Origin: Balneola sp. EhC07
GTDB lineage: Bacteria > Bacteroidota > Rhodothermia > Balneolales > Balneolaceae
DNA length: 64,000 bases
NCBI RefSeq assembly: GCF_001650905.1
Contig: NZ_LXYG01000014.1
Span: 186,001 to 250,000, forward strand
Direction: 5' to 3'
Positions 1 through 64,000 of the stretch are shown here, piece after piece. The notes beneath the pieces are model-generated. The model ran no database searches. It had not been told where the DNA came from and worked only from the letters and a program-made list of their open reading frames with translations. Position 1 is the stretch's first letter, and the number at the start of each line of letters is the position of its first letter. Made by a program: the position numbers and the translations under genes.

Positions 1-1
1 A

Positions 2-619
2 GGTGTTAAATATTTAACGCTATATGCTTTCTCCACTGAAAATTGGGGAAGACCCTCTGCAGAAGTTCGTGGATTAATGAGATTGTTAGTCTCATCTTTG
101 AGGAAAGAAGCAGATAACTTGCACGAAAATAACATCAGATTAGTAACTATTGGTCAAACCGATCGTTTTCCGGACAATTGCAAGAAACAATTAAAGGAAG
201 CTATAGAACTAACTGAGGATAATGATCGTCTTCAATTGTGTTTGGCTTTAAGTTATTCAGGAAGGTGGGATATTACAGAAGCTGTAAAAAAAATTGCTAC
301 ACATGTTAAAGAAGGTCGTTTAGATCCATCGCTCATAAATGACCAAATGATTGCAGATCATTTATCAACAGCGGAAGTACCTGACCCTGACCTAATTATT
401 AGAACGAGTGGTGAATACAGAATAAGCAACTTTTTATTATGGCAGCTGGCATATTCCGAATTGTACATAACGGAACAGTTTTGGCCTGATTTCAGACGTG
501 ATGAGTTGTATAAAGCTATCAATTCTTACCAAAGCAGAGATCGTAGGTTTGGAAAAATTGATTTGTCTAAAGACGAAAATGGGTTAGCTGCCCGTTTATT
601 GAAAAACGAAAATAAGTGA
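2..619 (+). CDS. uppS: Isoprenyl transferase (undecaprenyl diphosphate synthase), 5' truncated by window edge
   Basis: Cis-prenyltransferase that makes the C55 undecaprenyl diphosphate carrier for peptidoglycan and LPS assembly in the cytoplasm. The frame is open from base 2 and begins inside the conserved core: an LYAFSTENWGRP segment is followed by EV..LM, and later by DLIIRTSGEYRISNFLLWQLAYSE and FWPDF, the substrate and dimer-interface signatures of the family. About 40 N-terminal residues, including the catalytic Asp region, lie upstream of the window. The stop codon overlaps the GTG start of bamA (GTGA), so the two genes are translationally coupled. Placing uppS directly before bamA fits an envelope-biogenesis operon. 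Confidence 0.95.
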   Translation, partial: GVKYLTLYAFSTENWGRPSAEVRGLMRLLVSSLRKEADNLHENNIRLVTIGQTDRFPDNCKKQLKEAIELTEDNDRLQLCLALSYSGRWDITEAVKKIATHVKEGRLDPSLINDQMIADHLSTAEVPDPDLIIRTSGEYRISNFLLWQLAYSELYITEQFWPDFRRDELYKAINSYQSRDRRFGKIDLSKDENGLAARLLKNENK

Positions 620-3108
620 ACCTTAAAAAAGAAGTATATAGTTTGTTGAAAAGAATATTTATTGCCTCAGTTTGTGTATTAGTTATAGGTACATTTATTA
701 ATGAGTTAAAGGCGCAAGATACTTTCGAAATTACTGACCCAACCCAAAATACACCTCAAGAGTACACGATCAAATCAATTACGGTTGAGGGAAATGAAAG
801 CACAAGAGAGCAGTTCATAATCAATGCAAGCTCATTAACTGCCGGAAGAAAAATTACATATCCGGGTGATGATATTTCTGATGCAATTAAAAGATTGTTC
901 CGTTCAGGTTTATTTGCAGACGTAGAGATCTTTATTGAAGAAATTACTCTGTCTGAAATAAGCCTGATAATAAAAGTAACCGAAAAACCTCGTTTAATAG
1001 AAGTCAAAATCGAAGGGGTAAAAAGATCTCAAAGAAGAGATTTGAAAGACCTTATCATAATAACTCCCGGAGCAGCTATTACTGACGGTGTAATTGCTAA
1101 GGCAAAAAATACAATTTATAGATTTTATAAGGAAAAGGGATACTGGTACACAAAAGTTGATGCCAGAATTGAAGAAGCCGAAAATCTTGAAAACAGAGCC
1201 GTTCTTGTATTTGATATTGACGCAGGGACTCGTTTAGAGATCAAAGATATTAAGTTTGAAGGGAATGAGGCTTTCTCTGATAAAAAACTGACAAAGAAAA
1301 TGAAACCACTTAAAGAAGATAAGTGGTGGAAGTTTCTGACAAAAAAAGTATATAAGCAGGATGATTTTGATGAAGGTATTGCTAAGGTTTTAGCTTTCTA
1401 TAGAGAAAATGGATACGCTGATGTAAGAGTGGTTAGTGATTCTGTTTTTATCTATAACTATGTTAAAGATTTGGATGGCGTTGGTGTCACCATTAATATT
1501 GAAGAAGGACCTCAATACAAGATCAGAAATATTACATGGGATGGAAATACAGTTTATACAGATGACCAACTTTCATTAGCTTTAGATTTTGAGAAAGGAG
1601 ATGTTTTTGATCAATCTAAATTCGATGAGAATCTTACTATTAATCAAAATAGTACAGACGTTACATCTCTGTATCAAAATATTGGTTATTTGTTTTTCCA
1701 AGCTATCCCAACAATTGATAAAGTAGCTGAAGATTCTTTAGATATTCATATCGATATATTTGAAGACGAGATCGCTACCATAAATGAAGTTTCTTTCTCC
1801 GGAAATACTAAAACTCATGATGATGTAGTCAGAAGAACTCTTCGTACGGTTCCCGGTAACAAGTATAGCAGAGAAGCAATTATCAGAACCATTCGGGAAG
1901 TTGGAACTTTGGGATATTTTGATGCGCAAAACCTACAACCGGATGTATTACCGGACAGAGCCAACAAAAGTGTTGACATCAACTACAATTTAGATGAATC
2001 AGTTTCTACTGATAATTTTGAATTTTCCGGTGGATACGGAGGCCAGTCTATCGGTGCTATTATTTCGGCACGTGTTAATTTTAATAACTTCTCGATCAAA
2101 AGAGCATTTGAAAAAGGAGGCTGGAACCCAATACCATCCGGAGATGGTCAAAAACTATCTTTAGGAGTGCAAGTAACGGGACAAGGGTACCAGAGTTATT
2201 CAACAAACTTTGTTGAACCGTGGTTAGGTGGAAAACCAACATCATTAGGTATCAACTTTTCATATAACCTGATCAATAATTCAAGATATGGTGCAGGAAA
2301 AAGTGAGCTTTTTTCAGGAAGTGTTTCAATCGGAAAGAGATTGAAGTGGCCTGATGATTATTTTTCTATTAGAACTACATTTGGATATCAATTATATGAT
2401 GTTAACAGTAGTTCAAGTTTTCAAACTTCAGGTATATCGAATTCTATCACTGTTGAGCAGCTGATAGAGAGAAACTCCGTAGACAACCCAATTTCTCCAA
2501 CCCTAGGCTCAAAAATTGGATTAAGCGGTGAAGTTGCTTTACCTGTAGCCGGTTTCCTGGACTACTATAAGATCAAATCTTATTATCAGAATCATTTCCC
2601 AATAATTGAAAAATTAGTACTCTCAAGTACTGCCGATTTCGGTTATATCGGTTATTTTACAAAGTCTAATAGAAGTGATTTCCAAAGATTTTTATTAGGA
2701 GGAACTCAACTTCAGCAACGTCAGAGTTTTCTTTATGATAATATTGATATGAGAGGTTATCCCGGTGGTATTAATCAAAGCATCGCTCCGTTTGAAGACG
2801 GCGTGCAGGTAGGTGGGCGTATATTTAACAAGTTTACTCTAGAAATGCGTTACCCGGCTGTACAAAATGAACAACTGCAATTGATACCATATACCTTTAT
2901 GGATGCAGGGAACTCATTCCTGACTTTTTCTGAGTATGATCCATTCGAATTAAAAAGATCAGCAGGATTTGGAGTCCGCTTATTTTTACCGATTTTAGGA
3001 TTAGTTGATTTGAGTTACGGATACAGGTTTGATGGTATTGAAGGAACATCACCTTCTGTAACCGCCGGAGAGTGGGAATTCTTATTTAACATTGGAGCTC
3101 CTTTTTAA
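616..3108 (+). CDS. bamA: Outer membrane protein assembly factor BamA
   Basis: Central Omp85 component of the BAM machine, which folds beta-barrel proteins into the outer membrane. The 830-residue length is normal. A signal peptide covers about residues 1-33 (ending ELKAQ). Five POTRA domains follow (about 48-460), visible as repeated 'I..I.VEGN' and 'GN..F/..DD' patterns. The C-terminal Omp85 barrel carries the lid-loop motif MRGYPGG at about residues 712-718 and ends in a terminal Phe. The GTG start overlaps the uppS stop. The stop shares a base with the ATG of the first skp gene, so barrel insertase and periplasmic chaperones are made together. Confidence 0.96.
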   Translation: MNLKKEVYSLLKRIFIASVCVLVIGTFINELKAQDTFEITDPTQNTPQEYTIKSITVEGNESTREQFIINASSLTAGRKITYPGDDISDAIKRLFRSGLFADVEIFIEEITLSEISLIIKVTEKPRLIEVKIEGVKRSQRRDLKDLIIITPGAAITDGVIAKAKNTIYRFYKEKGYWYTKVDARIEEAENLENRAVLVFDIDAGTRLEIKDIKFEGNEAFSDKKLTKKMKPLKEDKWWKFLTKKVYKQDDFDEGIAKVLAFYRENGYADVRVVSDSVFIYNYVKDLDGVGVTINIEEGPQYKIRNITWDGNTVYTDDQLSLALDFEKGDVFDQSKFDENLTINQNSTDVTSLYQNIGYLFFQAIPTIDKVAEDSLDIHIDIFEDEIATINEVSFSGNTKTHDDVVRRTLRTVPGNKYSREAIIRTIREVGTLGYFDAQNLQPDVLPDRANKSVDINYNLDESVSTDNFEFSGGYGGQSIGAIISARVNFNNFSIKRAFEKGGWNPIPSGDGQKLSLGVQVTGQGYQSYSTNFVEPWLGGKPTSLGINFSYNLINNSRYGAGKSELFSGSVSIGKRLKWPDDYFSIRTTFGYQLYDVNSSSSFQTSGISNSITVEQLIERNSVDNPISPTLGSKIGLSGEVALPVAGFLDYYKIKSYYQNHFPIIEKLVLSSTADFGYIGYFTKSNRSDFQRFLLGGTQLQQRQSFLYDNIDMRGYPGGINQSIAPFEDGVQVGGRIFNKFTLEMRYPAVQNEQLQLIPYTFMDAGNSFLTFSEYDPFELKRSAGFGVRLFLPILGLVDLSYGYRFDGIEGTSPSVTAGEWEFLFNIGAPF

Positions 3109-3644
3109 TGAGTAAGTTTTTAAAAAATATCTGTTCTGTATTTATATTTGTATTGATTACAATTGCTGCTACTGCGCAAGATCAAAAAATAGGATATTAC
3201 GAATCAGATTTCGTTCTCTCTAAAATTCCGGAATATGTAGGAATTGAACAGCGCCTTAAGATTCAAAGTGATGGATGGAAAAATGAAATTCAAAGCTTGC
3301 GCTTAGAGATAGATAATCTTGAAAAAGACTTTACAGCAAAGGAAATATTATATACTGAAGAAATAAAAAAGGAAAAAATTCAGGAAATAAATTCCAAGAA
3401 AAAACAGTTAGATAGTTTTATAGAGCAAAAATTTGGACCTAACGGTGAATATTTCAAAAAACAAAAAGAATTGTTAGAACCTATCCAAAGGCAAGTTTTT
3501 GCAGCTGTACGATCTGTAGCACAAAGAAATGGTTTTGATTTTGTGTTTGACAGGTCAGGAGATATATATATGGTTTACGCTCGTGGTGAATGGAATATAA
3601 ATGAACAAGTTTTATTAGAACTTGGGATAGAAATAGAACAATAA
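3108..3644 (+). CDS. OmpH/Skp family periplasmic chaperone, copy 1
   Basis: Periplasmic holdase of the Skp/OmpH family, predicted to carry unfolded outer-membrane proteins to BamA. It is 178 residues with a cleavable signal ending ATAQ and a 'KIGYYESDFVLSKIPEY' N-terminal strand typical of the family. A long charged coiled coil runs over about residues 45-115 and the protein ends with a short beta strand. The start codon overlaps the bamA stop by one base. It is the first of three tandem paralogues, and its coil is the most lysine/glutamate-rich and the least like the other two. Which copy is the functional Skp cannot be told from sequence. Confidence 0.9.
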   Translation: MSKFLKNICSVFIFVLITIAATAQDQKIGYYESDFVLSKIPEYVGIEQRLKIQSDGWKNEIQSLRLEIDNLEKDFTAKEILYTEEIKKEKIQEINSKKKQLDSFIEQKFGPNGEYFKKQKELLEPIQRQVFAAVRSVAQRNGFDFVFDRSGDIYMVYARGEWNINEQVLLELGIEIEQ

Positions 3645-3665
3645 TTAAAATTTGATAAGAAATAA

Positions 3666-4184
3666 ATGAAGAAATTATCAGTATTAGCTTTATTCTTAAT
3701 GCTCTTTAGCTTTCAAGCTGAAGCTCAGGTTAAGATAGGGTATACAAACCCTGAAGTGATACTTTCACAACTCCCTGAAGTAGAATCTATCAATCAAGAA
3801 ATTGGTGATTTGCTCGAAAGAAAAGATTCATTGTTAGCGATTCAGGCTTTAGCTTTACAAAAAGAGCTTGAAGATTACAGTGCAGCTAAGGATGTTATGA
3901 CTCTTGAACAAAGACAACAAAAGGAACAAGAGCTAATAGAAAAGAATCAGGACTTTGAAGAGGAACGTCAAAAAAGTTTAAATGAGGTTCAGCAACGTCA
4001 GATCACTTTGCTCCAACCCATAGAAACCAAAGTTTATGCTACTATTAAAACAGTAGCAGATTCACTGGGCTTGGATTTGGTTTTGAATGAAGGCTCAATG
4101 AATTCAGGAGCTTTTATTTTTTACGCTTCAGACGATCAGATGAATATTACTGAATTAGTATTAGAAAAATTAAAACAATCATAA
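3666..4184 (+). CDS. OmpH/Skp family periplasmic chaperone, copy 2
   Basis: Second Skp/OmpH-type chaperone, 172 residues. The signal peptide is about residues 1-20 (FQAEAQ). The family start 'VKIGYTNPEVILSQLPEVE' is followed by a Gln/Glu-rich coiled coil over about residues 40-115. The C-terminal cap includes 'VADSLGLDLVLNEG' and a 'FIFYASDD' strand. It starts 21 bases after copy 1 and 10 bases before copy 3, all in the bamA operon. The three copies diverge mostly in the coil, as expected if each has its own client preference; that last point is inference. Confidence 0.9.
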   Translation: MKKLSVLALFLMLFSFQAEAQVKIGYTNPEVILSQLPEVESINQEIGDLLERKDSLLAIQALALQKELEDYSAAKDVMTLEQRQQKEQELIEKNQDFEEERQKSLNEVQQRQITLLQPIETKVYATIKTVADSLGLDLVLNEGSMNSGAFIFYASDDQMNITELVLEKLKQS

Positions 4185-4194
4185 AAATAGAATC

Positions 4195-4731
4195 ATGTTA
4201 AAGAAGTTTTCAATAGGGTTAGGATTACTTTTCACGTTATTATTAACGGGAAATACTCAAGCTCAAGAATTAAAAATTGGTTTCGTAAATCCGCAAGCTA
4301 TTCTGAACAGAATGCCGGAAATGAAAGCAGTACAGCAAAGACTTAAAAACTTTGCAGATAGAAAATCGTTAGAGATTCAGCAAAAAGAAGCTGAGTTCCA
4401 AAATGCAGTTAATGTTTACGAACAAAAGAAGGATGTAATATCTGCAACTGCAAAAGCAAAAGACGAAGAAGAGCTACAGAAAATGAGTGAAGCTCTGAAT
4501 GAAGCAACAAGAAAAGCTCAGCAAGATATTCAGGACAAACAAAATGAGCTTCTTGGACCCTTACAAAGTCAAATTGGTTCTGCAATTAATACCGTTGCTG
4601 ACAAACAAGGCCTTTCCTATGTTCTTAATATAACAACCAGCAATGGAGAAAGGATTATTCTTTATGCTTCTCAGGCGTATGCTGCAGAGTATGATATTAC
4701 AGATGCTGTAATGGTTCAGTTGGGTATTTGA
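4195..4731 (+). CDS. OmpH/Skp family periplasmic chaperone, copy 3
   Basis: Third tandem Skp/OmpH paralogue, 178 residues. It has a signal peptide ending NTQAQ, then 'LKIGFVNPQAILNRMPEMK', a long alpha-helical coil rich in Gln, Lys and Glu (about 45-120), and a C-terminal 'VADKQGLSYVLNIT' cap. It closes the uppS-bamA-skp operon and is followed 23 bases later by a hairpin terminator. It is closest in layout to copy 2. A single copy would be typical in Proteobacteria; two or three in tandem is common in Bacteroidota-like genomes. Confidence 0.9.
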   Translation: MLKKFSIGLGLLFTLLLTGNTQAQELKIGFVNPQAILNRMPEMKAVQQRLKNFADRKSLEIQQKEAEFQNAVNVYEQKKDVISATAKAKDEEELQKMSEALNEATRKAQQDIQDKQNELLGPLQSQIGSAINTVADKQGLSYVLNITTSNGERIILYASQAYAAEYDITDAVMVQLGI

Positions 4732-4754
4732 TCTGATATATTTCAGATAGAAAT

Positions 4755-4789
4755 TAAAGCCACTGCTTTCAAAAGCTGTGGCTTTTTTA
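4755..4789 (+). terminator. Rho-independent terminator of the uppS-bamA-skp operon
   Basis: An interrupted stem pairs AAGCCAC-GCTTT with AAAGC-GTGGCTT and is followed by a run of six T. It lies just after the third skp gene. The T-tract touches the stop codon of the convergent VWA gene. The stem is symmetric and AT follows on the other side, so it may also work on the minus strand. Confidence 0.8.
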
Positions 4790-5896
4790 TTTTACATTCT
4801 TTTTTCTGTTCTCGATATAATCTTCAAAAATATATCCACCCAATTCATCCAGAGATGCGAAATATGCTTTTCCTTTATTTGCCTCAGTCATTTCTCTAAC
4901 AAAGCTTTGAAGATAAGGATCACTGGCTATCATAAAGGTGGTTATCGGAATCTGTTCTCTTCTGCATTTTACAGCTTCATCCAAAACCTTATTTACTATT
5001 TTACGGTCTAATCCGAAGCTGTTTTTGTAGAGTTTTCCATTTTCGATAATACAAGACGGCTTTCCGTCAGTGATCATAAAGATCTGCTTATTTGAAAACT
5101 TCTTTCTTTGTAAAAGATGTCGGGCTCTTTCTAACCCTTGTAAAGTATTTGTATGATATGGACCTACTTTTAAATAGGGCAAGTCTTCTATATTGATTTC
5201 CCATGCTTCATTTCCGAAAACTATAATATCAAGTGAATCCTTTGCATAACTTGTTAAAATGAGTTCAGATAACGCCATAGCCACCTTCTTAGCAGGTGTA
5301 ATCCTGTCTTCACCATAAAGTATCATCGAATGGCTGATATCGATTAGAAGCACTGTTGAGACTGAGGTGTAATGATCTGTGTCGTATACTGAAATATCAT
5401 CTTCCTGAAGATTAACATTATCGATAGAACTATGATTTAACATATTCAGCATAGTACCTACAGAATCTATTTGACCGATATCACTTCCGGGATTCCATTT
5501 TCTTGTTTCCGGTTGACGTTCTAACCCTTTTCCGGTGTGTTGAGTTTTGTGGGAACCCATTCCACCTTTTTTCAGATTTTTGAATATTTCTTCAAGAGAT
5601 TTTTGTCGGAGGCTTCTTTCGGTTTTTCTGGTAATCACAACCTGATTTTCATCATCCTGCTCAATGTAATCCCGATCTTTAAGATCATCCATAAAATCAC
5701 CCAATGAATAATCTTCTTCAAACTGGTCAGTAATTCGGTACTCTTTGTCTAGTTCGGTGAGCCAACGGAGAGCCTGAGCTACATCACCACTTGAAATCGT
5801 CAGCAATTCCTGAAAAAGATTCCACAAAGTTTCGAAAGGTGGCTTTTTCCCACCTTTTCCAAAACGCTCATCCCATTGTGTGTATTTAAAATTCAT
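4787..5896 (-). CDS. VWA (von Willebrand factor A) domain protein
   Basis: 369-residue cytoplasmic protein with no signal peptide. The C-terminal half is a VWA fold with an intact MIDAS: DISHS at residues 186-190, the Thr of the YHTNT loop, and the TDGKPS Asp. It can therefore bind a divalent metal and a protein partner. The N-terminal 170 residues are charged, with a Gly/Lys-rich opening and no domain I recognise. Proteins of this build are often chaperone-like partners of MoxR-type AAA+ ATPases, but no such ATPase is adjacent here, so the partner is unknown. Convergent with the skp operon and divergent from rnhB. Confidence 0.8.
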   Translation of the reverse strand: MNFKYTQWDERFGKGGKKPPFETLWNLFQELLTISSGDVAQALRWLTELDKEYRITDQFEEDYSLGDFMDDLKDRDYIEQDDENQVVITRKTERSLRQKSLEEIFKNLKKGGMGSHKTQHTGKGLERQPETRKWNPGSDIGQIDSVGTMLNMLNHSSIDNVNLQEDDISVYDTDHYTSVSTVLLIDISHSMILYGEDRITPAKKVAMALSELILTSYAKDSLDIIVFGNEAWEINIEDLPYLKVGPYHTNTLQGLERARHLLQRKKFSNKQIFMITDGKPSCIIENGKLYKNSFGLDRKIVNKVLDEAVKCRREQIPITTFMIASDPYLQSFVREMTEANKGKAYFASLDELGGYIFEDYIENRKKNVK

Positions 5897-5969
5897 ATCT
5901 TATTTTAATATTTAAATACATCTTATCTTTAAACAGTTCCATGATCTATCAAACTAATAAATATTTGTT

Positions 5970-6590
5970 ATGAACTCTAGCCGCACAAAGATTGAAGAAG
6001 AATTATGGAGCGAAGGTTTTAAGAGGATTATGGGTCTGGATGAAGTAGGCAGGGGCTGTTTATGCGGTCCTGTAGTTGCTGCGGGTGTAATATTCGAAGA
6101 AGGAATTAAGATTGATGGAATAAAAGACAGTAAAGCCATTAATGAGAAGAATAGATTGTTATTAGAAGAAGAGATCAAAGAGAAAGCACTTTTTTATACA
6201 ATTCAGGAAGGCTCAATTAAAGAAATATTTGATCTCAATATATTATGGGCTTCTATAAATACAATGCAAAAATGTGCGGAAGAGAAAGGAGCAGATCCTG
6301 ATTATTTGCTTGTAGACGGAAATAAATATACAACTTCTCTTATTCCCCATACCTGTATTATTAAAGGAGATGATAAATCAATATCAATTGGAGCAGCTTC
6401 TATTCTTGCAAAGAATTACCGAGATAGATATATGAAAAGGCTGGATAAAAAATTCCCTGAATTTAACTGGAAATCTAATGTCGGTTACCCAACGCCACAT
6501 CATAAAAAAGCATTAAAGCAATTCGGTTATACACCTCATCATAGGTTAGGTTTTAATCTTGGAACCGATAAAAAGTATCAGAAAGCCTAA
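5970..6590 (+). CDS. rnhB: Ribonuclease HII
   Basis: Removes RNA from RNA:DNA hybrids and single misincorporated ribonucleotides. The 206 residues show the family signature GLDEVGRGCLCGP with catalytic Asp24 and Glu25, LLVDGN with Asp116, and 'SIGAASILAKNYRD' supplying the fourth acidic residue. The length is normal. The stop region overlaps the convergent rodA stop by four bases. It has its own short upstream region after the VWA gene. Confidence 0.95.
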   Translation: MNSSRTKIEEELWSEGFKRIMGLDEVGRGCLCGPVVAAGVIFEEGIKIDGIKDSKAINEKNRLLLEEEIKEKALFYTIQEGSIKEIFDLNILWASINTMQKCAEEKGADPDYLLVDGNKYTTSLIPHTCIIKGDDKSISIGAASILAKNYRDRYMKRLDKKFPEFNWKSNVGYPTPHHKKALKQFGYTPHHRLGFNLGTDKKYQKA

Positions 6591-7837
6591 CGGTAGATAC
6601 TAAAATCACGTTTGTAAAGATCCATATTCAAACAAATGGCTAACATCAGAGAATTGGTCAGGAAAGCAGAACCTCCATAACTCACAAATGGAAGTGGTAT
6701 ACCAATCACAGGGAGCAGGGCTGTTGCACTTCCGATATTAACTACAAAATGGATAAAAAATACAGCAGTAACACTGACCGTAACCAGTTGAGCAAAAGGG
6801 TGTTTATGATTACCAGCCTGTTTCAATAACCTTAGAAACAAGAAAAGGAAAGTTACTACTAACAGTCCCAGCCCCATAAAGCCAAACTCTTCACCAATAA
6901 CGCAGGATATAAAGTCTGTCCACTGCTCAGGAAGAAATTTTAATTGAGTTTGTGTTCCTTCCATAAATCCTTTTCCTAACAATCCTCCGGATCCGATGGC
7001 AGTTTTAGCTTGAATTACATTCCAACCGGCTCCAGTAGGATCGAAAGCAGGATTTGTAAATGCGGTAATTCTCGCTATTTGATGAGGTTGCAGAATGTCG
7101 GTTAAAGCAAGATTTACCCCTACTACAGTTATAATACCTGTGATCAAAGAGGTTACAGTAAGCCAGACCCTTTTTTGAACCATAAAGATCAAAAATGAAA
7201 TAAGGATGGTTGCAATAGCTCCGAGTTTCCAATCAAAAACAGTTAGGTATAGTATAAAAGCCGGAGAAACGATATAAATGGAAACTCCGTATGGTAAACC
7301 AGACCAGAAAAGCATGACCGGTATCAGTGCAAGAAATACAATTGCAGTTCCGAAGTCATTTTGAAGGATGACAAAAATAGTTGGGACCAGAATCATTGCA
7401 ACCGCAATAAGGGCATAACGTATATTTTCAGCTGTAATATCTCTGCGACTGGTTAAGTATTGAGCTGTCGCCAGTATTGTGGCAATTTTCATAATCTCAC
7501 TTGATTGCAAGTTGAAAAAGCCAATTCTTAACCAACTTTTTGCTCCGTTGATTTCAGTACCAAACAAAAAAGTGCATAACATCAAAATTATACCAATAGC
7601 ATAGAACAGATACGATAGCTGCATGTAGGAGCGTGGAGTAAAGAACTGAAAGCATAATACAAAGACTATTGCAAGACCAACCCACAAAAGCTGTTTGGCA
7701 AAATTATTCTGTATATAGTCTGGTAAGAATTCAGAAACAGGTCCCTGAGTTGCACTATAAATAGCTACCAATCCTATAATAGCAAGTACTATCCAGGCTC
7801 CAAATATTGACCAATTTAAGTTTCTTAGGTTATTCAT
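6587..7837 (-). CDS. rodA: Rod-shape peptidoglycan polymerase RodA (SEDS family)
   Basis: SEDS-family glycosyltransferase that polymerises lipid II during cell elongation, working with PBP2. It is a polytopic membrane protein with about ten membrane segments and the SEDS hallmarks: 'KSWLRIGFFNLQSSEIMKI', 'LQNDFGTAIVFL', and 'LLPVIGIPLPFVSYGGSAF' near the end. I start it at the ATG at 7837 (MNNLRNLNW), which gives an 8-base overlap with the mrdA stop. A longer reading with 13 extra residues is open but lies inside mrdA. It is the last gene of the mreBCD-mrdA-rodA cluster. Confidence 0.95.
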   Translation of the reverse strand: MNNLRNLNWSIFGAWIVLAIIGLVAIYSATQGPVSEFLPDYIQNNFAKQLLWVGLAIVFVLCFQFFTPRSYMQLSYLFYAIGIILMLCTFLFGTEINGAKSWLRIGFFNLQSSEIMKIATILATAQYLTSRRDITAENIRYALIAVAMILVPTIFVILQNDFGTAIVFLALIPVMLFWSGLPYGVSIYIVSPAFILYLTVFDWKLGAIATILISFLIFMVQKRVWLTVTSLITGIITVVGVNLALTDILQPHQIARITAFTNPAFDPTGAGWNVIQAKTAIGSGGLLGKGFMEGTQTQLKFLPEQWTDFISCVIGEEFGFMGLGLLVVTFLFLFLRLLKQAGNHKHPFAQLVTVSVTAVFFIHFVVNIGSATALLPVIGIPLPFVSYGGSAFLTNSLMLAICLNMDLYKRDFSIYR

Positions 7838-9671
7838 TGGACGCAGATGCTTCTGAGTTGTCCTCTTTTGGAACAAAATTTAAAACATAATCAACCAACC
7901 ACTGTCTTTCTACTTTACCTTTTAAGTACTTTTCCAATATCAGAGAAGCTACCGGAACAGCAGAAATTGACGCAAATCCCGCGTTTTCTAAAAAAACGGT
8001 AACTACAATTTCAGGGCTTTCTGCCGGAGCAAAAGAAGTATACCATCCATGTGAGAAACCAAAGGGATTTTGAGCTGTTCCGGTTTTACCAGACACTTCA
8101 ATATCAGGTATAGAAGCGTAGAAACGGCCGCTTCCTTCTAGTACGTTTCTTCGCATGCCTTTCTTGACCGTATTGAGATATTCATCTTTTACCCAGTCAA
8201 TTTTTTCTTTAGTAGAGTTATTTTGTTCAATACTTCCATCTGCACGAACTACTGCCCTGAGTAAATGTGGATCAATTTTATATCCACCATTAACAATGGA
8301 GCTGGTCATTTGTGCAATTTGAAGAGGAGAAGCAGAAACCAAACCTTGCCCTATGCCGAAATTCAAAACATCTCCGAGGCCCCATTTATTTTTTCCAAAA
8401 CGATTGTCTAAGTATGTACTATCGGGCAAAATTCCCCGATTAGCGCTTGGAAGGTCAATATCATTCGGAACGCCAAGGCCAAAATCTTTAGCTAATTTAC
8501 TCCATGTATTGAGTTTACCTGAAGTAGCAATTTTATCCATCACACTTAAAAAATAAGTATTACTGGAGTGAGCTATAGCAGATTCCATATCATAAAGCCC
8601 GGGATCGGCTAGATCTTTATAAGGCCGACCTCTGATATAGTAACCACTATTATAGATTTCAGTTTCAGGTGTCACAATACCCAGATGTAAACCTATTATT
8701 CCCATCAAAGGTTTAAAAGTTGAGCCGGGAGGTTGACGACTTGAAATTGCTCTGTTGAATAAAGGGCGAGTTGAATCTGAGTTGATGAATTGCCAGTATT
8801 CTTTATCGATTCTTCCGGCAAGTTTTTTTACTTCGTACTCGGGAGAACTGACAAGGGCTAGTATTTCACCTGTATGGGGATTCATTGCAACGATGCCCCC
8901 GCTTTTGCCTTTCATAAGTTTCTCAGCAAAGGCCTGAAGATCTGCATCAAGGGTCGTAATCAGGTTGTCGCCCTGAACCGGAGGTTTAGCAATTTTTTGC
9001 TCTGTATATTTTCCTAAAGATTGCCCAAGAGCATTTACTTTTAAATAATTTATTCCCAGATCACCTTTTAAATTATCCTGATAGTATAATTCAAGTCCGC
9101 TTTTACCAATCTTGTCACCCAGCCGAATCGACTGAGTTTGCTTATAATCGTTTTCATCTGCTTCACGGAGATAACCAAAAATATGAGAAGCTGTTAGCGT
9201 AGCAGGATAGTTTCTTTTACTATCAATTTGATGACCGATTCCGGGGAGTTGCCAGAGATTTTCCTGAATAAGGGAAAAGACTTTGAAATCAACATCTGTG
9301 ATAAGTTTGGATGTTCTGAAGCGGGAATATCTTTTGGCATCATTTACAAGCTCAGTAACAAGGCTGTCTGATTCTCCCAGAAGATCTGCTAACAACGGGA
9401 TATTTTCTGTGTCAAAGTTAAGAGGAGTAATCGTTACCGAATAAATAGGCTGATTGTCTACTAAAAGCGTGCCATTTCGGTCATAAATAAGACCGCGGGC
9501 AGCATCTACATATTCCTGGCGAATCGAGTTTTTGTCGCCTAGCTCGTCATAAACTTCATATTGAACTATCTGCAGATAAAAGATTCTTCCCAGAACAACT
9601 AAACAGATCAACACCATTATCGCCTGTAAAGCAAATATAGAAGTTCGAATTCTGTTAGATGAATTGTTCAT
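7830..9671 (-). CDS. mrdA: Penicillin-binding protein 2 (peptidoglycan transpeptidase)
   Basis: Class B PBP that crosslinks peptidoglycan in the elongasome and activates RodA. The 613 residues have an N-terminal membrane anchor (about 12-33) and a PBP dimerisation/pedestal region. The transpeptidase domain has all three active-site motifs: SxxK at Ser317-Lys320 (STFK), SxN at Ser369-Asn371, and KTG at Lys529. A beta-lactam target by family. It shares a base with the mreD stop and overlaps rodA, so the shape operon is tightly packed. Confidence 0.96.
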   Translation of the reverse strand: MNNSSNRIRTSIFALQAIMVLICLVVLGRIFYLQIVQYEVYDELGDKNSIRQEYVDAARGLIYDRNGTLLVDNQPIYSVTITPLNFDTENIPLLADLLGESDSLVTELVNDAKRYSRFRTSKLITDVDFKVFSLIQENLWQLPGIGHQIDSKRNYPATLTASHIFGYLREADENDYKQTQSIRLGDKIGKSGLELYYQDNLKGDLGINYLKVNALGQSLGKYTEQKIAKPPVQGDNLITTLDADLQAFAEKLMKGKSGGIVAMNPHTGEILALVSSPEYEVKKLAGRIDKEYWQFINSDSTRPLFNRAISSRQPPGSTFKPLMGIIGLHLGIVTPETEIYNSGYYIRGRPYKDLADPGLYDMESAIAHSSNTYFLSVMDKIATSGKLNTWSKLAKDFGLGVPNDIDLPSANRGILPDSTYLDNRFGKNKWGLGDVLNFGIGQGLVSASPLQIAQMTSSIVNGGYKIDPHLLRAVVRADGSIEQNNSTKEKIDWVKDEYLNTVKKGMRRNVLEGSGRFYASIPDIEVSGKTGTAQNPFGFSHGWYTSFAPAESPEIVVTVFLENAGFASISAVPVASLILEKYLKGKVERQWLVDYVLNFVPKEDNSEASASNE

Positions 9672-10147
9672 TAGTTAGCATCTCCTTTAAGAATGTGTAA
9701 AATACTACCAATCAGAGCAGTATATAAACTGCTACCGATCAACAAAATTATAGGAGAGAAGGAAAATTCATAAACATTTAAAAACGATGAGAACCCTAAG
9801 TAAAAGAGGTTGTGCAGAAAAGCAGCGCCCAGAATTAAAACAAAAGCTTGCCATATTATTAAACGGACTTCAGAGTTCCGGGAGACAATTTTGTAGACCA
9901 GGAACATGGTAATCGTTTTAGCAAACATATTTAATCCCCATGAATCAAATAATGCATCCTGAAAAAGACCTAATCCTGCCGCAAAGAATAAAACTTCGTG
10001 TCGCTTGTATCTCAATGCAGTCCAGAGAACGAAAACCAATACCGGATCAGCTATTGTGCCGTAAATGGTCAGGTACTGAAAAATAAGTAGTTGAGATAAG
10101 ACAAATACAATACCAATTCCAATATGTTTAACAAGCTTATTTCTCAC
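9671..10147 (-). CDS. mreD: Rod shape-determining protein MreD
   Basis: Small polytopic membrane protein of the elongasome, 158 residues with five or so predicted helices. The MreD sequence is poorly conserved, so the call rests on size, hydrophobicity, the 'YLTIYGTIADPVLVFVLWTALRYKRHE' N-terminal region and 'GLGLFQDALFDSWGLNMFAKT', which matches the family's G-L..D motif, plus its position between mreC and mrdA. The GTG start overlaps the mreC stop by four bases (GTGA). Confidence 0.88.
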   Translation of the reverse strand: MRNKLVKHIGIGIVFVLSQLLIFQYLTIYGTIADPVLVFVLWTALRYKRHEVLFFAAGLGLFQDALFDSWGLNMFAKTITMFLVYKIVSRNSEVRLIIWQAFVLILGAAFLHNLFYLGFSSFLNVYEFSFSPIILLIGSSLYTALIGSILHILKGDAN

Positions 10148-10986
10148 TCAAAAATATCCTCATATTGATCATTCAAATTAGTAAGGGATGAATCAGGAGT
10201 AAAATTAATTATAAATCCTTGAGAAGCCTGGGCTAGTGAAGCAAAGGGTTTTATAAAAATTCTTTGAGTTTCTTTCCCTTCTTCGATTTCTGTTCTTATT
10301 ACTGAACCAATTGGAATTCCTGCAGGCAGTTCATTACTAAAACCGGAAGTGACAACAGTATATCCTTCTTCAACGGGTATAGTCTGTGGGATAAAATCAA
10401 TTACCATTTCGGTTAGGCTTTCTCCGTTCCAGGAAACAATACCGGGTGCATTTTCTTCCTGAATTAACCCGCTTACTCTGAAGAGGCTATTGTTATAAGG
10501 AAGAACCTGAGCATATTCGGCAGTAGTGAGGATTACTTTTCCCAGTAAACCATCCGAGGTAACTAATGGCATTCCAACCTTAACGTTTTTCAAACTGCCT
10601 GAATTTATAGTGAGACTTTTATTAATTCCGTTTAGTTCTTTACCGATTATAAGAGTTGGTGTAAGGCTAAATTCAGTAGAGTCCTGAAACGAGAGTAGCT
10701 TGCGAAGTTCAATATTCTCTTGTTCAATAGCTCTGAGCTTACTTAATTCATCCTGAAGAAGAATATTTTGGCGTTGTAAATAGGTATTTGTTGTAAGCGC
10801 CTGTCGATAGACCCGAATATTGGCAAGAGGAGATTGTAAAACACTTACAGTAATTGCGGAAAGTTGACGCAAACTATGTATCCCGCCTTGATTTCTACTA
10901 ACTGCAATGGTTACCGAAAGTAAAATGAGAATGGCAGTGATTATGTAGTCTTTAGCTTCACCAACTTTAAGTGTTTTAAATTGCAT
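10144..10986 (-). CDS. mreC: Rod shape-determining protein MreC
   Basis: Bitopic periplasmic scaffold that links MreB filaments to PBP2. The 280 residues have one membrane segment (about 14-32), a coiled coil over about 66-105 (QRQNILLQDELSKLRAIEQEN), then the beta-barrel pair typical of MreC with 'LITSDGLLGKV'-like and 'VTSGFSNELPAGIPIGSV' motifs. The length is normal. It follows mreB by about a dozen bases and overlaps mreD. Confidence 0.93.
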   Translation of the reverse strand: MQFKTLKVGEAKDYIITAILILLSVTIAVSRNQGGIHSLRQLSAITVSVLQSPLANIRVYRQALTTNTYLQRQNILLQDELSKLRAIEQENIELRKLLSFQDSTEFSLTPTLIIGKELNGINKSLTINSGSLKNVKVGMPLVTSDGLLGKVILTTAEYAQVLPYNNSLFRVSGLIQEENAPGIVSWNGESLTEMVIDFIPQTIPVEEGYTVVTSGFSNELPAGIPIGSVIRTEIEEGKETQRIFIKPFASLAQASQGFIINFTPDSSLTNLNDQYEDIFE

Positions 10987-10998
10987 TCATTAATTCAA

Positions 10999-12063
10999 TT
11001 AAGAAATAACAGGACGATAGTAATCCAGATTCTCTAAAATTGCTCCCGTACCTCTTACTACTGCTGTTAACGGATCTTCTGCAATATGAACAGGCAGATC
11101 AGTGGTTTCCATGATGAGTTTATCGAGGTTTTTAAGCAAAGCACCGCCACCGGTTAACATAATTCCGCGATCCAGAATATCAGCAGAAAGTTCTGGTGGG
11201 GTCTGCTCCAGCGATTTTGTTATAGACTCAACTATGGTGTTAACAGATTCAGCGATCGCTTCTCTGGCATCCTTGGAAGTAATATGTCTGGTTCTTGGAA
11301 CTCCATTCACAAGGTCACGTCCTTTTGTTATCATTTCAAGTTCTTCATCTAGAGGAGCCGCAGAACCAATTTCGCATTTTATCTTTTCAGCAGTTCTTTC
11401 ACCGATCAAAAGGTTGTGGTTTCTTCTGAAATAGTTAATAATGTCATCATTCAGTTCATCACCACCAAGTCTTACTGATTGTGCATAAACAATACCTGAG
11501 AGGGCGATCACTGCAATTTCAGTAGTTCCACCACCGATATCTACGATCATACTTCCTACTGGTTCGTGAACATCTAATCCGATTCCAATTGCAGCTGCCA
11601 TCGGCTCATCTACCAAATAAACTTCTTTAGCCCCGGCGTGTTCAGCACTATCCCTTACAGCTCTTCGCTCTACCTCTGTAATACCACTAGGAACACAAAT
11701 AACCATTTGGCGAGTTGATGAATACCATTTCATCTTCACTTTTTTGATCATACCTCTGATCATATGTTCAGCAACTTCAAAATCAGCAATTACACCATCT
11801 CGTAAAGGTCGAACGGTTCTGATATTTCTGTGAGTTTTCTCATGCATCAACCGAGCTTCATGACCGGTAGTAACAGGAATATTATTTTGATTCAGAGCAA
11901 CAATACTTGGCTCATCCAAAACGATACCTTCACCGCGAGCGTAGATCAGGGTATTAGCTGTACCAAGATCAATTGCGATATCGGTATATAGAAAATCTAG
12001 AAGCCCCTTTTTCTGTTTATTTTTTGAGGAAGCAGGGGACGGGATTCCGTAATTATCAGACAT
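10999..12063 (-). CDS. mreB: Rod shape-determining actin homologue MreB
   Basis: Bacterial actin that guides the elongation machinery along the membrane. The nucleotide-binding elements are clear: phosphate 1 'DIAIDLGTANTLIY', phosphate 2 'MIVDIGGGTTEIAVIAL', and the adenosine motif 'GIMLTGGGALL'. I take ATG at 12063 (MSDNYGIPSP) as start; a TTG two codons earlier is also open. The extra 25 or so N-terminal residues (polar, KNKQKKG) are longer than the E. coli form and could be a membrane-targeting or linker extension. First gene of the shape cluster, 84 bases after purH. Confidence 0.96.
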   Translation of the reverse strand: MSDNYGIPSPASSKNKQKKGLLDFLYTDIAIDLGTANTLIYARGEGIVLDEPSIVALNQNNIPVTTGHEARLMHEKTHRNIRTVRPLRDGVIADFEVAEHMIRGMIKKVKMKWYSSTRQMVICVPSGITEVERRAVRDSAEHAGAKEVYLVDEPMAAAIGIGLDVHEPVGSMIVDIGGGTTEIAVIALSGIVYAQSVRLGGDELNDDIINYFRRNHNLLIGERTAEKIKCEIGSAAPLDEELEMITKGRDLVNGVPRTRHITSKDAREAIAESVNTIVESITKSLEQTPPELSADILDRGIMLTGGGALLKNLDKLIMETTDLPVHIAEDPLTAVVRGTGAILENLDYYRPVIS

Positions 12064-12147
12064 TGCCAAAATAGTAGATGTTTAAAAGTGCTGGGTAGTT
12101 ATTTTTTGAAAATACGAGAATGAAAGTGTATATGCGAAATATAATTT

Positions 12148-13719
12148 TCAATGTTTAAAATGCCTTTTTCCGGTAAAAATCATTGTCATACCAAATTCAT
12201 TGGCTTTAGCAATAACTTCTTCATCTCGAATACTTCCACCGGGTTGTATTACTGATGTTGCTCCTGCCTTTGCTGCGGCTTCTATACCATCAGAAAAAGG
12301 GAAGAAAGCATCAGAAGCAATAGCTGAGCCGGAAAGATCCAATTCTTCTTTTTTTGCTTTATCAACAGCTATTTCAGAAGAATCCACACGACTTGTTTGT
12401 CCGGAACCAATACCTAATGTCCTTCCTTCTTTTGCATAAACAATGGCATTGGACTTCACATTTCGAACTACTTTCCAGGCAAAAAGCAGGTCATTCATTT
12501 CTTCATCCGTAGGTTTCCTTTCTGTTACAATTTTGAAATCATTTTGATCAACAGGCTCAAGATCTGCATCCTGAGTTAACAGTCCTCCAAAAATGGACCT
12601 GAAAGATTTGGCTTGTACTTCACTTACTTGTTTTTTGATCCGGATTAATCGTCTGTTTTTTTTCTGAGTCAGCAATTCCAAAGCTTCATCAGAAAAAGCG
12701 GGAGCAATAATTATCTCTGTGAAAATATTGTCAATTTCTTGAGCAGTTTCTAAATCAAGTTCTTTGTTTACAACAACAATCCCTCCAAAAGGAGATACAG
12801 TATCAGTACTAAAAGCTTTTTTATAAGCCTCGGTTAGATTGTCTCCAATTCCAACACCACAAGGGATGGTATGTTTGATAATAGCACACGTGGATTTGTC
12901 ATTGCTAAATGAGGCAATAATATTCAAAGCCGCATCCACATCTATAAAATTGTTATAGCTTAATTGCTTCCCGTGAAAACAGTCAATTACCGAATCCTGT
13001 TCTCCGTAAACCGCTGCTTTTTGATGAGGGTTTTCTCCATATCTCAATTCCTGTGAAAGTGGTACAGAAACATTAAATTGTTTTTCAGGCTCTTCATCAA
13101 CAAGATCATTGAAATAGTTCGCAATAGCAGAATCATAATCAGCTGTATGATTGAAGGCGTCTTTCGCTAAAGACTTTCTCATTTCAAATGAGATTCCGTT
13201 TCCTTCATTAAGTTCGTAAATAAAATCTTTGTATTGATCAGGAGAGCTTAGAATTCCAACATGAGCAAAATTTTTAGCTGCTGCTCTTATCATGGTTGGT
13301 CCACCAATATCAATAAATTCAGTTGCTGTTGCGGGAGTAATATCTTCTTTCACTTTCTCCTTAAATGGATAGAGATTGACTACAACCAATTCGATAGGAG
13401 ATATGCCCAGTTTCTCAATCTCTTCAACATCGCTTGCGTGGCTTGTTCTGGCTAAAATTCCTCCATGAACCAAAGGATGAAGAGTTTTTACCCTTCCATC
13501 AAGGCATTCATTAAAATCTGTTATTTCAGAAACATCTTTTACCGGTATTCCTGCTTCAGAAATAGCTTTTGCGGTTCCTCCGGTAGAAATTAAAGTAACT
13601 CCGCTATTATGAAGCGCAGTTGCGAGTTCAACAATATTGGTTTTATCGGATACGGAAAGTAATGCCCGATTAATTGTAAGCGGGGTAGTAGGTAGAGATG
13701 AAAGAGGTTTTAATGCCAC
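12148..13719 (-). CDS. purH: Bifunctional AICAR transformylase / IMP cyclohydrolase
   Basis: Catalyses the last two steps of de novo IMP synthesis. The 523 residues have an N-terminal MGS-like IMP cyclohydrolase domain (LISTGGTAKAI, 'SEITDFNECLDGRVKTLHP') and a C-terminal transformylase domain with 'LRYGENPHQKAA' and 'SNAIVYAKEGRTLGIGSGQTSRVDS'. The length is normal. It begins at GTG, five bases after the purN stop, so purN and purH are co-transcribed. The purN-purH pair just upstream of mreB is a gene order seen in Bacteroidota. Confidence 0.97.
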   Translation of the reverse strand: MALKPLSSLPTTPLTINRALLSVSDKTNIVELATALHNSGVTLISTGGTAKAISEAGIPVKDVSEITDFNECLDGRVKTLHPLVHGGILARTSHASDVEEIEKLGISPIELVVVNLYPFKEKVKEDITPATATEFIDIGGPTMIRAAAKNFAHVGILSSPDQYKDFIYELNEGNGISFEMRKSLAKDAFNHTADYDSAIANYFNDLVDEEPEKQFNVSVPLSQELRYGENPHQKAAVYGEQDSVIDCFHGKQLSYNNFIDVDAALNIIASFSNDKSTCAIIKHTIPCGVGIGDNLTEAYKKAFSTDTVSPFGGIVVVNKELDLETAQEIDNIFTEIIIAPAFSDEALELLTQKKNRRLIRIKKQVSEVQAKSFRSIFGGLLTQDADLEPVDQNDFKIVTERKPTDEEMNDLLFAWKVVRNVKSNAIVYAKEGRTLGIGSGQTSRVDSSEIAVDKAKKEELDLSGSAIASDAFFPFSDGIEAAAKAGATSVIQPGGSIRDEEVIAKANEFGMTMIFTGKRHFKH

Positions 13720-13723
13720 TTTA

Positions 13724-14314
13724 TTAATTTTTAAGTGTTTTTAGATATTTTTGTATGGTCTCAGGAAGTAATATATGCTCTCTTTCAAGCACTTTTTCTG
13801 CAAGAGATGCAGCTGTATCGGAATCAGCAACTTGAACTGTTGATTGACCAATTACGGGACCTTCATCATATTCTGCAGTTACTACATGCACAGTACAACC
13901 GGACTGAGAATCTTTATTACGGATCACAGCTTCATGAACTTTGGAGCCGTAAAATCCTTTACCTCCGTACTTTGGAAGCAGGGAAGGGTGGATATTCAGA
14001 ATCCTATTGTCAAAGGACTTGATGATTTCTATAGGAATCTTCTTTAAATAACCCGCCAAAATTAACAGGTCGGTGTTCCATTCTTCAAGTTTTGAAAGAA
14101 CTGTTTTTGAATAATCAGGTTCGCTATTGAATTGGTCCGGAGAAATAATGAAGGTAGGAATTCCGTGTTTTTGAGCTCTCTCGAGTGCAAAAGCAGATCT
14201 ATTATTGGTAATTAATCCAACAATGTTTGCAGTCAGTTTACCATCTGAAACCGCATTAATAAGTGACTGAAAATTTGATCCAGAACCGGATGCAAATACA
14301 ACAATGTTCTTCAA
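13724..14314 (-). CDS. purN: Phosphoribosylglycinamide formyltransferase
   Basis: Transfers a formyl group from 10-formyl-THF to GAR in purine synthesis. The 196 residues open with 'NIVVFASGSGSNFQSLI' and contain the catalytic Asn-His pair in 'RILNIHPSLLPKYGGKGFYG' and the catalytic Asp in 'YDEGPVI'. The length is normal. The start is TTG (KNIVV context); no in-frame ATG lies nearby. It leads purH. Confidence 0.95.
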   Translation of the reverse strand: MKNIVVFASGSGSNFQSLINAVSDGKLTANIVGLITNNRSAFALERAQKHGIPTFIISPDQFNSEPDYSKTVLSKLEEWNTDLLILAGYLKKIPIEIIKSFDNRILNIHPSLLPKYGGKGFYGSKVHEAVIRNKDSQSGCTVHVVTAEYDEGPVIGQSTVQVADSDTAASLAEKVLEREHILLPETIQKYLKTLKN

Positions 14315-14390
14315 CAGTGATTTATTTGAAGTTGCAGAAATACTTAACTGAAGATACGCAAAGTTTCACTGCTAATCAGGATAGAAATAG

Positions 14391-15479
14391 CTAACCGGAA
14401 GGATTTTTGATCAGATCAGGATTTTGGTCGAAAACCTGATAATTATTGAAGCTCCAGCTTATCTGAATAATGGTGATTCTGATAACAGTAGCTAATGGAA
14501 TTGCCACCAACATGCCCAAAATACCGGCCACTTCTGCACCAATCAAAATGATAAATAAAATTGCTACAGGATGCATATCCGCAGAGCGGGAAAAGAGAAG
14601 AGGTTGAAATACAATATTATCCAGCATCTGCACGATCAGAATAGCGATCATGCAAACCAGTACCAAAGAAAAGTCTCCGGTTTCTATTATTGAAATAATT
14701 ATAGAAAGTATATAACCAATGATTGGCCCAAAATAGGGGATAGTATTGGCTAAACCCACGGCAATGCCAACGGAAAGGGAATTATCTAATCCTGCAACAG
14801 AAAGTGTAGCCCAGGAACTGGCTGCAACCAGCAAACTCTGCAATAAAACACTTCTGAAATAAAGACCTAATCTCTTTTCAATCTTATCGATCAGTGTTAA
14901 TGAAGTTTCGAAATACTTGTTTGGGATCAGCAACAAAAGATCTCTTCGGATCTTAGAGCCATCTTTCAGAAAAAAGAATGCAGCAAAGGGAACAACTAAA
15001 ATAGCTGAAAATATATCTGTAAAAACTCCAACTACATTACTGAAAACCGATGAAAATTGATCGAAATCAAATAAAGAATTTAATACCTGAGTGAGATTGT
15101 TACTTAAAAAGCCTTCGGGAATAAAATCGTAATCATCACTTAATTTAGTTTCAACTTGATTGGCGATACTTTCAATATTCCGGATGTCTAGTTGACGAGC
15201 CAGCTGAACCATTTGGTCTGCCACTTTTGGAATAACGGTAGTAGAAGCATATACAAAGACCAGAATTACAGCTGAAAGTGTGAGCGTAATGGCAAACGTT
15301 CTGGGGACTTTATTACGCTGCAACCAGTTTACGATAGGATCTAAAACATAACTCAGAATCAAAGCCAGAACAAGATAAAGAACCAGATTTCCCAGTTTTA
15401 CCAAAACCCAACCAAGAACGGCAATGGCTGCAATGCCAATGGCGAACTTCACTATTTTTTCAAGGGTAATGTTTTTCAT
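14391..15479 (-). CDS. AI-2E/PerM family membrane transporter
   Basis: 362-residue polytopic membrane protein of the AI-2E (PerM/YdiK/TqsA) family, with about eight membrane segments and a large extracytoplasmic region (about residues 70-150). The C-terminal core has 'ANTIPYFGPIIGYILS', 'QMLDNIVFQPLLFSRSADMHPVAILF' and 'GMLVAIPLATVIRI', the family's conserved block. The family exports small molecules or exchanges Na+/H+ in studied members; the substrate here is unknown. Its ATG overlaps the recX stop (ATGA), so it is co-transcribed with recX. Confidence 0.85.
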   Translation of the reverse strand: MKNITLEKIVKFAIGIAAIAVLGWVLVKLGNLVLYLVLALILSYVLDPIVNWLQRNKVPRTFAITLTLSAVILVFVYASTTVIPKVADQMVQLARQLDIRNIESIANQVETKLSDDYDFIPEGFLSNNLTQVLNSLFDFDQFSSVFSNVVGVFTDIFSAILVVPFAAFFFLKDGSKIRRDLLLLIPNKYFETSLTLIDKIEKRLGLYFRSVLLQSLLVAASSWATLSVAGLDNSLSVGIAVGLANTIPYFGPIIGYILSIIISIIETGDFSLVLVCMIAILIVQMLDNIVFQPLLFSRSADMHPVAILFIILIGAEVAGILGMLVAIPLATVIRITIIQISWSFNNYQVFDQNPDLIKNPSG

Positions 15480-16159
15480 TTATTCATTGATTCAAGTAAG
15501 CCGTCAATTTCTTTCAATATAATACTAGAATCGTATCCTTTTCTAAATAAATAATTGAATATTTTTTTTCTTCTTTTATCGGGATCTGTTCGCAAAAGCG
15601 AAGGCTTTTTCTTTTCTATCAGTTCGTTTATAGTTTCGATCTTTGATTGTTGATCAAATTCTTCTTCCAAAACCTGAGCAATGGTGTTTTTTCCGATCTT
15701 CTTTTTTGATAATTCAGCTTTTATTTTGTTTGGACCCCAGTTATTGAATCTGAATTTATCATGTGCATACTTTTTAGCAAAAGCATAATTATTGATATAA
15801 TTTTTTTCTTCGAGTTCAGCAATGATCTGGTCCAGAATTTCAGAATCATATCCTTTTTTGATCCCTTTTAACCGCAATTCATGGCTGGCATGATCACGTC
15901 TGCCCAACAAACGAATTAAATATTCTCTGATTGACCAACTTTCTTCTTCCTTTTGGATCTCAGCATATAGCTGTTCATCAATGACTGTTCCCTTACGGAG
16001 GTTCTGTTTAGTAAGAGTAGCATCAGAAACCCCGGATATAAATCCGTCTTCCGAATACAGAGAATAGCGAAAAGAGTTTTTTTTCTGAACTTCAATCCTG
16101 TGAATAGTAACCGGAAGTTCAGGTTCTTTCTTCGAATATTTCTTATTGGAATAACTCAT
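15476..16159 (-). CDS. recX: Regulatory protein RecX
   Basis: Inhibitor or modulator of RecA filaments. The triple three-helix repeats are visible: 'IREYLIRLLGRRDHASHELRLKGIKKGYD', 'YAFAKKYAHDKFRFNNWGPNKIKAELSKKKI' and 'RRKKIFNYLFRKGYDSSIILKEI'. I start at ATG 16159 (MSYSNKKYSKK). An upstream TTG reading would begin inside the recA terminator hairpin and is less likely. It lies directly downstream of recA, the usual partner order, but separated by a terminator, so it is probably made at a lower level by read-through. Confidence 0.93.
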   Translation of the reverse strand: MSYSNKKYSKKEPELPVTIHRIEVQKKNSFRYSLYSEDGFISGVSDATLTKQNLRKGTVIDEQLYAEIQKEEESWSIREYLIRLLGRRDHASHELRLKGIKKGYDSEILDQIIAELEEKNYINNYAFAKKYAHDKFRFNNWGPNKIKAELSKKKIGKNTIAQVLEEEFDQQSKIETINELIEKKKPSLLRTDPDKRRKKIFNYLFRKGYDSSIILKEIDGLLESMNK

Positions 16160-16172
16160 AGCATTAAAAAAC

Positions 16173-16204
16173 AAAAAGCTCTGTTGTTTAAGAACAGAGC
16201 TTTT
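16173..16204 (-). terminator. Rho-independent terminator after recA
   Basis: A 12-bp perfect stem (AAAGCTCTGTT / AACAGAGCTTT) with a 7-base loop, followed on the minus strand by a T-rich tract. It sits between the recA stop and recX and would attenuate recX and the downstream permease. Confidence 0.8.
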
Positions 16205-16221
16205 GAATGTTGTCAGTCAGA

Positions 16222-17283
16222 TCAGGCTTCAGCTTTTTCAGGCTCTTTTTCCTTCTCTTTGGATGCATCAGGAATTGGTTCATCCAGTTCTTCGCCACGA
16301 AGTTTAGCACGTACCAGTTTCTCAATGCTTTCACAAAGCTTGGGGTCTTCTTCCAGGAATTGCATTGCGGCGTCAGCACCTTGTCCAATAGGTTCGCCAT
16401 CGTAGCGGAACCAACTACCGCGTTTCTCAATTACATCGAATTCAACAGCCAGATCCAGAATCTCAGCGATCAATGAAGTCCCTTTTCCATACATGATATT
16501 GAATTCAACCACTTTGAAGGGTGGAGCCACTTTGTTCTTGGCAACTTTTACTTTAGTCCGGTTACCGATTACTTCATCGCCTTTCTTAATAGCACCAATT
16601 CTTCGGATATCCAAACGAACAGAAGAATAGAATTTAAGTGCGCGACCACCAGTAGTGGTTTCAGGATTGCCAAACATAACTCCGATCTTTTCACGAACCT
16701 GGTTAATGAAAATGCAGGAAGTATGTGTTTTACTCACAATACCGGTGATCTTTCTGAGTGCCTGCGACATCAAGCGAGCCTGAAGTCCCATATGAGAGTC
16801 ACCCATTTCGCCTTCCAGTTCCGCTCGTGGAACCAGTGCAGCTACGGAGTCAACAACGATCACATCCAGCGCACCGGAGCGAATCAGTGTTTCTGTAATT
16901 TCGAGTGCTTGTTCACCACTGTCAGGTTGTGATACAAGAAGTTCGTCTACTTTTATCCCCAATGCTTTAGCATATCTGGGATCGAAAGCGTGTTCAGCAT
17001 CAATAAAAGCAGCGTATCCGCCATTTTTTTGTGCCTGTGCAATTACCTGTAGTGCCAAAGTAGTTTTACCACTCGCTTCCGGGCCGTAAATTTCCGTTAC
17101 TCTACCTCTTGGTACACCTTGTACGCCCAATGCATAATCTACCATAATGGAACCGGTTGAAATAACGTCCACATCCTGAACGGCGTCTCCGCCCAACTTC
17201 ATGATGGTTCCTTTCCCGTGTTGTTTTTCAATTTGCCCGACGGCAATATCTAATGCTTTAGATCTTTCTTTTGAGTCAGCCAT
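16222..17283 (-). CDS. recA: Recombinase RecA
   Basis: Strand-exchange ATPase of homologous recombination and SOS co-protease. The 353 residues have Walker [10 protein letters not shown] at 67-75, '[10 protein letters not shown]' as Walker B, and the L2 region '[21 protein letters not shown]'. The C-terminal tail is unusually Lys/Glu/Pro-rich, where E. coli has a purely acidic tail. Upstream there is a TAnnTTTG-like -7 box and a LexA-like box (listed separately). It is followed by a terminator and recX. Confidence 0.98.
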
Positions 17284-17313
17284 GATTACATTTATTTTTA
17301 AATTTATTTACTG

Positions 17314-17321
17314 CAAAGTTA
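17314..17321 (-). promoter_or_regulatory. Candidate Bacteroidota-type -7 element of recA
   Basis: On the minus strand the bases read TAACTTTG, an exact fit to the TAnnTTTG -7 box of Bacteroidota primary sigma promoters, about 30 bases upstream of the recA ATG. No good TTG -33 box was seen at the expected spacing, so the call is tentative. Confidence 0.45.
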
Positions 17322-17361
17322 ACAAGGCAGGGTGTCATATCGTGTCATCATCTTCTGCGAA

Positions 17362-17375
17362 AGAATATATGTTCG
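17362..17375 (-). promoter_or_regulatory. Candidate LexA/SOS box upstream of recA
   Basis: The minus strand reads CGAACATATATTCT, one base away in the core from the palindromic CGAACATATGTTCG box used by DinR/LexA of Gram-positive type. It lies about 80 bases upstream of the recA start and 41 bases above the candidate -7 box. The match is visible; control by LexA is inferred. Confidence 0.4.
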
Positions 17376-17386
17376 ATATATGTAAG

Positions 17387-17411
17387 AAAAAAGTTTTTTC
17401 TAAACTTTTTT
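17387..17411 (-). terminator. AT-rich hairpin downstream of the four-helix-bundle gene
   Basis: A 10-bp stem (AAAAAAGTTT / AAACTTTTTT) with a 5-base loop and a T-rich minus-strand tail. It lies between the four-helix-bundle gene and the recA regulatory region and could insulate recA from that gene. GC content is very low, so its strength is doubtful. Confidence 0.4.
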
Positions 17412-17440
17412 AAATCACAATTTTCAAACTTCAAATTCCA
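17412..17440 (+). repeat. Left terminal inverted repeat of the four-helix-bundle element
   Basis: 29-base arm complementary to 17796-17824 with two mismatches. It ends two bases before the stop codon of the enclosed gene. Confidence 0.75.
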
Positions 17441-17442
17441 AA

Positions 17443-17790
17443 TTAAGCAGCTTTCAGAATTATTGAAGACATTATTTTCAATAATTGCGTTGCTTCATCC
17501 AGCAAATTTGATCGTTCTTTTTCAAGATGTTGATGAGTACCGGTATCTACTAGTTTTAGCCAGTAGCATGTTTCTTTAGCTTCTTTTCTGGAGATCTTCA
17601 TTCTCATTTTGAAGTCTTTTTTACTCAAAGCTTCATTGGCTTCTATATAATTCGCTCCGATAGAACCCGAAGACCTGATCAACTGTTTACCATCTTCGAA
17701 GTTAGAAGTACAACGCGGAAGCTTTTTAACAAACACTCTTGTTGCTTTCGCAAAGACCAATGTACGTTCTTCTAGATTGTAATTTTTCAT
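17443..17790 (-). CDS. Four-helix-bundle protein (23S rRNA-intervening-sequence protein family)
   Basis: About 115 residues from the ATG at 17790 (MKNYNLEERTLVFAKA). It shows the family pattern: 'LIRSSGSIGANYIEANEALSKKDFKMRMKISRKEAKETCYWLKL', then a last helix. The S23/bAvd-like fold forms homopentamers in studied relatives; rRNA IVS copies sit in 23S stem-loops and Avd homologues serve diversity-generating retroelements. No reverse transcriptase or rRNA is present here. The gene is enclosed by 29-bp imperfect inverted repeats that reach to within a few bases of start and stop, so gene plus repeats look like one mobile or foldable unit. Its molecular role is unknown. Confidence 0.85.
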   Translation of the reverse strand: MKNYNLEERTLVFAKATRVFVKKLPRCTSNFEDGKQLIRSSGSIGANYIEANEALSKKDFKMRMKISRKEAKETCYWLKLVDTGTHQHLEKERSNLLDEATQLLKIMSSIILKAA

Positions 17791-17795
17791 TTGTC

Positions 17796-17824
17796 TGGAA
17801 TTTGTAGTTTGAAAATTGAGATTT
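17796..17824 (-). repeat. Right terminal inverted repeat of the four-helix-bundle element
   Basis: Partner arm of 17412-17440 (27 of 29 positions complementary). It starts 5 bases upstream of the enclosed gene's start codon. The whole unit is 413 bases. Confidence 0.75.
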
Positions 17825-17987
17825 ACCAAACCTTGGTTCTTAGTAAGACAGCCAGAAAAGAATTCCTTACAAAAAAAGTTTAAATCAGATCTATTTAAAG
17901 AGTGCTTCTTAATTGATTTTGTTTATTTTAATCGAGAAAAATTAGATCCATTTTTCTAAATCAATTAATGCTTCAATAAAATTTAAA

Positions 17988-18623
17988 ATGAAAATTTTCA
18001 TAACAGTAGTACTCGCTTTATTTGTTCAAAATTTAGCAGTTTCTCAGGCTCAAGAGCTTTTTGATTATTTAGAAGAGAATACAGAAGTAATTAGCTCTGA
18101 TACTTTGCATGTCTTTTATTTTGAAGAATGGAATGATGATTACACTTCAAGTAAAATTATAGAATTCGAAGGGAAATTAATCGATAGTGAATGGAACGCT
18201 TTAATTTCAAACTATCTATCAGTTGAAAATAAAGCTTATTTGATTGGCAAAATAAATATTGATGATAACTATTCTGGTTTTCTAATCCGTCATCTATCAA
18301 CATACAGTCCCGAAAAAATCTCTTTGCTTGTTTTTGATCACATCGATGATAATTTTACAACCAAACAATTGATAGCTGATAGTGGTGGAGATGGCACCTG
18401 GGTGTATGAAGTTGATGGCTGGTTATTAGATATAAACGAAGACGGAAAGTTCGATCTTGTAAATTGGAGAACAGAACGCTGGGAAGATGATGAAACAGAA
18501 GAACGGCATAGATCTGATTCTGTTTACGTGAGCTTTTGGAACGGTACTGAATTCGAATTAGAAAAATCGGCTCAAATTGATACTAGTAAATTCAAAACCT
18601 ATTACGATAAAGTATTTAATTAA
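17988..18623 (+). CDS. Secreted hypothetical protein
   Basis: 211 residues with a clear signal peptide (about 1-21, ending SQAQ). The mature part is acidic and rich in Trp, Tyr and Asp, with 'ISLLVFDHIDDNF' and an EF-hand-like acidic stretch 'DINEDGKFDLVNWRTE' that could bind calcium. I do not recognise a family. It probably sits in the periplasm or outside the cell. The stop is close to or overlaps the following zinc-ribbon gene. Confidence 0.6.
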   Translation: MKIFITVVLALFVQNLAVSQAQELFDYLEENTEVISSDTLHVFYFEEWNDDYTSSKIIEFEGKLIDSEWNALISNYLSVENKAYLIGKINIDDNYSGFLIRHLSTYSPEKISLLVFDHIDDNFTTKQLIADSGGDGTWVYEVDGWLLDINEDGKFDLVNWRTERWEDDETEERHRSDSVYVSFWNGTEFELEKSAQIDTSKFKTYYDKVFN

Positions 18624-18630
18624 GCTAAAA

Positions 18631-18954
18631 TTGACTACACCATACCACTTATCTTATGCTTGCACAGAATGTCGCAAGTCTTTTAAAAGGCATGTTAATT
18701 TGATGGAAGAAATTCCAAAAGAACTTTCATGTCCTGATTGTGGTAAACCTGCAATTAATCTGGGACGACATTTTAAGCCACCAAAAAAGAGTGACAAAAA
18801 ACAATGGGAAAAAATTAAATTTCTAATTGATAATGGCTTCAGGTTTCAAAAAATACGAACTGGTTCAGGTCATCACGAAACAATTCCTTATCCAGAGACA
18901 TTAGAAGAAGCAAAGGAATTTGTAGAAAAAAATAAACAGTACGCTAAATCTTAA
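18631..18954 (+). CDS. Small zinc-ribbon protein, conserved hypothetical
   Basis: About 107 residues from a TTG at 18631 (TTPYHLSYACTEC). An upstream ATG at 18577 would overlap the previous gene by 47 bases and adds a stretch that does not look conserved, so I prefer the TTG. Two CxxC knuckles, 'CTEC' and 'CPDC', form a likely zinc ribbon. They are followed by a basic 'GRHFKPPKKSDKKQW' segment and 'YPETLEEAKEFV' near the end. Similar small proteins occur in Bacteroidota without assigned function. Confidence 0.65.
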   Translation: MTTPYHLSYACTECRKSFKRHVNLMEEIPKELSCPDCGKPAINLGRHFKPPKKSDKKQWEKIKFLIDNGFRFQKIRTGSGHHETIPYPETLEEAKEFVEKNKQYAKS

Positions 18955-18991
18955 TTTTAACCCATTTCCAAAGCTCCTGCTCCGAATAGCC

Positions 18992-19528
18992 TCAACCTGT
19001 AAACAAAGTAATCGGAATAAGCCCATCCTTTCCCAAATAATTTAAAGCAGACGAGTATCTCCAATGCTCTGGAAGATTAACAAAACCTGCTTTAACCGGG
19101 TTAAAATGAATATAATCGATAAAGCTTTCCATTTTCTTGAAAGTGTTTACTTGTTTCGGATACGAACCTTCTTCCCAAATCTGGTAGGTGCTTTCTATTT
19201 TATGGTTTCTCTTTCCTCGCTTTAGTCTCTTTAGAAAAACAATTCGATTAGCTGATTCCAGATACCGAACAATTTCACGAGCTGTAAAGGATTTAAATTT
19301 TCGGATGTCTTCTGAGAGGTTACTGCTTTCTGCAACTAAGTGAAGGTGATTATGCATTATTACAAATCCATATATTTTGACGTTTAATTTGGATTGGAGG
19401 TGCATGAATGCTTTAAGGATTATTTCGCAAATCCGAGGATCTGAAAACAGATCTATTCCATCCACAATTGAACAGGTCAGAAAATAGGGAAATTCAGATT
19501 CGTAAAATTTAAAATTACTCCTTGCCAT
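18992..19528 (-). mobile_element. REP-associated tyrosine transposase (RAYT, Y1/HUH family)
   Basis: 178-residue single-strand DNA transposase of the TnpA_REP/RAYT type. The HUH metal motif is 'MHNHLHLV', and the catalytic tyrosine lies in 'SFIDYIHFNPVKAGFV'; 'WRYSSALNYLG' follows. The gene looks intact. In known systems RAYTs act on REP hairpins in trans and are domesticated single-copy genes. Here two near-identical twin-hairpin REP units lie upstream of it (19504-19690 and 20346-20550), the second carrying a copy of the transposase's own first 25 or so coding bases, which links enzyme and repeat. Confidence 0.9.
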
Positions 19529-19690
19529 AGTTGGTAAGACAAGTTCAGTTCTAATTCCTTACAATTTTAGTTTAGAAGAGATATTTGGAGCGGGAGCTCC
19601 AAGTTACAATCCCAAGCAGGAGCTTGGGATGGAGATTTAATCCTTGTAACTTGTTATTTGTTTGATATTCGATGCTTGTCTTTTGGAATT
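19504..19690 (+). repeat. REP/REPIN-like repeat, copy 1 (twin hairpins)
   Basis: About 190-base unit that overlaps the 5' end of the RAYT gene. It contains two hairpins, GGAGC-GGGA-GCTCC at 19587-19600 and CCCAAGC-AGGA-GCTTGGG at 19611-19628, both with purine loops. The unit is almost the same as 20346-20550, with similarity fading in the AT-rich tail. Confidence 0.85.
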
Positions 19691-19810
19691 TAATTTCAGT
19701 TGAAATTTTAGCTTTCGACTAACTAATTAATTCTGTTACTTCAATTAAACTCAAAAAATCTTCACAGGTTAAACCCGGGTTTGTTAATCGTATAACTTAA
19801 TTATCCATCT

Positions 19811-20197
19811 ATGAAATCTAAGAGTGTTATACTTTCTTTCTTTTTTAGCCTAATCTTAATTTCTTGTGACAGTACCATGCTGATCAAGGTTGGTATGGGA
19901 GAAAAGCTTGCAAATCAAGATTATACTCTAATAGATTATAACTTTGTATTAGCTAATTCTGATAGCTCGGATAAACTTTATTTCGAGTTTGTCACTAATA
20001 AAGAATTAACTCCTTCTACCGTAATTACATTTCTAGATAAATCAGGCAAACTTTTTGCTGCAAAAGAAGCGGGTAGTGCCAGCTCCTTAATTGGTGAAGG
20101 CCTTGATGTTTCAGGTGAAAAATCATTTGTCTATAGTGTCAGTATTGATGATTTGCGTTCAGTATCTTTATTACATAAAGTGAACATTGGGAAGTAA
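19811..20197 (+). CDS. Hypothetical lipoprotein
   Basis: 128 residues with a lipoprotein signal: basic start, hydrophobic core and lipobox LISC at about residues 16-19. The mature domain ('YNFVLANSDSSDKLYFEF...STVITFLDKSGKLFAAKEAG') is beta-rich with no recognised family. It is probably anchored in the outer membrane. It lies exactly between the two direct copies of the REP unit, so it may have been moved or duplicated along with them; that is inference. Confidence 0.6.
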   Translation: MKSKSVILSFFFSLILISCDSTMLIKVGMGEKLANQDYTLIDYNFVLANSDSSDKLYFEFVTNKELTPSTVITFLDKSGKLFAAKEAGSASSLIGEGLDVSGEKSFVYSVSIDDLRSVSLLHKVNIGK

Positions 20198-20345
20198 TAT
20201 AAAGCATTGCAAGCGGACTCGGACGGGGTTCGGAATATTTTAATTTAGCTTGAGTCACCATCCTTACTACTACCTTCGGATTAAACTCATAGTTTTTATT
20301 TATAATTTTTATTGTTGTTTGTTTACCTGTATTTGGGCAAACAGA

Positions 20346-20550
20346 TGAAATTTAAAATTGCTCCTTGCCATATTCTAGTAGGACAAGTTCAGTTCTAATT
20401 CCTTACAATTTTAGTTTAGAAGAGATATTTGGAGCAGGAGCTCCAAGTTACAATCCCAAGCAGGAGCTTGGGATGGAGGGCTAGTTGTTTAAATATTGCA
20501 ATTTGTTATTTGTCTGAAATTTGGTACTTGTTTTTTGAGATTTTTATTTT
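20346..20550 (+). repeat. REP/REPIN-like repeat, copy 2 (twin hairpins)
   Basis: Direct copy of 19504-19690 with hairpins GGAGC-AGGA-GCTCC at 20431-20444 and CCCAAGC-AGGA-GCTTGGG at 20455-20472. On the minus strand it begins with the same first codons as the RAYT gene (ATGGCAAGGAGCAATTTTAA) and then diverges, so it is a decayed or partial transposed copy that took the 5' end of the transposase with it. It fills most of the gene-free stretch 20198-20572. Confidence 0.85.
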
Positions 20551-20572
20551 CCCTGAAAATAAACCTCAGCAC

Positions 20573-21694
20573 TTATTCTTCTAAATCTTCGGGTATTTCA
20601 TAAGTAAGCGGAAGCATGTCAGAAAGCTTTTCAAATCCCCAGTATCCATCAAAAAGAATTGAGGTAGGGTCGAGAATAAATCCGGATCTATCTACCAGAA
20701 CTGAATCAGAGATCAGCGTTATGGAAGAGTTTTGGTAATCCGACAAAAGACGGGGATTGCTGTCGAAGGGTTTTGCAATAGAATACAAATAAGTAATGTC
20801 TTCGTATTCATTTTTATAGGTGACATTCAGAAAATTAACGAAGTTATATTCATAATAGGAGCTGTCAACTTGGTGGAAAAACTGTGATTGTGGGACGGTA
20901 TCCGTATATAAATACCGTGCATCATCATCTCTTTTTTCTGCTTTTACAACAAAGCCATTTTCAACAATTTTTTGGTCAATTAAAGATTTAGTGAAATGTG
21001 CAAAAGATCCTAAATAAGCTTTCTCTCGATTTTCTTTCCATTTATTCCGGGTTTTTTTCCTGCGGGAACTCATCTCTTCAAAAAAAGTCTGTCCGTAGAA
21101 AAAGAATCTTCCTGATTTATAGTCGATCTCAAAACTTTCTAAGAAAAAAGAGATCCGGTAACCAAGGTCTTTGTTTTCAACTTCAATTGTTTCGTAAGCA
21201 AAGGCGTTCAGAGTCCTGTTATCCATATCAAAATCAAAGTTCACCACTTCTTTATTTTTGATTTTAGTGTTCTTCGAAAAGGGACCTACACCAATAAACA
21301 TCTTTCGAAATTGTTCAAAGTTGTATTTCCAGTCCTGGCTGTTTGGTTTAACTGTAATTTCATCCAGATTGTACACTTTCTCTTTCATTATAAAAGAGTA
21401 TTGATCCTCTAATTGATCTGTTCGAATTAAAGAAGTAACACTTTCAAAACCCAAACTTTGAACAATCAGATCATGAGCTCCCTCGGGTATACCTGATAAA
21501 GTAAAATTACCATCTCCATCAGAAAGCGTTCCAATAGTTGAACCATTCAGGAAGATTTGAGCTCCTGCAATTGGATCAAGGTCAACCTGACTTTTTACAG
21601 TGCCGGAGATCGAATATTCAGTTTGAGCAAATACAGTAAATGAGGTAATAATGACTACAAAAAAAGTCGAAATTACTTTGTAGTTAAAGAGCAT
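20573..21694 (-). CDS. Carboxypeptidase-regulatory-like domain protein, secreted/outer-membrane associated
   Basis: 373 residues. Signal peptide ends at about residue 23 (TVFAQ). Next comes a CarboxypepD_reg-like beta domain (about 27-115): 'YSISGTVKSQVDLDPIAGAQIFLNGSTIGTLSDGDGNFTLSGIPEG', the same fold found at the front of SusC-type receptors, but no TonB box/barrel follows. The remaining 250 residues, with 'RISFFLESFEIDYKSGRFFFYGQTFFEEM', resemble the unknown C-terminal domain of many Bacteroidota surface proteins. The start overlaps the kynureninase stop by 11 bases, so the two are translationally coupled, for reasons that are not clear. Confidence 0.75.
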   Translation of the reverse strand: MLFNYKVISTFFVVIITSFTVFAQTEYSISGTVKSQVDLDPIAGAQIFLNGSTIGTLSDGDGNFTLSGIPEGAHDLIVQSLGFESVTSLIRTDQLEDQYSFIMKEKVYNLDEITVKPNSQDWKYNFEQFRKMFIGVGPFSKNTKIKNKEVVNFDFDMDNRTLNAFAYETIEVENKDLGYRISFFLESFEIDYKSGRFFFYGQTFFEEMSSRRKKTRNKWKENREKAYLGSFAHFTKSLIDQKIVENGFVVKAEKRDDDARYLYTDTVPQSQFFHQVDSSYYEYNFVNFLNVTYKNEYEDITYLYSIAKPFDSNPRLLSDYQNSSITLISDSVLVDRSGFILDPTSILFDGYWGFEKLSDMLPLTYEIPEDLEE

Positions 21695-22871
21695 TTATTA
21701 CTTCTTTTAGAGTAAGCATCACTTCGTCAATCTGAGTTGTAGTAGTATATGGAGCAGGGCCAAATCGAAGGATCTGATCTCTGGCATCGGTGAAAATATC
21801 ACGAGCTAATAATTCTGCTCTTATTTCTCTGGCTTTTGGTGAAGTAAGAGATAAGAAGCCACCATTATGCTCAGAAATACTTTTCTCATGAGTTAGTCGA
21901 ATTACAGATGGATCAAAGTCTTTATCGAGAAAATGCTTTTTAAGTAACTCAACTTTTTGCACATATTGATCTCTCAGGATTTCTTTAGTGAGTCCTTGTT
22001 CTCCAAAAAACTCGACCACTTTAGCTGCACGGTATTGAGAAGAGGGATCATATGTTCCACTTGCAAAGCGTTGATCTGAATGATCATAGTGAGTAGGGGA
22101 GTTGTCGCGTGGTTTTTCCAATGTGCTGAAAGAAGCGAACCAACCTGTTATAGCAGGACGCATATCACAATCTCTAGGAAATCTCAGAAAACAATTGGCT
22201 TCGCCCCATTGCAGATATTTGTAACCACCGATCAGAATAAAACAATCTTCCAGATCAGCCTCTCTGATTGATAACGGTGCGACATTAGTTCCGTGATAGT
22301 CATCAATTAAAACAGGAACGCCGTGCTTTCTTGCTGCTTGTGCAATTTCTGTGAGATAGTGATTGATCAGGCTGGACTCGAAATAAACTCGAGACAGCAT
22401 GATCGCGGAAGTTCTATCGTCGATTTCAGAAATAATACGTTCTGCAAAACTTTGATCGGGATCGGTTGCTACATAAGTAACTTCCAAACCTTCTTCTTCC
22501 AGACGATGAAGTTGACGAAACAGTGAGTGAAATTCTCCATCAGTTGAAATGATCTTGGGTTTATTCTTCAGATCAAGTCCACTCATCCAACTTACAAAAA
22601 GAACATGTGTACTTTCTTCCCGGCAGTAAAATCCATCGGGGTCGTCATAGAATCCACGCAGGTAATTTCTCAGGATCTCGGTTTTTTCAGCAGCTTTTTC
22701 CCATTTTTTGTCCACAAGTTCTGCGGTGTCCATGAAGAACTCTTTTTGTCCTTCCAGTGCTACATCCGGCCAAGCCTGATGAGAATGTCCGGTAAAAAGA
22801 AGTCGTTCAGAAACTCTGAAATGGGAGTAATGAGGGATAAGTTGTTGCGCTAATTCGTCGATGTTTTTCAT
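21684..22871 (-). CDS. kynU: Kynureninase-like PLP-dependent enzyme
   Basis: Class V aminotransferase-fold protein of 395 residues. 'VLIDDYHGTNVAPL' places the cofactor-binding Asp at about 190, and 'LIGGYKYLQWGEANCFLRFP' puts the PLP lysine at Lys218. 'GTYDPSSQYRAAKVVEFF' is the kynureninase-type substrate region. It would cleave kynurenine to anthranilate and alanine. The tryptophan 2,3-dioxygenase gene 130 bases upstream supports this role. Short of biochemical proof, other class V activities cannot be ruled out. Confidence 0.82.
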   Translation of the reverse strand: MKNIDELAQQLIPHYSHFRVSERLLFTGHSHQAWPDVALEGQKEFFMDTAELVDKKWEKAAEKTEILRNYLRGFYDDPDGFYCREESTHVLFVSWMSGLDLKNKPKIISTDGEFHSLFRQLHRLEEEGLEVTYVATDPDQSFAERIISEIDDRTSAIMLSRVYFESSLINHYLTEIAQAARKHGVPVLIDDYHGTNVAPLSIREADLEDCFILIGGYKYLQWGEANCFLRFPRDCDMRPAITGWFASFSTLEKPRDNSPTHYDHSDQRFASGTYDPSSQYRAAKVVEFFGEQGLTKEILRDQYVQKVELLKKHFLDKDFDPSVIRLTHEKSISEHNGGFLSLTSPKAREIRAELLARDIFTDARDQILRFGPAPYTTTTQIDEVMLTLKEVINAL

Positions 22872-23001
22872 AAGAAGATGTTAGCCACTAAAAAACAAAA
22901 CCACAAAAAAATTGAGGGATTGTAGATTTATAATTTTATTAGTTAACCAAAAAGTACGTGTTATAATTTAGTGTCTTGGTGATTTTGTGGCATTTAAAAT
23001 T

Positions 23002-23781
23002 TTAAAAAGAAGACCTGATTTCCCAAAGATCCGGGAAGATAGTCTGGTTTAATGTGCGCTGAAGGTAAGCAACTCCTTCTGATCCCCCTGTTCCTTTTTT
23101 AGTACCGATGGTTCGCTGTACCATTTTAACGTGACGGTATCTCCATTCCTGCAAACCTTCATCAAAATCTACCAATAATTCACTTACCAAAGCTGCTTCC
23201 TGATGTTCGTTCATCATTTTGATCAGCTCTTTTTGGTTCTCATCAGATGTATTGAAAACAAGTCCTCGTTCATTTTCTCTGGGCGATGAAACCGAATACC
23301 CTTTTTTCTTCAGATAAGCACAAAAGCTTTCCCAGATAGTAGGCTCTTCCATTTTCTGTTCCAGGATTTCGATGTGTTTAGGATCGTCTTTATGAGCTTC
23401 TTTCATCAATGGAAATCTCAATCCGCATAAGATCTCAATTTCACGAAATTGCAGAGACTGAAATCCACTCGATTCTCCTAAAAATTTTCTGAAGCTGTTG
23501 AACTCAAGAGGAGTCATGGTTTCCAGAATATCAACCTGAGAAACAAGTGTTTTCATGATGGTTAAGATCCGTCTCATTGTTTTGATGGAAATCCATGTAT
23601 TTCCCGCTGAAAGTTCTTTGTTCAGTTTTCCAAATTCATGAATGATCTGCTTGAACCACAATTCATAGGTTTGATGAATGATGATGAATAGCGTTTCATC
23701 ATGTTCTTTAGGATCGGATTTGAGCTGCTGAAGTTCCAACAGTTCGTTTATTTTTAGGTAATTAGTGTATGTAAGGCTCAT
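23002..23781 (-). CDS. kynA: Tryptophan 2,3-dioxygenase
   Basis: Heme enzyme that opens tryptophan to N-formylkynurenine. The 259 residues are normal for bacterial TDO: 'YTNYLKINELLELQ' at the start, 'HDETLFIIIHQTYELWFKQI' in the substrate pocket, and the heme-ligand His at about 217 in 'WRYRHVKMVQRTIGTKKGTGGS'. With the neighbouring kynureninase it forms a tryptophan-degrading pair. A formamidase is not seen in this window. Confidence 0.95.
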   Translation of the reverse strand: MSLTYTNYLKINELLELQQLKSDPKEHDETLFIIIHQTYELWFKQIIHEFGKLNKELSAGNTWISIKTMRRILTIMKTLVSQVDILETMTPLEFNSFRKFLGESSGFQSLQFREIEILCGLRFPLMKEAHKDDPKHIEILEQKMEEPTIWESFCAYLKKKGYSVSSPRENERGLVFNTSDENQKELIKMMNEHQEAALVSELLVDFDEGLQEWRYRHVKMVQRTIGTKKGTGGSEGVAYLQRTLNQTIFPDLWEIRSSF

Positions 23782-23822
23782 CTTTATATTTTTTATGAGA
23801 CAAAAGTAATGGAAAAAACTAT

Positions 23823-23897
23823 CATTTCGAACGAATGTGAGAAATCTAGGTATTTGCTTTGAGTTAAATTTTTAGATTTCTCCCGCAGGTCGAAATG
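23823..23897. repeat. Imperfect inverted-repeat element (hairpin of about 75 nt)
   Basis: Arms 23823-23848 and 23873-23897 read CATTTCGA...GAGAAATCT and AGATTTCTC...TCGAAATG, a dispersed repeat type common in Bacteroidota genomes. It lies downstream of ansA and upstream of kynA and may act as a transcription barrier. Confidence 0.65.
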
Positions 23898-23912
23898 ACA
23901 AAGTATATAAAT

Positions 23913-24914
23913 CTATTTATCAACAGTAAGCTCACCGGCCATTGGGATTTGAAATTGTGTTTCAATGTATTCTTTTGAATCTGATCGAGCCAGAAGAAAC
24001 ATTAATTTTGTAAGTGCTGCTTCCATCGTCATATCTCCCCCTGATACAGCACCAACATTTAACGCTGCTCGTCCGGCAGGATATTTGGTCAGATTAACAG
24101 CGTCATAATCCGCCTGAGAAACAATAGCTACAATTACCCCGTGATCTCTGCACTTTTCAAAAAATGGGATCATATTGTATTCTCCTTTCATTGGAAAATT
24201 TCCGCTACCAAAAGTTCGGACAATGATGGCTTTCAATTTGGTGAGGTCTAAACAATCGAGAATATTCATACTGAGTGAAGGATGGACAGTAAGAACAAAT
24301 ATCTCGTTAGAAAAAGCAGCGTTATTCTCGAAAGCAGGGATCAGTTTTTTAGGCGGAACATGCAGTTCAATGTCTAAACCAATTTCAGCAATGGGATCTA
24401 AATTCGGAGAGCCAAAAGCATCAAAATCACCGATACTTAATTTAGTTGCACGATTTCCTCTGTACACATGATCATTAAAACAGATTCCTACTTCCTGCAA
24501 TTCTGTAGTCGCCATTTCGATGGAATTGATAAGATTTCGTCGGGCATCACTTCGCACGCTACTCATTGGAACTTGACTTCCTGTAAAGATCACAGGTTTG
24601 GCTAAATTTTGTAACGAATATGACAGTGCGGATGCTGTATAAGCCATTGTATCCGTTCCATGCAGGATCACGAAGCCGTCATATTTTTCGTAATTAACAT
24701 CTATGCATTGTGCAAGATTTACCCAATGTTCTGCATTCAGATCAGAGCTGTCCTCAAAAAAAAGCGGGTACGTAGTAATTTCAGCAAGTTCTTCTAATTC
24801 AGGGATCTGTTTAATGAGTAAATCAGACCAGGCTTCAGGATCCAGTTCCACACCTTCGCCTTTAGCGCTCATCGCAATGGTTCCACCTGTTTGTATGAGA
24901 AGTATTTTTTTCAT
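23913..24914 (-). CDS. ansA: Type I L-asparaginase
   Basis: Cytoplasmic asparagine amidohydrolase of 333 residues without a signal peptide. The first active-site motif is 'LIQTGGTIAMS' (nucleophile Thr at about 12) and the second is 'FVILHGTDTMAYTASALSY' with the Thr-Asp pair. 'FTGSQVPMSSVRSDARRNL' is the type I tetramer-core region. The length is normal. It precedes kynA on the same strand but is separated by a hairpin repeat, so co-transcription is uncertain. Confidence 0.94.
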   Translation of the reverse strand: MKKILLIQTGGTIAMSAKGEGVELDPEAWSDLLIKQIPELEELAEITTYPLFFEDSSDLNAEHWVNLAQCIDVNYEKYDGFVILHGTDTMAYTASALSYSLQNLAKPVIFTGSQVPMSSVRSDARRNLINSIEMATTELQEVGICFNDHVYRGNRATKLSIGDFDAFGSPNLDPIAEIGLDIELHVPPKKLIPAFENNAAFSNEIFVLTVHPSLSMNILDCLDLTKLKAIIVRTFGSGNFPMKGEYNMIPFFEKCRDHGVIVAIVSQADYDAVNLTKYPAGRAALNVGAVSGGDMTMEAALTKLMFLLARSDSKEYIETQFQIPMAGELTVDK

Positions 24915-25066
24915 CTTGCTTATTTCCCGTAGCCGTTTAAATTAGCTATTCGCCGTACTAGTGCGAACGTTCTTAAAATTATTGCCAAATATAGCGTAAA
25001 AAAAGGAAGCGCTTAAAGTTTTCATCAAGAGAAAACAAAAAACCTTAGCAATCCAAGGAGTTCACC

Positions 25067-27193
25067 ATGAAAGTATACGATCCTGCCAGAATTCGAAATG
25101 TTGTGTTGTTGGGCCATTCCGGCTCCGGTAAAACAACCTTAGCTGAAACTATGTTGTTTGAAGCCGGAGCTATTAACAGAAGAGGAACCATAGAAGAAGG
25201 TAATACAGTCTCTGATTATCATGAATTGGAGAAAGAGAAAGAAAAATCCATTTATTCATCGTTTATGAATCTGGATTGGAGAGGACATAAGATCAATCTG
25301 ATTGACACTCCCGGAACTTCAGATTATGTAGGTGAAGTAGTTGGCCCGCTGAGAGTAGCTGATACAGCCATTTTTACATTAAATGCTGAAAACGGAGTGG
25401 AAGTAGGAACGGATTCATTATGGAAATATGCCCGTAAATATGAAGTCTCATCGATTTTTGTAGTCAATAAACTTGATAACGAACGTTCTGATTTCTGGCA
25501 AACCGTTCAGGAAGCAAAAGAACATTTTGGAAGGGAAGTAACGGTTGTGCAGTTTCCGTACAGCGAAGGAAGTGACTTTCACGCAATAGTAGATGTACTC
25601 AGAATGACGATGTACGAATTTCCGGAAAGAGGAGGAAAGCCGGATAAACTGCCCATACCGGATTCACTAAAAGATAAAGCAGAGAAACTGCATCAGGAAT
25701 TGATCGAGATCATTGCAGAAAATGATGAGTCTCTTATGGAAATATACTTTGAACATGGGGAACTTGATGAAGAACAAATGGAGGAAGGATTACATCTTTC
25801 ATTGGTAAAAGGACAGATTCATCCTTTGTTTTGTGTGTGTGCGGCAAGGAATATGGGTACCGGTCGTGTAATGGGTTTTCTGGATGACATCGCTCCGAAT
25901 CCTTTGGAAGGAAATGCTCCTAAAAATCAGAATGGAGACGACTTTGAACTGGATCCGGACGGAAAGCCTGTTCTGTTCTTATTTAAGACTTATTCAGAAT
26001 CTCACGTTGGGGACTTGATCTATTTTAAACAATACAGCGGTTCTTCGGTTGCGGGGATGGATCTGATGAATAACTCAACTTCTAATTCAGTTAGGCTTGG
26101 AAGTCTCTACCTCACAGAAGGACACAAACGCATCAGCATAAATGAGATCAAAACCGGAGATATTGGTGCAGTTGTAAAGTTGAAGGATGGGGAAGTAAAT
26201 CATACTCTTTCGGAAAAAGGAAATAATATAGTTCTGGAAGAAATTGAATTTCCACCAACAACGATCCGAACGGCCGTAAAGCTGACTAATGAAGGCGATG
26301 AAGACAAACTTGGAAACGCACTTCATCAAATTCACAGGGAAGACCCTTCCATCAAAATTGAGCATAGCCAGGAATTGCGCCAGATCATTATTCATGCACA
26401 AGGCGAAGAACATCTGGGAGTGATTGAGCACCAACTCAGAAATCGTTTCAAATTGGATGTTGAGTTTATAACCCCGAAAATTCCTTATCGGGAATCCATA
26501 ACAACACAGGTAAGATCGAAATACAAGCATAAAAAGCAATCAGGCGGCGCAGGACAATATGCCGAAGTGGAATTATTAATAGAACCTTACGAAGAAGGAA
26601 TGGCTGATCCGCCCGATATGAAAGTAAGGAATACTGATGTGCATGATCTTCCGTGGGGAGGTAAACTGGTGTTCAATAATTGTATAGTTGGCGGTGTGAT
26701 CGATAATCGGTTTATGCCTGCAATTCTGAAAGGAGTTATGGAAAAAATGCAGAATGGACCGATGAGCGGATGCTGTGCCCGGGATATCAGAGTTTCTGTA
26801 TTTGATGGTTCTATGCACTCTGTGGATTCTAACGAAGCTGCATTTAAAACAGCTGCAAGAATGGCTTTCCGGGATGGTTTTTTGAAGGCCAATCCAAAAC
26901 TGTTGGAACCTGTCTATGAAATTGAAGTGATCGTTCCTCAGGATCATATGGGAGAAGTATTAAGCGATCTGGGGACCCGTCGCGGACAAATTCAGGGAAT
27001 GGACGCTGAAGGAGCATTACAAAAAATAAAAGCACATGTTCCCCTTGAAGAATTGGATCACTATTCCACAAGCTTAAAATCAATGACACAAGGCAGTGCT
27101 ACTTATCAAAGGCATTTTTCTCACTATGCTCAGGTTCCGTTTGATGTTCAGGAACGTGTGATGAAGGAAAATGCAGAACTAGAGGAGGTTTAA
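25067..27193 (+). CDS. Elongation factor G-like GTPase (EF-G paralogue)
   Basis: 708-residue translational GTPase with the five-domain EF-G layout: P-loop GHSGSGKT at 16-23, G3 DTPG at 80-83, G4 NKLD at 134-137, domain IV 'SGGAGQYAEVELLIEP', domain V 'GEVLSDLGTRRGQIQGM'. Two features set it apart from housekeeping EF-G: the residue after DTPG is Thr where EF-G has its catalytic His, and the switch I 'RGITI' block is replaced by 'EKEKSIYSS'. It thus belongs to the EF-G2/EF-G-like subgroup, whose role is unsettled. It has a strong AAGGAG ribosome site, unusual in this window, seven bases before the ATG. Convergent overlap with the acetyltransferase gene. Confidence 0.92.
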   Translation: MKVYDPARIRNVVLLGHSGSGKTTLAETMLFEAGAINRRGTIEEGNTVSDYHELEKEKEKSIYSSFMNLDWRGHKINLIDTPGTSDYVGEVVGPLRVADTAIFTLNAENGVEVGTDSLWKYARKYEVSSIFVVNKLDNERSDFWQTVQEAKEHFGREVTVVQFPYSEGSDFHAIVDVLRMTMYEFPERGGKPDKLPIPDSLKDKAEKLHQELIEIIAENDESLMEIYFEHGELDEEQMEEGLHLSLVKGQIHPLFCVCAARNMGTGRVMGFLDDIAPNPLEGNAPKNQNGDDFELDPDGKPVLFLFKTYSESHVGDLIYFKQYSGSSVAGMDLMNNSTSNSVRLGSLYLTEGHKRISINEIKTGDIGAVVKLKDGEVNHTLSEKGNNIVLEEIEFPPTTIRTAVKLTNEGDEDKLGNALHQIHREDPSIKIEHSQELRQIIIHAQGEEHLGVIEHQLRNRFKLDVEFITPKIPYRESITTQVRSKYKHKKQSGGAGQYAEVELLIEPYEEGMADPPDMKVRNTDVHDLPWGGKLVFNNCIVGGVIDNRFMPAILKGVMEKMQNGPMSGCCARDIRVSVFDGSMHSVDSNEAAFKTAARMAFRDGFLKANPKLLEPVYEIEVIVPQDHMGEVLSDLGTRRGQIQGMDAEGALQKIKAHVPLEELDHYSTSLKSMTQGSATYQRHFSHYAQVPFDVQERVMKENAELEEV

Positions 27194-27636
27194 CCGGATT
27201 TCAGATCTTTGATGAAACAAACAATTCTGTTTTCTTCCAAAAAGCCGGATTTTTTATGAAATTGAATACTTTGCTCGTTATCTATTTCAACATCTGAGGC
27301 GAGTTGAGAACTTCCGCTTTCTTTAGCCCATTGTTCTGCTCGTTGGATGAGTTTAGAAGCTAATCCTGTATTTCGGTAGGATTCTTTTACGTAAATGCCT
27401 TCCAGATAAGCGATGGGATAGGAGGTTGCGCCTTCTACAAAATCATTTCGAAGTGACAGATATGCAAAAGCAATGTATTCGTCTTTTTGTTTTATTAAAA
27501 AAGCTGTTTGATCTTCTTTTGATAGAATCTGTTTGCAGTATTCAAACTCAGTTTCAAAAGTACACTCCGGCCACAACTCAACAAAGAGATGAGCGAGGGC
27601 TTCTACATTTTCAGAAGTTAATTCTTTGATCTGCAT
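27190..27636 (-). CDS. GNAT acetyltransferase of the aminoglycoside 6'-N-acetyltransferase type
   Basis: 148 residues. The acetyl-CoA loop is 'YLEGIYVKESYRNTGLASKLI' (R88-N-T-G91), followed by 'AEQWAKESGSSQLASDVEIDN..S..FHKKSGF'. The 'LWP' near residue 21, 'LEGIYV' and 'LASD' pattern recalls chromosomal AAC(6')-Ic/Iy-type enzymes, which acetylate the 6'-amino group of aminoglycosides; many relatives have other natural substrates. The stop overlaps the EF-G-like stop by four bases (convergent). Whether it confers resistance is not known. Confidence 0.8.
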   Translation of the reverse strand: MQIKELTSENVEALAHLFVELWPECTFETEFEYCKQILSKEDQTAFLIKQKDEYIAFAYLSLRNDFVEGATSYPIAYLEGIYVKESYRNTGLASKLIQRAEQWAKESGSSQLASDVEIDNEQSIQFHKKSGFLEENRIVCFIKDLKSG

Positions 27637-27649
27637 AAGGAGATGCTAC

Positions 27650-27756
27650 GTCATCCTGAACTTGTTTCAGGATCTTATGTTTTAGCTTTGACTATTAAAT
27701 TTGTTTGTAAATATAATCGAAGCCCCACAAAGATTCCGAAACGAGTTCGGAATGAC
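27650..27756. repeat. Inverted-repeat element with GTCATCCTG ends
   Basis: Arms 27650-27676 and 27730-27756 (27 bases each, about five mismatches, some G-U compatible) bracket a 53-base AT-rich centre. Each arm is itself partly palindromic. Half-elements of the same family flank 39696-40218. Confidence 0.7.
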
Positions 27757-27913
27757 CTACTTGGAACTCCGCAGAACCTGAAGGATCTGCTGGTTTAAAG
27801 CTTGATAGAATACAATTACAAGAAGTATAGAAGTTAGATAACTCACTTACAAAAATTGACTTGTTTATAATTCTGACTATTTCATAAAAAGCTTCCAATT
27901 ACATTGACCTTTA

Positions 27914-28059
27914 GAATTATTGGCGAGCCAAGAACGTAATGGAATCGACGGCTCCGAAGGAGCAATCATTACACTCAAGATGATTTATGAATATGCATCA
28001 TGCGTAGGAAGACCTTTTGTAATGATTAGTCGATGTAATGAAGTTCGCGCCAATAATTC
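27914..28059. repeat. Composite repeat, left module, copy L1
   Basis: 146-base module bounded by perfect 12-bp inverted repeats (GAATTATTGGCG / CGCCAATAATTC). Inside are nested pairings: ATCGAC with GTCGAT, AATCATTACA with TGTAATGATT, and a small GCTCC-GAA-GGAGC hairpin. It is very similar to 40390-40534. Confidence 0.85.
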
Positions 28060-28075
28060 TTGTCGGGAGCTTTTG

Positions 28076-28099
28076 GTACTTTTGTCGGCACAAAAGTAC
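28076..28099. repeat. Perfect 10-bp hairpin following module L1
   Basis: GTACTTTTGT and ACAAAAGTAC with a CGGC loop. The same hairpin with a CGGT loop follows L2 at 40551-40574. Confidence 0.8.
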
Positions 28100-28119
28100 A
28101 CAGAACAAAGGAGCTGAAC

Positions 28120-28199
28120 CCGTCTTAAATACTAAGGGCGAATGTTTCTTCGAACTATCATACCAATCTGTCATCTAATTACCTAACATCTACAGAGAT
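28120..28199. repeat. Composite repeat, tail segment without right-module body
   Basis: Matches the end of the right module and its tail at 33516-33590 and 40804-40875 (CCGTCTTAAATACTAAGGGC onward). The right module's first arm and body are missing here, so this copy is internally deleted. Confidence 0.7.
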
Positions 28200-28230
28200 G
28201 ACTAATTAATTAAACAGAATAAACAAATTT

Positions 28231-29454
28231 CTAAAAATAAGTAGCAAAGCCTATTTCAATACCGCTGGTTTTTGCAGGGGCATTTCCAAGAATATCTGTT
28301 TGCTCCTGATAGCGATAGTTTAGTCTGAATACGGTTTGATATGTAGGACGAAAGCTGATTCCCGGAACAAAAGCCCAGATTTCATCTCCGATATTGCCAC
28401 CTGTTTCATTAAAAGTACCAACATTCCAATCAACTGATTCAAGTCTGAGAGACATATTGAAAACGGCATCTTCAAATCCAAACATTGGTTTATCTACTAA
28501 AGGCTGAACAATATCCAGAAAACCACCGCTTTGTTTTTCTCCGTATTGCTGAGTGAATGTATTCGGAACATCCACAAAAACCCATGCCCACTCGCCAACT
28601 ATGTAAGTATCTGAAAACGGTAATTCTGTATTAAAATCTACAGCAAATACATCCAATCTTCTCGGCTCATCAAGTATCAAGCCGTCATCTTCATGAGTGT
28701 TGTAAATTCCCCCCATGTATGATAATCCCAACTCACCGATATTTTGGTTTCGAATTGCGATTTTTCCGGTAAACAAAGGTTCGCCATTACTGGATTCTTC
28801 AAAACGCTCCTTATTATCCTTTGAAGCTGGTAAAAAACTACGGTTTTCAGTATTGGTGACTATAGAATTATCAAAACCATTGGTTAGATAAGCTTCATAT
28901 CCAAAAGCCCAATCCTGCTTGTACATTTTTCCATACAAACCGAAACCAACATTGCTCCAGGTTGCGGGAAGCATTTGAGTCATAGCAATCGGACGATCAA
29001 CAAATTCCCACTTTGGTCCGTCATGATTTTGATTAAATGCTCCAATCGGATTCACAACAACTCCGCCTCTTAAGTTCAGGAACGGATGAAAATTTACATC
29101 CATCGCAGCAAATTCAATGGCGATCTCTTCACCACCTTCTTCAAATTCAAACTCACTCATAAATTTAATTCTGGAACTGATAGAGGATGTGATAAACAGC
29201 GTAACTCTGGGAATCCGGAATGTATGTCCATCTGTGAGTCCGTCTTCGCCGATGTATTTGTAATCTACTTCCAGGTAACCACCGATCGAAACCGGAGAGC
29301 TTGATGTCGCATAAACACGATTGCTTAATGCATCCATGTTCATTGCATTTTCCAGTGAATCTGATCGATCATCTTTCAAGAGAGACTGATCTACCTGAGC
29401 GATTAGTTGCTGTGACAGTAATCCAATAAATAATGTGATAATTAACTTTTTCAT
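28231..29454 (-). CDS. Outer-membrane porin, phosphate-selective porin-like
   Basis: 407 residues with signal peptide (about 1-19, LIAQ). The rest is a regular alternation of polar and hydrophobic residues with many Tyr/Trp/Phe girdle positions, ending in aromatic Phe, as in 16- or 18-strand porins. 'SIGGYLEVDYKY...RIPRVTLFITSSISSRIKFMSEFEFE' resembles the OprO/OprP-like porin family in Bacteroidota. The substrate is unknown. It is the last gene of a run with a Rieske lipoprotein and a di-heme oxidoreductase (overlap of four bases), so it probably serves the same redox or metal process. Confidence 0.75.
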   Translation of the reverse strand: MKKLIITLFIGLLSQQLIAQVDQSLLKDDRSDSLENAMNMDALSNRVYATSSSPVSIGGYLEVDYKYIGEDGLTDGHTFRIPRVTLFITSSISSRIKFMSEFEFEEGGEEIAIEFAAMDVNFHPFLNLRGGVVVNPIGAFNQNHDGPKWEFVDRPIAMTQMLPATWSNVGFGLYGKMYKQDWAFGYEAYLTNGFDNSIVTNTENRSFLPASKDNKERFEESSNGEPLFTGKIAIRNQNIGELGLSYMGGIYNTHEDDGLILDEPRRLDVFAVDFNTELPFSDTYIVGEWAWVFVDVPNTFTQQYGEKQSGGFLDIVQPLVDKPMFGFEDAVFNMSLRLESVDWNVGTFNETGGNIGDEIWAFVPGISFRPTYQTVFRLNYRYQEQTDILGNAPAKTSGIEIGFATYF

Positions 29455-29885
29455 CGTAGATCGATCTTTAAAATTTCTGATTCAATGAGTACTGGGAAGG
29501 TTCTGAGCTCATTATCTGCGGGACCGTTTTGAACAGAACCGTTATTTGTGAATTCACTACCGTGAGCCGGGCATTCCAGACGATCTCCAAAAACTCTGAG
29601 TTCCGTACCCTGATGTGTACATCGCATCAAAAGGGCAGTGTAGGTTTCGGAATCATGACGGTAAACAGCAATGGGATAACTGAGCTTACTGTTTTCAACT
29701 ACCAGATAATCTCTGGAACCGGTGCCATCTTCTTTTAAGAAAGCACTTAAAGGGATCTCCATAAAATTTCCATTGATATCTGCATTCAGATATTTAGTGC
29801 CTGCACAACCCTGCAGAAACAGTGAAGTTGTGATCAATCCTGCGCAGCTTAAACCGCATACTTTTATAAATTCTTCTCTGTTCAT
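29451..29885 (-). CDS. Rieske [2Fe-2S] lipoprotein
   Basis: 144 residues. The lipoprotein signal has lipobox LQGC (Cys27). The Rieske domain binds a [2Fe-2S] cluster with C89-T-H91 and C105-P-A-H108, the box 1/box 2 pattern; the disulfide Cys pair of cytochrome bc1 Rieske proteins is absent, as in ferredoxin-type Rieske proteins. It is thus a membrane-anchored electron carrier in the periplasm. It shares a base with the di-heme oxidoreductase stop, and electrons are likely exchanged with that protein (inference). Confidence 0.88.
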   Translation of the reverse strand: MNREEFIKVCGLSCAGLITTSLFLQGCAGTKYLNADINGNFMEIPLSAFLKEDGTGSRDYLVVENSKLSYPIAVYRHDSETYTALLMRCTHQGTELRVFGDRLECPAHGSEFTNNGSVQNGPADNELRTFPVLIESEILKIDLR

Positions 29886-31087
29886 TACAGCGACCTCAAA
29901 AATTTGAGAAGTGCTTGTTTGTCAGCATCACTTAGCCCTACAAAATCATCTCTGCTTTGCTGAGCTTCTCCACCATGAAGTTCAATAGCTTCCTGAATAC
30001 TTTTAGCTCTTCCATCATGCATCAGAAAGAATTCTCCACCTTGTGATTCCGGCGCTAAACCCAATCCCCAAAGTGGTGGAGTTCTCCATTCAAAAGTTTC
30101 TGCTGAACCTTCGGTAGCACCATCATCAAGTCCAGGACCCATATCGTGAAGTAAGAGATCTGAGTATGGAAAAATCGTTTTATTGGAAAGAGCATCAATA
30201 TCAGATTGCGGTGTTGTGAATGAAGGAACATGACAGGAAGAGCAATTGATGCTCACAAAAACTTGTTTACCTCTGATGACTTCGGGATCGTCCGCGTCTC
30301 TTTGGATTGGAGCTTTGAGTGTTTGAAGATAGAATACAACATCACGAATAGTTTGATCACTAACTTCCGGGTCAGTGGATAATCCTGTATGCGGATCAAT
30401 GGGGTTGAAAGTAGAAGTTACTCCCATGTCCTGATTATATGCACCTACCGTTTGATGAAGAAGATCAACTGCAGCAGCTTTTTTACCAAAACGACCAATA
30501 TATTGTCCACCAACGGGTTGATGAAATGGTTTTGGAATAAAATAGGAAGGAGGATTAATATAATTCGGAACACCGGAAATACCGTCACTATCAGAATCAT
30601 TGGGATCTGCATTATCCAGAATTTGTTGATCGGTCAAAGCTTCAAGAAAACCTAGTCCTGTAACAGCCGGTGGAGTAAAATCCATAGAAGGAACACCGCT
30701 TGGAAGCGTTTCAGGCTTAAACCCGGGAATGGCTCTGTTTTGGAGTTGAGGTCCTCCGATACTGACATCAGGAGCTGTGTTTGGTTGCGTCTGTCCAAAT
30801 CTGGTTAATGTTGTGAAAGGATGTCCTTTACCGTCTCCGGCATGACAACTTCCACATGAATTAGCAACGAAAACAGGACCAAGACCTGATTCAGGTGTAA
30901 ACACCTCGTCGTTAAAAGCGATATCGCCCTTAAGAAATCTGGATTGTTCGGAAGTGGAAAGCCCTTCGGTTGGGCCGTCGAGTAAGTCACTTTCTGCAGG
31001 AGCTTCGGGAATCAAACTATCACAAGAGTAGATAGCGGCAACCAAAAGGAATACTGCACAAGCGGATTGTATTTTTCGGGTAGTCAT
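29885..31087 (-). CDS. Di-heme oxidoreductase family cytochrome c (DUF1111/DHOR)
   Basis: 400 residues. Lipoprotein signal with lipobox AIYSC (Cys22). Two c-type heme sites, CGSCH at 78-82 and CSSCH at 282-286, mark the DHOR family of periplasmic di-heme proteins. 'FEWRTPPLWGLGLAP' and 'FLMHDGRAKSIQEAIELHGGEA' are conserved family blocks, and these proteins resemble MauG/cytochrome c peroxidases. In many genomes DHOR genes go with imelysin iron-uptake genes; none is seen here. First gene of the Rieske-porin operon, with a palindrome 35 bases upstream. Confidence 0.9.
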   Translation of the reverse strand: MTTRKIQSACAVFLLVAAIYSCDSLIPEAPAESDLLDGPTEGLSTSEQSRFLKGDIAFNDEVFTPESGLGPVFVANSCGSCHAGDGKGHPFTTLTRFGQTQPNTAPDVSIGGPQLQNRAIPGFKPETLPSGVPSMDFTPPAVTGLGFLEALTDQQILDNADPNDSDSDGISGVPNYINPPSYFIPKPFHQPVGGQYIGRFGKKAAAVDLLHQTVGAYNQDMGVTSTFNPIDPHTGLSTDPEVSDQTIRDVVFYLQTLKAPIQRDADDPEVIRGKQVFVSINCSSCHVPSFTTPQSDIDALSNKTIFPYSDLLLHDMGPGLDDGATEGSAETFEWRTPPLWGLGLAPESQGGEFFLMHDGRAKSIQEAIELHGGEAQQSRDDFVGLSDADKQALLKFLRSL

Positions 31088-31121
31088 GATGTTGGTTTAT
31101 TTTTATGTGAATATAAAAATA

Positions 31122-31137
31122 TTTAGTCATGACTAAA
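31122..31137. promoter_or_regulatory. Perfect 16-bp palindrome between divergent operons
   Basis: TTTAGTCATGACTAAA lies 35 bases upstream of the di-heme oxidoreductase start and about 107 upstream of the SLC13 transporter start. Size and symmetry fit a dimeric repressor operator. The regulator is unknown; metal-responsive DtxR/MntR-type or MarR-type proteins are possible by shape only. Confidence 0.65.
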
Positions 31138-31243
31138 AATTAAATAAGGAATGAATAAATATAGTCAATCAAAGGAAGTTAAATATTGAATGAATTGGAA
31201 ATAATGAGCTGATTCCCTTTCTTCAATCTTGGAAAATGTTTCT

Positions 31244-32668
31244 ATGGAAAGAGATCAACTTTTAAAATTAATATCGGGTCCTGTACTTTTTACACTTTGT
31301 GTGTTAATCGGAGATTTTGATAACGTTCAGGTTCGAATGATTGGAGTTGTATTCTGGATGTTGAGTTGGTGGATCACTTCCGTAGTTCCGATCGCTGTTA
31401 CGGCACTTTTACCGATCATCTTATTTCCAATGCTGGGGATTTTAGAACTTCGAGAAACTACCATCAACTATGCTAATCCGGTTATCTATTTATTCTTTGG
31501 TGGGTTTGTTCTCGGACTTGCAATTGAAAAGTGGGGATTGCACCGACGTATTGCTTTAAACATAATGAAGTTGGCAGGGGATAAGCCTTCCAGAGTGATT
31601 TCAGGTTGTATGTTAGCCACATCTTTATTATCGATGTGGATCAGTAATACAGCGACAACGGTAATGATGTTGCCTATTGGGATGTCAGTGGTAGCATTAT
31701 TGGGAGATAAGTTCGAAAACCAAAAGAGTGGCAAAAATTTCGCTTTGACTTTGATGTTGGGAATTGCATTTGCGGCCAACATAGGTGGTATAACTACTTT
31801 GATTGGAACACCACCAAATTTAGTATTGGCAAGTATTGTTCAGGATAGTGGTTTGGAGCCGTTGAATTTTTCTGACTGGCTATTTTTTGCTTTCCCGTTA
31901 GTTGTAATTCTTTTTAGTTCGGTATATCTGATCAATACGAAAGTTGTGTTTCCTGTTAAGATCAAAAAACTGGAAGGAATAGGGGAATTACTTTCAAAAG
32001 AACTGGAAAGAATAGGATCAATGAAAGTAAGCGAACGAAGAGTATTGATCATTATGCTGGGAACGGCACTACTTTGGATATTCCGTTCACAGCTTACTCA
32101 GATTGAATTATTGGCTAACCTAAATGATACCATCATAGCTATTTTCGCAACTGTCATACTCTTTATTTGGCCATCCGAACATAAAGGAAAAGCATTGCTG
32201 GACTGGAATGACACCAAGAAATTACCGTGGGATATTTTACTTTTATTCGGAGGAGGTATTTCTTTAGCGAAGGGTTTAGAAGTCACCAATATTGTGGGAT
32301 TATTGGGCGAATGGATATCAGGTACTATAGCTCCAAATCCATTGTTAGTGATTCTTGTAGTTTGTGCATTTGCAGTATTCCTGACGGAAGTAATGAGCAA
32401 TGTAGCTCTGGTTGCTGTGTTTATCCCGGTTTCATTTGTAATTGCCCAAAGCTTTGGATTGAATGAACTTCAATTGGCAATTCCGTTAACCATAGGAGCA
32501 AGCTGTGCTTTTATGTTTCCGATCTCAACGCCGCCAAACGCTATTGTATATTCAAGCGGTTACATAAAGATGAACGAAATGGCGAGGACGGGAATATTTC
32601 TGAATATCACCTGCATCGTGTTGATCTCACTTTATTGTTACTTCTTTCAGGATTGGTTTTTTGGATAA
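31244..32668 (+). CDS. SLC13/DASS family sodium-coupled anion (dicarboxylate) symporter
   Basis: About 474 residues from ATG 31244; a TTG five codons earlier is open. It has eleven or so membrane segments and the paired SNT signatures of the DASS family: 'SNTATTVMMLPIGMS' with 'GTPPNLVLA' in the first half and 'SNVALVAVFIPVSF' with 'STPPNAIVYSSGYIK' in the second. These four loops bind sodium and the carboxylate substrate. Substrates in the family are C4-dicarboxylates, citrate or sulfate, and the exact one is not readable. Divergent from the di-heme operon. Confidence 0.9.
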   Translation: MERDQLLKLISGPVLFTLCVLIGDFDNVQVRMIGVVFWMLSWWITSVVPIAVTALLPIILFPMLGILELRETTINYANPVIYLFFGGFVLGLAIEKWGLHRRIALNIMKLAGDKPSRVISGCMLATSLLSMWISNTATTVMMLPIGMSVVALLGDKFENQKSGKNFALTLMLGIAFAANIGGITTLIGTPPNLVLASIVQDSGLEPLNFSDWLFFAFPLVVILFSSVYLINTKVVFPVKIKKLEGIGELLSKELERIGSMKVSERRVLIIMLGTALLWIFRSQLTQIELLANLNDTIIAIFATVILFIWPSEHKGKALLDWNDTKKLPWDILLLFGGGISLAKGLEVTNIVGLLGEWISGTIAPNPLLVILVVCAFAVFLTEVMSNVALVAVFIPVSFVIAQSFGLNELQLAIPLTIGASCAFMFPISTPPNAIVYSSGYIKMNEMARTGIFLNITCIVLISLYCYFFQDWFFG

Positions 32669-32691
32669 TAAAAGATGATTCTAAAAACGAT

Positions 32692-33222
32692 TCAATTAGT
32701 TTTGGAACGAACGAATTTGTAAACAAATCTCGGAGCGTTATAAAGCAAAAAAAGAAGAGAAATAAGCACGATACCGCCAATGATCGGGATATTTGCGCCA
32801 AACACGTACATTGCTCCGATTGTAAATCCTAAAAGGTATTCGCCGAAATAAAGAGGGATAAAAAGAGAAAGTGCGAATAAGCTCAGCATCAAATAATCAA
32901 GACCGGTCGACTCAATTGAAAACAGATATGACACTACAATTCCGAATATGATTGCGCTTACTAAGCGATATATAACATTCTTGTTGCTGTCCTTTTCTGA
33001 AGCACTGTTTCTTTTTTCAATTCTAAGCAGAACAACCCAGGTAGCCAAAGGAAAAGTAAGTAGACCCCACCAGTTTGAGATTCCGGGCAGGCTGTCATCT
33101 TGCAAAATAAAATGAGTAACGATCCCTCCGTGGAAATGTTCAAATAACAAATGAACAAATACCAATAATGCAGAGAATAGTGTAATGAATACTTTGTTTT
33201 TTTTGATGAGTTCTAATTCCAC
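32692..33222 (-). CDS. Hypothetical membrane protein
   Basis: 176 residues with about five predicted membrane helices. A first helix (10-28) is followed by 'HFHGGIVTHFILQDDSLPGISNWWG', a His-rich loop with three histidines near the membrane edge that could bind a metal or substrate. No family recognised. Convergent with the SLC13 transporter (23 bases between stops). Confidence 0.6.
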   Translation of the reverse strand: MELELIKKNKVFITLFSALLVFVHLLFEHFHGGIVTHFILQDDSLPGISNWWGLLTFPLATWVVLLRIEKRNSASEKDSNKNVIYRLVSAIIFGIVVSYLFSIESTGLDYLMLSLFALSLFIPLYFGEYLLGFTIGAMYVFGANIPIIGGIVLISLLFLLYNAPRFVYKFVRSKTN

Positions 33223-33338
33223 AGAAAGATAATTTGATTGATAGACGCGAAGTAGTACTACGGTTCAGAGAATTTGTTACACTCTTACATTCCCAATTCA
33301 CCAATTCCTCCAACTAACGTTTGAACTAGAATTGCTAC

Positions 33339-33364
33339 CTACTTTTGTCTTGATACAAAAGTAG
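33339..33364. repeat. Perfect 10-bp hairpin preceding module R1
   Basis: CTACTTTTGT and ACAAAAGTAG with a 6-base loop (CTTGAT). It is identical to 40627-40652. Confidence 0.8.
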
Positions 33365-33380
33365 CAAAAGATCAAGCCGA

Positions 33381-33529
33381 AGTATTTAAGACGGGTTCAC
33401 TGATCCTACGCTGAATAATCCTAAAGGTCTTCGCTCATTCTGAGAAAGTTACTACACTCCTCACCTGAAAGGATTATTCCTGCTTCGCAGACGTATCCGG
33501 ATCAGGTTCACTTGTCCGTCTTAAATACT
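33381..33529. repeat. Composite repeat, right module, copy R1
   Basis: 149-base module bounded by perfect 14-bp inverted repeats (AGTATTTAAGACGG / CCGTCTTAAATACT). Internal arms GAATAATCCT and AGGATTATTC, and outer GATCC/GGATC, extend the imperfect stem. It is the same length as, and close in sequence to, 40669-40817. Confidence 0.85.
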
Positions 33530-33676
33530 AAGGGCAAATTTTCCCAGAACTATCATCACTAAATTGCCAACGAATTTTCTGACATCTAAACGGATCACAC
33601 TCACATAAATTAAATGGGCTATTCCAAATTGAAAAATTCTTAATTCTTCATTGAAACATTCCTAATTCCCCTATTC

Positions 33677-34054
33677 CTAATTCTCACTCCTTAAAATATT
33701 CTCCATCTTTTTTCCTCTGGCAAGTTCATCAATCAGTTTGTCCAGATAGCGACATTCCCGGGTAGTTTTATTGGTGATCTCTTCTACTCTGTAGCCACAA
33801 ATCACTCCGGTGATAAGATGTGCGTTGGGATTTAATGTAGCTCCCTTAAAGAAATCCTCGAAGTTTACTTTAGAATCGATCAACTCCTGAATTTTCTGTT
33901 CATCATAACCGGTGAGCCACTCAATAACTTGATGGAGCTCATCTACCGTTTTTCCCTTCTTTTCTACTTTGGTTACATAGTGCGGATACACCGAAGCGAA
34001 GGTCATCTTGGCTATGCGTTCATCGTGATGGCTGGTATCTGTTTTTGCTGGCAT
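33677..34054 (-). CDS. DUF2200 family protein
   Basis: 125 residues, cytoplasmic. The whole protein fits the DUF2200 pattern: '[24 protein letters not shown]'-like start, '[14 protein letters not shown]', '[26 protein letters not shown]' and a C-terminal '[19 protein letters not shown]'-like helix. The function of the family is unknown. Encoded alone between a repeat and an unknown gene. Confidence 0.85.
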
Positions 34055-34086
34055 TATTCGATCCGTTTAATTCAGAATTTTTAAAT

Positions 34087-34848
34087 TCATGCAAGTTTAT
34101 ACAATATCGGAATTGCGGCGACATTGTTCTCATAAAAGTTATCCAATACATACGTTTTAAACGTTTTCTTAAAGATCAATGAGGGCAGGATATAGCTAAA
34201 GCTGTCCCATCTGCAATGATTAATGATCTTGTAATCTGATTTCCCGGGATTTTCGGGCAGTAGAACAGTAGAATTATCCAATCCGGTTTCCTGCTGAAAC
34301 CAACCTGCGGTGTATTCCCAGATCCCGATATTCTGTTGAACATTGTCTGCATAAAAGAAATTAAACAGAAATACACCTTGTCGGTTATGGTCGACGGAAT
34401 TGATCTTTTTCACATTGGAGGCACTTAAGTAAAGTGTATTACTTGCAGCTTCGCTTATTTTGTTTTCCAGATCTGAATATAGTTTATGGGATTTGATGTT
34501 TTCTGCAATGGATTCACTTTCTGTTTCGATCAGTACAACTACATCATATTTAGCGATGTGAACATTTGGTCGTTCTTCTAACAGTTTTCCCTTTCCGGGC
34601 GGGATCAAACTGGCTTTAAAAACCACAGCACTTTCAACTCCATCAATAAGTTCAAGTTCTCGGCATGCGGATTTTGAATAGGTAAGCAGTTCTTTCTTTT
34701 TGCTGCTTGTGAATAGAAAAAAGGGTAGGGCTGATCGGTCTACTTCCGCGGCGAGTAAAAGAAAATGATTTCCAGAAGGTTCGACTAAAGAAACTTTATC
34801 GAACTTCAATTCCGGATTTACTACCGATATATTTGTATTGCTCTCCAT
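34087..34848 (-). CDS. Hypothetical cytoplasmic protein, possible tandem ferredoxin-like domains
   Basis: 253 residues, no signal or membrane segment. Two halves look alike: strand, 'PFFLFTSSKK' helix, 'LELIDGVESAVVFKASLIPPG' then later 'GVFLFNFFYADNVQQNIGIWEYTAGWFQQETGLDNSTVLLP'. This suggests two dimeric alpha-beta-barrel (DABB/EthD-like) units. That fold assignment is inference from the pattern. No function proposed. Confidence 0.55.
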   Translation of the reverse strand: MESNTNISVVNPELKFDKVSLVEPSGNHFLLLAAEVDRSALPFFLFTSSKKKELLTYSKSACRELELIDGVESAVVFKASLIPPGKGKLLEERPNVHIAKYDVVVLIETESESIAENIKSHKLYSDLENKISEAASNTLYLSASNVKKINSVDHNRQGVFLFNFFYADNVQQNIGIWEYTAGWFQQETGLDNSTVLLPENPGKSDYKIINHCRWDSFSYILPSLIFKKTFKTYVLDNFYENNVAAIPILYKLA

Positions 34849-34971
34849 ATATCAACCCATGATTTGATTTAACATCAGTTCATCCATTCTATGAATCAGA
34901 AGAACAGATAAATAAACAAGAAATACCTTCAAACTACAACTTGGTCATCTGATCTGGGGAGTTAAATAGCT

Positions 34972-35634
34972 TCAATCAATGTTTTTATGATCATTGCTAC
35001 TGTATGTTTTGATCTTTTTGTTTATGATTTCACTTATTTCATCAGCTCTGTCCACAATCATAAAATGTTCTCCATTATCGATTAATTCAACTTTACCCGA
35101 GCCACTCCAAGGAATAAGTTTATCATTAGTTCCATGAATACGAACTATGTTTTCAATTCTATCAAGATTGCTCCAATTGACTAATTCATTAATTGCCCAT
35201 TTTGCAAAGCTCAAGTCCGTATCATCTAAAATAGAATTCAATAGTATTTTGTTATTTGTACCAAAAATGAACTTGGCAATATTTCTTTGTGGGTCAAATA
35301 GTTTATCAGGTAAGCTATTCAAGAGACCAGTTTTGCCAACACTTCTATAAATCGGTCTAAGTTCATTCTTTGTTTCGGCTGAAGAGATTAAAATGGTAAG
35401 TCTTGGTTCAAGGATTTTACTAATTTCGACAGCAACTATTCCTCCAAAACTTACACCTACTAACGCAAAATCAGAGTTTCTATCTATAATTTTTGATAGT
35501 CGAATGGAGTAGTCTTTTAGAGTCTCGTTTTCAATTGGTTCGATCCATTCAACAGGAATCAGCGGATAATCTAAATTCAGAAAATCGAAAACTCTCTTAT
35601 CTGCTCCAAGTCCACTTATTCCGTAAATTTTCAA
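34972..35634 (-). CDS. Alpha/beta hydrolase
   Basis: 220 residues, a small alpha/beta hydrolase. The nucleophile elbow is 'LVGVSFGGIVAVEI' (GxSxG). Acid and His are supplied by 'HGTNDKLIPW' and 'NGEHFMIVDRADEI'. The start is TTG at 35634 giving 'KIYGISGLGADKRVFDFL', a typical N-terminus for this small group; there is no suitable ATG. The substrate is unknown. It lies next to an attC-like hairpin and is AT-richer than its neighbours, consistent with a captured gene. Confidence 0.75.
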   Translation of the reverse strand: MKIYGISGLGADKRVFDFLNLDYPLIPVEWIEPIENETLKDYSIRLSKIIDRNSDFALVGVSFGGIVAVEISKILEPRLTILISSAETKNELRPIYRSVGKTGLLNSLPDKLFDPQRNIAKFIFGTNNKILLNSILDDTDLSFAKWAINELVNWSNLDRIENIVRIHGTNDKLIPWSGSGKVELIDNGEHFMIVDRADEISEIINKKIKTYSSNDHKNID

Positions 35635-35655
35635 TTTCTGTCGGTTTTTTTAATT

Positions 35656-35717
35656 CTTAACAACAACAGTGTAAAGTGAACTTTGTTCATGTCTTTTTAT
35701 ATGTTGAAGTTGTTATG
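35656..35717 (-). repeat. attC-like imperfect hairpin (candidate cassette recombination site)
   Basis: 62-base element. On the minus strand, ends TAACAA/TTGTTA and inner CAACA/TGTTG pair with an offset bulge, the two-box layout of integron attC sites. The 7-base consensus ends are not exact. It lies just upstream of the hydrolase start codon. Confidence 0.25.
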
Positions 35718-35768
35718 TGGCGCAAATTCGGTCAGACAGGTAATCTGTCAGACCGAGTTTGCTCTACA

Positions 35769-36944
35769 TTATTTTTCTAATCGATTATATTTTTTCAATG
35801 TCTCGATAAGCAGATCGTGAGGTAAGGCATGAGCTTTGTTTCCATTGATTCCTTCCATAGTCTCTGCAGCTACCATTGCATTGATGATCGCTTCTTCCAC
35901 AGCCTGAACCGTGGCTTCAAAAACCGGTGTTAACAGATCATTGGACATCGTTTCAACAACAGTTGCTTGATCTCGCGAAAAAGCATTTTCATTTGCAGTT
36001 GAGAAAGCTAAGAAAATATCACCGGAGCCGTTACTTCCGCGTCCACCAACAATTCCGACTCCCAAAGGAATTCTCTGAGCAATTCTCTTTAATTGATGGG
36101 GGAGCAGTGGGGCATCAGTAGCAACAATTACGATAATGGAGCCGTCTCCTTCTTGTCTGTTGGATTTTGGAGGCGCATTAAATTCATAATTCAGAGTGTC
36201 TCTTAATTCCATACCAACGGGAACACCGGCGATCGATAAATTTCTTTTTGCTCCGAAATTGGATTGTACAATAGCTCCAACAGTGTATGAGGAATCTCTG
36301 ATCTCAAAAACTCTGGAAGAAGTTCCGGTTCCCCCTTTGAAGCCTAAGGTCATCATACCGGTTCCTCCGCCCACATTTCCTTCCGCAATTTGTCCACCTG
36401 ATGAATTTTCTATGGCTTCTAAAACATGCTCTTCCTGAACATGAAAGCCATAAATGTCATTAAGAAAGCCATCATAAGTTTCTGCAACTACCGGATAAGT
36501 GTACCACCAACTTTCTCCACTGTACCAATCTGTATCAACGAACCATTTTAGTACCGCTTGTCTTACTTCTCCAACACTGTTGGTATTTGTTATCATGATG
36601 GGGGTTTCTAAAAATCCGGATTCGGTAACCCATGTTGTTCCGGTCATTTCACCATTTCCGTTTAAAGAATACCAGTTAGCATAAACCGGGCTGAATTTCT
36701 TGGCTTTGCCTCTTGGAAATATCGCCGTGACTCCTGTTCTGATCGGACCTTTGCCGATTATATTTTCTCCCTTACCGGAGATAATGGTGCTGTAGCCAAC
36801 TTCCACACCTTTAACATCCGTAATGGCATTGAATTTTCCCGGAGTACCTACAAACGGAACACCCAAATCTCTTGCTCTTGGTTTCTGTGCATAAGATTGA
36901 GCACCAATAAGTGCGATCGCTAAAACTAGGAGTATTTTTTTCAT
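35769..36944 (-). CDS. P1 family (DmpA-type) peptidase, secreted
   Basis: 391 residues. Signal peptide (about 1-19, SYAQ). Peptidase family P1/S58 (L-aminopeptidase D-Ala-esterase/amidase): 'GVTAIFPRG', 'AEGNVGGGTGMMTLGFKGGTGTSSRVFEI' and the self-cleavage/catalytic block 'GRGSNGSGDIFLAFSTAN' with the nucleophile Ser at about 307. These enzymes self-cleave into two chains before the nucleophile. With a signal peptide it acts in the periplasm or outside the cell, perhaps in peptide scavenging with the nearby S10 peptidase. Confidence 0.9.
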   Translation of the reverse strand: MKKILLVLAIALIGAQSYAQKPRARDLGVPFVGTPGKFNAITDVKGVEVGYSTIISGKGENIIGKGPIRTGVTAIFPRGKAKKFSPVYANWYSLNGNGEMTGTTWVTESGFLETPIMITNTNSVGEVRQAVLKWFVDTDWYSGESWWYTYPVVAETYDGFLNDIYGFHVQEEHVLEAIENSSGGQIAEGNVGGGTGMMTLGFKGGTGTSSRVFEIRDSSYTVGAIVQSNFGAKRNLSIAGVPVGMELRDTLNYEFNAPPKSNRQEGDGSIIVIVATDAPLLPHQLKRIAQRIPLGVGIVGGRGSNGSGDIFLAFSTANENAFSRDQATVVETMSNDLLTPVFEATVQAVEEAIINAMVAAETMEGINGNKAHALPHDLLIETLKKYNRLEK

Positions 36945-37328
36945 TCAGATGGGGTTTGGTGTATTTAGTAAATGGGCTGATAGAATTCTATTTGCAGCCC
37001 ATATTTATGTTTATTTATCAGAATAGGATGAATAAACGGGAAATAGCCTCAAACTACAACTTGTTCAATATTAAGAGGAATCACAAGCCTTCAAAAGTTC
37101 GTTCCAACGTAGAGCGTGTGGAATGAGGGGAAATTAACGATTAGTATATGGCAAGTAGGGTAGTAGAAAGCGATAAACTTTCAAATTTGCACTTAGCCAA
37201 AGCGTTGTATTTTGTTTTTATCTTATTCATTTTAAAAGCCAAATCAACGATTTGGCGGTGTTTGCAAATACTAAACTTTCTTAACCACCGAACGCCCTAT
37301 TTGATATATACCGTTTTGTGGACCGTTT
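36945..37328. other. Gene-free stretch with a hairpin and a short dispersed repeat
   Basis: 384 bases without a supported gene. 37018-37065 resembles 34895-34948 (a shared AATAAAC..GAAATA and CTCAAACTACAACTTG). 37238-37256 is an 8-bp perfect stem (GCCAAATC / GATTTGGC) with a 3-base loop. The arrangement around the following gene is cassette-like. Confidence 0.6.
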
Positions 37329-37940
37329 TTATTCCACATTTTTTAGTTTTTTGTCATACCAAACATCTTCATATCCGTTTTTGTCAATTAAAAATCTATA
37401 GCCAACATCAAGTCCGAAATATTTGATTAATTCAGGTCGGATTTGAAGCAAATGTTCAGCACACATTGGCTGGAAAAAATCATCAGATTCCGAATATTCT
37501 CCTGTCCAAATGTACCAACCGGTTGTTCCCTTTTCTTTTGGATGTCTCAATCCGTGAATTGGGTCGGCATTCAAATCGGAACCAACTCCGATTTTTAGTT
37601 TTTTATTAATTGGGTTCCACTTAGAATCATACTTTTCACAAATCTTTTTTTGTCGGTCGATATGTGCATTCCACAAATTGTAATCCGCCAATAAATCCTC
37701 ATCAGTTTCTAATTGATGTTTCCAAAGTATTATGTTTTGTTTCGTAATCGGAAAGTTGATTTCTGGACTGTCCCATTGATAAATGATGTCAGATACTACA
37801 TCATCGTCCCAATCAATATATTCTTCGGTTATTAGATTCCACGCATAATTTTCAAATTCCTCTTCTTTAATTTCTCCATTCAGATATTGGTCGCATTTTG
37901 CGATTAAGTCCGAACGTGATATTTTATTTTCTTGATTCAA
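37329..37940 (-). CDS. Conserved protein with Imm33-like C-terminal domain
   Basis: 203 residues from a TTG start (NQENKISRSDL). The C-terminal 75 residues, 'GLRHPKEKGTTGWYIWTGEYSESDDFFQPMCAEHL' through 'PGYRFLI'-like 'VGYRFLIDKNGYEDVWYD', resemble the Imm33-type/DUF2185 domain seen in polymorphic-toxin immunity proteins and in lone genes. The N-terminal part is acidic and helical with no recognised fold. No toxin gene is adjacent. TTG start and flanking hairpins like those at 35.6 kb suggest a cassette-type origin (inference). Confidence 0.6.
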   Translation of the reverse strand: MNQENKISRSDLIAKCDQYLNGEIKEEEFENYAWNLITEEYIDWDDDVVSDIIYQWDSPEINFPITKQNIILWKHQLETDEDLLADYNLWNAHIDRQKKICEKYDSKWNPINKKLKIGVGSDLNADPIHGLRHPKEKGTTGWYIWTGEYSESDDFFQPMCAEHLLQIRPELIKYFGLDVGYRFLIDKNGYEDVWYDKKLKNVE

Positions 37941-37960
37941 TTCTGCGTTTTCTTAAATGG

Positions 37961-38016
37961 TATACAACATCAGAGTAAAGTGAATTCTATTCACTTTATC
38001 TCTATTTCATGTTTAA
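37961..38016 (-). repeat. Imperfect hairpin upstream of the Imm33-like gene
   Basis: 56-base element with paired AACAT/ATGTT, GAG/CTC and an 8-bp AAAGTGAA/TTCACTTT stem. It shares CACTTTAC.CTG.TGTTG with the attC-like hairpin at 35656-35717. Confidence 0.3.
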
Positions 38017-38041
38017 GTTTTATTCATAAAAACCAACTAAA

Positions 38042-39541
38042 TCAATACTTAGCCGGAGTGCCCGTAGCCGGTAACGAGGTTTCTATAAATTCACGAATAT
38101 CATCATTGGCATTTTTCAGATCTTCGGCGCGTAAGTACATCATGTGTCCACTGCGGTAGCCTTTAAAAGAAAAACGATCTTTCATTTTACCACTTGGGTC
38201 GATCTGCCACATGGTATATTTAGCATCAAAATATTTGGTGGCTCCATCGTAATAACCGCTCTGAACCATGGTGTGTAAAAACGGATTTTGAGCCATTGCC
38301 TGACGTAAATTCTCGCCGGTATTGTTTCCGGTTCTGTCCCACGGTCCAACAGGACCGAACATATTGTATTTCAGATCAGTCTTGAAGTTCAAATGATTGG
38401 CAAAGTAGTAATTGACAGCGGGAGTAAAAGAATGCAACCAGGATGTAAGTTCAGAATTAAAGTCAGGACTGCTTCCTGCATCGGTTTTGTCTAATCCTTT
38501 GTAGCGGGAATCTAATCTTCCTACGGTATGGCCTTCATCACGAAGTAATTCCTTCCAGAAAAAGGAGGGAGGTACATCCAGGTTATGTTGAAGAATCACT
38601 TTTTTGGAGATTCCTGAATAACGAGCCATCATTTCCGCAGCTTGTTCACGTTCTTCATCACTCACAAAACCACCTTTGGCAAGCACAGGCATTAATTCAG
38701 TGACCGCATATTCTTCTGCAAGCGGTAAAACTTCCAACAGATCTTTGGATTGCAGATCATTTGGTAATTTATTGTGATACCAAGCCGCCGCGGTGAAGTA
38801 AGGAAGTCGGAGGGAAGCTCCGAGCGGGCCATCTCTTCTGCGTTCTGAAGTATGTACTCCTAACTCTGTCGGAGACACTAAGATCACTCCGTTTATATAC
38901 ATCCATTGTCTGCTTTGCAGCGCCAAAGCCAAACCTGAAACTCTGGTGGTTCCATAACTTTCTCCGATCAAATATTTTGGCGATCTCCAGCGGTTTACTC
39001 TGGTCATAAACAGATTGATCCATTCTGCCAGATATGCGATATCCTGATTTACTCCGAAGAATTGTTTTCTGTCTGCTTCTTCATCCAAAATTCTGGAATA
39101 GCCGGTATTTACAGGATTCACAAAAACAATATCAGCAACATCTAAAATAGAATGAGGATTGTCTTTAACTCCGTAAGGCTGAATTGGAAATCCTTCATCG
39201 TCAATACGCAGGACTTTTGGTCCGGTGTAAGCCAAATGCATCCAAACGGAAGCGGAGCCCGGTCCGCCGTTGAACGAGATCATTAGTGGTCGGCGGCTAT
39301 CGTCTTTGATATCTGTTCTCTTATAATAAGTATAATTTAGCGTAGCGATCGGCTCCATATCGTCATTAAAAACCGGCTGAAATCCTGAAGTTGCTGAGTA
39401 AGGAATTTTCTGTCCATTGATCGTAACCTCGTGAGTGGTTTCTACTGTTTGGTCAGCGTGATCCGGAAGCGAAAATTTTTGAGCAGTTACCGATGTTAGC
39501 AGAAGTACTAAGACTAGAGCCGTTGAGAAGAGTCGTTTCAT
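38042..39541 (-). CDS. S10 family serine carboxypeptidase-like peptidase, secreted
   Basis: 499 residues with signal peptide (about 1-20, TAQ). Family S10 features: oxyanion block 'ISFNGGPGSASVWMHLAYTGPKVL', nucleophile 'LIGESYGTTRVSGLAL', and a C-terminal 'SGYYDGATKYFDAKYTMW' plus 'YRSGHMMYLRAEDL' with the catalytic His. Such bacterial S10 enzymes remove C-terminal residues in the periplasm. It is likely monocistronic, followed by the hairpin region before the Imm33-like gene. Confidence 0.93.
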   Translation of the reverse strand: MKRLFSTALVLVLLLTSVTAQKFSLPDHADQTVETTHEVTINGQKIPYSATSGFQPVFNDDMEPIATLNYTYYKRTDIKDDSRRPLMISFNGGPGSASVWMHLAYTGPKVLRIDDEGFPIQPYGVKDNPHSILDVADIVFVNPVNTGYSRILDEEADRKQFFGVNQDIAYLAEWINLFMTRVNRWRSPKYLIGESYGTTRVSGLALALQSRQWMYINGVILVSPTELGVHTSERRRDGPLGASLRLPYFTAAAWYHNKLPNDLQSKDLLEVLPLAEEYAVTELMPVLAKGGFVSDEEREQAAEMMARYSGISKKVILQHNLDVPPSFFWKELLRDEGHTVGRLDSRYKGLDKTDAGSSPDFNSELTSWLHSFTPAVNYYFANHLNFKTDLKYNMFGPVGPWDRTGNNTGENLRQAMAQNPFLHTMVQSGYYDGATKYFDAKYTMWQIDPSGKMKDRFSFKGYRSGHMMYLRAEDLKNANDDIREFIETSLPATGTPAKY

Positions 39542-39695
39542 AATTTGATAGAGTTAGTTTTGATCAAAATACTATTGGAAAAGCAATAATGCAGAAAATC
39601 AGGTGGAGCGATTACATTTTTTAATTAAGCGGGATGGGTAAACTTTTAAGATGTCGTGTAATTTTTGATGGGTTTACTATGACTTTACGGATAGG

Positions 39696-40218
39696 GTCAT
39701 CCTGTCCGCCAGCTGGCGGATCAGGATCTTAGCAAGATTTATTTCTAGTTGCAATATCCGGCACACCGATCAACGCTGTGAATCCCCTCGATTTTAAACT
39801 GGTACCGATGCTCTGCGTCGGAAACGGACCTCCCCGGTGCCGACACAAATTCTTGGGTTCTGAGTAGTTCGCCCCTCCCTGGATAAGGAGGGGAATTCCC
39901 GAGTAGATTCTAAATTTTATCAACGAGTCCTCCTTCTGTTGCAGGAGCCTGCCTTTAATCGCTGCGGGATAAATCCCTGGCCGGTGTACCTGATTAAATC
40001 TGTGGCTCCACCATCACTCCCAATCAAGTTTACCAGTGAGGACTTTAGTCCGATCGGCTTCTTTTCGTAGTTAAAATCCTCGTCCACAAAACCGCAGGAC
40101 TGAAGCCCTTGCTAGCTTATGTGAGAGTTCAAGAAAATAAACATAGCCTTTGTTTATGGTAGTAATACAGATTCAAGACCTATTCCTTACAAAGATCCTG
40201 AAACTAGTTCAGGATGAC
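39696..40218. repeat. Interval bracketed by inverted GTCATCCTG half-elements
   Basis: The left end (39696-39731) and the right end (40192-40218) are inverted copies of the termini at 27650-27756, but 460 bases apart. The interior carries several unrelated small hairpins. It could be a non-autonomous element or an old repeat split by insertion. Confidence 0.5.
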
Positions 40219-40389
40219 CTACTTAAATATCTAAATTGATAATTTAAACAAGGAGGACGTTTACGTCCGGAGGGTTAGTACATTTTTGAAAAGAACCCAG
40301 ATCTCGGGTATACACTTCACATTTAAAAATAGTCACACTCCTAAACAAATGACGGTTTCAGAAAAAGCCTCCAACTATACCGACCTTTA

Positions 40390-40534
40390 GAATTATTGGC
40401 GGTCAAGAACGTAATAAAATCGACGGCTCCGAAGGAGCAATCATTACACTCAGGCTGATTTGTGAATATGCATCAAACGCAGGAAGACCTTTTGTAATGA
40501 TTAGTCGATGTAATGGAGTTCGCGCCAATAATTC
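40390..40534. repeat. Composite repeat, left module, copy L2
   Basis: 145 bases with perfect 12-bp terminal inverted repeats identical to L1 and the same nested stems; differences from L1 fall mostly in loops. It is followed by a hairpin at 40551-40574. Confidence 0.85.
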
Positions 40535-40550
40535 TTGTCGGGAGCTTTTG

Positions 40551-40574
40551 GTACTTTTGTCGGTACAAAAGTAC
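40551..40574. repeat. Perfect 10-bp hairpin following module L2
   Basis: GTACTTTTGT and ACAAAAGTAC with a CGGT loop; the loop's last base differs from the copy at 28076-28099. Confidence 0.8.
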
Positions 40575-40626
40575 ATAGAGCTAAGGAACTGAATCCTGTA
40601 AACACACTTAGCTTATAATAGGGTAC

Positions 40627-40652
40627 CTACTTTTGTCTTGATACAAAAGTAG
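40627..40652. repeat. Perfect 10-bp hairpin preceding module R2
   Basis: CTACTTTTGT and ACAAAAGTAG with loop CTTGAT, identical to 33339-33364. Confidence 0.8.
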
Positions 40653-40668
40653 CAAAAGATCAAGCCGA

Positions 40669-40817
40669 AGTATTTAAGACGGGCTCACTGATCCTACGCT
40701 GAATAATCCTAAAGGTCTTCGTTCATTCTGAGGTAATTAATACACTCTTCACCTGAAAGGATTATTCCTGCTTCGCAGACGCATCCGGATCATGCTCTCT
40801 TTTCCGTCTTAAATCCT
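40669..40817. repeat. Composite repeat, right module, copy R2
   Basis: 149 bases, bounded by AGTATTTAAGACGG and CCGTCTTAAATCCT (one mismatch in 14). Interior arms match R1. Its tail runs to within about 12 bases of the ostA-like stop codon. Confidence 0.85.
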
Positions 40818-40891
40818 AAGGGCAAATTTTTCTACAACTACAAAACGTAAACGAATTATCTAACATCTAAAAGGATCAAATCAAAAAGACA

Positions 40892-42310
40892 TTAATTATT
40901 ATCTGTATTTAAATTTTTCATAAACTCCACAAACCTCTTAGGTAATTCAAAAGGTCGTTCTGCAGGAATGGGAGGAAGGGTAGGCTGTGGATCGATAGTT
41001 GGTTTTTCGGGACGAAGTTCTGGTGTCCAGATAAAACCTTCCAATCGCCGGCTATCCAGCTCGGTATACTCGGGTAAAAATAATCCCTGATTTTTTCCCA
41101 TTTTAGCTTCAACCATATCACCGTTTTCGAAGATCAGAACTGTTTTGGGAGAAGTACTTTCAAATGCTCCGTCCGGTTCATTATTTTCGTTAGTGATATG
41201 ATATAAGACTTCACTGTTTGGATGTATCCGGATCCTTGAAATATCCCCGTTCTTAAAATCCGCAATGAGTGTATCTCCTTTGATCTGATTTAATCTTCCT
41301 GTTACAGTGTCTTCCTGAACAGCAAATGGTTCAGGATAGGAGGTTAGGCTTTGAACTTCACTACTATCGAGCTGAACAAAGATAAAGGGTCCGGTGAGTT
41401 GAATATTTTTATTCCAGGCTTTGGGATTTCCTTTTAATCGGAAGAGTTCAGTATCAGAATTATAAAGTAAAGTATCAGAAAGAGAAGAGAATTTTTCCGT
41501 CCATACATTTACATCCGTAAAAGCATCTATAGTTGTGGTGGAATCTTTTTCATTGAGTTCAATTTCGTCAGCAAAAATGTGGGTGGTATCTGAGCTTACT
41601 GAATCCTCTACTGTTCTCCGAAGGTAGCCGTTGCCTCTCAAATATCGTCTTCCGGTGGAATCGGCTTCTAAATAATCTCCGGTAAGCAAAGCATTATTTG
41701 TGCTGTCAATAACCAGAAGATTATCAAATAAACGAAGGAATTTGGATTTACGATTAATGAATAAACTATCGCCTTCCACATATTGAGCAGAATCTTCAAG
41801 TTGAACATTTCCTCTGAATTCGGCACTGTCCTGATTCTGAAAGTAGACTCCGGATTGAGCTTTTAAAATTCCATTCTCGTTGTCTTCTAATCTGATCTCA
41901 TCCAGAAAACGCCCCACTTTGGTTACAAAATTGTAATTCACTTTATTTCCGAAAAGCAATGTGCTGTCCTGCTTAATAATTACCCGACCTCTGAGCTGAC
42001 TGAAATCAAGCACGTTGTAATAGACCAAAGAATCGGTCCAGATAATTTCAGTTGGAGTGGTGATCTGAATGTTTCCAAATGCTCTGAATTCGTCTTTTTC
42101 GAGGAATTGCCAGGCGCTGTCGCATACAATAGTAAATCCACCCGTTCTTAATCTGGCTTCATATAATTTCCGGACAGGTTCGCCATCTACCGTAATGCTT
42201 TTCAGTGTTTTAACGCTTTCTATCTGAACGGTCGTCTGGGCATGAACAGCGGTTTTATTAATGCCAAATAGCAATATCAGAATTGGCAGATATTTGATCA
42301 CTTTGTTCAA
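40892..42310 (-). CDS. OstA-like LPS-transport protein (LptA/OstA domain repeats)
   Basis: 472 residues with signal peptide (about 1-24, VHAQ). Built of repeated beta-rich OstA/LptA units: 'FRAFGNIQITTPTEIIWTDSLVYYN', 'FRGNVQLEDSAQYVEGDSLFINRKSKFLRLFDN' and 'LRGNGYLRRT'. Predicted part of the periplasmic LPS bridge between inner and outer membrane. The C-terminal 30 residues are Pro-rich (PEKPTIDPQPTLPPIPAERP). The start is TTG, overlapping the lptC stop (TTGA), so it is coupled to lptC. It is much longer than E. coli LptA, as usual in Bacteroidota. Confidence 0.85.
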   Translation of the reverse strand: MNKVIKYLPILILLFGINKTAVHAQTTVQIESVKTLKSITVDGEPVRKLYEARLRTGGFTIVCDSAWQFLEKDEFRAFGNIQITTPTEIIWTDSLVYYNVLDFSQLRGRVIIKQDSTLLFGNKVNYNFVTKVGRFLDEIRLEDNENGILKAQSGVYFQNQDSAEFRGNVQLEDSAQYVEGDSLFINRKSKFLRLFDNLLVIDSTNNALLTGDYLEADSTGRRYLRGNGYLRRTVEDSVSSDTTHIFADEIELNEKDSTTTIDAFTDVNVWTEKFSSLSDTLLYNSDTELFRLKGNPKAWNKNIQLTGPFIFVQLDSSEVQSLTSYPEPFAVQEDTVTGRLNQIKGDTLIADFKNGDISRIRIHPNSEVLYHITNENNEPDGAFESTSPKTVLIFENGDMVEAKMGKNQGLFLPEYTELDSRRLEGFIWTPELRPEKPTIDPQPTLPPIPAERPFELPKRFVEFMKNLNTDNN

Positions 42311-42858
42311 TTAAACTGAGTTTTCCCTGTTACTTCAGTAAGAGTGTAATTTGTAAGATCTGTATTCCCAACAAATCCTGTTGCTGCAATACTGTCTGTT
42401 TCTGTTATGATGAGAACTCTACCTGGAGTGGTAACTTCATCATCTTCTCTCAGCCATTTTAAATAATCGGAATATAGGAATCGTCCGTTTTTAGAGTGAA
42501 CGATCACATTTCCGAATAGCTCGAATTGTGCGTCTTTAGGTAAGTAAATAGCGCTATCAGCAGAAACTTCAGTATCCAAAGTGTCACTTTTGAAGATATC
42601 TATTGCCACCGGCCCGCTCAGATAAGTTGTTTTATTTCTGTCTTCTGTGATGGTAAGGGCACGACTACTTTTCAGATTCAGTTTTAAAGCTCCATTTTCG
42701 ATAATGTCCATATCCACTTGTTTTGTAGTGGAGCTGGTGATTAGAGAATCTCCTAAAGCTTCCTGAATGCGTTCGTTATCATATTCAGACAACTCAGTGC
42801 ATTGAGACACTATCAAAAAAAGAACTAATGGAGCAAATATGTACTTAAGTTGTCCCAA
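42307..42858 (-). CDS. lptC: LPS export periplasmic protein LptC, lipoprotein form
   Basis: About 183 residues from a TTG at 42858; the open frame continues 21 codons further into upp without a credible start. The start gives 'GQLKYIFAPLVLFLIVSQC', a hydrophobic signal ending in a lipobox-like Cys. The rest is LptC-like: 'ALKLNLKSSRALTI', 'YLPKDAQFELFGNVIVHSKNGRFLYSDYLKW' with 'TETDSIAATGF' near the end. It receives LPS from the ABC transporter and passes it to the OstA/LptA protein encoded next. Overlaps upp by 14 bases. Confidence 0.8.
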   Translation of the reverse strand: MGQLKYIFAPLVLFLIVSQCTELSEYDNERIQEALGDSLITSSTTKQVDMDIIENGALKLNLKSSRALTITEDRNKTTYLSGPVAIDIFKSDTLDTEVSADSAIYLPKDAQFELFGNVIVHSKNGRFLYSDYLKWLREDDEVTTPGRVLIITETDSIAATGFVGNTDLTNYTLTEVTGKTQFN

Positions 42859-43471
42859 AATAGCGATCTCCGGCGTCTCCCAAGCCGGGGATGATATAGG
42901 CCTGGTCATTAAGCTTTTCATCTATTGAAGCAGTAATAATGGGAACATCGGGATGATCAGTTTGCAGACGCTCGATCCCTTCCGGAGCAGCTATGAGTGC
43001 AACGAAACGAATATTTTTAGCTCCTGATTCTTTCAGAAACTTAACTGCGTGGCTACCACTACCGCCTGTGGCTAGCATCGGATCCACAACCAGAGTGAAT
43101 GCATCTTCAATTCCATTTGGAAGGTTGTGATAGTAATTAACCGGTTCATGTGTTTCCTCATGGCGGTATACACCGATATGTCCCACTTTTGCTTCAGGTA
43201 TAAAATTAATTATTCCATCCACAAGACTTAATCCGGCTCTTAAAATTGGAATTACTACAACATCTGTAGAAGGTGTGAAACCACTTGTTTTCTGAATTGG
43301 TGTTTCAACTTCAAATTCAGTTAACGGTAATTCACTCAAAGCGTGATAGGCTAATATGTTTCCGATATTAGCCATCGCTCTTCTGAATGGAGCCGTTTTG
43401 GTAGTCTTATCCCGTAAAGCTGTTAAGTAAATATCAATTACGGGATGGTCGACTTCCAATACATTATTCAT
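42845..43471 (-). CDS. upp: Uracil phosphoribosyltransferase
   Basis: Salvages uracil to UMP using PRPP. The 208 residues have the PRPP loop 'FTLVVDPMLATGGSGSHAV', 'VVIPILRAGLSLVDGI' and the uracil-binding end 'YIIPGLGDAGDRYFGT'. The length is normal. It sits between the AGCS symporter and lptC, the last overlap suggesting one transcript. Confidence 0.96.
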   Translation of the reverse strand: MNNVLEVDHPVIDIYLTALRDKTTKTAPFRRAMANIGNILAYHALSELPLTEFEVETPIQKTSGFTPSTDVVVIPILRAGLSLVDGIINFIPEAKVGHIGVYRHEETHEPVNYYHNLPNGIEDAFTLVVDPMLATGGSGSHAVKFLKESGAKNIRFVALIAAPEGIERLQTDHPDVPIITASIDEKLNDQAYIIPGLGDAGDRYFGTT

Positions 43472-43475
43472 AAAA

Positions 43476-45101
43476 CTATTTACCTGTTTGGTCTTTCATT
43501 TTAGCGAAATAAGTTTTGCTGGCTACAGCTACGGTTCCTGAAAGTGCAAATAATGCTATGATATTCGGGAAGGTCATTAAACCAAGTGCAATATCACCGA
43601 TTGCCCAAACGGTTTCGAGGGCGAGTATAGCTCCCAAAAAGTGCATAACCAGATAAACCATTTTGTAATAAATAATGGACTTGTCTCCGGCAAGATATTG
43701 AATAGATCTGTCTCCGTAATAACTCCAGCTAATTGCTGTGGAGATACCGAATAAGATCACACAAATAGTTACGATATACTTTCCTCCGGCAAAAGGAAGA
43801 CCTTTTTCAAAAGCCAGAGCGGTTAGTGGCGCTCCGTTTTCTATAATAGAAGAATGCAACTCTGAAACTTCATTCCCATCAATACTTTTGGCTACATATT
43901 TGTCGTCTTCTAAAGAAATAGAACCATTAAATAATTGAGTTCTGTCTTCATCTGTGTAAAATTCTCCTGTTGGATGATCATTACGGATGACTTCTCCATT
44001 CGTTGGAACTCCATCAACTACTAATAAAGAATTACCTTGCTCAATTACATAGGTATTTTCCAGACTGGATGCTAAGAACGGAACATCATGCTTTTGTTCC
44101 CAAACACCTGTACTAACGATCACAAGTCCGGTCATTGTACAAACTACAAGCGTATCAATAAATGGTTCAAGTAGTGCTACAACACCCTCACGAACAGGTT
44201 CTTTTGTTTTAGCAGCACCGTGAGCAATAGGGGCAGAACCCTGACCGGCTTCATTCGAGAATAAACCACGTTTAATACCCCAAACTAAAGTTGTTAAGAA
44301 TACACCTGATCCAACACCAAATATTCCTGCTTCCGGAGTGAATGCGTATGATATAATAGTTTTAAAGGCGGGAATAACTTCGCTCGCGTTCATCAGAAGA
44401 ATAATTAAAGCTCCTAACACATAAATAATTGCCATTACAGGCATCAGGCTCGCGGTAACTTTACCAATTCTTTTAATTCCACCGATAATTACAACTCCAA
44501 CCAGAGAGGCAGTAACTAAACCTGTAACCCAACCCGGTACTAAGAAAGTACTTCTCATGGTGTCGGCTACTGTATTAGCCTGAACTGCATTTCCTGTAAG
44601 GAACGAACAGATTACAGCCATTGCAGCAAAAAAGATGGCAAGCCATTTCCAGTTTTGACCAAGACCTTTTTCGATGTAGTACATTGGTCCACCTGACACT
44701 GATCCATCATCATTTACCACTCTGTATTTAACAGCTAAAGTACATTCTGTGTATTTGATGGCCATACCGAAGAATGCGGTAACCCACATCCAGAAAAGAG
44801 CACCGGGTCCACCGTAGTGAATGGCGATAGCAACTCCGGCAATGTTACCAATACCAACGGTTGCTGAGAGTGCAGTGGTTAATGCTTGAAAGTGATTTAC
44901 GTCACCAACGGCATCAGGGTGATCATACTTACCCATTACGGAAAGTACACCATGACCGAACTTACGAACCTGAACAAAACCGAGGCGTAAAGTGATAAAA
45001 ATCCCGAAGCTAAGAAGAACAACTACCATAAAAGGGAAGTTGGAAGGTGTGCTCCAAACAAGGTCGTTTAAACTGTTTACAATACTTTCAAATAATTCCA
45101 T
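43476..45101 (-). CDS. Sodium:alanine/amino-acid symporter (AGCS family) with large insertion
   Basis: 541 residues, about eleven membrane helices. AGCS signatures: 'TALSATVGIGNIAGVAIAIHYGGPGALFWMWV', 'ALTTALSATVG' and 'KRGLFSNEAGQGSAPIAHGAA'. It imports alanine, glycine or similar amino acids with sodium. Unlike the usual 450-480 residue form, residues about 336-422 form an extra hydrophilic, beta-rich loop facing the periplasm. Long 5' region (about 200 bases) before the HU gene on the other strand. Confidence 0.92.
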   Translation of the reverse strand: MELFESIVNSLNDLVWSTPSNFPFMVVVLLSFGIFITLRLGFVQVRKFGHGVLSVMGKYDHPDAVGDVNHFQALTTALSATVGIGNIAGVAIAIHYGGPGALFWMWVTAFFGMAIKYTECTLAVKYRVVNDDGSVSGGPMYYIEKGLGQNWKWLAIFFAAMAVICSFLTGNAVQANTVADTMRSTFLVPGWVTGLVTASLVGVVIIGGIKRIGKVTASLMPVMAIIYVLGALIILLMNASEVIPAFKTIISYAFTPEAGIFGVGSGVFLTTLVWGIKRGLFSNEAGQGSAPIAHGAAKTKEPVREGVVALLEPFIDTLVVCTMTGLVIVSTGVWEQKHDVPFLASSLENTYVIEQGNSLLVVDGVPTNGEVIRNDHPTGEFYTDEDRTQLFNGSISLEDDKYVAKSIDGNEVSELHSSIIENGAPLTALAFEKGLPFAGGKYIVTICVILFGISTAISWSYYGDRSIQYLAGDKSIIYYKMVYLVMHFLGAILALETVWAIGDIALGLMTFPNIIALFALSGTVAVASKTYFAKMKDQTGK

Positions 45102-45300
45102 GCAATCATTTAATTTTGAATTAGTAGCTTTTTATGACCCATGAAAGTAAAAAAGATTTAGGAATAATTATTGATAACATTTTTTCTTTAACAATTTGGT
45201 CCAAAATAATAGTTATTTTAAGTGAACGATTTGAAGTAAGCTTTGTTTTTTTAAACGATTGGCTTAATAGAAAAAATAAATTTTATCAGGGATAAGAATT

Positions 45301-45594
45301 ATGACAAAAGCGGACATCGTAGATATTATATCATCATCAGTAGGGCTAACAAAAGTAGAAACAGAGGCTGTGGTTAATGGTTTCATGGAAACTGTTATAG
45401 ACGCCATGAAAAGAGGCGAGCATATTGAATTGCGTGGCTTTGGAAGCTTTAAAGTAGTTAAACGCGCTCAAAGAGTGGCGAGGAATCCGAAAACAAATGA
45501 AGAAGTTATTGTACCGGAGCAGTATGCACCTATGTTAAAAATGTCGAAAGACTTTAAAGAAGCTGTAAACGAAAGTATGTCAGAAAAAAAATGA
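45301..45594 (+). CDS. HU/IHF family DNA-binding protein
   Basis: 97-residue nucleoid protein: 'TKADIVDIISSSVGLTKVETEAVVNGFMETVIDAMKRGEHIELRGFGSFKVVKRAQRVARNPKTNEEV' with the DNA-wrapping arm 'RVARNPKT' and the intercalating Pro. Binds and bends DNA. Divergent from the AGCS symporter; an AT-rich 200-base region lies between. Followed by the tiny ribosomal-type gene. Confidence 0.95.
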   Translation: MTKADIVDIISSSVGLTKVETEAVVNGFMETVIDAMKRGEHIELRGFGSFKVVKRAQRVARNPKTNEEVIVPEQYAPMLKMSKDFKEAVNESMSEKK

Positions 45595-45676
45595 TTTAGA
45601 AAAACTTTGAAAAGTTCTTATTTTTAAAGCTAATCAATTCATAGAAATAACAATCAGAAATTTTTGGTGACCATTT

Positions 45677-45769
45677 ATGCCAAGCGGTAAAAAAAGAAAG
45701 CGTTCAAAAATTGCAAAGCACAAACGCAAGAAGCGTCTGAGAAAAAACAGACACAAGAAGAAGAAATAA
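45677..45769 (+). CDS. 30-residue basic COX24/AURKAIP1-type ribosomal mini-protein
   Basis: Short gene: MPSGKKRKRSKIAKHKRKKR then LRKNRHKKKK. Two-thirds of residues are Lys or Arg. It matches the C-terminal COX24/AURKAIP1 (mS38, bS22-like) motif found as a free-standing small protein in Bacteroidota, thought to bind the small ribosomal subunit. The ATG at 45677 is 83 bases after the HU stop, and a strong terminator follows at once. Too short for usual gene finders. Confidence 0.85.
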   Translation: MPSGKKRKRSKIAKHKRKKRLRKNRHKKKK

Positions 45770-45774
45770 TTTTC

Positions 45775-45806
45775 AGGCTCTGATTAAATCAATCAGAGCC
45801 TTTTTT
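45775..45806 (+). terminator. Rho-independent terminator after the COX24-type gene
   Basis: 11-bp stem AGGCTCTGATT / AATCAGAGCCT with a 5-base loop followed by six T. It ends the HU/COX24 transcript; its T-tract overlaps the stop codon of the convergent DUF2007 gene. Confidence 0.85.
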
Positions 45807-46224
45807 ATGTTCGTTTGTTTTCATTCCACTTGTACTTGCAGCGTTTGCAATAGTAGTATGGATTAGAGCTGAATAAAAACAAAGTAGTAATAAAGAATGT
45901 GAGCAAAGCCTTAACAAGAGTAACAGGCTTATTTGTTACTAACTCTGATTGACATCTGGGGCAACGTATCTTTTCGATTTCTACACTTGGGTCATTAATA
46001 AGTTTTAAGAAGTCCTGAATGATAAGTTCAGCTTCTTTAAGGTCCATATCTGCTACTGCCAGTCTGTTACCACCTATAGCAATTGCGGATCCAAAATTTG
46101 AAGTGCTTGTATTACTATCAAGAAGAAAAGCCGGGATGTCGGAATCTTCCAGTATCGATTTTGCTGCATACGCATCATTCGGATTATAGAAACTATGAAC
46201 TACAACCAATTTTGGCTGATCCAT
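45805..46224 (-). CDS. DUF2007-domain protein with membrane segment and zinc ribbon
   Basis: 139 residues. The N-terminal DUF2007-type domain (about 5-72: 'LVVVHSFYNPNDAYAAKSILEDSDIPAFLLDS') is followed by a split zinc ribbon, 'CPRCQS' and 'CKRCKYKW', that brackets a hydrophobic helix (about 103-120). The fused arrangement suggests a membrane-attached sensor or assembly factor; function unknown. Co-encoded with the following unknown gene (one-base overlap). Confidence 0.75.
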   Translation of the reverse strand: MDQPKLVVVHSFYNPNDAYAAKSILEDSDIPAFLLDSNTSTSNFGSAIAIGGNRLAVADMDLKEAELIIQDFLKLINDPSVEIEKIRCPRCQSELVTNKPVTLVKALLTFFITTLFLFSSNPYYYCKRCKYKWNENKRT

Positions 46225-46877
46225 TAAGCAGCAACAGCTTTAGATAAGATTTCGTCAGAAATATTGATAACCTTATTTGCTTTGAACAGCAATTCATGTA
46301 AACGTCGGCTTACAAGTTGGTTAACCTCAAGTAAGTTTTTTGGGGTATCAATTTGATATTGAAAATAGGAGATCAAGTTTATGGCAGATAAGTACTTTCC
46401 ATCCTGGTCGCCTTCAATTTCAACATGCCAACGTGTAATTATATCATCTTTTGCTAATAAACTATTTACATCTTTGCTTACCGATTCCATCCATCTGCTG
46501 GCACTTTCAACCCGGTAATTTCCATTTTTGTCTGTCTCGATAGGCTGACAGGTATGTTCATCAAAAAGCCATGCTATTTCAACATCAATGGTTGGAGTAA
46601 GGCTGGTGTTTTTAAGCTTATCCATTTCTAAGAAGGGATGAGATTCCATACCCTCAAGTTTTTTTGCTAGCGCAGTTTCTCTGAAGCTGTCCCAATCAAA
46701 ATTAATTGAAAGTGCACGAATGAAAGGAGAAATTTTTGAAAGATTTATTTCCAATTCTAAACCGGTGGCATTTATTTTACTATTTTCCCAAGTCTTAAAC
46801 ATATCGGTTGATATTCCTCTTTTCTCTAAGTTGGTATCAACAGTGTTTATTATCGAATTAAAAATAGGATATTGCAT
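46224..46877 (-). CDS. Conserved hypothetical protein
   Basis: 217 residues, soluble and acidic, no signal peptide. Notable stretches are 'LSINFDWDSFRETALAKKLEGM' and 'ITRWHVEIEGDQDGKYLSAINLISYFQYQ'. I do not recognise a family. It is the upstream partner of the DUF2007 gene and divergent from the NFACT gene, 44 bases away. Confidence 0.6.
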   Translation of the reverse strand: MQYPIFNSIINTVDTNLEKRGISTDMFKTWENSKINATGLELEINLSKISPFIRALSINFDWDSFRETALAKKLEGMESHPFLEMDKLKNTSLTPTIDVEIAWLFDEHTCQPIETDKNGNYRVESASRWMESVSKDVNSLLAKDDIITRWHVEIEGDQDGKYLSAINLISYFQYQIDTPKNLLEVNQLVSRRLHELLFKANKVINISDEILSKAVAA

Positions 46878-46921
46878 AAACCTCTTTATTTGAAATCAGT
46901 ATTTAAAACCTAAAGCTCTCT

Positions 46922-48496
46922 TTGAATTATTACGAACTAAAATATTTAAAGGAATTCATTAAATCCAAAATTGTTGGTAAAAAAATTGTTTTAGCCAACA
47001 CTAGATATAAAAATCTAATAGAGTTTTTTATAGAAGGAGAAGATGAAAACCATCATAAACTGGTATTCAGTACCAGTCCCGGAAATATGGCTTTGTTTCT
47101 GGATCATTATTCTAACCCTAAGAAAAAAAATACCATAGCGTTTTTCGAGGATATCTATGATCTGAAGATAGAAAATGTGAAGCTTGCAGAGACAGATCGA
47201 ATATTTACAATCTGTATTCAGGATAATTTTGAACTCATCTTTAAAATTTTCGGAAATAATGGGAATGTGATGCTAGCAAAAGGGGGGGAGGTAATTGAGT
47301 CTTTCAAAGGCAATGATATTGAGGAAATAGAAACGCCGGATGAAAAAGAGATCGATCTGTTCGAAAATGTGAATATGGATAAGTCTCCCAAACAAATACT
47401 TACTTCTCTGAATCCATTAATTCCCAGAGGAAATCTTTCTGAGCTTATTAAGGAATATCATGTAGATGAAATGAACAGTGATGAAATTATTTCATTCACA
47501 AGAAAACTTACTTCTGAAGTTGATACTAATCCATCATGGAGGTTACTGGAAACCGGTAATACTTCCATATTCAGTGAAGAAATACTTCCTTTAAAAACAG
47601 CAAGGTTCTTTGATTCTATCAATGACCTGGTTGCTTACAGGTATAAAAACTATTCTCATGATCAGAGATTAAGGCAACAAAAGGGAGAGCTGCTTAAGAA
47701 ATTAAAAAGACAGCTTAAGAGAACCCTGTCAGGTTTACGTAATCTTGACAAGGCTGATAAAGGCTTGGAAAGAGCAGATAGATATGAGAAGTTTGGTCAT
47801 CTTTTGATGGCGAATGGTCATTTGAAACCTGAAGATGATTCAAAAATAATAGTTAATGATCTGTATGATGAGGAAAAGGAAATAGAAATTCCATTAGATA
47901 AAAAACTCTCAGTTATTGAAAATGCTGAAAAATATTATTCAAAATCTAAAAACTCGATCCGGTCTTACGAAGAAGCTCTGGAAAGAATTCCAATATTAGA
48001 ACAAAGAAAAGAACTGATTGAAGACCTTAAAAAGGAAATAGAAGAGTTCAATAGCTTGAGGAATTTTAATGACTGGAAGAAAGATAATATCAAAGCTCTG
48101 AAGGAATTAAATATTTCTGAAGATGAAAAACAGGAACCCGATTTACCATTTCATACACTTGAAGTGAGTAACTATCCTGTTTGGATCGGTAAAAATGCCA
48201 AGAGCAATGATAAACTCGTACAAATGGCTCACAAAGAAGATATTTGGTTGCACGCCCGAAAAGTGGCCGGGTCACATGCATTAATTAGAATGGGAAATGA
48301 TAAGGGAATGCCTCCTAAAAGTGTGATTTTAGAAGTAGCTTCTTTTGCAGCTTATAATTCAAAAGCGAAAGGTGCAGAAGTTGTACCTGTTATTGTTACC
48401 AAGAAAAAATACGTTCGTAAGCCGAAAGGAGCTCCTGCCGGGGCAGTTCTTGTGGATAAGGAAGAAGTTGAATTTGTTAGCCCTAAAAGGCCTTAG
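46922..48496 (+). CDS. NFACT family protein (RqcH/Rqc2-type, ribosome quality control)
   Basis: 524 residues. NFACT-N domain at the start ('YYELKYLKEFIKSKIVGKKI', 'MALFLD'), a charged middle with helix-hairpin and long coiled coils (about 240-390), and the NFACT-R RNA-binding domain at about 405-510: 'EVSNYPVWIGKNAKSNDKLVQMAHKEDIWLHARKVAGSHALIR' and 'SKAKGAEVVPVIVTKKKYVRKPKGAPAG'. Homologues recruit tRNA-Ala to stalled 50S subunits to add alanine tails. The start is TTG. First gene of a long plus-strand run. Confidence 0.88.
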   Translation: MNYYELKYLKEFIKSKIVGKKIVLANTRYKNLIEFFIEGEDENHHKLVFSTSPGNMALFLDHYSNPKKKNTIAFFEDIYDLKIENVKLAETDRIFTICIQDNFELIFKIFGNNGNVMLAKGGEVIESFKGNDIEEIETPDEKEIDLFENVNMDKSPKQILTSLNPLIPRGNLSELIKEYHVDEMNSDEIISFTRKLTSEVDTNPSWRLLETGNTSIFSEEILPLKTARFFDSINDLVAYRYKNYSHDQRLRQQKGELLKKLKRQLKRTLSGLRNLDKADKGLERADRYEKFGHLLMANGHLKPEDDSKIIVNDLYDEEKEIEIPLDKKLSVIENAEKYYSKSKNSIRSYEEALERIPILEQRKELIEDLKKEIEEFNSLRNFNDWKKDNIKALKELNISEDEKQEPDLPFHTLEVSNYPVWIGKNAKSNDKLVQMAHKEDIWLHARKVAGSHALIRMGNDKGMPPKSVILEVASFAAYNSKAKGAEVVPVIVTKKKYVRKPKGAPAGAVLVDKEEVEFVSPKRP

Positions 48497-48498
48497 AG

Positions 48499-49062
48499 AT
48501 GAATGATTACAGGTTAAAGAAGTTTCAGGGTAGTTTTTATTTGACCGGATTTATGGGAGCGGGGAAAAGTGCTATTGGATCACGGTTAGCAAAGAACCTG
48601 GAACTGCCATTTCATGATCTGGATAAGTACTTGGTTAAAAAAGAAGGAAAAACTATTCCGGAAATATTTAAAGAGCATGGAGAAGAATATTTCAGAGAAA
48701 AGGAATGGGAATACCTTTTAGAGCTAACCAAAGCCTTTAAAGGAGTGGTAGCATTAGGAGGGGGAGCATTACAAAATCAACGCATAGTAGATCATTTAAA
48801 ACTGCACGGTTTAATTGTATTTCTAGACACTCCTATGGATGTGATCTTGGACCGTGTTCTACGAAATCCTAAACGCCCGATAGTTCGAAATAGTGATGGT
48901 GAAATTAAATCAAGAGAAACGCTTAAAAATGAGCTGGAAACCTTATATTCAAATAGAATTGAATTCTACAATCAGGCTCAGGTTAAACTCACTACTACCG
49001 GAAAAGATGATAAATCTTTAGTAGTGGACAGACTAATAGAAAAAATTAAACAACATGTCTAA
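48499..49062 (+). CDS. aroK: Shikimate kinase
   Basis: Phosphorylates shikimate in aromatic amino-acid synthesis. The 187 residues have P-loop GFMGAGKS at 17-24, 'DLDKYLVKKEG' and 'EEYFREKEWEYL' as shikimate-binding parts, and 'VVALGGGALQNQ'. Length slightly above the usual because of an N-terminal extension (1-12). Starts two bases after the NFACT stop and overlaps aroB by eight. Confidence 0.95.
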   Translation: MNDYRLKKFQGSFYLTGFMGAGKSAIGSRLAKNLELPFHDLDKYLVKKEGKTIPEIFKEHGEEYFREKEWEYLLELTKAFKGVVALGGGALQNQRIVDHLKLHGLIVFLDTPMDVILDRVLRNPKRPIVRNSDGEIKSRETLKNELETLYSNRIEFYNQAQVKLTTTGKDDKSLVVDRLIEKIKQHV

Positions 49063-50146
49063 GCGTATTCAATTGAATACAAATTACTCAAAGGATCATC
49101 AAATAGTGGTTGGTTATAAGCTTGAAGATGAGATCATTAGTTTTTTATCGGATAATTTCAGCCTTAAAAAGGCAGTATTCATTGTCGATGAGAATGTTCT
49201 TGGTCTATATCAGAATAGCTATATAAGTAGTTTAAAAGTACTATTTGATGAGGTAGTTTTATGTTCAGTGCCTGAAGGTGAACAAAGTAAAAGCTTAAGC
49301 CAATACACGGATATCGTAGATACAATTCTGAAATCGAAAGTAGAGCGGTCTACTCCGGTCATTGTTATTGGTGGAGGTGTTACAGGGGATTTGGGAGGCT
49401 TTGCAGCTGCTTCTACACTAAGAGGCATGCCACTAATTCATATTCCTACTTCACTATTAGCAATGGTTGATAGTTCAATTGGCGGAAAAACAGGGATAAA
49501 CCATTCGGTTGGTAAAAATCTGATCGGTGCATTTTACAGTCCCGTAGCTGTTTTTGCTGATTTGCAGTTTTTGGAAACACTTCCTCAAAAAGAGATAGCT
49601 AATGGCTTGGGCGAAGTTATTAAGTATGGGATGATTAGCACTCCAAGTATTATTGAAGATTTAGAAAAACTCCCGATTTCAAAACCATTTGTGTATTCAA
49701 AAGATTGGGAACATTTAGTAGCAATTTGCGCTAAAATTAAAGCTGATATTGTGGCAAAGGATTTTAAAGAATCGGGACTGAGAGAAATCCTGAACTTTGG
49801 ACACACTTTTGCACATGTGATCGAAAGAGTTTGTGGATACGAGAATTCTTCTCATGGAGAAGCAGTGTTCATGGGTATGTGGGGAGCAGTAAAATTATCT
49901 AATTTATTAGGATTTAATATTGATATTGCCAATTTATCTGTGTTCAGAGCGTTATACACTTCGAAATTTGACCCTGAAGAATCGGTAGCAGAACTAACGG
50001 AACTGATGCTGCATGACAAGAAAGTAAAAGACGGCTCGATCAAAGTAATTATGTTGGAAAAACCGGGAGTTGCTAGATCCAGGATCATACAGGATGTATC
50101 AGTAATTCAAGAATCATGGAAATTTATAATTGAGGAATTTAAATAA
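49055..50146 (+). CDS. aroB: 3-Dehydroquinate synthase
   Basis: Converts DAHP to 3-dehydroquinate. The 363 residues show NAD-binding 'VIVIGGGVTGDLGGFAAASTLRGMPLIHIPTSLLAMVDSSIGGKTGINH' and metal-binding His/Glu in 'NFGHTFAHVIE' and 'SHGEAVFMGM'. The length is normal. The start overlaps aroK. Two early/late shikimate steps in one transcript with envelope genes after it. Confidence 0.96.
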   Translation: MSKRIQLNTNYSKDHQIVVGYKLEDEIISFLSDNFSLKKAVFIVDENVLGLYQNSYISSLKVLFDEVVLCSVPEGEQSKSLSQYTDIVDTILKSKVERSTPVIVIGGGVTGDLGGFAAASTLRGMPLIHIPTSLLAMVDSSIGGKTGINHSVGKNLIGAFYSPVAVFADLQFLETLPQKEIANGLGEVIKYGMISTPSIIEDLEKLPISKPFVYSKDWEHLVAICAKIKADIVAKDFKESGLREILNFGHTFAHVIERVCGYENSSHGEAVFMGMWGAVKLSNLLGFNIDIANLSVFRALYTSKFDPEESVAELTELMLHDKKVKDGSIKVIMLEKPGVARSRIIQDVSVIQESWKFIIEEFK

Positions 50147-53100
50147 GTGCCCGTAGTTAGATGGCTACATAGAGTTTGGAATGCCTTTTGGGCTATTACA
50201 GTAGCAACAGTTTTAACATTGTTGGTTGCAGTTGGAATATTGTTTGGATTAATCCAGATGGAACCTGCAAAGTCGTATTTAGCAACCCGAATAGAAACTA
50301 ACTTTAGCGAAAAATATAACGGAGTTTTTACCATAGGAGAGTTGGATGGATTAATTCCATTCAGAATAGAACTTAAAGACGTAAACCTATATCCGGATTC
50401 TTCCAGTATTGTACCAGTATTTAAAAGTGATAGCGTTTCAGCTAATTTAAATGTTCCGGCTCTGTTTCAGCAGAGATTTATTGTAACCGGTCTTAATATT
50501 ACTTCTCCAACTGTTTTAATAGATCCAGAGTCTGATATTTCTTTGTTATATGCCCTTAAAAAAAAGAATACCAACATACCTGTTGCTGACAGCTCTGAAA
50601 TAAAATCCCCGTTTTTTGAAATACTGGCACCGAATGTAACTATAACAAGCGGACAAATTTTGATCCGCAATGCATATAAACCAACCGAGTTTACTTCAAA
50701 CTCCGACAGTTTGGTTATAGATGATCTGGATTTGTCAATGTATTTTGAATACAAACAAGACGAACGGTTTCTTGATATTGAAAGGCTTTCATTCACCTCA
50801 AACGAAATTGCTTTAGGAAGAAGTCAGGTTTTTGGTCAAATTTATAGCGATAACAGATATCTGGAATTCAATTCATTTAACTTTATAAACCAGGATTCAT
50901 ACCTGAACTTTACTGGTCGTATTGATGGGATCAATATCTTTGAATTGGACTTTCTTCAACAACTCAGAGAGGCAGAGTATGATCTGGATATAGAAGAATT
51001 TTCTCTATCTGAAGATCGTATAAATAAGCTATTACCGGAGTGGCCCTCCTTTAGATTTCCACTATTTGTGAAAGCTGATTTTTCAGGCGGAATTGAAGAG
51101 GTTGATGTAAATACTACAAGAATTGAATATGGGAATTCGTCAATTAATGCTTCTGGTAAGCTATTTAATTTTGACAAAAATAATCCTTTCCGTTACGATC
51201 TTCAGTTCACAGATGTGGTTCTGGATACTTCTAATGTTCAGGATTTTTACCCTGAAATAAATAAATACCAACTCGAAGCAATATCAAACACCACATTAAC
51301 AGCTGGCTTGACAGGGGACCTGACGAATACAGAAGGCAGTTTTACAAGCAAAGGTAAAAGAGGCTCAATCTCACTTACCGGAAGTATGGGATTTGCAGAT
51401 GAAAAGATCTTAAATGTACAGTTTGAAACAGATTCCTTGAATATCGGAAACCTGGTTGGTGACTTTATTAAGAATACAAATATAACTTCAAAAGGGGAGT
51501 TTAAAACGTCTGATTATAAAGACCTTACAAGTTTCGACCTTTTTAATTTTTCTTCAAAAGATGTGGTTGTAAATGATTCTACGTTTTCTTTGGTAGAATT
51601 AAGTGCTACAGGTAAGAATAAAGTAATAACTCCTGACTTTTTAGTGAGAGCCCGCGATGGCACACTCGAAGGAAAAGGAGAATTTGATTTTTCAAATGAA
51701 TCAAGCTCATTCAAGCTGGATGGAAAGGGAAATAATCTAAGCTTACAATATTTTATTCAATCTGAAAATTTAGCTGACGTTCAGATGGACATCGAATACC
51801 AAGCAGACTTCAAAGGAACTTCATTAAATGATGCAACCGGGGTGCTTAATGTTAATATTCCTTTCTCAACCTCTAATGGTGATACACTTAAACCACAATT
51901 ACTGTATGCAGATGTAACCAATCTTACCTCTTCAAACCGATCAATTCGTGTAACAACTACTGTACTGGATGTAAGTTTGGAAGGTAATTTTATGATCACA
52001 AATCTTCTTCCTTTAGCAAAACATTGGGCTGGTTTTTTTAAGGAGCGCTTAGAAGAAGAGTTTTTTACAGAGACATTCACAGATACAAAATTGAAAGTCG
52101 GTAAAGGATTAGGCAATCAGGATTTTAACATAACCGCACAATTGAAAGATGTTAATTTGGTTCAAAAATACTATCCTGAATTTCCTGATATGGTTGCATC
52201 AACTCGACTGACTTCGAATGTGACTGCTGATACAACACGGCTTTTATTTAATGCGGATATATTTGATTCAAAATTTCAGTTGGGAGAATTTGAAGCAGAT
52301 TCCATCAGAACACAACTAACAGGTAGTTTCAGATATAACCAGTCTCTGAAAGATTTTTCAAACTTTTTGGTAAGCGTAGATATAGCCCGTTTTAACACAC
52401 CTTATTTTGACACACAAGGATTTAATTTCAATTTTGATATGACTGAAGATACCGTCATACTTAATAATAATATTGAAGTTATAGGAAATGATGCTGCACT
52501 TTTACTTTCGAGTACATCAGCCTTTTCGGATACAGCAATAGTTACAAGTATAAATGAGTTCAGGCTTGGATCAGAGGTTTATTCATGGGAAAATAGAGAT
52601 GAACCGCGATTAACTTATACCAACAATGAAAAACTGGTTTTTGAGAACTTTACTTTTCAGAACCGGGAAGAATTATTTAATGTAGAAGGCGCATTCAGTA
52701 ATGAAGTGACAGATTCCGTAAACTACTTTTTCAGAGGTGTAAAGTTAGATAGAATATCAGATCTGATAAATGGAAAAGTAGATTTCGGCGGGAATTTGAA
52801 TGGTGTTTTTACTACCAGAACGTTAACTAAAATTCCTACAGTTGAAGGAAATATAAACCTGAACGCCTTTTCCTTAAACGACCAAACGGTAGGCGATTTT
52901 GCAATTTCCAGTGTTTTCAATAAAGACTTAAACAGATTCGATACAAACATAAGTGTTACTACCGATTCAACAATATATCCTGAATATTTTCAAAGAAATG
53001 ACAGGGAAGGTCAAAATCTGGAATTTTCTGGCTATGTATTAGCTCCTGTAAACGGTGAATTCCCTAAAGCCGATTCACTTTATAGTTTTGATCTGGATTT

Positions 53101-54838
53101 CAATACCGTAGATCTTTGGATTGTTCCTTTCCTGATACCAAAAGTATTTACAGAAATGGCCGGAGTTGCAACAGGGTCGGGTAAAATATGGGGCAATCTC
53201 GATGACTATGATTTTAAGGTAGACTACGATATTGGTGCAAATGATGCGGTTTACATGAAGCCAAGATTTTTAGATACTTATTATTATGGTCAGGGTCCGA
53301 TCACTTTTACCCGAAAAGACGGTTTAGTTTTTGAAGATATATTTTTGATAGATCCTTCCGGAGGTATGGCAGTTTTAGACGGTTGGTATAATTTTAATGA
53401 TTTCCAACCCGTACATAGTATGGATATCAGAATTGATACAGATGAATTTCAATTCCTGAATAACAACTTTGATCCCAATGCCCCATTCTTTGGGAAAGCG
53501 TACGGAACGGGAGTTGTTAATATTTCAGGCACCAACCTTAATCCGATTCTGACTACCCCTGAGCCAATGTTAATTTCAGATTTTTCTCAAATTGAGTTAC
53601 CGTTGCTTGAAGAAACGGAATTTGATGAAGACAATAAGTTTATTCGTTTTGTAGATAATTTTGATGGTTATGGAGTAGATTCAACATCACTGAATGATGG
53701 AAGTACGTTTTCTATCAATGACCAACTAGATCTTTCAGACCTTACTTTTGCTGAAAGGTTCACTTTAGATCTTCAGTTTATTGCAAACGACCCAATGACG
53801 GTACGTCTCATCTTCGATCAAATTACAGGAGATATTATTACCGCAAATGGTACCGGTCGTTTAAGAATCAGGCTGGAAGATGAAGACCTCAGTATTTTTG
53901 GCAGGTTTGATATAAGTGATGGAAATTATCAATTAGTAAGTGGGGATATATTCACAAGACGATTTAATCTTGAGCCGGGTGGAAATATAGTTTGGGAAGG
54001 AGAGCCTGATAACGCACGTATAAATATAAATGCGGTGTATTCTGCAAGGCCTAATATCAGAACATTAACCACTTCAAGGTCTGAACTGGATCTAACAGAT
54101 CCAAGTAACATTCAACGTACACCGGTTGATCTTGTTCTTAATATTAGCGGTTCTCTATCCAGTATCGAAAACAATTTCTATTTCCGTTTACCAAATACAT
54201 TTGAAGCAAGACAAAGTTCTACATTATCTACTCAGATTGCATCCCTAAATAGAAATGAAGACGAAAAATTACTGCAAGCTACAAGCTTCCTTTTAATGGG
54301 AGATTTTATTCCCGCTACTTCAGTAAATGGAGCTTCCTCATTAACAGAGAACTTTACGGGCAGCGGTGCTGTTTTAAACCCATTGATATCAAACCAATTA
54401 ATAAGCCCTTTGCTTTCTAATCAAATTAACTCTTTATTGAGCAGTGATATAAGCAGTTTTGATGTAGATTTTAATCTAAATACCTATAATCAGGTTGATC
54501 TAGGTTTGGCACTCAGGCTTTATAATGACAGAATTATTATTCGAAGAGACGGACAACTTACAGGGGCGCAATCAAATATTGGAGATTTGGGAGCTACATA
54601 TAAAATAAACCGAACATTTTCAGTTACTGCTTTTCACAGGCAAGACCCCACTTTTAGTAATCTCTCAAATGGACAAGAATCCCAACAAGGACAAGATATT
54701 AACGGAGTTGGTGTAGAAGCCGAAGTAAGTTTTAACACCTGGCAAGATTTTTTCAGGAGATTAGGTAGTCCGTTCAGAAAGCTGTTTGGTAAAAATAAAA
54801 ACAAAGAAGAAAATAATGGGAATGAAAATCCCAGTTAA
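50147..54838 (+). CDS. TamB-like translocation and assembly module protein (DUF490/AsmA-like)
   Basis: 1563 residues. One N-terminal membrane helix (about 16-38), then a very long beta-rich region that could form a taco-shaped lipid-carrying tunnel, then the TamB/DUF490 C-terminal domain: 'ADINAVYSARPNIRTL'-like 'ININAVYSARPNIRTLTTS', 'ATSFLLMGDF', 'NQVDLGLALRLYNDRIIIRRDGQ'. Such proteins bridge inner and outer membrane and move phospholipids or help barrel insertion. Starts at GTG immediately after the aroB stop; a Bacteroidota-type layout is seen with no tamA next to it. Confidence 0.9.
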   Translation: MPVVRWLHRVWNAFWAITVATVLTLLVAVGILFGLIQMEPAKSYLATRIETNFSEKYNGVFTIGELDGLIPFRIELKDVNLYPDSSSIVPVFKSDSVSANLNVPALFQQRFIVTGLNITSPTVLIDPESDISLLYALKKKNTNIPVADSSEIKSPFFEILAPNVTITSGQILIRNAYKPTEFTSNSDSLVIDDLDLSMYFEYKQDERFLDIERLSFTSNEIALGRSQVFGQIYSDNRYLEFNSFNFINQDSYLNFTGRIDGINIFELDFLQQLREAEYDLDIEEFSLSEDRINKLLPEWPSFRFPLFVKADFSGGIEEVDVNTTRIEYGNSSINASGKLFNFDKNNPFRYDLQFTDVVLDTSNVQDFYPEINKYQLEAISNTTLTAGLTGDLTNTEGSFTSKGKRGSISLTGSMGFADEKILNVQFETDSLNIGNLVGDFIKNTNITSKGEFKTSDYKDLTSFDLFNFSSKDVVVNDSTFSLVELSATGKNKVITPDFLVRARDGTLEGKGEFDFSNESSSFKLDGKGNNLSLQYFIQSENLADVQMDIEYQADFKGTSLNDATGVLNVNIPFSTSNGDTLKPQLLYADVTNLTSSNRSIRVTTTVLDVSLEGNFMITNLLPLAKHWAGFFKERLEEEFFTETFTDTKLKVGKGLGNQDFNITAQLKDVNLVQKYYPEFPDMVASTRLTSNVTADTTRLLFNADIFDSKFQLGEFEADSIRTQLTGSFRYNQSLKDFSNFLVSVDIARFNTPYFDTQGFNFNFDMTEDTVILNNNIEVIGNDAALLLSSTSAFSDTAIVTSINEFRLGSEVYSWENRDEPRLTYTNNEKLVFENFTFQNREELFNVEGAFSNEVTDSVNYFFRGVKLDRISDLINGKVDFGGNLNGVFTTRTLTKIPTVEGNINLNAFSLNDQTVGDFAISSVFNKDLNRFDTNISVTTDSTIYPEYFQRNDREGQNLEFSGYVLAPVNGEFPKADSLYSFDLDFNTVDLWIVPFLIPKVFTEMAGVATGSGKIWGNLDDYDFKVDYDIGANDAVYMKPRFLDTYYYGQGPITFTRKDGLVFEDIFLIDPSGGMAVLDGWYNFNDFQPVHSMDIRIDTDEFQFLNNNFDPNAPFFGKAYGTGVVNISGTNLNPILTTPEPMLISDFSQIELPLLEETEFDEDNKFIRFVDNFDGYGVDSTSLNDGSTFSINDQLDLSDLTFAERFTLDLQFIANDPMTVRLIFDQITGDIITANGTGRLRIRLEDEDLSIFGRFDISDGNYQLVSGDIFTRRFNLEPGGNIVWEGEPDNARININAVYSARPNIRTLTTSRSELDLTDPSNIQRTPVDLVLNISGSLSSIENNFYFRLPNTFEARQSSTLSTQIASLNRNEDEKLLQATSFLLMGDFIPATSVNGASSLTENFTGSGAVLNPLISNQLISPLLSNQINSLLSSDISSFDVDFNLNTYNQVDLGLALRLYNDRIIIRRDGQLTGAQSNIGDLGATYKINRTFSVTAFHRQDPTFSNLSNGQESQQGQDINGVGVEAEVSFNTWQDFFRRLGSPFRKLFGKNKNKEENNGNENPS

Positions 54839-54850
54839 CAAAAGGATTTA

Positions 54851-57007
54851 ATGAGTAGAAACTCACGAGAAAGTAGTTTAGAACAAATAATAATAGATCT
54901 TGTAAAAAGCAGTCCTAATAATTCATTACAAAGAGATGTGATTGCGAATGCATTAGCAATAAACAGTAAAAAAGAGCATCGTAAATTAGATAAAACAATA
55001 GACAGGCTTGATAAAAAAGGGATCTTAAGCAAAAATGGTCCACAAATTCAGCTAAGAACATCTCACAAAAAAGTAAAGACACAAGATTCTAATTTAGTTG
55101 AAGGATACATTCAGTTAACTCCAAGAGGGACCGGTTATGTAATCGTAGAAGGGATGGAAGAAGATGTAATGATTCCCGGAAATGATACGGGTCTATGTTT
55201 ACCAAATGATATTGTCTCAGTTAAAATTACTGGTAAAAGAAACAGCGGCCAACCTAAAGGAAAAGTTGTTGAGATTATAAAACGAGGGAAAGAATTTTAT
55301 GTTGGTACGTTTAAAAGGACAGGCGACAGAACCTTTTTAATAGAACCTGACCAAAAGTCTGCACATGTTAACTTTTTTGTTTTAAAAGACAATGTTAATG
55401 GAGCCCATAATGATGATAAAGTTCTATTCAAACTGAAAAACTGGACACATCCAAAAGCATTACCGGAAGCAGTAGTGACTTCAATATTGGGTAAATCAGG
55501 GACCAATGACGCAAATATCCTATCAATTTTAGCGGAAAATGAGCTCAGGTCAGATTTTGATCAGGAAGTGGAAACCTTTGCAGATAGAATTCCTGTAGAA
55601 ATTCCCGAGGAAGAATTTAAGCGTCGTAAAGATATGCGGGAAGATTTTGTGTTTACCATTGATCCTGCGGATGCTAAAGATTTCGATGATGCGCTGAGCA
55701 TTGAATTACTTGAGAATGGAAATTTTTATTTAGGTGTACATATTGCAGATGTAAGTCATTATGTAACGCCTGATACTATTCTTGATAAAGAAGCATATAG
55801 CCGTGGAACCAGCGTTTATTTGGTTGACAGAGTAATTCCAATGTTGCCAGAAAAACTAAGTAATGGTGTATGTAGTCTTCGCCCAAATGAGGACAAACTA
55901 ACCTACAGCTGCTTTATGGAGATCGATCAAAAAGGGAAATTGATAGATTATTCCGTCGAAGAAACAGCTATTCACTCAAAGCAAAGATTTACTTATGAGC
56001 AGGCTCAGGAAGTACTGGATGGAAAAGATCATAAGTATAAAAAAGAATTAAAGATAGCTGAGAAATTAGCAAAAACTCTTCTAGATAAAAGGTTCAAAGA
56101 AGGCGCTATTGATTTTGATAATCCGGAACCAAAGTTTGTTCTGGATGAAAGAGGGACACCTATTGAAGTGATCATTAAAAAGAGAATATTTGCTCATCGA
56201 CTTATTGAAGAATGTATGTTGATGGCAAATAAAACAGTTGCACTGCATGTCGAAAATCTTAGAAAGGAATCAGGAAAGAAGAAGTCTAAAAATCTGTTTC
56301 CCTTTTTCTATCGTATTCATGATAAACCGGATCAGGAAAAATTAGCTGGTGTAGCTGAACAGGTAGCTCCTTTAGACATTACATTTGAAGTAACAGATAA
56401 TATGACTCCCAAAAAGATTAATGAGCTTCTGCAAAAAGTAAAAAACACATCTGTAGAGTCTATTGTTAATGGATTAATGTTACGCTCAATGGCAAAAGCA
56501 GAGTACTCTCCGGCTAATATTGGACACTTTGGATTAGGCTTTCCACATTACGCACACTTTACAAGCCCTATCCGCCGTTACCCTGATGTGATAGTCCATA
56601 GATTATTAAAAAAATATTCATCGGGTACAACCGGTTATAACTTTGAGGCTCTCATAAAACATGGCGAACATTGTAGCAGTCGCGAAAGAGTTGCAGTGGA
56701 TGCAGAAAGAGATTCTATAAAACTTAAGCAAGTGGAATTTTTAAGTACAAAAATAGGTGAATCGTTCAACGGTACCATAACCGGAGTTACTGAACGAGGT
56801 ATTTTTGTAAATTTAAATGACATTTTTTGTGAAGGTATGGTTAGAGTTTCTGATCTGAAAGGTGATTATTATGTTTTCAATCTAAAAACGCATGCACTTG
56901 TAGGGCGGTCATCAGGTAAAGCATATAAACTTGGTGATGATATTAAAGTGAAAGTTGAAAGCACGAATACACAAAAGCGACAAATTGATTTTACACTAGC
57001 AAAATAA
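54851..57007 (+). CDS. rnr: Ribonuclease R
   Basis: 3'-5' exoribonuclease of the RNase II/R family. 718 residues: N-terminal winged-helix part ('LQRDVIANALAINSK'), cold-shock domains (about 80-230), RNB catalytic core with 'TIDPADAKDFDDALSIE' giving Asp271, Asp277, Asp279 and Asp280, and a C-terminal S1 domain ('GESFNGTITGVTERGIFVNLND'). The length is normal. Thirteen bases follow the tamB stop. Confidence 0.96.
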   Translation: MSRNSRESSLEQIIIDLVKSSPNNSLQRDVIANALAINSKKEHRKLDKTIDRLDKKGILSKNGPQIQLRTSHKKVKTQDSNLVEGYIQLTPRGTGYVIVEGMEEDVMIPGNDTGLCLPNDIVSVKITGKRNSGQPKGKVVEIIKRGKEFYVGTFKRTGDRTFLIEPDQKSAHVNFFVLKDNVNGAHNDDKVLFKLKNWTHPKALPEAVVTSILGKSGTNDANILSILAENELRSDFDQEVETFADRIPVEIPEEEFKRRKDMREDFVFTIDPADAKDFDDALSIELLENGNFYLGVHIADVSHYVTPDTILDKEAYSRGTSVYLVDRVIPMLPEKLSNGVCSLRPNEDKLTYSCFMEIDQKGKLIDYSVEETAIHSKQRFTYEQAQEVLDGKDHKYKKELKIAEKLAKTLLDKRFKEGAIDFDNPEPKFVLDERGTPIEVIIKKRIFAHRLIEECMLMANKTVALHVENLRKESGKKKSKNLFPFFYRIHDKPDQEKLAGVAEQVAPLDITFEVTDNMTPKKINELLQKVKNTSVESIVNGLMLRSMAKAEYSPANIGHFGLGFPHYAHFTSPIRRYPDVIVHRLLKKYSSGTTGYNFEALIKHGEHCSSRERVAVDAERDSIKLKQVEFLSTKIGESFNGTITGVTERGIFVNLNDIFCEGMVRVSDLKGDYYVFNLKTHALVGRSSGKAYKLGDDIKVKVESTNTQKRQIDFTLAK

Positions 57008-57019
57008 ACTGATATTGAT

Positions 57020-60000
57020 ATGAAGGCACGAATTTTCTTACCCATTCTAATAGGCCTGCTGGCTTCTAGTTTAAGTGATGCTCAATATTTCTCTTATGGG
57101 AAAAACAGAGTTCAGTATGAAAATTTTGAGTGGAGGTATTTACAGTCGAAACATTTCGATGTGTATTACTATGGAGAAAAAAATTATAAGCTCGCAGAGT
57201 TTGCATCTATGAGTGTTGAAAGTGCCTACAAACAACTAAAAGATGATTTTGATCATGAACTATCAGATCGGATATCGGTTATTATTTATGATTCTCATAA
57301 TGATTTTTCTCAAACGAATGTAGTAAACCTTCCCACAAGTGCAGAGGGAATAGGTGGAGTAACTGACAAGTATAAAAACAGAATGACTATTCCCTTTGAT
57401 GGAGAATACAGTGATTTCAGACGTACAATACACCATGAGTTAGTGCACGCTGTATTTAATGATATGTTTTACGGAGGGTCGGTTAATTCTATAATTCAAA
57501 ATAATATTCAGTTAGTATTTCCACTTTGGTTTGAGGAAGGTTTAGCTGAATACACTGCTTTGGGTTGGGATACCAATACCGATATGTTTATCAGAGATGC
57601 GGTAATTAATAATTATTTACCTCCGATAAGATACCTGAATGGCTATTACGCATACAGAGGAGGGCAGTCTTTTTGGAACTATATTGTTGAAGAATACGGA
57701 AGAGAGAAGATCGCAGAAATTCTTCAAAGCATTAAGACGAGCAGAAGTGTTGAGTATGGATTAATTACTTCAGTCGGTATGAACGTCGACGAGATTTCGA
57801 AAGCCTGGACCGAAGCATTGAAGAAAAGGTACTATCCGGAAGTTGCAGAGAGAGAACGAGCTGATGCATTGGCTACACTTCTTACTGAAAGAGGGAAGTT
57901 TGGTTCATATAATACTAGTGCTGCAATTTCTCCACAAGGGGATAAAGTCGCATTTATAACTAATAGCAGAGGCTATTTTGATGTCGCGGTAATAAGCACG
58001 ATCAATGGCAATAAGCTCAAAACATTGATCAGAGGTGAAGATAATCCTGATTTCGAGGAACTGAATATCCTTAATCCGAACCTTACATGGTCGCCTGATG
58101 GCTCTAAAGTTGCTTTATCCACAAAAACAAAAGGAAGAGATGATATTGCAATCATAGATTATAACACGAAAGAAATAGAAAAGATCAAGTTCCCGAATAT
58201 AGATGCAATCGGATCAGTTTCCTGGTCGCCTGACGGAGCAAAAATAGCATTTGACGGAAACATTGGACCTTTTCAGGATGTGTTCGTTTTTGACTTGAAC
58301 ACAAAAGAGCTGAAAAATCTTACCAGAGATATCTACTCGGATAGAGAACCGGCGTGGTCATCAGATTCAAAATCCGTTTATTTTGTATCTGACAGAGGAG
58401 AGAGCTTAGCATTGGGTGAAACACTTACCAGTTACAGTTTATTCAAGAACAATGGTATGTATCAGACAGATATTTACGAAGTGAAAATAGGCACTGACAG
58501 AGCTATTCAAATTACAAATAGTCCGTTGTGGAATGAGTTTCAACCAATAACTACCCAAAACGGGAAACTTCTTTTTATTTCAGATGAAAACGGGATTCAA
58601 AACCTTAAAGAGCTGAACTTAAAAACAAGAACTGCAGTATCAATTACTGATTTACAGACGGGTATATCCCAGATATCAATAAGTGCTGATGGAAGTAAAC
58701 TGGCTTTCAATTCAATTAACAATGGGTACTTAGATATTTTCTTGATCAAATCACCTTTAAATAAAGAGATCAAAAAACCTATTACAGAAAACTATTGGGC
58801 TAAAAGACGCTCTTCAGAATCAGAAGCTCAAAGAGTTCCTGCTACGAAATTTGCTCAGGAGTTTTTTAAAGAAGGGGTTGTTTCAATTACTGATATAGAA
58901 GAAAAAGAGAAAGTTGAAGCAGATTCTATCTTATCTAATAACGAAGAAGATGGCATCGACTTTAGAAATTATGTGTTTACAGACGATGTGCTTCAGGATT
59001 CAACGATCTACCTTCAGGATATTGAAGCTTTTACAGTAAGTGACAATTTAACGGAAGATGGTAGATATGTTCCGCAAGAGTACAGACTTAAATTTGACGT
59101 CGATATTGCATACAGCCCATCCTTTGTAGCTTCAACTTATGGTTCTTATGCTCTTACTCAGTTTATAATCAGTGACTTGCTTGGTGATTATCAATTGTCG
59201 CTGGGTACAAACTTTGTTTTCGATTTAAGAGAAAGTGATTATAGTTTCAGGTTTGGAAATCTAAAGAACAGAACGAATTACTTTATAAGTTACTTTCATA
59301 CATCAAGAAAATACCAAAGCTTTTTTGGAGATCTAATCCGCTACAGAACCTATGGTTTAGGAGGTACAGTTCAATACCCATTCGATAAATTCAGCAGACT
59401 TGATTTTAATGTAACTCTGCTTAATGTAGATTTGGATTTCAACTCTGTGATCGATCGTCCTAACGGAGCCGGAACTTCTTCTGCCGACAGAAGTCAACAA
59501 AGTCAATTTCTATATCCTGAACTGGTTTATACTGATGATAAAACAAAACCGGGTTTTATTACTCCACGTGGTGGATACCGATATTCTGTTGGTTTGAGTG
59601 GTAGTCCTGTAATTGGAAAGACAGCACCCGAATTCGCTTCAGTTTTGGGTGACTTTAGAAAATATTTTGATATGGGATATCAATACACATTTGCTTTAAG
59701 ATATTCCGGAGCAGCCTCTATAGGAAAAGACTCACAGAACTATTTCTTGGGTGGTAAATTAGGTTGGTTAAATCAACAATATTCAAATAATGGTTTCTCA
59801 AATGACAGAATAACCGATAACTTTTTTACGGTACCTGCTCTTCCTTTGAGAGGCTTTGAATACAACTCGATCAATGGTAATAAGTTTAGTCTTGTAAATG
59901 CAGAATTCAGATTTCCATTGTTTGCAGCACTTGTACCGGGAGCTGTTCCTATTCTACCTCTATACAATGTTACCGGTCTTGCATTTGTTGATGCAGGAGC

Positions 60001-60304
60001 CGCTTGGGGACAGACGATAAATTACGGACTTCTTAAAAATCCTGATCTAAATTCTGAATTCGCGATAAATGATAAAAAACTGGATTTTACGGTAGCAAAA
60101 GAAACCTCAGGGTATATACCAAATGGTGATGGTACATTCTCTGAATTCAAATACTTAGACGGCGATGTGTTAATTGGCGCAGGTTTTGGTTTAAGATCAA
60201 TACTCTTTGGCTTGCCGTTTGGATATGATATTGGTTGGGCTTATGATAGAACGGGCTTTAAATCTGATGCGGTTCATTATTTCTCAATAGGAATTGACTT
60301 CTAA
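57020..60304 (+). CDS. Outer-membrane protein with MA-type metalloprotease, PD40 propeller and beta-barrel domains
   Basis: 1094 residues with a signal peptide (about 1-21). The first domain is a gluzincin-like peptidase: HExxH at His139-Glu140-His143 and a downstream 'WFEEGLAEY' with Glu172/173 as third ligand. The middle has TolB/WD40-like PD40 blades ('PDGSKVALSTKTKGRDDIAIID', 'SWSPDGAKIAFDG', 'SSDSKSVYFVSDRGE'). The last third is a BamA/Omp85-like barrel ('GFITPRGGYRYSVGLSG', 'LRGFEYNSINGNKF', ending SIGIDF). Thus a protease plus propeller displayed by a barrel. Such fusions occur in Balneolota, Rhodothermota and Gemmatimonadota with unknown targets. Convergent with the plug gene, four bases apart. 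Confidence 0.85.
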   Translation: MKARIFLPILIGLLASSLSDAQYFSYGKNRVQYENFEWRYLQSKHFDVYYYGEKNYKLAEFASMSVESAYKQLKDDFDHELSDRISVIIYDSHNDFSQTNVVNLPTSAEGIGGVTDKYKNRMTIPFDGEYSDFRRTIHHELVHAVFNDMFYGGSVNSIIQNNIQLVFPLWFEEGLAEYTALGWDTNTDMFIRDAVINNYLPPIRYLNGYYAYRGGQSFWNYIVEEYGREKIAEILQSIKTSRSVEYGLITSVGMNVDEISKAWTEALKKRYYPEVAERERADALATLLTERGKFGSYNTSAAISPQGDKVAFITNSRGYFDVAVISTINGNKLKTLIRGEDNPDFEELNILNPNLTWSPDGSKVALSTKTKGRDDIAIIDYNTKEIEKIKFPNIDAIGSVSWSPDGAKIAFDGNIGPFQDVFVFDLNTKELKNLTRDIYSDREPAWSSDSKSVYFVSDRGESLALGETLTSYSLFKNNGMYQTDIYEVKIGTDRAIQITNSPLWNEFQPITTQNGKLLFISDENGIQNLKELNLKTRTAVSITDLQTGISQISISADGSKLAFNSINNGYLDIFLIKSPLNKEIKKPITENYWAKRRSSESEAQRVPATKFAQEFFKEGVVSITDIEEKEKVEADSILSNNEEDGIDFRNYVFTDDVLQDSTIYLQDIEAFTVSDNLTEDGRYVPQEYRLKFDVDIAYSPSFVASTYGSYALTQFIISDLLGDYQLSLGTNFVFDLRESDYSFRFGNLKNRTNYFISYFHTSRKYQSFFGDLIRYRTYGLGGTVQYPFDKFSRLDFNVTLLNVDLDFNSVIDRPNGAGTSSADRSQQSQFLYPELVYTDDKTKPGFITPRGGYRYSVGLSGSPVIGKTAPEFASVLGDFRKYFDMGYQYTFALRYSGAASIGKDSQNYFLGGKLGWLNQQYSNNGFSNDRITDNFFTVPALPLRGFEYNSINGNKFSLVNAEFRFPLFAALVPGAVPILPLYNVTGLAFVDAGAAWGQTINYGLLKNPDLNSEFAINDKKLDFTVAKETSGYIPNGDGTFSEFKYLDGDVLIGAGFGLRSILFGLPFGYDIGWAYDRTGFKSDAVHYFSIGIDF

Positions 60305-60308
60305 TAGA

Positions 60309-61601
60309 TCAATTATCGGAGTTAAAACCACCTATGATTAAAAGTCTTTGGTAGTTTTTTCCCGGATCAAGGTAGTAGACAAAAGAATGATATACTTGCC
60401 TGCGATTCGTAATCGAGTCATTGATGGGTATAGCTGTGGAATTATCCGAGTTTTCGTTCTTTTGAAAATATTTATATCGATAATTGCCTTCCTTAATTAA
60501 TACATCAGCCGACCATAAACCGGTATTGGAGTTATAATTCAATTCTGAATCTTTATCTAAGATCCAGGAGTTAAAATCTCCTGCTACATATAATTCTGTA
60601 TTTTCAGTATTCAACGTTCCTGATTTGAATCTGAATTGTACCTCTGCGTATCTGGAATCTCTGTTCTTTTTAGGTTTACCAAAGTTTGATGAATAGCCTA
60701 CAGAAGGAGAGGCTGTAAAATTTAGTATGTCTCTCTTCAAAATAACTTTGGGAGGAGTAAACTCAGGCTGCCAATCTTCAATCTTATCTAAATTGATATT
60801 TAGATCCGTGAGATCTAAAGGGATAAAATCAAAACCCGATGTAAATAAATTGCTTCTTGGTGTATAAAATCGAACCTTACCCGGAGATGTGATGTCAAAG
60901 GTTTCCGTAGATTTTGCACTTCCCCAAAACCGGTTTTGTACAAATCTAAAAGACAGATCGAATTGTGGAAATTCCACTTCTTCAGGGTATTCGTAAATTG
61001 AAAAAAGCTGATCTGAAGCAGAAAAATTATTTCCTGAATTATAAAGTGTTTCAACTCTAGAGTTGATTTTTCCTGCCTGTTCTGTTACAAAAAAGGGAAT
61101 GCTGAAAAGTTTAGTATTTGATGAATAATCAAAAACATTGAGCAAGTAATTACCACTGGATATGAATTTCACATTATTATTAGGAAATTCAGATTTATAG
61201 TGAAAATAGTTGGGTTTTGACAGGGAGTTTATTTCTCCTCCTGTAATAATAAGCTCATTAAAACCATCTAAATACCAAGCTTCCGGTATATTACTTGGGT
61301 TCCAGTTTTGGTCGAAATGTTCAAAGGTAACTCTGAATTGTCCTGAGAGAGAAGTAAGCTCATCAAATTCTAAAACAAGCTTTTCTCTATTGTTCAGAGT
61401 TATAATAGGCGGATTATTTTGATTCCCTTTTCTGTAAAGTTGAATGCTTTTAAAAGAAGCTGGAGCGCTCAATTGATCAGGCACTAGGAGCAACCCCTGA
61501 TCCTGATTTTCATCCGGATTCGAATATCTTGTAGAAATTTCAGACGTTCCTGAACACGATAAAAGAACTGCCAAAAAAGAAATAAAGATATTTCTAAACA
61601 T
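60309..61601 (-). CDS. DUF5103 family protein (type IX secretion system plug-like)
   Basis: About 430 residues from ATG 61601; a longer frame adds five residues. Lipoprotein signal with LLSC (SFLAVLLSC). DUF5103 features: 'FEHFDQNWNPSNIPEAWYLDGFNE', 'YKSEFPNNNVKFISSGNYLLNVFDY', a domain 'LYVAGDFNSWILDKDSELNYN...GNYRYKYFQ', and 'VYHSFVYYLDPGKNYQRLLIIGGF' at the end. DUF5103 proteins are the plug of the SprA translocon in Bacteroidota. No other T9SS gene is in view. Overlaps dapF by eight bases. Confidence 0.85.
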   Translation of the reverse strand: MFRNIFISFLAVLLSCSGTSEISTRYSNPDENQDQGLLLVPDQLSAPASFKSIQLYRKGNQNNPPIITLNNREKLVLEFDELTSLSGQFRVTFEHFDQNWNPSNIPEAWYLDGFNELIITGGEINSLSKPNYFHYKSEFPNNNVKFISSGNYLLNVFDYSSNTKLFSIPFFVTEQAGKINSRVETLYNSGNNFSASDQLFSIYEYPEEVEFPQFDLSFRFVQNRFWGSAKSTETFDITSPGKVRFYTPRSNLFTSGFDFIPLDLTDLNINLDKIEDWQPEFTPPKVILKRDILNFTASPSVGYSSNFGKPKKNRDSRYAEVQFRFKSGTLNTENTELYVAGDFNSWILDKDSELNYNSNTGLWSADVLIKEGNYRYKYFQKNENSDNSTAIPINDSITNRRQVYHSFVYYLDPGKNYQRLLIIGGFNSDN

Positions 61602-62424
61602 TAATTTTCCCTTCAAAAACGAAGTTGGCCGGTCCTGCCAGTCTTATATTTTTATATGTTTTGTTCTCAGTATCGTAATTAAAAGAGACCTTAAGCGTTC
61701 CTCCCTTTACTGAGATCATGTAATCGAAATTTTCATTCTCTTTTTCATTATTGGAGTAATGTGTAGCAATAGCAGATGCAATAGCTCCGGTACCGCAAGC
61801 TAATGTTAAACCTTCAACACCGCGCTCGAAAGTTTGAAGTTCTATTTTCGTTTCTTCCTTTTTACAAACAAAATTAACGTTTGAACCCGGTGGATTTAAA
61901 CTGTCGTGATTTCTAAGCATTGAACCAACAGTAATTAGCTCGGATTCAATTTTAAGCTGATCATCATCTACAAAATTTACAACATGTTCGGTCCCTGTAT
62001 AAACCTGAATAAGTTGATGATTCTCAATCTGAATGTTTTCCGGTTCCAATACATCAGGAAAACTTACTGAGACTAAATTATTCTGTAGATCTACATCAGC
62101 ATTGTATATAGCTTTGTGAACATTGAAAGTTTGATCTACTCCGAAACCATGATGTGCTGCAAACAACGCCAGACATCGGCTCCCGTTCCCGCACATACCT
62201 GCATCGCTTCCATCTGCATTTCTGTAGATCATGGTATAATCAACTCCATCGATTTGAGGATTTTCCAATGCCATTAATCCGTCAGCTCCAATACCAAACC
62301 GTCGATCACATAATTCAGGAGTAAAATCAATGATCTCTTTCATTGAAAACTGAAGGTCTCTGTTGTCGATAACCACAAAATCATTACCTGCACCTTCCAT
62401 TTTATAAAACGTAATTTCTCTCAT
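61594..62424 (-). CDS. dapF: Diaminopimelate epimerase
   Basis: Converts LL- to meso-diaminopimelate for lysine and peptidoglycan. 276 residues. The two active-site Cys are present: Cys78 in 'AGMCGNGSRC' and Cys210 in 'LACGTGA'; the start 'FYKMEGAGNDFVVID' is also typical. The length is normal. The start shares a base with the holB stop. Confidence 0.96.
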   Translation of the reverse strand: MREITFYKMEGAGNDFVVIDNRDLQFSMKEIIDFTPELCDRRFGIGADGLMALENPQIDGVDYTMIYRNADGSDAGMCGNGSRCLALFAAHHGFGVDQTFNVHKAIYNADVDLQNNLVSVSFPDVLEPENIQIENHQLIQVYTGTEHVVNFVDDDQLKIESELITVGSMLRNHDSLNPPGSNVNFVCKKEETKIELQTFERGVEGLTLACGTGAIASAIATHYSNNEKENENFDYMISVKGGTLKVSFNYDTENKTYKNIRLAGPANFVFEGKINV

Positions 62425-63608
62425 TATTCTACAAAAGCCGGTAAATGTTTCCAGTTTTCATTTTCCGAGATATAGGGATCAAGGCCTCTCATTAGTGCAG
62501 AAAACCTGAATGAAAGTACAACAAATATCAATTTTGGGGATACATTTTGTCGGAGCATTGGTCGGCATTCATCAATATGGGAAAGCATATTTTCCAATTT
62601 AGCTTCACTTAAAGCTTTCACGAATTTCTTTACGGAATCTATTTGATCAACGTTAGTAACCAGTTTTTCATTCTCTGTTTCCTTATAGACGATCAGATCT
62701 CGAATATACATTTCCAGTAAATTGGTAATAGCGATCAGGCCTTCAATATTATTTGAGCTTTGCCAATCCTGAGAAAGTTTTGAAAGTGCAGAAGCATCCT
62801 GGCTGAATGAATGCCTTAAAAATTCTACAATTTCTTCTCGATTCTGCTTTAATCTTTTTACGTCAAAAAATCGCGTTGCGGCGTAATTGCCGTTTGCTAC
62901 TCTGGCCAGATACTTGGCATCATCCGGATCAATGTTATCTATGTCAACTAATCCCTGTTCAACCTCAGTTTGTGTAAGTGTACCAAGAGGAATATGTTGA
63001 CAACGGGATGTGATAGTAGGAAGGAGGCTTTCGTAACTTTCTGTTGTCAGAATAAACATCAGGCGATCAGAAGGCTCTTCCAGTAATTTTAAAAAAGCAT
63101 TGGCAGTTTCCTTTCTCATTGTTTCAACTTGTGTCATAATTACTACAACACAATCCCCTTCGTTAGGACGGAGCTTTGCAACAGGTCTGATCTCATCTCT
63201 GAAATAATCGATAGGATAAAATGCCTGTAAGTTTTTGGAGGAGCTTTCATCATGAAGAGACGGTCTTTGAGAAAAATTTATGATCTCGTAAGGATCCTTC
63301 GCCAATAATTCCAAACGCTCCCTGAGGTCTTCAGTATTTGCTGATGTCGGCTTGGGAATAAAAACATGAATATCGGGGTGAGAAAACCATGATGACTTCT
63401 TAGAACTGGTTTCTGTGCCCAGATCAGAGATATTGCTGATGCCATTCATAGCTTCCGCAAAAGCAAGAGCAAAAGCCGTTTTACCAACACCTGCTGCGCC
63501 TGATATTAAATAAGCATGGCCAATTCTTCCGGAGCCGATCATTCGCTCAATTTGATCCTTCGCTCTTTTTTGTCCGATCAAGCGGTTATTTCCAAATGAA
63601 ATATTCAA
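62424..63608 (-). CDS. holB: DNA polymerase III delta-prime-type clamp-loader subunit
   Basis: 394 residues, AAA+ fold. Walker A GAAGVGKT at 37-44, 'VIMTQVETMRKETANAFLKLLEEPSDRLMFILTT' in the core and the 'TITSRCQHIPL' SRC motif near 190, as in clamp loaders. The zinc-binding four-Cys module of E. coli HolB is not visible. The tail is longer than in E. coli. Starts at TTG right after the ccmB stop. Confidence 0.85.
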   Translation of the reverse strand: MNISFGNNRLIGQKRAKDQIERMIGSGRIGHAYLISGAAGVGKTAFALAFAEAMNGISNISDLGTETSSKKSSWFSHPDIHVFIPKPTSANTEDLRERLELLAKDPYEIINFSQRPSLHDESSSKNLQAFYPIDYFRDEIRPVAKLRPNEGDCVVVIMTQVETMRKETANAFLKLLEEPSDRLMFILTTESYESLLPTITSRCQHIPLGTLTQTEVEQGLVDIDNIDPDDAKYLARVANGNYAATRFFDVKRLKQNREEIVEFLRHSFSQDASALSKLSQDWQSSNNIEGLIAITNLLEMYIRDLIVYKETENEKLVTNVDQIDSVKKFVKALSEAKLENMLSHIDECRPMLRQNVSPKLIFVVLSFRFSALMRGLDPYISENENWKHLPAFVE

Positions 63609-64000
63609 TCATTCCTCCCATATATATTCGAAAAGTAAAATTCCTGCTGTTATAGTAACCCCGATAAATCCAATTAATGCAGAAAAATCGTTTGTAAAAC
63701 CTTCTGAAGATCCGTCTATAAAGGCACTTTTTGTGATGCTTGTAAGCAACAGAATAAATGGTATAAAAAGCGGAATGGTCAGTACTGAAAAAATAGCTCC
63801 CTTTCTGTCAGCTTGAGAAACGATGGCAGCGATCATTGTAGAAACACCCGATAAGCCAATGGTTCCAAAAATCAGGATTGTTAAAAAAGAACTCCAGGAA
63901 ACAATTGAGAGATCAACCAGAAAAATATAAATACCGAAAGTGAAGACATTGATAATAAAACTAAATGCGATGTTGTAAAGTAGTTTTCCTGAAAATACAG
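63609..64000 (-). CDS. ccmB: Heme exporter protein CcmB, C-terminal part (5' end beyond window)
   Basis: Membrane permease of the ABC complex for cytochrome c maturation. The readable part, about 130 residues of a roughly 220-residue protein, continues to the window edge. It contains 'GTIGLSGVSTMIAAIVSQADRKGAIFSVLTIPLFIPFILLL', the CcmB core, with three hydrophobic segments and an end 'FEYIWEE'. Its presence fits the cytochrome c proteins (di-heme oxidoreductase) seen elsewhere in the window. It precedes holB directly. Confidence 0.85.
   Translation of the reverse strand, partial: VFSGKLLYNIAFSFIINVFTFGIYIFLVDLSIVSWSSFLTILIFGTIGLSGVSTMIAAIVSQADRKGAIFSVLTIPLFIPFILLLTSITKSAFIDGSSEGFTNDFSALIGFIGVTITAGILLFEYIWEE

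Follow-up and report, generated by a model that had tools for sequence, protein, structure and literature searches.

The window analysed here, a 64,000-nt stretch of a contig of Balneola sp. EhC07, carries on its minus strand a gene for a RAYT / TnpA-REP transposase of 178 aa (18992..19528), recognized from its ORF translation, an NCBIfam profile and a PDB sequence match. The protein contains the two hallmarks of the Y1 HUH transposases, HxH and YxxxNP, in the form NHLH and YIHFNP, and scores 93 bits with the NCBIfam model REP_Tyr_transpos (NF047646; cut-off 80), in agreement with the intact HUH transposase of the original prediction, which had named HLH and YxxxNP. The Pfam family Y1_Tnp gives 20.2 bits, just under its cut-off of 23, and the only PDB sequence matching at E ≤ 1 is the E. 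coli TnpA-REP 4er8 (E 0.0078). The closest named relative is the RAYT of Balneola sp. HXMU1428-10 (L090), with 97% identity. A second RAYT of the EhC07 genome, on contig C1, is 49% identical to that of the window and is flanked on both sides by hairpins of its own, unlike the window type. In one relative (G037), RAYT fragments at the ends of contigs C5, C6 and C7 suggest a multi-copy RAYT element. No tnpB is present among the ORFs neighbouring the window RAYT, and an Rfam scan of positions 17500-21000 returned two sub-threshold chance matches only. The minus strand also carries recA (16222..17283), assigned from its translated sequence and with an orthologue (L066) that matches RecA in a profile scan, and, just upstream of it, a gene for a four helix bundle / 23S rRNA IVP protein (17443..17829; the listed ORF has a TTG start, with an in-frame ATG further in).

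On the 5′ side of the RAYT gene lies a twin-hairpin unit of REP type (19575..19641, plus strand), composed of the hairpins GGAGC(GGGA)GCTCC at 19587-19600 and TCCCAAGC(AGGA)GCTTGGGA at 19610-19629. When the 52-nt twin-hairpin piece is folded as DNA, it reaches z-scores of -7.5 (plus strand) and -7.9 (minus strand), and none of 200 shuffles is as good. A degenerate hairpin remnant directly follows the RAYT stop codon (18965..18988, minus strand) and folds no better than shuffles. At the same place, Balneola sp. HXMU1428-10 (G007) carries a complete inverted twin unit, so that both cognate units flanking its RAYT are intact. Taken together, the upstream twin hairpin and the remnant after the stop codon, complete in G007, indicate that the RAYT gene is seated between two inverted units, of which the 3′ one is degenerate in the window. 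It had been proposed that the unit overlaps the RAYT start; 58 nt separate the hairpins from the ATG further downstream, and it is the repeated segment described below that crosses the start.

A second twin-hairpin unit is located at 20419..20485 (plus strand), followed by a repeated flank at 20488-20543 (77% identity to 19636-19691). In the self-comparison of the window, segment 19534-19634 recurs at 20378-20478 with 98% identity and a spacing of 844 nt, and the RAYT start (19505-19529) recurs at 20348-20372 with 96% identity and a spacing of 843 nt. The second unit consists of a 5′ remnant of the RAYT gene holding its initial 24 coding bases (20348..20372, minus strand), the intervening segment, the twin hairpin and about 56 nt of the 77% identical flank, much as predicted (a near-identical unit some 840 bases away with about 25 coding bases). 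It is a truncated local copy of the 5′ side of the RAYT gene, and appears to be variable, because G007 has two small ORFs, different genes, at that place.

The hairpins themselves are far more widespread. Since a first pattern, AGCWSSWGCT, was too loose for counting units (111 sites versus 9 in the control, with mixed loops), a covariance model was built from 12 units, 11 from EhC07 and one from G007. It finds at least 35 matches at E ≤ 1 in the EhC07 genome, 19 of them below 1e-10 (150 of 2560 candidates scored), and 5 to 35 matches in each of the 8 Balneola genomes (150 candidates scored per genome), counts that are rough because the model itself contains EhC07 units, was applied to 150 candidates per genome and also catches the second RAYT's hairpins, which are related. 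The best match in G005 reaches only E 0.006. ORFs of at least 100 aa enclose none of the 12 EhC07 units examined, and two of the units touch the end of an ORF; the hairpins are thus dispersed and extragenic, as those of RAYT / TnpA-REP systems are. These matches bear out a RAYT with cognate dispersed intergenic hairpins and exceed by far the two copies that would have pointed to a plain local duplication. As a whole explanation such a duplication is ruled out by the genome-wide matches, and it still explains the copy carrying the RAYT start. The 12-unit alignment has no GT[AG]G at the stem foot, the tag of canonical REPs, mostly reading TATT before the stems and -GAG after them, and the anticipated difference of stems and loops from gamma-proteobacterial REPs was found in this sense, the hairpins being unlike GTAG-tagged REPs. 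A GAG trinucleotide a few bases past the outer hairpin (12-unit alignment; L189/L211) is common to two RAYT families with different stems and is a possible recognition or cleavage tag. Strong units of the window type are also present in G001, G002 and G004, whose RAYTs are no closer than 48-51%, suggesting that the hairpin units either outlast other RAYTs or are served by them.

A relative, G003, contains a pair of RAYT copies, 56% identical to that of the window, with 726 nt in common at 98% identity. The duplicated block is bounded by perfect inverted hairpins, beyond which the flanks are unrelated, and contains the hairpins, the RAYT gene and, with two mismatches, the promoter-like motif introduced below. 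At least in this relative, the RAYT cassette moves as a unit, judging from the aligned copies. At the locus of the window, G002 has no RAYT and carries a single hairpin at the point at which the two hairpin halves of the window would join; this presence or absence would reflect a gain or a loss, in either direction.

Between hairpin and ATG, the two window units have a segment in common that was overlooked in the original prediction and that would be the promoter-like motif of a regulon, GTAAGGAAT-N12/13-GTCTTAC, where N13 gives a 29-nt form and N12 a 28-nt form. Motif searches place an N13 copy at 19534..19562 (minus strand), ending 5 nt ahead of the RAYT start codon, and a second copy with one mismatch (GTCCTAC) in the truncated unit at 20378..20406 (minus strand). 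An exact 28-nt form lies upstream of the four-helix-bundle gene (17843..17870, minus strand); it is what had been taken for a weaker, decayed fragment of the repeat at 17845-17875, where there is no hairpin unit. At 40162..40190 (minus strand), the motif with one mismatch precedes the start of a broken GIY-YIG gene, identified by eye. The surrounding region (about 40080-40240, minus strand), with hairpin, motif and broken start, looks like a relic of a multi-copy GIY-YIG unit that recurs in the EhC07 genome, in several places and at contig ends. With up to three mismatches, the window contains 6 matches of the 29-nt form versus 0.59 expected, a number reached in none of 100 shuffles, and 2 of the 28-nt form, one of them exact, versus 0.58 expected, which is no excess (14 of 100 shuffles).

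From the 62 RAYT matches listed, 30 loci were taken, three of which (L195, L207 and L213) are cut by contig ends and unscored; 24 of the remaining 27, a set that includes close relatives (L031/L188, L199/L032), have a site within three mismatches upstream, which leaves three loci without. Among 40 window ORF upstreams used as control, a single one does, namely that of the RAYT itself. The start codon follows 4-6 nt after the motif in many RAYT, comEC, GIY-YIG and DUF559 cases, 12-34 nt after it in many RAYTs of other genera and mostly 12-65 nt after it in other targets.

Genome-wide, 21 exact sites were found in EhC07 and none in a backwards control (the stricter pattern excludes three longer double matches, L048 of 24 nt and L050, TATCTTAC, out of 26 looser rows). 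Ten of the 21 precede GIY-YIG genes or their remains (three with a listed ORF, the rest by their first codons; two are cut by a contig end, the gene not being visible), and three precede four-helix/23S-IVP proteins, one of them by eye. Single sites precede genes for an IS200 TnpA, ComM (YifB), the window RAYT, SSB, RadC, a putative anti-sigma factor, another Y1 protein (71 bits versus the REP_Tyr cut-off of 80) and a PD-(D/E)XK/helicase protein. Allowing two mismatches gives 35 sites of the 29-nt form (3 in the control; 30 were inspected with their locus, five are without locus) and 9 of the 28-nt form (1 in the control), and adds the second RAYT, a further TnpA gene, a four-helix gene, two additional Y1-like proteins, one of them scanned, and comEC, whose GTG start lies 5 nt after a motif with two mismatches. 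Such sites also occur at GIY-YIG relics, and several stand before unrelated genes or none.

Exact sites in relatives extend the set to recA, recQ, a DUF559 nuclease, a metallo-beta-lactamase protein, recN (by eye; its SMC_N match is under the cut-off) and an integron integrase (TIGR02249, 433 bits versus 265). Integrase genes 35 nt behind the motif were seen on contigs G007:C18 (L143, integron integrase by TIGR02249) and G020:C5 (L116, by Pfam scan only). The recA gene follows the motif directly in two relatives and, in the window, via the gene ahead of it. Some exact sites in relatives stand ahead of genes that have no evident connection with DNA, which was counted against a regulon. The targets combine a DNA-uptake channel with recombination genes, as expected of a competence regulon: comEC, ssb, comM, radC and recA.

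This range of targets bears on whether the motif is simply a part of the RAYT's own repeat, with no regulatory meaning for the host. The second window unit holds motif and hairpins together and the motif travels inside the G003 cassette, as such an ordinary RAYT with REPs would have it. However, besides the two window units and the weak match L008, significant hairpin matches cover the hairpin part only, and the motif also precedes comM, ssb, radC, comEC, recA and the sigma-linked gene, with sites conserved at core genes across genera, making this explanation very improbable. There is no support for the idea that units carrying the transposase 5′ end form a mobile class by themselves: only the RAYT and its window copy match the promoter-plus-start region well, and the weaker match L008 (72%), which stops short of the region around the start codon, may be a relic.

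The presence of recA, recN, ssb and an integron integrase, typical SOS genes, could also mean that the motif is the LexA box of the group and the RAYT a DNA-damage gene. SOS motifs of Bacteroidetes and their link to SOS genes are treated in PMC8565304, and the Balneolaeota LexA site given in PMC7739468 is a direct repeat, TTACACATATTTTWTACATA, supported by EMSA. Compared by eye with that consensus, the motif is mismatched, and the LexA box was rejected as its identity. Furthermore, a LexA-like sequence (by eye) lies directly behind the motif at the recA loci L066 and L068, so that motif and LexA site look distinct, and the SOS reading has hardly any probability left. The recA genes of G005 and G006 (L066 and L068) thus carry a sigma-type motif and then a LexA-like sequence, as if under a dual promoter/operator.

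For comEC, 30 loci were taken from 41 matches, and the partial L276 and L281 and 7 order-level loci were set apart from the 21 loci of the family. GTAAG is present upstream in 20 of these 21, and 16 are within three mismatches of the motif, the other five having no such site; at L264 no site was seen at all. In the control, GTAAG occurs in the 90 nt upstream of 3 window ORFs out of 40. Among the order-level loci, a site was seen by eye in 3 of 7 only (L274, L277 and L280). The exact motif is present in 8/8 Balneola genomes and in 12/28 other genomes of the family; outside the family, 3 of 260 genomes have one match each, the backwards control giving 1 match in all. Motif variants would explain part of the family genomes with no exact site.

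A candidate for reading the motif is encoded next to it. The neighbours of the motif at this locus were read in EhC07, G007 and G003. There it is flanked on one side by an ECF-like sigma gene (C17:55404-55946 in EhC07) and on the other by the gene for a TPR protein of 265 aa, with a likely membrane segment (by eye), which is probably the anti-sigma factor of the adjoining sigma, a role judged by eye. The sigma orthologues show sigma-70 region 2 and 4 homology, 29 of 29 scanned matching the sigma70-ECF model TIGR02937 at E ≤ 0.001 (best 1.3e-15), while the Balneola protein stays under the curated cut-offs (40.3 of 124.6 and 35.9 of 42.9 bits); with the latter, a Pfam scan gave no match and a profile search of PDB sequences no sigma match. 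In 40/40 Balneolaceae loci, the stop codon of the sigma gene is followed by a GTAAG-anchored site, at -4 to +27 nt and mostly at 1-2 nt, and 34 of the 40 are within three mismatches of the whole motif. The set derives from 47 family genomes: G011, G038 and G045 have no match, the weak matches of G022, G027 and G036 were kept outside, L224 (G019) is at a contig end, L176 was replaced by L235, and the order-level loci L227-L233 and the paralogue L234 stand apart. Six of the seven order-level loci have GTAAG by eye (L233 has none). The sigma or a relative is present in 72 of 78 relatives, a wider spread than that of the exact motif. Counted against the sigma is G045 (86% complete), which has one exact motif, before ssb, and no sigma match at E ≤ 1e-15. 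Most relatives carry two sigma matches of this kind, and the second, paralogous ECF-like sigma of EhC07 (C4:72085-72621, L234) has no motif behind it; it is possible that this paralogue reads the motif instead.

The last seven bases of the motif, its -10-like part, vary by genus alike at sigma and RAYT sites, being mostly GTCTTAC in Balneola, CTCTTAC/CTCTAAC in g4 and TTCATAC in g19. Across 9 genera, the within-genus distance between sigma and RAYT sites averages 1.12 versus 1.90 when permuted, and 3 of 20,000 permutations were as low, against 3,732 of 20,000 for the spacer used as control. For sigma and comEC sites (12 genera) the figure is 4 of 20,000, a weaker case of covariation because the spacer control is also low (38 of 20,000). 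All sites were anchored on GTAAG alone. In the RAYT permutation, L209 and L210 (distant/partial) and L211 (a copy of L189) were left out and 22 of 24 RAYTs were anchored, L190 and L212 having GCAAGG. The fixed 29-nt anchor puts four 28-nt comEC sites one base out of register, and likewise the RAYT site L203 (30-nt form).

GTAAG is partly mirrored by CTTAC in an inverted repeat spanning 28-29 nt, and a dimeric transcription factor bound to half sites GTAAGRMA could accordingly use the motif as operator instead of a sigma factor using it as promoter, the RAYT still belonging to the regulon. Against this speak the position of the motif behind the ECF sigma gene in 40/40 loci and before the membrane/TPR protein in the three loci with neighbours read, the many start codons 4-6 nt after the motif, and the shift of its right half by genus (e.g., TTCATAC), which is then no longer the full mirror of GTAAG. 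An operator appears unlikely on these grounds, though less so than the two readings above.

The explanation preferred here, and held to be probable, is that of a mobile RAYT cassette placed under a sigma regulon of competence and recombination. The cassette would consist of the gene for an HUH single-strand transposase flanked by inverted twin-hairpin units on both sides (that on the 3′ side decayed in the window), its hairpins also being scattered across Balneola genomes. The RAYT would be read from a promoter of the ECF-type sigma conserved in Balneolaceae, with GTAAGGAAT as -35-like and GTCTTAC as -10-like element. With its start codon about 5 nt downstream of the -10-like element, the RAYT mRNA is probably leaderless, given the geometry of ECF promoters and starts so close to the motif. 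The sigma gene would be followed directly by its own promoter type, driving the putative anti-sigma membrane/TPR protein in a feedback loop. The same promoter type would stand ahead of comEC, comM, ssb, radC, recA, recQ, recN, the integron integrase and small mobile-type gene families. Inferred from sequence comparison are the promoter role of the motif, its recognition by the conserved sigma, competence as the nature of the programme and the activity of the RAYT at that stage. Sharing this promoter type with uptake and recombination genes, the RAYT would be made during a programme of DNA uptake and recombination, when single-stranded DNA is available. A further step, advanced tentatively and less likely to be right than wrong, is that RAYTs, IS200 TnpA, the integron integrase and the GIY-YIG and four-helix families are made together with incoming ssDNA, RecA and SSB in sigma-controlled competence, the cassettes and hairpins moving, or serving the host, during uptake.

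To our knowledge, the role of RAYTs for their hosts and the timing of their expression are an open question. A promoter apparently shared with uptake and recombination genes suggests when such "domesticated" transposases act, and a promoter-like motif that groups the RAYT with comEC, ssb, comM and radC makes a direct test possible in a marine genus. In addition, the findings point to a dedicated competence-type sigma outside the Firmicutes, to which an integron integrase is linked. No earlier report of such a sigma-linked RAYT/competence set was found among the open-access articles searched. The RAYT with its hairpins would follow a known pattern, and it is the apparent placement in a competence-like sigma regulon that seems worth following.

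IS200/IS605 elements combine Y1 HUH chemistry with hairpin ends. The cassette is alike in both, but its ends are inverted twin hairpins and there is no tnpB among the neighbouring ORFs. In the Firmicutes, the ComX and SigH regulons place an alternative sigma over comEC, ssb, recA, radC and comM-type genes. The Balneolaceae set appears to do the same, whereas it involves an ECF-type sigma, a putative membrane anti-sigma, another promoter and another phylum, and also covers RAYT, IS200 TnpA, GIY-YIG, four-helix and integron integrase genes. With the Balneolaeota LexA regulon set out in PMC7739468, recA is common, but the DNA site differs and lies beside the motif at recA. The nearest system is the RAYT/REPIN "REPtron" of TnpA-REP subclass 2.6 (Bertels group 5), characterized in PMC6006769 by NH[LIV]H, WQ and YIH[QN]NP, a length of about 179 aa and no GT[AG]G tag. 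The 178-aa HUH Y1 protein with NHLH, the flanking and dispersed hairpins, the lack of GT[AG]G and a taxon on the Bacteroidetes side are alike in both. Compared by features, the window RAYT has WE and YIHFNP where the subclass has WQ and YIH[QN]NP. It is further set apart by a sister cassette duplicated whole within one genome and by a conserved promoter, apparently of sigma type, before the gene.
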